DNA of 22,313 nucleotides, taken from a virus. Shown here in pieces: positions 1 through 22,313 of this stretch (its first letter is position 1; each line of letters opens with the position of its first letter). The notes beneath the pieces are model-generated. The model was not told where the DNA came from. It saw only the letters and a list, made by a program, of their open reading frames with translations, and did not search any database. The stretch is taken from the IMG/VR virus record IMGVR_UViG_3300006086_000039, positions 1-22,313 of that record; one strand, given 5' to 3'. Made by a program: the position numbers and the translations under genes.

Positions 1-1
1 C

Positions 2-955
2 AATACGCAGACCGCGAACACAGTATTTGCCGGGCCAACGACGGGATCAGCGGCATCGCCAACTTTCCGCGGACTTGTTGCCGCGGACATCCCGGCCACG
101 TCGATTATAACAGCCTATTCAACGTCTTGCACTACGGCTTCCCCCTGCACTTGGACGATGGGGACTAATACGACCAAAATACAAGTCTGGGTTTGTGGAG
201 GCGGCGGCGGCGGTGGATATGGCGGAACCACGCGGGGTGGCTCTGGTGGTGCTGCCGGTTGGTGCCCCAATATGCCGTCTGGCACCTTTACCGCTTCCCA
301 ACTTACTCCTAGCCAAACTCTTTCCGTGGGTGCCGGAGGGACTGGCGGGATACCTCCTAGTACCGCCGCGACCATTGGAGGGTCAACTTGTTTTGGAAAC
401 GGCTCGACATGCGGATCGACAAAAGTGTCGGGCAACATTCTGTACGCGGGGGGTGGTTATTTTGGGCCAGGCAATGCAGTTGGGACCGGCCTTCCAGGCA
501 CACCATTTGATGTTGGTCAAACTGGCGGTAACACTACCAGCACCAACAGTTCAAGTTATCTTGGAGCAACGGCCGGCGGGAACGGCGCCACGGCGGCCGG
601 CACCTTCTCATTGGCCGTTGGTTCGCTAAATAACGCCGCCGGGGGATCGGGCGGTGCGGGTCCTTTAGCTGATCCTGGGGCCGTCGGAACCTTCACTATG
701 GGGTGTTCTGTTCAAGGAGCCGCGGGAGCAGCTGGGGCGAATGGGGGCTCACCTACCGCTATTGTCTCTGGTTATTATGGCCCTGGCTGCCCCGGCGGAT
801 CAGGGGGTGGAGGCACCACTGGTAATGGTGGCAATGGTGGTGCTGGGGTAGGTTATGGTTCCGGCGGTTCGGGCGGCGCCGGTTCTGCTTCGGGGACTCC
901 GGGGTCGGGCGCCGCTGGTCTTCCTGGCTTTATCCTGGTCGTGGAAAGCCAGTGA
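2..955 (+). CDS. Phage tail fibre / receptor-binding protein, C-terminal part (5' partial)
   Basis: The frame is open from the first bases of the window, so the start lies upstream and only about 317 codons are seen. The first residues read AGPTTGSAASPTFRG followed by LVAADIP, a motif that commonly ends the shaft of phage tail fibres. From about nt 190 to 940 the protein is a glycine-rich domain with many GG, GSGG and GNGG runs plus scattered Cys, Thr and Ser, like glycine-rich fibre tips that contact the host surface. The ATG at 158 is internal, not the start. The stop overlaps the GTG of the protease gene by 4 nt, so the two are translationally coupled. The fibre role is confident from composition and motif; the receptor is unknown. 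Confidence 0.85.
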   Translation, partial: NTQTANTVFAGPTTGSAASPTFRGLVAADIPATSIITAYSTSCTTASPCTWTMGTNTTKIQVWVCGGGGGGGYGGTTRGGSGGAAGWCPNMPSGTFTASQLTPSQTLSVGAGGTGGIPPSTAATIGGSTCFGNGSTCGSTKVSGNILYAGGGYFGPGNAVGTGLPGTPFDVGQTGGNTTSTNSSSYLGATAGGNGATAAGTFSLAVGSLNNAAGGSGGAGPLADPGAVGTFTMGCSVQGAAGAAGANGGSPTAIVSGYYGPGCPGGSGGGGTTGNGGNGGAGVGYGSGGSGGAGSASGTPGSGAAGLPGFILVVESQ

Positions 956-2304
956 TCTATCGTCGCACCTTCCTTTCCATACCGCCCATCGTTGCCGCCA
1001 GTGTATTGATGCTACCTTGGCGATCCGCGGAATGTATGTCTCGGCATGCCGCCTGGACTGGCAAGCGAGTTCCTGAAGATGTTGTCGTCGAGTTCATGGA
1101 TGGACGTGATCTCACTGATCCAGTCGTATCTTCTGTTCTGACGCGGCACCGCGCAAAACTCATTCAGGTTTTTAACAGGAAAGTTTTTCATTTTACCATT
1201 GCGGGATCGGATGCGGAACCGTTGGCGAGGGAACTTGTAGAAAATAATCTGGTAAAATATGCTGAACCAAACGGGCTATCTGAAACAAACGGTACACCGA
1301 ACGACACGAACTATGGAAGCCAGGGACACTTGCCTGTTCTGAACTGCCCGGCCGCGTGGAACACGCTTCAACTTAACAATCTGCCCTTGGCGACGATGCC
1401 TGTGTGCATTGATATTAACAATGGTTGTCAGACCTCACAGGCCGATCTATCCGCGAATATAATAAGTCAATGGAATATCGTAAATAGCAGTAGCACCTTA
1501 ACCGATACTATCGGACATGGGACTGCTTGTATCGGATATCAGGGTGCGGCCACGAATAACGCGGCTGGCGTCGCGAGCGTCGGCTGGGGCGGCTCCATTA
1601 TTCCTATACAGGTTAGTACTACTGGCTCTATATCATCAACAAACGTAGAAGCAGCTTTTCAGTGGATTATTAGTAATGTTCCTCCTCCAGGAACTATCAA
1701 CATGCCATTCAGCGGGTCCTCACTTTTAACGATTTCACTTACAACTACAATTCCGACACTTTATAAAATGGGATTTTTCCTTTGTTGCGGGTCACAGGAT
1801 ATAAGTTCAATCGAGGCACCTAATGGTGCATCGGTTAGTGATTTTACGCTTTGCACAACTGGCACGCAGGGTCAAGGAGGCAGTCCATTCGCGATTCCCA
1901 CGGATTGGACACCAGGATATGGGCCACCGTTTCTGGTCGGTCCTCCGCAGACAGGACGAGGTTGCGTGGTCGCTACCTGTGCTGGAACAGCCGCGACAGG
2001 TTTACTAACCACTGGTTTAAGCAACACTTATACCTCCTGGTACGGATGTTCCATGGCCACTTCAATTATGTCTGGAATCGTTAGATATCTCATGTGCGCT
2101 TATTATGCCGGTCTCGGACCTAAATTGTCTAACGCCGATATTTGGTATATTATAACAAATCCCGCCAATGGTACGGCCACGACGGGCTTTACGGGCGTCC
2201 CGGCACCATGGTCCAATCCACCGTTTCCATTATTGGATGCTTGTCTCGCGGCGGCTATAAGTGGCCAACGCTCTCCATTCTCTGGAAAGAGAGGAAGAAG
2301 ATGA
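952..2304 (+). CDS. Exported subtilisin-like (S8) serine protease
   Basis: A 450-aa protein starting at GTG 952, which overlaps the fibre stop. The N-terminus (YRRTFLSIPPIVAASVLML) is a signal peptide with a Tat-like RRxFL motif. Residues 40-108 resemble an inhibitor-I9-type propeptide ending in VKYAEPN. The catalytic triad is readable: Asp154 in VCIDINNG, His189 in GHGTA and Ser367 in GCSMATS (family consensus GTSMATP). The segment expected to carry the oxyanion Asn (AAGN) reads LCCGSQD, so Asn appears replaced by Ser281. The protein is rich in Cys, Ser and Thr. The gene has long AT-rich stretches (about 1440-1830) unlike its neighbours, suggesting transfer. Known role of the family is peptide hydrolysis; that it matures the fibre or digests a host surface layer is inference from position. 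Confidence 0.85.
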   Translation: MIYRRTFLSIPPIVAASVLMLPWRSAECMSRHAAWTGKRVPEDVVVEFMDGRDLTDPVVSSVLTRHRAKLIQVFNRKVFHFTIAGSDAEPLARELVENNLVKYAEPNGLSETNGTPNDTNYGSQGHLPVLNCPAAWNTLQLNNLPLATMPVCIDINNGCQTSQADLSANIISQWNIVNSSSTLTDTIGHGTACIGYQGAATNNAAGVASVGWGGSIIPIQVSTTGSISSTNVEAAFQWIISNVPPPGTINMPFSGSSLLTISLTTTIPTLYKMGFFLCCGSQDISSIEAPNGASVSDFTLCTTGTQGQGGSPFAIPTDWTPGYGPPFLVGPPQTGRGCVVATCAGTAATGLLTTGLSNTYTSWYGCSMATSIMSGIVRYLMCAYYAGLGPKLSNADIWYIITNPANGTATTGFTGVPAPWSNPPFPLLDACLAAAISGQRSPFSGKRGRR

Positions 2305-2393
2305 CGCTGCTAATTTACCGAGATACGCCGGACATGATCGGCACGGCACGGCCGCAAGGCGGCCAATATGACGCGGGAGCATTGGAACATTGA
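2301..2393 (+). CDS. Possible 30-aa peptide linking protease and PEP-CTERM genes
   Basis: A short frame starts at an ATG that overlaps the protease stop (ATGA) and ends in a stop overlapping the TTG of the next frame. The peptide begins MTLLIYRDTPDMIG and has no recognisable motif or membrane segment. The purine-rich GAGGAAGAAG just before the ATG can act as a ribosome binding site. Support is limited to the start/stop coupling used by most genes of the window, so it may be only a translational bridge. Confidence 0.4.
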   Translation: MTLLIYRDTPDMIGTARPQGGQYDAGALEH

Positions 2394-2680
2394 TCCTCAC
2401 CCACATCCGCATCCACTGCGTCTGGCTCTGGCGCTGGCTCACGTTCCGCCAATGGTCCGCCCTGCCACACATCATGCTCGGCAAGACGCCGCACATCGTC
2501 GCCGGAGCCGCCGCATTGGTCTGTGCCGGGGGTGCCGCGCTCGTCCCGCGTCTGATCGCCGTGCCACCGGTCCTGACGTATTCTCCGGCTGTCCAGGACG
2601 TGCCGGAGCCGTCTTCCCTGGCGGTGTTCATGGTGGGCGTGGTAGGGGTTGCCGTGCTGCGAAAGGGTCGAAAACTGTGA
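2390..2680 (+). CDS. Small protein with PEP-CTERM-like C-terminal sorting signal
   Basis: From TTG 2390 the product is 96 aa; from ATG 2474 it is 68 aa and starts with a signal-like segment (MLGKTPHIVAGAAALVCAGG). The C-terminus is a close match to a PEP-CTERM tail: V71-P-E-P74 followed by SSLAVFMVGVVGVAVL and the basic end RKGRKL, i.e. motif, one hydrophobic helix, then Arg/Lys. In bacteria this tail is recognised by the membrane enzyme exosortase, which removes it during export in exopolysaccharide-producing strains. The body between signal and tail is only about 20-25 residues, far shorter than usual cargo. The upstream frame is coupled by TTGA, which favours the longer form. No exosortase gene is present, so host processing would be needed. 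Confidence 0.65.
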   Translation: MILTHIRIHCVWLWRWLTFRQWSALPHIMLGKTPHIVAGAAALVCAGGAALVPRLIAVPPVLTYSPAVQDVPEPSSLAVFMVGVVGVAVLRKGRKL

Positions 2681-2707
2681 TCTGCGTCACACCAAAGTCA
2701 GGAAGAA

Positions 2708-3031
2708 GTGTCGGAGAATGATCCCTTCAGCGACATTCCCGGTGGCGCCCATGGCTCGGACAAGTCGTTGCATCATCAAATCGACGAAAATTCTCATGAT
2801 TTGGACGTTAACCGGGCGTCAAAAGATGGCGACACAACGGATGCGAGGACCCGATGGTATGCCGAAAGCCAGGAACATCGTCAGTCCCGGCTGTTCCGTC
2901 AGACGATTCTCATCGCGATTGGCTGCTCGATCGCGTCCGCGTTCGCGACGGCCGTGGCGCAGGCCATCATAGAATGGATGCGATCCATTACGGAAACGGC
3001 GGCTATCTGGATATGGTGGATGCCATGGTGA
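2708..3031 (+). CDS. Single-span membrane protein, unknown function
   Basis: A 107-aa product from GTG 2708, preceded by AGGAAG at a workable distance. Residues 1-62 are hydrophilic and rich in Asp, His and Ser. Residues about 65-88 (FRQTILIAIGCSIASAFATA) form one transmembrane helix, and the end is Trp-rich (IWIWWMPW). The stop TGA is shared with the GTG at 3028 of the next small frame. Topology suggests an inner-membrane protein with a cytoplasmic N-terminus. It could be a lysis or superinfection accessory protein, but nothing in the sequence identifies it. Confidence 0.6.
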   Translation: MSENDPFSDIPGGAHGSDKSLHHQIDENSHDLDVNRASKDGDTTDARTRWYAESQEHRQSRLFRQTILIAIGCSIASAFATAVAQAIIEWMRSITETAAIWIWWMPW

Positions 3032-3174
3032 CCCGGGCGCGCCGGGCATTTCCTTGGTTCAACACGTATGTCATTTGGCACTGCGGTCATCCCCGGATAT
3101 GCCGGGTACTGTGGTGGGGCGGCGGGACACTCCTGAGTTCGTTTATCATGCTGATGGTCATGGAGCGGCTGTAA
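3025..3174 (+). CDS. Small membrane protein (49 aa), unknown function
   Basis: Starts at ATG 3025 or the adjacent GTG 3028, both overlapping the preceding stop. The peptide has a basic start (MVTRARRAF), two Cys within HCGHPRIC and a C-terminal hydrophobic helix (LLSSFIMLMVM). The longer open frame upstream in this phase is a shadow of the previous gene. Coupling plus a clear membrane segment support it; the function is not recognised. Confidence 0.45.
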   Translation: MVTRARRAFPWFNTYVIWHCGHPRICRVLWWGGGTLLSSFIMLMVMERL

Positions 3175-3381
3175 CGCTCGACGCCGATCCGCCGTGGCCT
3201 CAGGATGCGAATGCGGCGCCTTACTCTTTTTGAGGCGCTGGAGTTCTGTTTCCTCCCTAAACTTTCCCGGCGCCGGAAACGGTGACCAGGATTTTTCGTT
3301 TGGCGGTCTTGCGCTGGCGCGGCGGGGCGGCTATGGTGCGGGGGCGTCGTTATGGCGCGAACCGCAAACCAGGAGGCCGTT
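3175..3381 (+). other. Gap with only tiny overlapping frames
   Basis: Two very short rightward frames chain through this gap: 3205-3285 (26 codons, MRMRRLTLFEALEF...) and 3282-3395 (37 codons from GTG, MTRIFRLAVLRWRGG...), joined by GTGA. Both encode strongly basic peptides without a good ribosome binding site. I see no terminator or promoter. They may be translational relics or spurious. Confidence 0.3.
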
Positions 3382-3837
3382 ATGGCAACCAGTGACGAAC
3401 TATACGGTTGGATCAATCGCGATTTTTGCCGCGCTGGCGGTTCGGACAAGAGCGTTTTGTTTGAGATGCCCTTGGGCGGCCAAGCGATGCGGTTCACGAT
3501 CTTTACCGATACAAACGCCTATCATATTAACGCACGGGATGCAGATGGATCAACGCGCGCCGATGGCTCCCCCGATCATGGCTATCTCGGCTGCATCGCG
3601 TCGTGCCGCAAACCACGCGCCGGAGAAGACTGGACGCGGGGGAACGATCTCGCTGACGGGGCTTTGACCGAGGAGACATGGCGCTGCATCCTGGCCGATA
3701 TCGTGGCCTATGAACTGGTCAAGGTGCATCGGCCACAAACGCCAGTCGCCACCCCCGATCCGAACGGAATCGCGGAAACAGGATCGGATTTGCCGGGCTC
3801 GCCGGTTTTTGGCACGGTCGGCCCCTCCATCGCCTGA
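3382..3837 (+). CDS. Unknown phage protein, 151 aa
   Basis: The start is set at ATG 3382 because a near-perfect AGGAGG lies 6 nt upstream; an in-frame ATG at 3352 has no such site. The soluble protein begins MATSDELYGWINRDFCRAG. Its middle (FTIFTDTNAYHINARDADGS) looks like beta strands, followed by a charged helical part (EETWRCILADIVAYELVKV) and a Pro/Gly-rich tail. No catalytic motif is recognised. It is the last gene before the terminator at 3897, so it closes the tail-associated transcription unit. Confidence 0.7.
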   Translation: MATSDELYGWINRDFCRAGGSDKSVLFEMPLGGQAMRFTIFTDTNAYHINARDADGSTRADGSPDHGYLGCIASCRKPRAGEDWTRGNDLADGALTEETWRCILADIVAYELVKVHRPQTPVATPDPNGIAETGSDLPGSPVFGTVGPSIA

Positions 3838-3896
3838 CCACGCCATAGCGCACAGAACCACCTGAGGGGTGCGCCACAGAACGGGTGTGGGAGATC

Positions 3897-3929
3897 AAGC
3901 GCCTCGGGCTTCGGCTCGGGGCGCTTTTG
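3897..3929 (+). terminator. Rho-independent terminator with UUCG tetraloop
   Basis: AAGCGCCTCGGGC pairs with GCTCGGGGCGCTT around a TTCG loop closed by C-G, giving a continuous 13-bp stem (two G-T pairs) followed by TTGCGTTT. It lies 60 nt after the stop at 3837 and ends the rightward tail/protease unit. The T-tract is short but the stem is very stable. Confidence 0.8.
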
Positions 3930-3933
3930 CGTT

Positions 3934-4010
3934 TGGCGGCGATAGCGGGGATCGAACCCGCTGCCTCTCCGTTATATGCCGCTCACTGCATGCCCGCGCC
4001 GTCCGGTGGC
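3934..4010 (-). other. tRNA 3'-half-like element (degenerate tRNA or att-site candidate)
   Basis: On the minus strand, 3961-3945 gives a perfect T-arm (GCGGG, loop TTCGATC, CCCGC), followed by a 7-nt acceptor-like TATCGCC, one discriminator base and CCA (3936-3934). Upstream there is an ATGC/GCAT D-arm-like stem, but only about 13 nt remain for the anticodon arm and no matching 5' acceptor GGCGATA lies in the right orientation, so it is not a complete tRNA. GGCGATAG occurs as a direct repeat on the plus strand at 3938 and 4008. Phage attachment sites often copy a host tRNA 3' end, which would fit, but no integrase gene is in the window. Confidence 0.4.
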
Positions 4011-4031
4011 GATAGGATAGCACGATTGGGG

Positions 4032-4060
4032 TTGACACACAACCACAAATCCGCGAATAT
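4032..4060 (+). promoter_or_regulatory. Sigma70-type promoter for leaderless HTH mRNA
   Basis: A perfect -35 TTGACA (4032-4037), 17-nt spacer and a weak -10 GAATAT (4055-4060) place the expected transcription start at or within a base of ATG 4067. No Shine-Dalgarno sequence fits between, so the HTH mRNA would be leaderless, as for phage lambda cI from its maintenance promoter. Confidence 0.6.
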
Positions 4061-4066
4061 GTAATC

Positions 4067-4276
4067 ATGACGCTCGAACAGGTTCTCGAAAAACTACGCT
4101 TAGAGGTCAAACAGGCCGGGTCTCAGGCCAAATGGGCGCAGGGGAAGCGTGTCAGCCGAAGTGCCGTGAGCTTCGCGCTCACAAGTAAGCGTGATCCTGA
4201 CCCGGCCGTGATTTCTGCCCTGGGACTGCGCCGGGTCATCAGTTACGAACCGATCTCGCCAGGAGCCTGGCCATGA
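4067..4276 (+). CDS. Small HTH DNA-binding regulator
   Basis: A 69-aa protein. Residues 17-58 (AGSQAKWAQGKRVSRSAVSF, then ALTSKRDPDPAVISALGLRR) follow the pattern of a short helix-turn-helix family common in alphaproteobacteria and their phages: GSQxxWAxxxxVSxxxVSxxLxxxREPxPxILxALGLRRV. It likely binds operator DNA as a dimer. It is the first gene after the terminator and appears to be read from a leaderless promoter. The stop overlaps the ATG of the next gene, so it heads the operon with the Fic gene. Whether it represses or activates cannot be read. Confidence 0.75.
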   Translation: MTLEQVLEKLRLEVKQAGSQAKWAQGKRVSRSAVSFALTSKRDPDPAVISALGLRRVISYEPISPGAWP

Positions 4277-4491
4277 GTGACCTGACCGGCGCAATCTTCG
4301 GGGCATCCGTCCTTCTCGGCGCTCCGGGTTCTCGATATCACATGGTCAATGCGAATGCTCAAGTCGAACAAAATAGTTTCTGGGCGTCCTGGATGGCCAA
4401 CACGCTCGCTACCCCACCGAAGCCGCCCGGCATTCACTGGACCAAGACCGGCGGGAAGACGTGGCGCGTTGAGATCGTGAGAGCGGCATGA
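4273..4491 (+). CDS. Unknown small protein upstream of Fic
   Basis: A 72-aa protein starting in the ATGA overlap with the HTH gene and ending in an overlap with the Fic gene. It begins MSDLTGAIFGASVLLGAPGS and ends KTGGKTWRVEIVRAA. The N-terminal 18 residues are mildly hydrophobic but too short and polar for a clear membrane helix. No motif is recognised. Its position could suggest a Fic partner, but the Fic protein carries its own inhibitory motif, so I do not call it an antitoxin. Confidence 0.65.
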   Translation: MSDLTGAIFGASVLLGAPGSRYHMVNANAQVEQNSFWASWMANTLATPPKPPGIHWTKTGGKTWRVEIVRAA

Positions 4492-5042
4492 TCAGCATTC
4501 AAGAGTTTCTCCGGGAAAGCCTTATGATCGAAGGCATTCGCCGCGAGCCAACGGATGCGGAGATCGAGGCGACATGCGCGTTTCTCGGCTCCGATTCATC
4601 TGCGGAAGATGTGATCGCACTTCAGAAAGTTTATGCGCCCGGCAAGCCATTGCGGGATAAAATCGGAATGAACGTCCAGGTCGGCGGCTATGTCGCGCCG
4701 CCGGGGAATCCGAATATGCGAGAGGAACTTGAGCACGTTCTGAATAACGCTGACCCTTGGAGTCTGCATGTTGCCTTTGAAATGTTACATCCATTCATGG
4801 ACGGTAATGGCCGCACAGGACGTGCGGTCTGGCTTTGGGTAATGTTCCAAAAACCCTTCCCCGCGAGCCCTTTGGCTATCGGGTTCTTGCACCGCTTTTA
4901 CTATCAGACGTTAGCGGCCCAGTCTGATATAGAGGTCAGAAAAACGCGGCGGGTCGAGCCTGATTCGCCCCCGGCCGAAGAAGACGGGCACCGGGCGTTG
5001 TGGGAACGGTCTGATCCACCCGAACCGAAGGAGGCGGCATGA
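4488..5042 (+). CDS. Fic-domain protein (putative AMP/NMP transferase), class II-like
   Basis: A 184-aa protein with the full Fic motif HPFMDGNGRTGR at residues 101-112 (catalytic His101, Asp105, Arg109, Arg112). Upstream is the conserved VQVGGYVAPPGNP flap-like region, and downstream FLHRFYYQTL matches the usual YY element. The N-terminus has S11-LMI-E15-G16, fitting the inhibitory (S/T)xxxE(G/N) helix whose Glu blocks ATP gamma-phosphate binding in class II enzymes. The E15-H101 spacing of 86 residues is shorter than usual in the family, so this is a compact version. Fic enzymes transfer AMP or another nucleotide to Ser, Thr or Tyr of target proteins. The target is unknown. Both ends overlap neighbouring genes (ATGA). 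Confidence 0.85.
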   Translation: MISIQEFLRESLMIEGIRREPTDAEIEATCAFLGSDSSAEDVIALQKVYAPGKPLRDKIGMNVQVGGYVAPPGNPNMREELEHVLNNADPWSLHVAFEMLHPFMDGNGRTGRAVWLWVMFQKPFPASPLAIGFLHRFYYQTLAAQSDIEVRKTRRVEPDSPPAEEDGHRALWERSDPPEPKEAA

Positions 5043-5173
5043 TCCCCCTCCTCGCCGGTCTCTACCTGCTAATCTCCTGGCCCTGGCGGCACCGGCATGA
5101 GACGCCGTGGTTCGCACCGGAAGCGCGAGTGTGGCAGAACATTCACGGATTTATATCGAAGGACACACTATGA
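5039..5173 (+). CDS. Small membrane protein (44 aa)
   Basis: The frame starts in an ATGA overlap with the Fic stop, preceded by GGAGG, and ends in an ATGA overlap with the next gene. The N-terminal stretch MIPLLAGLYLLISWPW is a short hydrophobic helix followed by basic WRHRHE and a polar tail. Coupling on both sides makes it credible. Function is not recognised. Confidence 0.6.
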   Translation: MIPLLAGLYLLISWPWRHRHETPWFAPEARVWQNIHGFISKDTL

Positions 5174-5508
5174 GCGCGACCGTCCCAGGTTGGGGTCTTC
5201 CCGAGGTGCCTAAGATGATGTGGAGCACAAATACAAATGGTGCGATGTGTATATTGCGGGATGGTAAATGGGAGACGCCGGAAACACCAGATGTAGCTTC
5301 GGTGTCATTACCTTTAGATGAAACCGGGCTGGTGTTCTGTGCTATCGCGATGACCTTGAAAGCCGCATTCGAGGGCCGTCCATTGGCGGGTCGGAATCGT
5401 CCGAGACTGGATGTGGACAAGCTGGCTCTTGATCTGACCAGGAAGATTCGCGAAGCAATCCAGGCGGAAAACGGAATCCGAGAAATCTGCACAAGGAAAA
5501 TCTCATGA
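5170..5508 (+). CDS. Unknown phage protein, 112 aa
   Basis: The start is ATG 5170, preceded by GAAGGACACACT, one of the recurring AAGGACACAC-type ribosome binding sites of this genome. Any earlier in-frame GTG is ignored for that reason. The protein is soluble with two Cys in the middle and ends in an amphipathic helical segment (KLALDLTRKIREAIQAENGI). It shares its first codons (ATGAGCGCGACC) with the holin-like gene immediately downstream. No domain is recognised. Confidence 0.7.
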   Translation: MSATVPGWGLPEVPKMMWSTNTNGAMCILRDGKWETPETPDVASVSLPLDETGLVFCAIAMTLKAAFEGRPLAGRNRPRLDVDKLALDLTRKIREAIQAENGIREICTRKIS

Positions 5509-5825
5509 GCGCGACCACCACCCCAACCACCAACACCCTGATCCGTGACGCCCAGGACGGCGTCGATCTCGCCAGTAAGGCCGCCAACAGTCCGGCGCTG
5601 ATGGCGTTCCTCCAGCAGATCGCGGGGACGCAGATCGCCGCCGCGCAGAAGAACCCGCTCGTGAGCCTCGGTGCCGGCGCGCTGGTGTCGGTCGCGGCTT
5701 ATTGGGGCGTCCACATCGACGGGCAGACCTCGACGCTTCTGGCAATCGGCACGGCCATCCTGGCGGGGGACATCTCGCAATGGTTCGCGGCGCGGGCGGC
5801 GGCTCCGGTGGCGGGGGCGAAGTGA
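5505..5825 (+). CDS. Holin-like membrane protein
   Basis: A 106-aa protein with a polar N-terminal 50 residues (AAQKNP) and two hydrophobic stretches, about residues 51-68 (LVSLGAGALVSVAAYWGV) and 74-92 (TSTLLAIGTAILAGDISQWF), ending in an Ala-rich tail. Size, helix pattern and location just before the endolysin fit a phage holin, which forms holes in the inner membrane to release the endolysin. Start and stop overlap the neighbours. Holins are too diverse for certainty from sequence alone. Confidence 0.65.
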   Translation: MSATTTPTTNTLIRDAQDGVDLASKAANSPALMAFLQQIAGTQIAAAQKNPLVSLGAGALVSVAAYWGVHIDGQTSTLLAIGTAILAGDISQWFAARAAAPVAGAK

Positions 5826-6076
5826 TGGCAAACTGCCGGCGCGCCGACACCGGCCGATGCGAGACATGCGGGGCGGCGCCGGATGAGGCGTGTCTAAGTT
5901 CAACACCGTTGCTTATGCAAAGCCAGGGGAATCCCCGAGCATTGGGCGCTTTTGGTTTCGCGGCGATGTTCCGAAGCGGCGCTTACGATCCCGTCGATTC
6001 TGAAATGGTCGCGGCGAAATTCGAGGCGCTTGGAATGGAAATTGAGCGGCTGACACCATCGCACAAAGGACCCTGA
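5825..6076 (+). CDS. Small Cys-rich protein between holin and endolysin
   Basis: The start is ATG 5825 in a TGATG overlap with the holin stop; the longer open frame upstream is a shadow. The 83-aa product opens with MANCRRADTGRCETCGAAPD and C29, giving a possible zinc knuckle (C4, C12, C15, C29), followed by helices (SEMVAAKFEALGMEIERL). The role is unknown. Confidence 0.6.
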   Translation: MANCRRADTGRCETCGAAPDEACLSSTPLLMQSQGNPRALGAFGFAAMFRSGAYDPVDSEMVAAKFEALGMEIERLTPSHKGP

Positions 6077-6077
6077 C

Positions 6078-6689
6078 ATGGCCGCCGACATCACTGCCCA
6101 GGTAACCGTCCCGATGGTCGCCAGACTGTTTCCCTCCACGCCGCAAGCCAACATCGCCGCGAACCTGCCGCACGTCCTGGCCGCGCTGTCGGCGCGGCAG
6201 ATCGGGGATCACGACATGGTGTGCGTGGCGCTGGCGAACATCGCGGCCGAGACGGCATCATGGGAGCCGGTCAAGGAAGGTGCGCCGAGCGAATGGAACA
6301 CATCGCCGGGCGGTCAGCACTTCGATCTCTATGACAACCGGCAGGACCTCGGAAATGGCCCCCACGACGGCCCGTTGTTTCCAGGCCGGGGCTTCATCCA
6401 ATTAACCGGGAGGTCGAACTACGCCAAATACGGTCCCGAGGTCGGCGCCGATCTGATCGCTGATCCCGATCTGGCCTGTGATCCGGTCATCGCGGCAAAA
6501 TTGCTGGCGGCGTTCCTGGCGGACAAGGAGCCGCGGTTCCGTGTCCTGCTCGCGGCGGACAATCTGGATTATGTGGCGCTCCGGCGGCTCGTGAACGGCG
6601 GGATCAATGGAATGACCGCGTTTCAGGCGACGTTCGACGCGGCGGATGATGCGGTGCCGATGGCAATGACTGGAGGAGATGCGTCATGA
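6078..6689 (+). CDS. Endolysin, GH19 chitinase-like muramidase fold
   Basis: A 203-aa soluble protein. It has the glycoside-hydrolase-19-type lysozyme features: ANIAAETASW with Glu58 as probable general acid, a second acidic residue Glu67, and the signature GRGFIQLTGRSNYAKYG (residues 103-119). Phage enzymes of this family cut the peptidoglycan glycan strand. There is no signal peptide or membrane anchor, so release would depend on the holin-like gene just upstream. AAAGGA precedes the ATG. Length is typical for single-domain phage GH19 endolysins. The stop overlaps the next gene. Confidence 0.9.
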   Translation: MAADITAQVTVPMVARLFPSTPQANIAANLPHVLAALSARQIGDHDMVCVALANIAAETASWEPVKEGAPSEWNTSPGGQHFDLYDNRQDLGNGPHDGPLFPGRGFIQLTGRSNYAKYGPEVGADLIADPDLACDPVIAAKLLAAFLADKEPRFRVLLAADNLDYVALRRLVNGGINGMTAFQATFDAADDAVPMAMTGGDAS

Positions 6690-6967
6690 CCGATACCCTC
6701 GAATCCCTTCACGAAAAACTTCGCCTGATGGCCAAGGCCTATGGAGAGCAAGAGGCGGCTTTCCTGGAGACGATCCGAGGGTTGCGCGCCGAACTGGCCG
6801 ATTATCAGCTTGCGGCAGGATGGTTTCTATCCGAAGTCACACGCCTTGAGAATGAACTCGCCGCGTTCAAGGTGAGCAACGTTGCGCCGCTTGAACCGAA
6901 GGACGAGAAATCGCATGCGGTATTTGGTGCGATAAGACGCGCTGACGGATTGAGGCTTCGACCGTGA
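6686..6967 (+). CDS. Coiled-coil protein in the lysis region
   Basis: A 93-aa protein, starting in an ATGA overlap with the endolysin. Residues 1-60 are heptad-rich and helical (LHEKLRLMAKAYGEQEA; RGLRAELADYQL; TRLENELAAFKV). It sits where an Rz inner-membrane spanin would be and is coiled-coil, but it has no N-terminal membrane helix, so it is not a normal i-spanin. Its stop overlaps the GTG of the lipoprotein. Confidence 0.7.
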   Translation: MTDTLESLHEKLRLMAKAYGEQEAAFLETIRGLRAELADYQLAAGWFLSEVTRLENELAAFKVSNVAPLEPKDEKSHAVFGAIRRADGLRLRP

Positions 6968-7077
6968 CCATGCGCCTCGCCATGTTCCTCGCCGCGCTCG
7001 CCCTCGCGGGGTGTGCGCCGCCGGTATGCGACTACGCCTGGCCGACTGTGCCGTGTTTGGAAGAGGGGACGAGGTGA
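6964..7077 (+). CDS. Small outer-membrane lipoprotein, possible o-spanin (Rz1-like)
   Basis: From GTG 6964 (overlap) or ATG 6970, the peptide is MRLAMFLAALALAGC followed by APPVCDYAWPTVPCLEEGTR. The lipobox LAGC is clear, so the mature product is a lipid-linked 20-aa peptide with three Cys and several Pro. Position after endolysin and coiled-coil protein fits an Rz1-like outer-membrane spanin subunit, but it is very short and no matching i-spanin is evident. A similar micro-lipoprotein lies at 9668. Confidence 0.65.
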   Translation: MTMRLAMFLAALALAGCAPPVCDYAWPTVPCLEEGTR

Positions 7078-7838
7078 GCAAAACACCCTCCATATTTTCA
7101 AAGGAGGCCGATCTCTGTGCCGCGTTTATCGCTGCTATACCGAAGGAATGGACCGCATACCCGGAAACCGATGGCTGGGATATTTTGCTGGTTCGTCACG
7201 GGGATGGCTGTCAGATCGGGATCGAGGCGAAACTGAAACTCAATGTCAAGGTCCTGTTACAGGCCATCGAAGACTCCTGGGATCGCCCCGGCCCGGATTA
7301 TCGGGCCTGCCTGGTGCCGTATGGGCAGGCCGGAGAATTGGCGTCTATCGCGGAACATTGTTGTCTCACCGTGATTACGATGCGGAAGCCCCCGGAGACA
7401 AAATACATCGTTTATCCATTATTCAGTCCTGGTCTGCCGGACTCGTATCCCCAGGACGACAATCGGCACTGGTTTGATCGTTTGCCAACAAAACGCTGCC
7501 GGGTGCCGGAGTACGTCCCAGATGTCCAGGCCGGTGTTTCGGCTCCGGTGCAGTTGACGCGCTGGAAAATTGCCGCGATCCGGGTCTCGATTCTGTTGGA
7601 AGAAACCGGGTTCCTGACCCGCGCGGATTTTAAGGAACAAGCCCTCGATATCCGGCGCTGGACCGAATCCCGATGGCTGCTCCCACAGGATGGTGTCTGG
7701 GTTCGTGGAGAACGCTACCCCGATTTCCGTGCCAGTCATCCCCGGAACTGGGAAGAAATCAAGGCTGATGTCACGAAGTGGTCGCGGAAAGCCGTGGCCA
7801 TGAAACAACAGCCCTTGATGGAGTTTGTGACGCCATGA
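7074..7838 (+). CDS. PD-(D/E)XK nuclease-like protein
   Basis: Start GTG 7074 overlaps the lipoprotein stop (GTGA), giving 254 aa. Residues 30-60 show a restriction-endonuclease-like core: ETDGWDILLVR (Asp36), then QIGIEAKLKLNVKVLLQAI with Glu51-x-Lys53, fitting D-x(n)-E-x-K. This fold cuts DNA or handles DNA ends. The C-terminal half is helical and basic, with a winged-helix-like stretch (FLTRADFKEQALDIRRW). No methylase or specificity partner is adjacent. The hit is by motif only; the same fold includes inactive proteins. Confidence 0.65.
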   Translation: MSKTPSIFSKEADLCAAFIAAIPKEWTAYPETDGWDILLVRHGDGCQIGIEAKLKLNVKVLLQAIEDSWDRPGPDYRACLVPYGQAGELASIAEHCCLTVITMRKPPETKYIVYPLFSPGLPDSYPQDDNRHWFDRLPTKRCRVPEYVPDVQAGVSAPVQLTRWKIAAIRVSILLEETGFLTRADFKEQALDIRRWTESRWLLPQDGVWVRGERYPDFRASHPRNWEEIKADVTKWSRKAVAMKQQPLMEFVTP

Positions 7839-7984
7839 CCTCAACCCCCTACCTTGGCATCCCTCTGGCCATATCCACCCCATCAACCGGCCTGACACCA
7901 CGACCGGCACCGTTCGCCATGACGCTCGCTCAGGCGGAGGCGATCCGGCTGGCCCGGGTGGCCCGGGTGGCGCTTGGACGATAA
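7835..7984 (+). CDS. Small Pro/Ala-rich protein (49 aa)
   Basis: Begins in an ATGA overlap with the nuclease-like gene. The N-terminal part is Pro/Thr-rich (MTSTPYLGIPLAISTPS) and the C-terminal part is an Ala/Arg helix (TLAQAEAIRLARVARVAL). The end contains a short tandem repeat, GCCCGGGTG twice. No function is recognised; credible mainly through coupling. Confidence 0.45.
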   Translation: MTSTPYLGIPLAISTPSTGLTPRPAPFAMTLAQAEAIRLARVARVALGR

Positions 7985-8004
7985 CCTGAAAGGACACACC
8001 ATGA
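7983..8004 (+). repeat. Ribosome-binding-site cassette, copy 1
   Basis: CTGAAAGGACACACCATGA is identical here and at 11204-11223, extended by the two bases AA upstream in both (22 nt in all). It contains the SD AAAGGA and the start codon. Variants (AAAAGGAACCAACACC, ACAAGGAGCCAACACC, AAAAGGACAACACC) precede the ATGs at 10344, 10954 and 11428. It marks genes that do not start in a stop/start overlap. Confidence 0.7.
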
Positions 8005-8108
8005 ACCGCCGATCAATGCTTTCGAACGTCGCGCCGAAGGATGACCGGCTGGCACACGATCCGTTCCGGGACTTTGGCAGCGATCAGGCAAGGATGATGG
8101 GGCGATGA
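8001..8108 (+). CDS. Small hydrophilic peptide (35 aa)
   Basis: Starts at the ATG of the RBS cassette and ends overlapping the next ATG. The product is charged and polar (MNRRSMLSNVAPKDDRLAH...). It has a full ribosome binding site, so it is probably translated and brings ribosomes to the membrane micropeptide and the AAA+ gene downstream. Function unknown. Confidence 0.55.
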   Translation: MNRRSMLSNVAPKDDRLAHDPFRDFGSDQARMMGR

Positions 8109-8200
8109 CCCGCCCCGGTCACTTCGCTGCGTTCGCGGTCGCGATGCTCCTGCTTGCCGCAGCGGCGATTGTGTCGATGTTGATTGGTGGTGCGATATGA
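8105..8200 (+). CDS. Membrane micropeptide (31 aa) ahead of AAA+ ATPase
   Basis: The frame lies exactly between two ATGA overlaps. The peptide is almost entirely one membrane helix: MTRPGHFAAFAVAMLLLAAA followed by AIVSMLIGGAI. Phage micropeptides of this type act as membrane anchors or small lysis/exclusion factors. Coupling to the ATPase suggests they are made together; a physical link is inference. Confidence 0.55.
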   Translation: MTRPGHFAAFAVAMLLLAAAAIVSMLIGGAI

Positions 8201-9177
8201 GCGGCAACTTCTTTGAGCGCGTCGGCACAGATGTCGAGCCCGCACCTCCTCTGCATCTTAACCCGTCTGAGGGACAATCGCTCTCCGCTGGTTCTACTCA
8301 AATAACTCCGGGTGCCATAACGGCACGCCGATGGGCGCGAGCCGATGATGTATTTTGGCCCGCGTCTGAAACCTGCGAAGTTCTGCAACCAGGATTTTAT
8401 CGCTTCGACAATATGCCAAACATCGGCCCATGTCTACGGCGTGCCGCGATCACGACAGATGGCTTAATTCATCTGCCTGATACTGTTGGCGAGAAGGTGA
8501 TAAGCGAGTTCAAAACATTCTGGGAATTACGGCACCGATTCGCCGAGCGGGGCTTCCTCCATAAACGCGGTATTCTACTATGGGGGCCTCCGGGATCGGG
8601 GAAAACCACGTCCCTGATGTTGATGGCGCAGGAAATCATCGAGCGACAGCGCGGCATTGTCGTTCAAATTGACGGGCCGGAACTAGCCGCGACCTGTCTG
8701 GCTTTCATTCGCAAGATCGAGCCGGAACGTCCGATCATCGCGATAATGGAAGACCTCGACGCTCTGGTGCAGCGGCATGGAGAAAACAATTTCTTGGCGC
8801 TTCTGGACGGGGAAACGCAGATCGACCGCATCGTTTATATCGCGACCTGCAATTACCCGGAGCGATTGGACAGACGTTTCGTGGACAGGCCGTCGCGGTT
8901 CGATACCGTCGAATATATTGGGATGCCCAGCGCGGCAGCCCGTCGTGTATATTTGCAAGCGAAAGAACCTGCGCTCACTGGTACGGAACTTGAGACATGG
9001 GTTGCCCGGACAGACGGCTTCTCGGTTGCACATCTTCGGGAACTGGTGATCCTGGTCAGGTGCTTTGAACGTCCGTTGGATGCCGCGATCACGAGACTGG
9101 AAGCCATGCGAGTGAGAAAGCCTTCAAGCGAGGATACGCCGGATCGCGGTCCATTCGGGTTTGGAGGGAAGCCATGA
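8197..9177 (+). CDS. AAA+ ATPase, BCS1/FtsH-like AAA module
   Basis: A 326-aa protein. Walker A is GPPGSGKT (130-137), Walker B IIAIMEDLD (180-188), sensor-1-like YIATCNYPERLDRRF (214-228) and the arginine-finger region RPSRFD (231-236), followed by a small helical lid. The ED form of Walker B and CNYPERLD resemble BCS1-type AAA proteins, which remodel or move proteins using ATP. The N-terminal 110 residues are unlike known AAA adaptors and have no membrane segment or protease domain. It is coupled to a membrane micropeptide upstream and a secreted protein downstream. ATPase activity is confident; the substrate is unknown. Confidence 0.85.
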   Translation: MSGNFFERVGTDVEPAPPLHLNPSEGQSLSAGSTQITPGAITARRWARADDVFWPASETCEVLQPGFYRFDNMPNIGPCLRRAAITTDGLIHLPDTVGEKVISEFKTFWELRHRFAERGFLHKRGILLWGPPGSGKTTSLMLMAQEIIERQRGIVVQIDGPELAATCLAFIRKIEPERPIIAIMEDLDALVQRHGENNFLALLDGETQIDRIVYIATCNYPERLDRRFVDRPSRFDTVEYIGMPSAAARRVYLQAKEPALTGTELETWVARTDGFSVAHLRELVILVRCFERPLDAAITRLEAMRVRKPSSEDTPDRGPFGFGGKP

Positions 9178-9671
9178 CCCGCTTCACCCTGATCCTCTGC
9201 GGCGTTGTCATCGCGCAGGCGGCGTGGGGAGCGGACCTGACGGGTTTGAACCAAGAACAACTGTATCAGGTATGCCATTTTAAGAATGACGGATCGATCA
9301 CATGCGATGGGTCTTCTCAACCAACAGGAAGTATGCCGCCCGAAGACCGATCCTGGAATCTCCTCCAACGGCAGTATGACGGTCTCATCCGCTCAGTGCA
9401 GCATGGCCTGACGCGGCATGAGTGCGAGTTCGTGATGCACCGGGTCATGGGGCAACCAGCGACGGATGAGGAAATCGCGGCCGAGAAAGCGCGGCAGGAG
9501 AGACTCGCGAAAGAGACAGAAGAGGCGCACAGAAAAACAATCGAACAGCATCCAGAGTGCGCTGACGAGAAAAACGAATATAATGTTCAGTACTTTGGAC
9601 TGTTGTATAGCACCGGCATTACGCGCTCAATCAACATGACCGACATCGCTTCCGCGGAGTGTTTCCAGTGA
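9174..9671 (+). CDS. Exported helical protein
   Basis: A 165-aa protein with a clear Sec signal peptide (MTRFTLILCGVVIAQAAWGA, cleavage near residue 20). The mature part has Cys in VCHFKNDGSITCDG, a long charged helix (EIAAEKARQERLAKETEEAH) that may form a coiled coil, and further Cys near the end (AECFQ), so disulfides in the periplasm are likely. It overlaps the AAA+ stop and the lipoprotein start. Function unknown. Confidence 0.7.
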   Translation: MTRFTLILCGVVIAQAAWGADLTGLNQEQLYQVCHFKNDGSITCDGSSQPTGSMPPEDRSWNLLQRQYDGLIRSVQHGLTRHECEFVMHRVMGQPATDEEIAAEKARQERLAKETEEAHRKTIEQHPECADEKNEYNVQYFGLLYSTGITRSINMTDIASAECFQ

Positions 9672-9799
9672 CCCGCCTCGTCCCCATCGCGCTTCTGCTC
9701 GCCATCGCCCTCTCGGCCTGCTCAACCGACGTGATGAACTGCGTCAATCGCCATCCGTTTGGCCCACGCGCGGTGTGTGCGCCGGAGGTAATGCCATGA
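9668..9799 (+). CDS. Small lipoprotein (43 aa)
   Basis: GTG 9668 overlaps the preceding stop. The peptide MTRLVPIALLLAIALSAC carries a lipobox (LSAC), and the mature part STDVMNCVNRHPFGPRAVC holds two more Cys. It resembles the micro-lipoprotein at 6964 in size and Cys content. The stop is in an ATGA overlap with the next gene. It could be a spanin subunit separated from the lysis block or an envelope partner of the exported protein. Confidence 0.6.
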   Translation: MTRLVPIALLLAIALSACSTDVMNCVNRHPFGPRAVCAPEVMP

Positions 9800-10032
9800 A
9801 AAAAAGACATGCCATGAAAACAACCATTGACATCCTACGCGGCCACGTCATCAAAAACTGGGGCGTCGATATCGTCGCGCGGGATCGCGTGCCGTCGCCC
9901 GAGGGCGGCTATGGCGCCACGGTCACCGAAACCGTTCTGGATGTCAATATCCCATTCGGTGGAGTAAAATACGATCTTACTGACACGCGCGAGCTTGTCA
10001 TCCGTCTGGTAAGACGGCAACCGGCTACATGA
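9796..10032 (+). CDS. Unknown small phage protein (78 aa)
   Basis: Start ATG 9796 overlaps the lipoprotein stop; an alternative is ATG 9814. The product has a basic start (MKKRHAMKTTIDILRGHVIK) and a beta-rich body (ETVLDVNIPFGGVKYDLTDT), soluble, without recognised motifs. It ends in an ATGA overlap. Confidence 0.65.
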   Translation: MKKRHAMKTTIDILRGHVIKNWGVDIVARDRVPSPEGGYGATVTETVLDVNIPFGGVKYDLTDTRELVIRLVRRQPAT

Positions 10033-10328
10033 AAAGGACAACACGTCAGGCCCCGTTTTCCCGCGCATCGACAGCCGCCGAACGGGTCGTGATAAAACGC
10101 TCCTATGCTGAAATCGCGGCGAGCATGGAAAGTTTCACTCAGTCATGCGAACGCATCAATTCACCGGCCGTCCAGCGCGAATACGATCAGAAATGGGTCG
10201 CCGCGTGGGAGGGTGTGATCGTTGGTTGCCGCGATGATCTGAACGAACTGGCCGCCGATCTGGAAGTCTTGTCTATTCCGCTGTCGAACACGCAAATCCA
10301 GTTCGTGCCGCGCCCCGCATGGCACTGA
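10029..10328 (+). CDS. Unknown helical protein (99 aa)
   Basis: A predicted soluble, helical protein (YAEIAASMESFTQSCERIN; DDLNELAADLEVLSIPL). ATG 10029 lies in an ATGA overlap, but the first codons (TGAAAAGGACAACAC) are identical over 15 nt to the RBS cassette used at 11428, with CATG replaced by GTC. The true start may therefore lie downstream, for example GTG 10089 or ATG 10125. Function unknown. Confidence 0.65.
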   Translation: MKRTTRQAPFSRASTAAERVVIKRSYAEIAASMESFTQSCERINSPAVQREYDQKWVAAWEGVIVGCRDDLNELAADLEVLSIPLSNTQIQFVPRPAWH

Positions 10329-10343
10329 AAAGGAACCAACACC

Positions 10344-10604
10344 ATGAACGAACCGACAACCGGGCTGGCGCGCTTCCAGTCGATCAAGCAGGTAAGCGCA
10401 GGCGAAATTACCGAAGTGGTCGAGTATGGCTGCTACGTCAAAGAAGCTGACGGGACCGCCGTTCTTCGTGAATATGCGCCGAACATGACGGCTCGATACA
10501 CGCCTGTCGTTGGCGATTTCTGGGTTGTTTATGACGGCGATGGCTATCAATCAATCAGCCCCGCCAAGCAGTTCGAGGAAGGCTACACGCCTGTCGTGAC
10601 ATGA
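10344..10604 (+). CDS. Conserved phage protein (86 aa), unknown function
   Basis: Preceded by AAAAGGAACCAACACC. The pattern AGEITEVVEYGCYV, then NMTARYTPVVGDFWVVYDGD and GYQSISPAKQFEEGY is one I recognise from many phage orphan proteins (a small beta-rich fold), but no activity is established for it. Soluble, with no membrane segment. The stop overlaps a membrane micropeptide gene. Confidence 0.75.
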   Translation: MNEPTTGLARFQSIKQVSAGEITEVVEYGCYVKEADGTAVLREYAPNMTARYTPVVGDFWVVYDGDGYQSISPAKQFEEGYTPVVT

Positions 10605-10699
10605 CCTGGACGAACCTTATTTTCGCGGTCGGCGGTGGCATCCTCGCGGTGTTCCTCGTCTGGCTTTCCATCGTCACCACACCGAGGGACTGGCCATGA
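10601..10699 (+). CDS. Membrane micropeptide (32 aa)
   Basis: Placed between two ATGA overlaps. The peptide MTWTNLIFAVGGGILAVFLV followed by WLSIVTTPRDWP is one membrane helix with a short polar tail. Function unknown; it is the third such one-helix frame in the rightward block after 5039 and 8105. Confidence 0.55.
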   Translation: MTWTNLIFAVGGGILAVFLVWLSIVTTPRDWP

Positions 10700-10938
10700 T
10701 AAAAGCCATGACAACCGGCCCGGACGGCAAGAAACTCTTGGTCCTCGGCTTCTCGTTCGGAAACCTGGATCGTCTCCGCGCGCAACCCTGTGACACCTAC
10801 ATCAAGATCGACGGTAACGAAATCGGGCTGCCTTGCGACATCATGATAATCTCGGGCGAAACCGAGGCGCACATGGCGTCGATCCTGCCGCTCGACTCAC
10901 GGACCAAAGTCACGACGAGTGATCGGCTGAAAAACTGA
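10696..10938 (+). CDS. Conserved phage protein (80 aa), unknown function
   Basis: Starts in an ATGA overlap with the micropeptide. The pattern GKKLLVLGFSFGNLDRLRA, ending IMIISGETEAHMASIL, recurs in small proteins of alphaproteobacterial phages as I recall them, where it has no assigned function. Soluble alpha/beta composition with two Cys. Confidence 0.7.
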   Translation: MIKAMTTGPDGKKLLVLGFSFGNLDRLRAQPCDTYIKIDGNEIGLPCDIMIISGETEAHMASILPLDSRTKVTTSDRLKN

Positions 10939-10953
10939 CAAGGAGCCAACACC

Positions 10954-11208
10954 ATGACCGAACCTCTGCACGACGGTCTACCCGTCCACGGCTATCGCGC
11001 CCAACCAACAGCGGCGATTGATCTCGTCAACGCCAACAAGCAGCTTGAGGAAGAAACCCTCCGCGCGCTGGACAGTCTGGCGATGTCGCCGGAGATCGAC
11101 AAACGGATGCTCGCTATCGGCCGCACGCAACTTGAGACGGCCTGGATGTGGATCAACCGCTCGATCTTTAAGCCATCGCGAGCCAGACTTCCTGGCGACC
11201 CAACCTGA
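10954..11208 (+). CDS. Acb2/Tad1-like hairpin protein (putative anti-CBASS/anti-Thoeris sponge)
   Basis: An 84-aa helical protein with its own RBS (AAGGAGCCAACACC). The sequence follows the Acb2/Tad1 hairpin family: HGYRAQ (12-17), then IDLVNANKQLEEETLRALD (22-40), EIDKRMLAIGRTQLE (47-61) and WINRSIFKP (66-74), ending RLPGD. Acb2 is a phage protein that binds cyclic di- and trinucleotides made by CBASS, and Tad1 sequesters Thoeris signals, so host defence is blocked. Length fits the roughly 80-95-aa family. The usual GFM after the second helix start is AWM here. Family call is strong; which nucleotide it binds cannot be read. Confidence 0.8.
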   Translation: MTEPLHDGLPVHGYRAQPTAAIDLVNANKQLEEETLRALDSLAMSPEIDKRMLAIGRTQLETAWMWINRSIFKPSRARLPGDPT

Positions 11209-11223
11209 AAGGACACACCATGA
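11202..11223 (+). repeat. Ribosome-binding-site cassette, copy 2
   Basis: Exact 22-nt match to the copy at 7983-8004, covering the end of the Acb2-like gene, its stop, the SD AAAGGA and the next start codon. Confidence 0.7.
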
Positions 11224-11414
11224 TTTGCAGGGCCTATCCCCTAAATGGTTGCTCTCACCCACAATTCTGCGAGGATCAATGCAAAGGTCACCCGACAGTA
11301 ATCGACCGCGAGACCATGGATGCACTATTCGCCAAGGTCGAGCGCGACAATCGCTGGCTTCGTGAACAAACTCGCGCTGATCCCGGACTGCTGAACGAAC
11401 CAATGACAATCTGA
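11220..11414 (+). CDS. Small Cys-rich protein (64 aa)
   Basis: Starts at the ATG of the second RBS cassette. The N-terminus has five Cys and two His in MICRAYPLNGCSHPQFCEDQ and CKGHP, fitting a zinc site or disulfides; no signal peptide is present, so zinc is more likely. The C-terminal half is a charged helix (MDALFAKVERDNRWLREQT). Function unknown. Confidence 0.65.
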   Translation: MICRAYPLNGCSHPQFCEDQCKGHPTVIDRETMDALFAKVERDNRWLREQTRADPGLLNEPMTI

Positions 11415-11427
11415 AAAGGACAACACC

Positions 11428-11964
11428 ATGACCGATCTCTCTCGCCGTGCCGCGTTTCGCTCGACTACCGCGCTTGTCGCCGTGCCGTTCGCTTTGGCGG
11501 CGTGCTCCAACTTCGCCACTACCGCCGGAGCCGCCGCTGGTTCCGCCGCCGTGACCAAGGCCGTTGCCTACGTGCAGGCCGGTGTATCGAGCCTCAACGC
11601 GGTTCTGGTCGCGTTCGGGGCTAATATCCCGGCCACCGTCAGCGCGGCTATGACCGATCTCGAAAATGTCGCGACTCAGGTCGGTGCCTCGGTCACCTCT
11701 GGGCTTTCGACGGTAACGACCGGAACCACGCTCGCGACGGTCGAGAAATTCGGCACCATCGCCGTCGATGCCGTTGTAGCCGGGCTGTCCGTTTTACCGG
11801 GCGGCGGGACGATCACGGCGGCGATCAACATCGCCAAGGATGTTGGGGCGCTCTGGCCCGCCGTGACGGCGCTGGCGAACACGATTATCTCTCCGGCCAC
11901 GGTCGCGGTTCCGGTTGCCGCGGCGGCGAACCCGGCTCTGGGGCGGTTGAAGCTGGTGATGTAA
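11428..11964 (+). CDS. Tat-type lipoprotein, Ala/Val-rich
   Basis: A 178-aa protein. The start MTDLSRRAAFRSTTALVAVP contains a twin-arginine SRRxxF motif, and the signal ends in a lipobox FALAAC (Cys25), so a folded, lipid-anchored export via Tat is predicted. The mature part is rich in Ala, Val and Thr with several moderately hydrophobic helices (VGASVTSGLSTVTTGTTLAT; AINIAKDVGALWPAVTALAN). It has its own RBS of the recurring type. The function is not recognised; surface exclusion or an envelope role is possible but unproven. Confidence 0.75.
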   Translation: MTDLSRRAAFRSTTALVAVPFALAACSNFATTAGAAAGSAAVTKAVAYVQAGVSSLNAVLVAFGANIPATVSAAMTDLENVATQVGASVTSGLSTVTTGTTLATVEKFGTIAVDAVVAGLSVLPGGGTITAAINIAKDVGALWPAVTALANTIISPATVAVPVAAAANPALGRLKLVM

Positions 11965-11975
11965 GGGAAAATTCG

Positions 11976-12665
11976 ATGGCCGTAATCTCCGTCATCCGCA
12001 GCACCGGCCTGTTGATGCAGGCCGATGTCGCCGCGTTCTGTTCGGCGTGTCAGAAAGCCCTGGACCAGCACTTCGGGCTGGCCTGGGGCGTGACGGCAAC
12101 CATTGTCCCCATCGAACCCGGCGAGGTCATCCCGGCGGGATCATGGCAGGTGCATCTGGTCAACAACTCGACCGAGGCATCAGCCCTCGGATTTCACGAT
12201 GCGAGCGGTCCCGGTGCATCGCCAGAGGCATTCGTCGCCGTCGAGGATGATCAGAAGGACGGGACCTCGTGGCAGGTTACGGCCAGCCACGAAATCTGGG
12301 AAATGCTAGCAGACCCGTATATTACCGGCGTGGTCCAGATGACGAACGGTGCTGGCGTCTCCTACACAATCGCCATGGAATGCGCCGACGCCTGCGAAGA
12401 CGATCAATTCGCCTTCGAGATTGACGGCATCAAGATCAGCGCCTTCATGACGCGGGCCTGGTTCGATCCAAAGGGTGTCGCACCGTTCACCTATCCTGCG
12501 ATCCTCGCGATCAATGCGCCGTTCACGCAAGCGGACGGCGGCTACATCAGCAAGCGACGGTTGCCGGATGGTCAATGGACCCAGGACTTCGCGGCGCGGA
12601 TGGGGCCGCGATGCAGACCGAAGGCGGCGAGTTCAAGAACGATGCGCCGGTTCAATGCCCTGTAG
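11976..12665 (+). CDS. Putative HExxE metal-binding phage protein
   Basis: A 229-aa protein with WQVTASHEIWEMLADPY (about residues 99-115). SHExxExxxDP recurs in phage and bacterial orphan proteins and resembles a zincin helix in which the usual second His is Glu. Downstream are ECADACEDD and SAFMTRAWFDPKG, which match the second half of the same family as I recall it. Proteolysis is possible but not shown. The last 25 or so residues are basic and overlap the next gene in another frame, so the C-terminus may have been extended. RBS GGGAA precedes the ATG. Confidence 0.65.
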   Translation: MAVISVIRSTGLLMQADVAAFCSACQKALDQHFGLAWGVTATIVPIEPGEVIPAGSWQVHLVNNSTEASALGFHDASGPGASPEAFVAVEDDQKDGTSWQVTASHEIWEMLADPYITGVVQMTNGAGVSYTIAMECADACEDDQFAFEIDGIKISAFMTRAWFDPKGVAPFTYPAILAINAPFTQADGGYISKRRLPDGQWTQDFAARMGPRCRPKAASSRTMRRFNAL

Positions 12666-12846
12666 CGTCTGCGGGAAAGAAGTTACCTGCATCCGGCACG
12701 AATACCGTGTCGGTGTCATACGGCATCCCGAATCGCCTCCGACTTGGACCGTAATCGCGCCGGTCTATTATAAATCCAGTCCGGACGGTCGGCACATGAT
12801 CGCGGGATTTTGCGATGCAATTTGTGCCAGCCGCTTCAACGCCTGA
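12655..12846 (+). CDS. Small zinc-ribbon protein (63 aa)
   Basis: Start ATG 12655 lies inside the end of the previous gene (11-nt overlap); the longer open frame upstream is a shadow. The protein starts MPCSVCGKEVTC and ends FCDAICASRFNA, giving two Cys pairs that likely bind one zinc. It is the last rightward gene before the converging leftward operon. Confidence 0.6.
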   Translation: MPCSVCGKEVTCIRHEYRVGVIRHPESPPTWTVIAPVYYKSSPDGRHMIAGFCDAICASRFNA

Positions 12847-12884
12847 CCTGTCGGCTTCGGTCAGCGGCCGAGCGGGTGGTCAGG
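12842..12884. other. Convergent junction with inverted repeat
   Basis: CCTGACC (12842-12848) and GGTCAGG (12878-12884) form an inverted repeat with a 29-nt loop that spans both facing stop codons. It has no T-tract on either side, so a weak bidirectional terminator or simple stop-region symmetry are both possible. Confidence 0.35.
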
Positions 12885-13047
12885 TGAATTTATCGTCTGG
12901 CGGCATTTGATCGTAAGCCGCGAATTTTCCGGTGACGCGCCCGCACGTCGCGCATTTGTATCCGATCCATACCATTCCGTTCTTGTCGGTCGCGGCGACC
13001 ACGAATCCGCGTTGAGGGACTAGCCAGTGCTTTAGTTTGTGGAGCAT
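12880..13047 (-). CDS. Small zinc-ribbon-like protein (55 aa)
   Basis: Start ATG 13047 forms TGATG with the upstream stop, giving MLHKLKHWLVPQRGFVVAAT. The body has GYKCATCGRVTGKF, a CxxC knuckle. The longer open frame starting further upstream overlaps the neighbouring gene and is not used. Last gene of the leftward operon. Function unknown. Confidence 0.6.
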   Translation of the reverse strand: MLHKLKHWLVPQRGFVVAATDKNGMVWIGYKCATCGRVTGKFAAYDQMPPDDKFT

Positions 13048-13388
13048 CACTCCCGCTCCCCGGTCGCTGGTTCTGGATTTGGCAACATAGGAACGCCAAG
13101 CTGACTCAATATGATCGAACTGTGGCCTACCTTTCGCGCCCATTTCATTAACCAAAATAAAAAATTATCAATGTTGATAGCTGTGCCCATGGCGCCGCAT
13201 TGTGCAAGCACGTTGCCGATCTCTATGACGGCGTGTGACCCAACAGGAACGAAAGCTGTTCGCCCAATTTCGCCCGGAGCATATCCGATCGACGCTAAAA
13301 ATGGGATGCCCTGATCCTGGCATTTTTTGCAAAGAAGTAAGAGGGTTGGAGCAATTTCATCGTCATAGAATTTCTCGTTATTTTCCAT
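13047..13388 (-). CDS. Unknown protein (113 aa)
   Basis: The start is set at ATG 13388 because GGGAGG lies 6 nt upstream. The product MENNEKFYDDEIAPTLLLLC continues with KKCQDQGIPFLASIGY and a helical segment NIDNFLFWLMKWARKVGHSS. Soluble, no recognised domain. It overlaps both neighbours. Confidence 0.65.
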   Translation of the reverse strand: MENNEKFYDDEIAPTLLLLCKKCQDQGIPFLASIGYAPGEIGRTAFVPVGSHAVIEIGNVLAQCGAMGTAINIDNFLFWLMKWARKVGHSSIILSQLGVPMLPNPEPATGERE

Positions 13389-13605
13389 CCCCGCCTCCCT
13401 TGGCCGCGAGCGCGGCGCGGAGCTTTTTAACAAAAGCTTCTATTGGCATTTTTCCAAAGTTGTCCGCGACGATCTTTGCCGCCGCCTCGATTGCCCGCAG
13501 CCGTTCGATCTCGGCCATCGGAGTATTTCGGGCCGCAGCCTCTGTAGCGACCACGATACCTGACCTACCACACGTCCTACATCGGCCGTCCGATCTATCA
13601 CTCAT
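13378..13605 (-). CDS. Small protein with N-terminal CxxC (75 aa)
   Basis: Preceded by GGGAG 8 nt before ATG 13605. The start MSDRSDGRCRTCGRSG holds a CxxC, followed by a helical C-terminal part (IERLRAIEAAAKIVADNFGK) ending in Lys/Gly. It overlaps both neighbouring genes by 8-11 nt. Function unknown. Confidence 0.6.
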   Translation of the reverse strand: MSDRSDGRCRTCGRSGIVVATEAAARNTPMAEIERLRAIEAAAKIVADNFGKMPIEAFVKKLRAALAAKGGGDGK

Positions 13606-13789
13606 TAGTGATCTCCCTGATCTCGACGGGGACGATTTTACCGGACTTACTCCGCCAGTAGAGTGAAAGGCGTCGTATTTCGTCCCACCTTAATCTGGTC
13701 TGAGTGTGATCTTCGTCTATGGTAATGGTGAGGATTTCACCATCCACCTTCGCGGCCCAGGCACGCACGGGTGTATTTTCACCGGCCAT
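13598..13789 (-). CDS. Small beta-rich protein (63 aa)
   Basis: ATG 13789 is chosen over the upstream ATG 13813 because GGAG lies 8 nt before it. The product MAGENTPVRAWAAKVDGEIL continues with alternating hydrophobic and charged residues (TITIDEDHTQTRLRWDEIRR), ending VPVEIREITNE. No motif is recognised. Confidence 0.6.
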   Translation of the reverse strand: MAGENTPVRAWAAKVDGEILTITIDEDHTQTRLRWDEIRRLSLYWRSKSGKIVPVEIREITNE

Positions 13790-14765
13790 CTGGTTTCTCC
13801 AGGAAAGCGGCATTCATGATTTTATTTCGATGGACTCTGGCTCCATCGTTAGGAGAAAGTAATACCCACTCAACCGCCAGTTCTCGGAATAACCGCTCCT
13901 TCTCCTTCGTCCACACCGGCGGCTCCTCCAGCTTCCCCACGCGATTCGCGATGTCCAGCGCCCAAGCGTTCTCCGGTTTGGCCATAAATTCGTCGATCGC
14001 CTCGGGTGAAACCATGAGATCAGTGTGGCCGGGAGCCTCGTTCATGATGCGATAGGCGATGATGTCGCCATATGAATCTCTACGCTGATGCTCCCAACGA
14101 TATAGCTCAGGATCGACGGTTGTACTTGTGTTGTTGTCGCGGAATCGGAGTTTAGTTCTGGCCCCCGCTGGCACCGGGCACTTCACACCGCCCCGCCACT
14201 CGATCCACTCGTCATCCTCCGGCCCGGCTGCGATGCAATCGCCCTGGCCCTCGGGTTGTGGCATCTGACGTGTTGAAGAAAGAACTTCTTCAGCTTCTCC
14301 ACGCGATGGATAAGCCTCGATATCGTCATCAATGAACGTATCGAGATTATTGAATCGCATCACGTTCCCGTTGCGAAGGTGATTAGTGTAAGCAGGCGCC
14401 GCTCCGAGAATACGAAGACGGCGGTATCGGCGGGCATCCAGCGCCGCCTGTACCCGATCTGCGCCGGGCTCCGGCGTCAGGACAACGATGGCTTCGTGCA
14501 CCAGCGGATCGTGCGTGAAGTAAAATGTCGTTTCCAGGTATTTGATCGCCTCGTCTCTTGTCATGGTCATGGCGTCGGTTTCCTTCGCTTCCCAGGCCGG
14601 GCAACTCTCTCCCTGATCCGCGCGGACATGATGCTGCCCGGCCCACTCCGGCACGTCATGGTTCCGGAGCCTCCCGGGCACGCACAGCGTCGGTTTCTCT
14701 GGCCGCTCCGGCGTGGCAAAGGCGACGCAGGTTTCACAATTATGGGTCATGGTGTGACCGGGCAT
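13779..14765 (-). CDS. Modular phage protein with zinc knuckle and GDIIAYR domain (328 aa)
   Basis: Start ATG 14765 makes TAATG with the upstream stop and has GGGAGG 8 nt before it; the longer frame back to 14864 overlaps the membrane gene. Residues 8-56 carry Cys10, 13, 28 and 55 (NCETCVAF, SCPAW), a probable zinc site. Residues 68-125 form an alpha/beta segment (TRDEAIKYLETTFYFTHDPL). Residues 186-240 match a widespread phage orphan pattern: EWIEWRGGVKCPVPAG, RFRD, YRWEH, GDIIAYRI. The C-terminal 70 residues are helical. It looks like two or three small phage domains joined in one gene. Function unknown. Confidence 0.7.
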   Translation of the reverse strand: MPGHTMTHNCETCVAFATPERPEKPTLCVPGRLRNHDVPEWAGQHHVRADQGESCPAWEAKETDAMTMTRDEAIKYLETTFYFTHDPLVHEAIVVLTPEPGADRVQAALDARRYRRLRILGAAPAYTNHLRNGNVMRFNNLDTFIDDDIEAYPSRGEAEEVLSSTRQMPQPEGQGDCIAAGPEDDEWIEWRGGVKCPVPAGARTKLRFRDNNTSTTVDPELYRWEHQRRDSYGDIIAYRIMNEAPGHTDLMVSPEAIDEFMAKPENAWALDIANRVGKLEEPPVWTKEKERLFRELAVEWVLLSPNDGARVHRNKIMNAAFLEKPDGR

Positions 14766-14950
14766 TACCATATCCTCCCGGTCGCGATCATGTGCATCAC
14801 GAGCCACGTCGCGCCCGCGCCAAGCAGGTTCAGGACGATGACCGTTCCGAACAAGGGCCACCAACTCGGTCGCGGGTTGTCGTCAGTTTCGTAGGCGTGC
14901 CGGTCGGTCAGGTCGTGGTTGAGGTCGTCGTCGCGGGTTTGGGGGATCAT
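14765..14950 (-). CDS. Single-span membrane protein (61 aa)
   Basis: ATG 14950 overlaps the upstream stop (ATGA). Residues 1-30 are charged (MIPQTRDDDLNHDLTDRHAY) and residues 31-55 form one membrane helix (WPLFGTVIVLNLLGAGATWL). Function unknown. Confidence 0.65.
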   Translation of the reverse strand: MIPQTRDDDLNHDLTDRHAYETDDNPRPSWWPLFGTVIVLNLLGAGATWLVMHMIATGRIW

Positions 14951-15249
14951 GACATTTCCTCCGGGTTCGCAACACGAAAACTGTAGTCGATAACAAGCTC
15001 TACGGGATATTCGTGGTCGCATCCCCTGCATTGAATCGTCCATTTCGATCCATCGGTTGCATGTGCGGGAGCATTATCAGTCCACCAAATATGAGAATCG
15101 CCGCACTTCGGACAGCGCGGATAATCCTTGGCGGTTGCCCAACCGTCGCGGCTTACTTCCTCGACAAACTCTTTCGCGGCGCGCTGGCAGGTGGGCTTGT
15201 GACCCTGCCACCATTCCTGGCTACAATCCGCGCATAGATGCGTTACCAT
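14947..15249 (-). CDS. Double zinc-ribbon protein (100 aa)
   Basis: Start ATG 15249 is 5 nt after AAGGAG. Cys pairs: LCADC and TCQ near the start, then PRCPKCGDSHIWW and QCRGCDHEYPVEL, forming a typical four-Cys ribbon in the second half. Such small ribbons mediate nucleic-acid or protein binding. It overlaps both neighbours. The exact role is unknown. Confidence 0.7.
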   Translation of the reverse strand: MVTHLCADCSQEWWQGHKPTCQRAAKEFVEEVSRDGWATAKDYPRCPKCGDSHIWWTDNAPAHATDGSKWTIQCRGCDHEYPVELVIDYSFRVANPEEMS

Positions 15250-15380
15250 CACGTCTCCTTACAATGAAATTCCCTCGGCCCAACGATGCAGCACGCCTTC
15301 GGCCCGTCCGGTGTCTGCTCGATCCGCACGTCGCGGGCCGGACAGACGTAGAGCGCGGCGGCGAGGATAAGCGAGATCAT
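15249..15380 (-). CDS. Small Cys-containing peptide (43 aa), possibly exported
   Basis: The frame fits between ATGA and TGATG overlaps. MISLILAAALYVCPARDVRI starts with a short hydrophobic segment like a weak signal or anchor, then GPKACCIVGPREFHCKET with three more Cys. Too short for confident export prediction. Confidence 0.5.
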   Translation of the reverse strand: MISLILAAALYVCPARDVRIEQTPDGPKACCIVGPREFHCKET

Positions 15381-15574
15381 GGCTTCCGCATCCTCGCCAG
15401 CGCCCGCGTCAGGTCCATGCTTGCACGCCGAAGCGCGCCGTTTTCCACAGGCGTCGGATTGGTGAACGTGTCACCATTCGATTCGTAGGTCGATTGGGCG
15501 ACATCCCAGGCAGCAAGACGCAATAGAAACTGCTCAGCGGCCACGCGGGCGGCTTCGATGGCGGAAGAGTTCAT
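15377..15574 (-). CDS. Small helical protein (65 aa)
   Basis: ATG 15574 forms TGATG with the upstream stop. The product is helical (AIEAARVAAEQFLLRLAAWD) with a central polar loop (TYESNGDTFTNPTPVENG) and a basic end. No motif is recognised. Confidence 0.6.
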   Translation of the reverse strand: MNSSAIEAARVAAEQFLLRLAAWDVAQSTYESNGDTFTNPTPVENGALRRASMDLTRALARMRKP

Positions 15575-15822
15575 CACACCACCCCACACAGCGCCCTGGC
15601 CCGTTTCCAGGCTCGATCCGCCTCACCCGCCGCCGATGGTCCTGCTCCGATCTGATACGCCGTCAGCACCGCGCTCATCGCCGCATTGGGGATCGGGGTG
15701 TCGAGAGGGATGCGGTGTTGGCGGCATTTGTTGGCGAACGCCATGGCTTCCTCGGCGGCACGGTTGCCGTGGATGGTGTCGTAGAAGGCTTCGATCGCGC
15801 GGGGGGATTGGATCAGGGGCAT
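15574..15822 (-). CDS. Small helical protein (82 aa)
   Basis: ATG 15822 is preceded by GAGGA; the open frame upstream of it is a shadow of the next gene. The product has predicted helices (RAIEAFYDTIHGNRAAEEAM; AAMSAVLTAYQIGAGPSA) and ends RARALCGVV. Function unknown. Confidence 0.6.
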   Translation of the reverse strand: MPLIQSPRAIEAFYDTIHGNRAAEEAMAFANKCRQHRIPLDTPIPNAAMSAVLTAYQIGAGPSAAGEADRAWKRARALCGVV

Positions 15823-15832
15823 CGTTGGGTCC

Positions 15833-16231
15833 TCAGAACGGGATTTCGATTGCACGGATGCGGTGGTATTCAGCGACCACGGCGGGTCGGTAAGCCTTGA
15901 TCGCGAAGGAATAGGTCCGGCAGGAATCATTTCGTATCGCATCCACGATATCGGGCATGACGGTCATCACGGCCTGGTCGAGGGCGTGGGTGTCGATCAT
16001 GTCAGTAGGCATAGGGCCTCTCCCAGATTTCCAGCGGTTCCGCCGCACATACAATGTATTCATGAAGCCATCTGAACCGTCCCAGTACGGCCTTGGTTTC
16101 GTTGCGTAGCGGTCATCATTATACCAGCAGATTATGAGTTTGCCGTTGCGAATAGCCAAAAATTCTTGCCTGGAATGGAACTTATCTCCTTTCTCTTTCG
16201 GGGCATTTTCGATATCGGTGCGCCAGATCAT
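15833..16231 (-). CDS. Unknown protein (132 aa), DUF551-like start
   Basis: ATG 16231 overlaps the upstream stop. The N-terminus MIWRTDIENAPKEKGDKF recalls small phage proteins of the W-IENAPKDG type (DUF551-like), with IICWYNDDRYATKPRPYWDG as the following beta/Trp region. The C-terminal 55 residues (MIDTHALDQAVMTVMPDIVD...) look like a second helical unit that may have been a separate gene. Weak family hint only. Confidence 0.6.
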   Translation of the reverse strand: MIWRTDIENAPKEKGDKFHSRQEFLAIRNGKLIICWYNDDRYATKPRPYWDGSDGFMNTLYVRRNRWKSGRGPMPTDMIDTHALDQAVMTVMPDIVDAIRNDSCRTYSFAIKAYRPAVVAEYHRIRAIEIPF

Positions 16232-16626
16232 CGTCCCGCCTCCGTTGTGCCGGATGAAATAGATGCGTCGTCTCGAAACGGCGCGAACCCAACAAGCCGC
16301 CCATGAACAGTCAGAACCCGCTTGTCAAAACTGTCGCTGAATTCGATGGAAAAGCAGGGTATCTCGTAGCCGAACAGCATCAGCGGCTTCAGCCTGTCCT
16401 GACCCATGAATACGGGGTGGAGCATAACCGAATTTCCGCGATCAATGCACCGCTTCAACACCGGGCCGCGATCCTGGACTGACACCAAATAAACTTCGCG
16501 ATCAACGATTTCAGTTTGTGCGCCGTCGATCACGACTTGTATGTTGGGAAAGTTGTGACCTCCATCCGCCAGTCGCATCGCGCCGGACAATTCGGTTATG
16601 ATGGGTAGATCAATTAACGGTGTCAC
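16228..16626 (-). CDS. Unknown beta-rich protein (132 aa), GTG start
   Basis: The start is GTG 16626: AAGGAGG stands 7 nt upstream and the stop of the previous gene overlaps it (GTGA). The longer frame to 16830 reads Arg/Pro-rich shadow sequence before this point. The protein reads VTPLIDLPIITELSGAMRLA and continues beta-rich (IQVVIDGAQTEIVDREVYLV; LMLFGYEIPCFSIEF). No motif is recognised. Confidence 0.65.
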   Translation of the reverse strand: MTPLIDLPIITELSGAMRLADGGHNFPNIQVVIDGAQTEIVDREVYLVSVQDRGPVLKRCIDRGNSVMLHPVFMGQDRLKPLMLFGYEIPCFSIEFSDSFDKRVLTVHGRLVGFAPFRDDASISSGTTEAGR

Positions 16627-16781
16627 TTCGTTGCCTCCTTCCGCAAATCCTCTCGCACCATGATCCGGCACGCGATAGCCCGTTCCTCCAGCCGTGCGGC
16701 GGCGAGCGAGCCTGGAGCGCAAGCCCTGGACATGGCCAGGAGGCGGTCGATGCGGGGTTGGGTGTCGCAGGGGATCGTCAT
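16623..16781 (-). CDS. Small helical protein (52 aa)
   Basis: Lies between an ATGA and a GTGA overlap. The product is helical with three Cys (MTIPCDTQPRIDRLLAMSRA; LEERAIACRIMVREDLRKEA). Its end encodes the strong AAGGAGG ribosome binding site used by the next gene. Function unknown. Confidence 0.55.
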   Translation of the reverse strand: MTIPCDTQPRIDRLLAMSRACAPGSLAAARLEERAIACRIMVREDLRKEATK

Positions 16782-16960
16782 GGCCGCACCTCAATCGCGA
16801 CGCCGAGATTACCAGCATCGACGGAAACATAAATTATTCTTGCGGTGGCATGCCCATTACGGCGCAAGTCGCCCTCCATGTCTTCCAGCAAATCGGTAAT
16901 AGCCATTTCGGCGAGGCGAACGATCTGGTCGATCGTCAGGGTGTCAGGGGTGTCAGGCAT
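16778..16960 (-). CDS. Small acidic protein (60 aa)
   Basis: ATG 16960 forms TGATG with the upstream stop. MPDTPDTLTIDQIVRLAEMA is followed by an acidic helix (DLLEDMEGDLRRNGHATARI) and a beta end (IYVSVDAGNLGVAIEVRP). No motif recognised. Confidence 0.6.
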   Translation of the reverse strand: MPDTPDTLTIDQIVRLAEMAITDLLEDMEGDLRRNGHATARIIYVSVDAGNLGVAIEVRP

Positions 16961-17175
16961 CAAAACACCCTCCCCATCGCTTCTGCCTGGTCGATGCAAT
17001 CCTGCAACTGGTCCTTCGCGAACAGGCCGATGACACCATGCGGAATTTCAGTTCCCGCGATCATGGCCTCGTGTGTGTCTTTGATCTGATCTGGCCGAAC
17101 ATGGTCGTAGCCGAATTCACGGAGGGACTGGGCTATGGCGGCGTAGATGTCGGCGCGGGTGGTCGGGCGTGGCAT
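16960..17175 (-). CDS. Small helical protein (71 aa)
   Basis: ATG 17175 forms TGATG with the upstream micro-gene. The sequence MPRPTTRADIYAAIAQSLRE, then FGYDHVRPDQIKDTHEAMIA and FAKDQLQDCIDQAEAMGRVF, is soluble and helical. No domain is recognised. Confidence 0.6.
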   Translation of the reverse strand: MPRPTTRADIYAAIAQSLREFGYDHVRPDQIKDTHEAMIAGTEIPHGVIGLFAKDQLQDCIDQAEAMGRVF

Positions 17176-17261
17176 CAGGGCATATCCTCTTGCTCGGCGG
17201 GGCTGTTCAGGTCAGCGAATTTCCGGTTGCAATCGTCGCAGCGGATAGGGACGGCGGTCAT
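17175..17261 (-). CDS. Zinc-knuckle micro-protein (28 aa)
   Basis: MTAVPIRCDDCNRKFADLNS ending PAEQEDMP. It holds a CxxC pair, starts 2 nt after the stop of the upstream gene and ends in TGATG with the next. GGGAG precedes the ATG by 7 nt. Similar short CxxC peptides are frequent phage orphans. Confidence 0.5.
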   Translation of the reverse strand: MTAVPIRCDDCNRKFADLNSPAEQEDMP

Positions 17262-17263
17262 CG

Positions 17264-17764
17264 TCAATCTCCCGTCGCCTTGGTCTCGCTCCCAAAAAAC
17301 TCCACCCGGAACGGCGCATTGCCGCACATCTCCCCGGCTCGGGCGCACGCAGCCAGGTGAAACTCCGCGATCTCGCCAGCCGAGAATTTCTTGCGCCGCA
17401 GCATCGCATCATCGCAACGGGTATGTTCGTCGGTCAGTTCGATGATCGCCAGCGCCATGCGCCTGACGATATCGTTGCGGTGCGTTGTCTTATAATTGGT
17501 GATCCATTGGTCGGCGGCGGCGATGGCTTCAGGCCAGGTCTGTACGTAGATATGCGTAGCGCCTTCCGTGCCGCCGATACCGTCCGGGTAGAGACCAACG
17601 GATACCACATTTCTCGGGTCCTGCTGATTCCACTTGCCACGCTCCCACAATCCGAACCCCACATGAGCATCGTCTCCGAGCCGCTTCCGCAACGCGATCT
17701 GGAACGTCATGAGGTCCTGGGCGGTCATGGAGTCGGCGGCTTTGGTCATGTCGAGCGTGATCAT
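17264..17764 (-). CDS. Unknown protein (166 aa)
   Basis: ATG 17764 is preceded by GGAG. It reads MITLDMTKAADSMTAQDLMT, then FGLWERGKWNQQDPRNVVSVG, a Trp-rich region (VQTWPEAIAAADQWITNYK) and a helical part with Cys (LTDEHTRCDDAMLRRKKFSA). Soluble. No catalytic motif is recognised. It is the second gene of the leftward operon. Confidence 0.65.
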   Translation of the reverse strand: MITLDMTKAADSMTAQDLMTFQIALRKRLGDDAHVGFGLWERGKWNQQDPRNVVSVGLYPDGIGGTEGATHIYVQTWPEAIAAADQWITNYKTTHRNDIVRRMALAIIELTDEHTRCDDAMLRRKKFSAGEIAEFHLAACARAGEMCGNAPFRVEFFGSETKATGD

Positions 17765-17788
17765 GTTCGTCTCCGGTGCGATGAGGTG

Positions 17789-18361
17789 TCAGCACGAACA
17801 CGAAAAGTATTTCGGATGTTCGCCATCCAATTTCCGGCCGATCACAACCTCGACGTGACGCCAGAATTCATCTGGGATTTCACCGTGAGCGTCCTGGCCA
17901 TCGAAGTGCAGATATTCTTCATTGTAGTCCGAAACTGCCAACCCAAGCACCTCTTCATAAGAGGGACAATCCGATGTGGCGCAAAAGTGCCGCAGCCAGG
18001 CCTCCGATTCCAATTTCGAGGCTGGCGGCGCATAAACCGTCGCGCTATCCTCAAACGCTGGATGAGACCACCGATGTGATAACGCCGTGATCGTGCGCGG
18101 GTACAGATAGGCCCAGAACCGTTCGCCAGGATTAGCGTGGGTGGCCAGGAACGGGTCTACGATGGCTACCGACGGCGCGAGCGGGGAGACGACCGTATCC
18201 CCATATTCCACAGGCTCGGCGTCTACAAGGCCGACATGCTGGCCCGGGAACACCTGAACCGGCGCGCGGGCGGAGAAAACCGCGACATGCACGGCATCGC
18301 GACCACCAGCATCATCAGGAAGTAAGCCGCCCATGGTCGCTACTGCATCCTTGCTCATCAT
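17789..18361 (-). CDS. Conserved phage/bacterial orphan (190 aa), first gene of leftward operon
   Basis: ATG 18361 or 18358, with GGAGAGAG just upstream; the open frame beyond, up to 18589, runs through the terminator and has no start signal. The body PFLATHANPGERFWAYLYPR, then TITALSHRWSHPAFED and SEAWLRHFCA, SYEEVLGLAV, matches an orphan pattern I recall from phages and bacteria (FWxFLYPxTITxLxHxWxHPAF). The C-terminus ends HPKYFSCSC. It is expressed only if transcription passes the terminator at 18379-18404. Function unknown. Confidence 0.7.
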   Translation of the reverse strand: MMSKDAVATMGGLLPDDAGGRDAVHVAVFSARAPVQVFPGQHVGLVDAEPVEYGDTVVSPLAPSVAIVDPFLATHANPGERFWAYLYPRTITALSHRWSHPAFEDSATVYAPPASKLESEAWLRHFCATSDCPSYEEVLGLAVSDYNEEYLHFDGQDAHGEIPDEFWRHVEVVIGRKLDGEHPKYFSCSC

Positions 18362-18378
18362 CTCTCTCCATCTTGCCC

Positions 18379-18404
18379 AAAAAGGCCGGACCCGAAGGCC
18401 CGGC
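18379..18404 (-). terminator. Leftward terminator/attenuator before the small-gene operon
   Basis: On the minus strand GCCGGGCC, loop TTCG, GGTCCGGC forms an 8-bp stem (one G-T pair) followed directly by CTTTTT. The T-run ends 18 nt before ATG 18361. Because the genes further upstream run rightward, this hairpin can only stop transcription entering the leftward operon from its own promoter. Confidence 0.8.
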
Positions 18405-18559
18405 AGTTTGGGAGGAAACGTCCAAGCAGCCCAGAGGGGCGGCTCGGGGAGGGAACGTAGGGGAAGGCGCGGAGGGATGCAAGAACTTTTTACGATTTCC
18501 TCCGAGAAAAGTGCGATTGATAGATTGACATCCGCGCCGATACCCGCTAGAACCGCGTC
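18405..18559. promoter_or_regulatory. Divergent control region
   Basis: It holds the XRE promoter, a direct repeat GATTGA-TA-GATTGA (18515-18528) overlapping its -35, and a purine-rich plus strand (18410-18475). A leftward promoter must be here or inside the XRE gene; the best I see is a weak minus-strand TTGCAT (18482-18477) / TACGTT (18459-18454) with 17-nt spacing. Confidence 0.45.
18525..18553 (+). promoter_or_regulatory. Sigma70-type promoter for leaderless XRE mRNA
   Basis: Perfect -35 TTGACA (18525-18530), 17-nt spacer and -10 TAGAAC (18548-18553; 4 of 6). The expected start point is at ATG 18560, with no SD in between. TTGACA to ATG is exactly 35 nt, the same as for the HTH gene at 4067. 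Confidence 0.65.
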
Positions 18560-18763
18560 ATGAGCCTGAAAACCATCATTGAGGCCCAAGGCCGTAAGCA
18601 GTCCTGGATCGCCAGAGAAATCGGCATCTCGGAAGACGCACTCTCACGAATTGTGCTTGGAAAACAGAAACTCCCCTTGGATAAGGCCGAGCCGTTAGCC
18701 ACGGTCCTTGGCATATCCGTTATCGAGTTGATCCGGGCAATTCCAACTCAGGAGCCCGCGTGA
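18560..18763 (+). CDS. XRE-family HTH regulator (Cro/cI-like)
   Basis: A 67-aa protein that is almost only a HTH_3 domain: MSLKTIIEAQGRKQSWIARE, then IGISEDALSRIVLGKQKLPL and EPLATVLGISVIEL. The recognition helix is within SEDALSRIVLG. Size and position at the divergent switch fit a Cro- or minimal cI-type repressor. There is no dimer or peptidase domain, so RecA-stimulated self-cleavage is not expected. Its stop overlaps the next gene. The GATTGA direct repeat over its promoter is a candidate operator, suggesting autoregulation. Confidence 0.85.
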   Translation: MSLKTIIEAQGRKQSWIAREIGISEDALSRIVLGKQKLPLDKAEPLATVLGISVIELIRAIPTQEPA

Positions 18764-18990
18764 TGCGATCCGCAGAAATGTCCGTTTCGTGCGACGGAAT
18801 TGATTGCGAAAACACGATCCTGGTGCCGTTGACCCATCTTGGCGGCGGCGGATGGGATGCCCGCAATGTGAAAGGCTATCTCAAGCGCAACCATTGGAGC
18901 GTCGAGGGCGGCAAGGATTTCTGTGAGGAGTGCGAACAGGATTCTTTGGACGCCATCGCGGGTGAGCCCACACCACCGGAGTCCACATAA
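18763..18990 (+). CDS. Zinc-ribbon phage protein (75 aa)
   Basis: ATG 18763 forms TGATG with the XRE stop. Two Cys pairs, SCDGIDCENTI near residue 10 and FCEECEQD near residue 54, surround a GGGGWDARNVKGYLKRNHWS core. This C-x4-C...C-x2-C arrangement is common in small phage orphans and probably binds zinc. The stop overlaps the next gene (TAATG). Confidence 0.7.
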   Translation: MRSAEMSVSCDGIDCENTILVPLTHLGGGGWDARNVKGYLKRNHWSVEGGKDFCEECEQDSLDAIAGEPTPPEST

Positions 18991-19265
18991 TGGACAACGC
19001 CGACCAACTCGCCGTCGTCATTAAAGCCGAAGCCGTCCGCAAGGGCGCGACTGAAGCAACGTGCGCCGCGCTATATGCCGTGGCGATCGGGCTGGCCGTG
19101 TCCAGGGATGCGGATTACTGGCGGCCGATCAATATTGCCTTAATGGATGCGTTCGGAGAAGCGGGTCACAGGCGCACGAAGGCTCTGGCATGGGAGATTC
19201 ACAATAATGCAGCCGTGGCGCTGGCTAACACCCGCGAGCCAGTGTCAGGGCGGGGAGAGGGGTGA
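18990..19265 (+). CDS. Unknown helical protein (91 aa)
   Basis: Starts in TAATG overlap. Helical: MDNADQLAVVIKAEAVRKGA, then TCAALYAVAIGLAVSRDADY and HRRTKALAWEIHNNAAVAL. The stop makes TGATG with the next start. No domain recognised. Confidence 0.65.
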   Translation: MDNADQLAVVIKAEAVRKGATEATCAALYAVAIGLAVSRDADYWRPINIALMDAFGEAGHRRTKALAWEIHNNAAVALANTREPVSGRGEG

Positions 19266-19714
19266 TGATTCAACCGGATGCCATCGACGATGCCACTCTT
19301 GAATATGCCGCCCGGCAGATCGAAGAAACCAACTTGTCGGACCTGCGAGGCGTGGGCGCGAAACGTAAGCGCGATCGGGAAGATGCCAATCTCCGGTTCC
19401 AGGTTCGGAAAGAACTGCGGGCCGAACTGGCCGCGCACCTACGAGCCATGATGAATCGCCCGGAACTGAGCGCGATTTCGACATTGAGTTGGCTGGCAAC
19501 GCTGAAGCCAGAAGACAAATATGGCCACATCCATTATCTAAAAGATGCGTGGCCGCTTGCCTGGAAGGGTTGGCTCAACGTCATCGCGGAACTTTGTTGT
19601 AACAGCAATTCGATTCCTCCTGAGATTTCCTATCGGATCGAACTGACGGAGAAGGGTCGGAAAGTTTTGGAGAACGCCATCGCCCGCGAGGCCGCGCCAC
19701 CGGGGGCGCCATGA
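19265..19714 (+). CDS. Unknown basic helical protein (149 aa)
   Basis: ATG 19265 in a TGATG overlap; the GTG 19262 before it is not needed. Residues 15-65 are a strongly charged helix (QIEETNLSDLRGVGAKRKRD; QVRKELRAELAAHLRAMM), the end is also charged (RIELTEKGRKVLENAIARE). It might bind nucleic acid, but no known motif is visible. Confidence 0.65.
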   Translation: MIQPDAIDDATLEYAARQIEETNLSDLRGVGAKRKRDREDANLRFQVRKELRAELAAHLRAMMNRPELSAISTLSWLATLKPEDKYGHIHYLKDAWPLAWKGWLNVIAELCCNSNSIPPEISYRIELTEKGRKVLENAIAREAAPPGAP

Positions 19715-20181
19715 CAGTCCTCGTCAAACATTGGCAACCCACATCTTTGGCCGCGATCTTCGATGCGATCCAGGCTGAAGCGTTTTGCAATCGGGCCATT
19801 CGCGAAGCGACTGTTCCGGACATGATCGAAATGGCGGCATTCCGGGGTGGCTTACCAATTATCGCGTGTCTGTCCGCGAAGCCTCATATTGATGATCAAT
19901 CTCCGCGGTACGTCGCACTATGGATAATGCGGTCGATAGGCCACCGGATAGGGGTTTCCAAAACTCGCCCCGCTGATCTTTATCGGGACACGCACCCACG
20001 CCCACGGAACCGCGTCGAATATGAGGCTGTGCAGGGCGAAATCGCGTTGCTCGACACTCAGGCACTTCATTGGCTGCTTCCCGGCGATGGTGTTTTCGCG
20101 GCGGTTGGATTCGAGACTGATATAATGCCGACGATTGAAGAGGTCGAGGCGCGGTTTGCGATGCTTGGAGAGGCGCCATAA
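19711..20181 (+). CDS. Unknown protein (156 aa)
   Basis: ATG 19711 in an ATGA overlap. Soluble alpha/beta protein starting MTVLVKHWQPTSLAAIFDAI, with FRGGLPIIACLSAKPHIDDQ and, near the end, LLPGDGVFAAVGFETDIMPT. No membrane segment or catalytic motif is recognised. Confidence 0.65.
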   Translation: MTVLVKHWQPTSLAAIFDAIQAEAFCNRAIREATVPDMIEMAAFRGGLPIIACLSAKPHIDDQSPRYVALWIMRSIGHRIGVSKTRPADLYRDTHPRPRNRVEYEAVQGEIALLDTQALHWLLPGDGVFAAVGFETDIMPTIEEVEARFAMLGEAP

Positions 20182-20405
20182 TGGAAGCGAACGAAATCGA
20201 GCGCGCTATCGGCGTCAGTCATGGCTACGTCCACGCGATAGCCATGATCAAACATCAAATCGGTGTGATGCGGTATTTCCCGATTCCTCCTCGCCATAAA
20301 CGGCGCAGGATCGCGCGCGAGGCCAAGATCAAACCGTTACAGATCATTCAGGAACGGCTGGAAGGCGATCTGCGGCGATTGCAGGCCGCGATGAAGTCTA
20401 CGTGA
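20181..20405 (+). CDS. Unknown basic helical protein (74 aa)
   Basis: ATG 20181 in TAATG overlap. MEANEIERAIGVSHGYVHAI is followed by a very basic region (PRHKRRRIAREAKIKPLQII) and a helical end (ERLEGDLRRLQAAMKST). The net positive charge suggests nucleic-acid binding, unproven. Confidence 0.6.
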   Translation: MEANEIERAIGVSHGYVHAIAMIKHQIGVMRYFPIPPRHKRRRIAREAKIKPLQIIQERLEGDLRRLQAAMKST

Positions 20406-20450
20406 ACCTCAACCCCAAAGCCCGGCGTTCCTCCCCGCCGTGGCTCGCCG

Positions 20451-20491
20451 GCCCCGCGCGCTCCCCTCACCCAGACGCAGGCGCGCGGGGC
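20451..20491 (+). other. Strong GC hairpin between genes
   Basis: GCCCCGCGCGC (20451-20461) pairs perfectly with GCGCGCGGGGC (20481-20491) around a 19-nt pyrimidine-rich loop. No T-tract follows (CATTTATG). It lies in the 111-nt gap after the stop at 20405, the largest internal gap in this operon, and 25 nt before the next ATG. It may slow transcription, protect mRNA ends, or partly terminate. Confidence 0.6.
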
Positions 20492-20516
20492 TGGCATTTA
20501 TGAAAGGAAGTGAGTG

Positions 20517-20804
20517 ATGTCGCAGCTTCCAAAAGACCGCATAATCAAAATCGAGTTTGAGTTCTTGTTGCCGGTGAGTGCGACACAGGACGAAATCGCG
20601 GAATGGGTGTCGTTTGAAACCGGCTCTGGTTCAATGTCATGCGCCAACCCTCTCTGCGATAATGAACTGGAATTTTGGGGCAAACGCCCGGTTTTGACAG
20701 ATACATATCTGCAAGGCCGCACTATTGAATCCAACCGCCGTCAAATTCCTGTAGGCATTACAACCGTCGATGTTCAGTACATCCGGGAGCCCGTTATCTC
20801 TTAA
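20517..20804 (+). CDS. Unknown protein (95 aa)
   Basis: ATG 20517 is 8 nt after AAAGGA; GTG 20514 is passed over. MSQLPKDRIIKIEFEFLLPV is beta-rich, followed by an acidic helix (SATQDEIAEWVSFETGSG), two Cys in SCANPLCDNE, and a beta end (PVGITTVDVQYIREPVIS). No domain recognised. Confidence 0.65.
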   Translation: MSQLPKDRIIKIEFEFLLPVSATQDEIAEWVSFETGSGSMSCANPLCDNELEFWGKRPVLTDTYLQGRTIESNRRQIPVGITTVDVQYIREPVIS

Positions 20805-20808
20805 CCCA

Positions 20809-20823
20809 GGCGCAACGTGCGCC
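20809..20823 (+). other. Small perfect hairpin
   Basis: GGCGCA-ACG-TGCGCC forms a 6-bp stem with a 3-nt loop, 4 nt after a stop and 20 nt before the next ATG. No T-tract, so not a canonical terminator. Confidence 0.4.
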
Positions 20824-20842
20824 ATAACGAAGGACCCAACCA

Positions 20843-21145
20843 ATGTCTGACGAGCCAAGCGACTGGCTAACAACCGACAAACCAACCGACTGGATTATCT
20901 GTGGCCGCAATATCGGCACGGCAACCGGATGGGACCAGGCCGATACATGGATCATGCAGATTTACAATCTGGTGCCGCACCCAAATTACAAAGGCCCAGT
21001 GAGTGAATGTATCAGCATCGACTTTGAGAGCGGATTTTTGGAAACTTACAACGAAAGCGGTGATCTGATCGAAAGATGCGATCTTCTATCATCCATCGCT
21101 GACTGCCCGATCGAACGAACCACAGACAAGGAGTTAACGTCATGA
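20843..21145 (+). CDS. Unknown acidic protein (100 aa)
   Basis: RBS GAAGGA precedes ATG 20843. The start has a repeated (S/T)DW unit (MSDEPSDWLTTDKPTDWIIC), then NIGTATGWDQADTWIMQIYN and an acidic C-terminal half (CISIDFESGFLETYNESGDL). The high acidity is reminiscent of DNA-mimic or anti-defence proteins, but composition alone proves nothing. The end encodes AAGGAG for the next gene. Confidence 0.65.
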   Translation: MSDEPSDWLTTDKPTDWIICGRNIGTATGWDQADTWIMQIYNLVPHPNYKGPVSECISIDFESGFLETYNESGDLIERCDLLSSIADCPIERTTDKELTS

Positions 21146-21420
21146 CCGAATCGCACCTTCTGTTCCACACCAAAGTCCGCCTCCAGGACTCCCCGCTCGG
21201 CCTCCCCACGGTAATGCCAGAGCATGAAGCCGCCATCGTCAAGGCCCGAGGCATCCTGGAGGCCGCTGGGCTCACGCTGGATCGTTCGGATCATCCCGCC
21301 GCCGAACAGCCCGTGGTGCGGGTCAGAGCGCCGCGAAAGATGCGGGGGAATGGGGCGGCTCCGGCAAATGCGGAGACCGAGGCGAACAAGTTGGCCGAAG
21401 CGTTGGCGTTGACGCCATGA
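21142..21420 (+). CDS. Unknown protein (92 aa)
   Basis: ATG 21142 overlaps the previous stop, SD AAGGAG. MTESHLLFHTKVRLQDSPLG, then HEAAIVKARGILEAAGLTLD and a basic, Ala-rich end (RVRAPRKMRGNGAAPANAE). Soluble, no domain recognised. Confidence 0.6.
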   Translation: MTESHLLFHTKVRLQDSPLGLPTVMPEHEAAIVKARGILEAAGLTLDRSDHPAAEQPVVRVRAPRKMRGNGAAPANAETEANKLAEALALTP

Positions 21421-21596
21421 GTGATGCAACAGAAACGGCCTGTCCTGATAGGATGCGGAAGGATAATCTATTGAGCGATGCGCTAGGTGATATCAGTGCA
21501 GCCTTTGACGCGGGCTCGCGAGGAGATTGGCTACGTGCTGACATCCTCCTTAAACTTGCTCTCGATGAAATCGCCGATGCGGGAGTGCTGCCATGA
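21417..21596 (+). CDS. Small acidic helical protein (59 aa)
   Basis: A frame exactly spanning two ATGA overlaps. MSDATETACPDRMRKDNLLS, then DALGDISAAFDAGSRGDWLR and ADILLKLALDEIADAGVLP. Helical and acidic. Coupling on both sides supports it although it is short. Confidence 0.6.
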   Translation: MSDATETACPDRMRKDNLLSDALGDISAAFDAGSRGDWLRADILLKLALDEIADAGVLP

Positions 21597-21856
21597 CTGA
21601 CACACCCGGCCCCGGTCACAATACCGGCGGCATCGACGCCAGCCGCCTCCGTTCATTGGTCGAAAGACTGGAACGCCTGGCCGAAGAACGCAAGGCGTTG
21701 GGCGAGGATTTCAAGGACGTGATGCTGGAGACCAAGAGCGCCGGGTTCAACCCAAAAGCGATCCGCGTCCTGCTTCGTAATCGTGCCCAGGACAAGGCCA
21801 AGGCCGAGGCGTTGCAAAGCGATGTGGATATTTATGAACATGCGTTGGGGGATTGA
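21593..21856 (+). CDS. GapR-like DNA-binding protein (DUF2312 family)
   Basis: An 87-aa protein. Residues 13-86 follow the DUF2312/GapR pattern: IDASRLRSLVERLERLAEER, then KALGEDFKDVMLETKSAGFN, PKAIRVLLRNRAQDKAK and VDIYEHALGD. GapR of Caulobacter is a nucleoid-associated protein that encircles overtwisted DNA ahead of moving polymerases and stimulates topoisomerases. Alphaproteobacterial phages often carry homologues, probably for replication or transcription of their own DNA. The usual coiled-coil arrangement is intact. ATGA overlap upstream. Confidence 0.85.
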   Translation: MTDTPGPGHNTGGIDASRLRSLVERLERLAEERKALGEDFKDVMLETKSAGFNPKAIRVLLRNRAQDKAKAEALQSDVDIYEHALGD

Positions 21857-21859
21857 GGG

Positions 21860-22060
21860 ATGACACATCCTAGCGCCAGAACTTTTCTTGCCGATCGCGA
21901 CACGCGACCACCAGAACGCGCCGCGCGGTGGTGGAAGGCACTCCATATGTTGGAAGACTTGCGCCACGACCGTAATCGTCAGGCCCGCGATCTGGCCAGA
22001 CTGGACCGGGAAATCGCGGCCAAGGAGATTGAGTTGACCGCGCTGGTGTTGAAGGATTGA
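21860..22060 (+). CDS. Small coiled-coil protein (66 aa)
   Basis: ATG 21860 has GAGGG immediately before it. After a basic start (RTFLADRDTRPPERAARWWK) residues 26-66 form a long charged helix with heptads (HDRNRQARDLARLDREIAAK; EIELTALVLKD). It follows the GapR-like gene by 3 nt. Function unknown. Confidence 0.6.
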   Translation: MTHPSARTFLADRDTRPPERAARWWKALHMLEDLRHDRNRQARDLARLDREIAAKEIELTALVLKD

Positions 22061-22062
22061 GC

Positions 22063-22313
22063 ATGACCCGCACCCTCCCCTTGACCCCGGCAACCATCGA
22101 GATCAACGGTTCCGTCTACCGTGCCGACGCCACGATCTGGGCCGGGTTCCGGTGGCCGTCTGCCATAGTGAGTCATGACGCAACCATGCTTAGTGTTGGA
22201 TGGTATCATATTGACGACATGGCGGGCGCAAATTGTATCTATTGTATTCGGCCACGGGAAAAGTATGCCGGTTATCGATTCGTGAAGGCGCGGAACGGGA
22301 ACTGGGTGTTGCG
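22063..22313 (+). CDS. Unknown protein, 3' partial
   Basis: ATG 22063 starts 2 nt after the previous stop and the frame is open to the window end (83 codons). MTRTLPLTPATIEINGSVYR, then WAGFRWPSAIVSHDATMLSV and NCIYCIRPREKYAGYRFVKA. A CxxC is present. No family is recognised from this part. Confidence 0.6.
   Translation, partial: MTRTLPLTPATIEINGSVYRADATIWAGFRWPSAIVSHDATMLSVGWYHIDDMAGANCIYCIRPREKYAGYRFVKARNGNWVL

Follow-up and report, generated by a model that had tools for sequence, protein, structure and literature searches.

The fic gene and its surroundings

The window, that is, the whole 22.3-kb linear IMG/VR virus fragment analysed here, carries a gene for a small Fic protein inside a tightly packed run on the plus strand (Table 1). 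Six genes occupy 4067 to 5825, each overlapping the next by exactly 4 nt; a putative HTH gene comes first, fic third and a holin-like ORF last. The original prediction placed fic directly behind an HTH gene with a leaderless promoter. The first point is wrong, as the 72-aa ORF intervenes, and the HTH assignment is weak as well; the promoter is unsupported, a consensus scan having shown no sigma-70-type site there. A perfect TTGACA is found at 4032-4037, upstream of the putative HTH gene. ARAGORN and Rfam detected neither a tRNA nor a known RNA upstream of the HTH-fic unit, and the operon region has no distant nucleotide match in phage records.

Table 1. Genes, motifs and other features in and around fic, with positions in the window
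Feature	Position	Strand	Remark
Terminator-like hairpin upstream of the HTH-fic unit	3897..3926	+	Such sites are no commoner than in shuffles
Small putative HTH-type regulator, first gene of the coupled run	4067..4276	+	Weak PHROG 9103 match (transcriptional repressor, E 0.045); nothing in Pfam
Orphan ORF of 72 aa, ending 4 nt inside fic	4273..4491	+	No relative in viral contigs
fic, minimal class II Fic protein, 184 aa, ATG start	4488..5042	+	
Inhibitory motif S11-L-M-I-E15-G16, end of helix 4-14 (alpha-inh)	4518..4535	+	Conservation in 102 relatives; register with class II motif
Beta-hairpin flap, codons 55-71; conserved R56, G60, V63, V65, G66, P71	4650..4700	+	Flap role from PMC3667792
Fic motif HPFMDGNGRTGR, codons 101-112; catalytic H101, R109 = R1, R112 = R2	4788..4823	+	
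FLHRFYYQTL, codons 133-142, start of last helix	4884..4913	+	YYxxL aligned with YYxxL of cellular Fic
Low-confidence tail, codons 151-184	4938..5039	+	Mostly missing in relatives
ORF of 44 aa, starting on the last 4 nt of fic	5039..5173	+	No conserved counterpart in relatives
112-aa ORF	5170..5508	+	Continues the 4-nt-overlap run towards the endolysin
Holin-like ORF	5505..5825	+	Weak holin match, E 0.1
GH19-type endolysin, after the coupled run	6078-6689		

Some other features of the window were recorded. The minus strand at 3938-4012, just upstream of the HTH-fic unit, holds a lookalike of a tRNA T-arm (GGATCGAACCCGC on the plus strand). A subtilase, possibly tail-associated, is encoded at 952-2304 (Peptidase_S8, Pfam E 2.2e-8; PHROG protease), and directly ahead of it lies a glycine-rich ORF (158-955). 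An AAA ATPase at 8197-9177 matches PF00004 with E 1.1e-14 and, more weakly, the PADLOC models TRIP13 (1.5e-8) and IetA (1.9e-7).

Across the contigs of phage relatives there is no conserved neighbour of fic. By PHROGs, replication and nucleotide genes are the commonest named neighbours, and each occurs in no more than two or three members; a place close to the lysis genes, as in the window, is therefore not the rule. This bears on the idea of a toxin-antitoxin pair in which Fic would be the toxin and one of the overlapping ORFs, of 72 aa or 44 aa, the antitoxin. The 4-nt overlaps at both ends of fic would suit such a pair, and a 47-aa downstream antitoxin has been reported for SoFic in E. coli (PMC12249575), but neither small ORF is conserved in relatives, and the inhibitory motif resides within the Fic protein and not in its neighbours; we regard this explanation as highly improbable. 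The lack of conserved neighbours, together with a 72-aa ORF that has no viral relatives, argues against an obligatory antitoxin. Since SoFic is toxic and has a reported small antitoxin, a lineage-specific small partner, either the 44-aa or the 72-aa ORF, is still conceivable.

Specific candidates of this type were discarded. The 72-aa upstream ORF was dropped as an antitoxin for want of relatives in viral contigs, and the small downstream ORF, considered as an AS1-like antitoxin, since nothing is conserved downstream of fic in the relatives. A class I Fic toxin-antitoxin system of the FicT/VbhT type was rejected on the same absence of a conserved neighbour and of relatives of the 72-aa ORF, and on the location of the motif inside the Fic protein.

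Active site, inhibitory motif and their conservation

A target protein that docks on the flap of a class II Fic protein receives AMP from ATP on one of its hydroxyls. Fic domains are known in viruses in general. In the fic protein of the window, the Pfam Fic family PF02661 matches residues 49-117 (E 2.6e-8; 35 bits against a gathering cut-off of 24), and the Fic motif HPFMDGNGRTGR is intact. This motif agrees with the HxFx(D/E)GNGRxxR form of AMP-transferring Fic proteins, and the flap residues are conserved too. The (S/T)xxxE(G/N) motif that defines class II is located in helix 4-14, N-terminal to the Fic core and before alpha1. By chance, (S/T)xxxE(G/N) arises anywhere in 13.5% of shuffles of the fic protein and within the first 40 residues in 3.2%, so that SLMIEG in one sequence alone is weak evidence. 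The N-terminal motif is accepted as real because it is conserved across 102 relatives.

These relatives were collected from viral contigs. A scan with the single protein gave 12 relatives, and a scan with the alignment of those 12 gave 296, of which the best 80 were kept; the resulting alignment, A2, contains 76 sequences, all of which match PF02661 at E<=0.01. Invariant or near-invariant positions in A2 are S11, I14, E15, G16, I17, R56, V63, V65, G66, H94 and E98 in the first part of the protein, and H101, P102, D105, N107, G108, R109, G111, R112, W115, F133, Y138, Y139 and L142 in the second. Fully invariant among the 76 are H101, D105, N107, G108, R109, G111, R112 and W115, and E15 is kept in all members except one. 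The central Fic motif and FLHRFYY served as search patterns, and their conservation is partly by construction; S11, E15 and R112 were outside the patterns used. To avoid a ranking bias towards the N-terminus, a second set of relatives was ranked on the C-terminal halves of divergent members alone, and ranking thus does not explain the conservation of the N-terminal motif. The sets together comprise 102 distinct phage relatives: the Ser is present in every one, the Glu in 101 (Asp in the remaining one), and the following Gly/Asn in 92. The original prediction was right both that the active site is complete and that SLMIEG at residues 11-16 fits the inhibitory helix motif, whose register with the class II motif was also recovered by profile alignment.

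A few members deviate at single positions. The sole relative with Asp in place of the inhibitory Glu (L042, 4995-5435; SNEIDG) offers a natural test case for that residue. The Fic motif reads DCNGR, with Gly replaced by Cys, in 6 of the 76 (L009, L012, L071, L086, L090 and L094), and L251 has DGDGR; the motif is otherwise intact in each.

Among isolate phages in the collection searched, a full relative was found only in Roseobacter phage RDJL6. This protein (UFK26723.1) belongs to the same family, with 37% identity and a profile E of 3.9e-47, and keeps SNYIEG and HPFTDGNGRSAR. It is annotated as hypothetical and is surrounded by other small genes, with replication-type genes downstream. PHROGs match the fic protein only via the motif region of longer Fic families, and full-text literature searches returned no paper on the short phage Fic family.

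Predicted fold and size of the core

AlphaFold2 modelled the whole protein with a pLDDT of 91.4, and residues 1-150 with a pLDDT of 95.6 and a pTM of 0.90. Helices are predicted at residues 4-14, 23-33, 39-49, 77-85, 90-100, 109-121 and 133-146, and the flap strands near 64-69, so that the elements follow the order helix, two helices, flap, two helices, Fic loop, two helices. Glu15 comes immediately after the first helix. Absence of a Fic fold, named in the original prediction as grounds for refuting it, was not seen: the model has a confident Fic-like core, and the best PDB matches found by Foldseek are all Fic proteins (probability 0.98-1.00), the closest being the class II proteins FICD and SoFic. 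The Foldseek matches have TM-scores of only 0.4-0.56 (0.46-0.56 for the best PDB matches) and E-values of 1e-3 to 1e-2, which indicates a fold that is Fic but drifted, compacted or rearranged. A fold search of BFVD gave weak Fic matches only.

Could this be a decaying or repurposed Fic protein that has lost AMP-transferase activity, and either uses another nucleotide or performs no catalysis? The short core, which has the sixth helix as its last, and the moderate TM-scores fit with this, and so does the variation of the motif glycine and the DGDGR of L251. However, none of the catalytic positions varies in the family, divergent as it is, and the flap persists, which speaks for selection on catalysis, and we hold decay to be extremely improbable.

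The core is short in a defined way. The gap from Glu15 to His101 is 86 residues in the window protein and 86-104 (median 91) in the family of 102 relatives, against 123-147 in nearly all motif-bearing proteins of a cellular set of 80 Fic proteins from many phyla. This set consists of generic Fic proteins among the matches listed in a profile scan of genome contigs, most of them with the inhibitory motif; the scan used one over-general pattern and has no bearing on the absence of the family from cells. The family profile aligns to the cellular class II set in hhalign with a probability of 99.5% and E 2e-22, pairing SLMIEG with SSxIEG, flap with flap and YYQTL with YYxxL. According to this alignment, most of the missing sequence was lost right behind residue 33, where core helix one is joined to core helix two, and a lesser deletion precedes helix 90-100. 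At the other end, the relatives stop a median of 6 residues past YYQxL, whereas the window protein extends 42 residues, the last part with low confidence. The estimate of a gap about 40 residues shorter than in class II Fic proteins was therefore borne out, and conservation in the family, the profile register and the confident Fic-like model all support the reading as a minimised class II Fic with an intramolecular inhibitory helix. It follows that a class II core can dispense with about 30 residues between its first two core helices and with everything after the sixth.

Comparison with known Fic proteins

SoFic (3EQX, 3ZCN, 3ZEC) and human FICD (6I7J, 4U04), the best matches by profile as well as by structure, resemble the window protein in having the N-terminal (S/T)xxxE(G/N) helix, the flap and HPFxDGNGRxxR. 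A YYxxL in the helix after the Fic motif is likewise common to the cellular class II relatives and the phage protein, and this stretch likely forms the adenine-pocket side. Unlike SoFic and FICD, the window protein has no helix past the sixth and no additional N- or C-terminal domain, and its core measures about 150 aa. It may rank among the smallest Fic designs with self-inhibition. The C. difficile Fic CD0569 (4X2C/4X2D/4X2E, where 4X2D is the S31A, E35A mutant) is also a compact class II protein with a single Fic domain and an N-terminal inhibitory motif, but it is cellular and longer (235 aa), with the His about 125 residues after the Glu as estimated from match positions. Class III proteins such as NmFic and EfFIC are small and single-domain as well and possess an autoinhibitory Glu, which in their case is in a C-terminal helix (PMC6408439), whereas that of the phage protein is N-terminal. 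Doc of phage P1 is another short, phage-borne member of the Fic/Doc family. However, P1 Doc has a degenerate motif and serves as the kinase-like toxin of a toxin-antitoxin module (PMC4454073), while the motif in the window is that of a canonical AMP-transferase.

Distribution and relation to phage defence

In a phylogeny of short phage Fic proteins, as the original prediction had advised, 77 phage and 80 cellular sequences were compared, and the phage side was split off as one well-separated group by a single long, fully supported branch. Virus records contain the same family with E-values of 1e-47 to 1e-62. No match at E<=1e-20 was found in 385 genomes of the class that includes a Holosporales MAG, nor in 369 genomes of the class that includes Allopusillimonas; these 754 bacterial genomes cover part of two classes, which may not include the true hosts, so the absence is provisional. 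A plasmid search returned only a Listeria Fic family, covering 40% of the query. This distribution suggests a phage-borne lineage.

A tyrosine integrase (PF00589) scores above the cut-off in 13 of 42 contigs of relatives, and some of the carrier phages are probably temperate. Contigs with no integrase match need not come from lytic phages, as many could be fragments; RDJL6 is without a PF00589 match too, though one of its genes is annotated 'integrase'. These contigs are relevant to the proposal that fic is a phage defence gene, a small functional relative of SoFic acting in superinfection exclusion or abortive infection, either in lysogens or against competing phages. Class II SoFic is indeed a toxic, anti-phage abortive-infection protein (PMC12249575), and the PADLOC model for SoFic matches the window protein with E 2.5e-11. 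This match, however, spans just 38 residues around the motif out of the 361 positions of the model, and the SoFic NCBIfam model gives 26.9 bits against a cut-off of 550. Moreover, most contigs, many of them perhaps fragments, gave no PF00589 match, and in the window fic is coupled to genes that run up to the lysis cassette and not to a lysogeny module. A defence role is clearly unlikely on these grounds.

Proposed function

The locus encodes a real, intact and conserved miniature class II Fic protein, which is unusual in its size, in its apparently phage-bound distribution and in a near-invariant brake that comes without a partner gene. Its most probable role, in our judgement, is that of a minimal class II enzyme of the phage that is autoinhibited without an antitoxin and transfers AMP to a protein likely belonging to the host, possibly with deAMPylation as a further activity. 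In class II Fic proteins, the inhibitory Glu and the gamma-phosphate of ATP compete for the second Arg in the motif (PMC3667792; the inhibitory mechanism is also described in PMC6826200). E15 and R112 are both essentially invariant in the phage family and the topology is as in class II Fic, and from this homology we infer a contact between Glu15 and Arg112 at the gamma-phosphate site. Helix 4-14 would present Glu15 to Arg112, ATP would be held in a non-productive pose, and the enzyme would be kept in check with no antitoxin needed. The brake might be released by binding of the target, by a change in oligomeric state or by ions. A target protein would then lie along the flap, and His101 would activate one of its hydroxyls to receive AMP from ATP; the target would likely be a host protein during infection. 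The contact of Glu15 with Arg112 is inferred, as are chemistry, trigger and target; modification of a host target is plausible. The same Glu might also support the reverse reaction. Near-perfect retention of the Glu speaks against an enzyme that is always on; it favours a regulated AMPylase or a combined AMPylase/deAMPylase.

The protein may instead be mainly a deAMPylase, in which the Glu is kept for removal of AMP, for example from targets of a host Fic toxin or defence system, so that fic would be a counter-defence or protective gene. Retention of the Glu in all relatives but one is in line with this, and the Glu of EfFIC is required for deAMPylation (PMC6408439), FICD catalyses both AMPylation and deAMPylation (PMC6826200), and SoFic is an anti-phage system (PMC12249575). 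Nevertheless, simple autoinhibition predicts conservation of the Glu equally well, the sampled generic class II proteins mostly have the motif too, and no host substrate is known. This role is unlikely. About as unlikely is a more novel reading, namely a phage-specific lineage of miniature class II Fic proteins, rarely or never found in bacterial chromosomes, whose AMPylase/deAMPylase activity, made switchable by the near-invariant Glu, would serve during infection to turn a host protein on and off or to undo an AMPylation-based defence of the host.

The miniature design is conserved across at least 100 divergent, mostly uncultivated phages, and it would make a tractable protein with which to identify the host targets that phages AMPylate or deAMPylate. 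Among the close relatives, L017 comes from a viral contig with an identifier (2630968843) that looks isolate-like, and it might give a cultivable carrier or a host.
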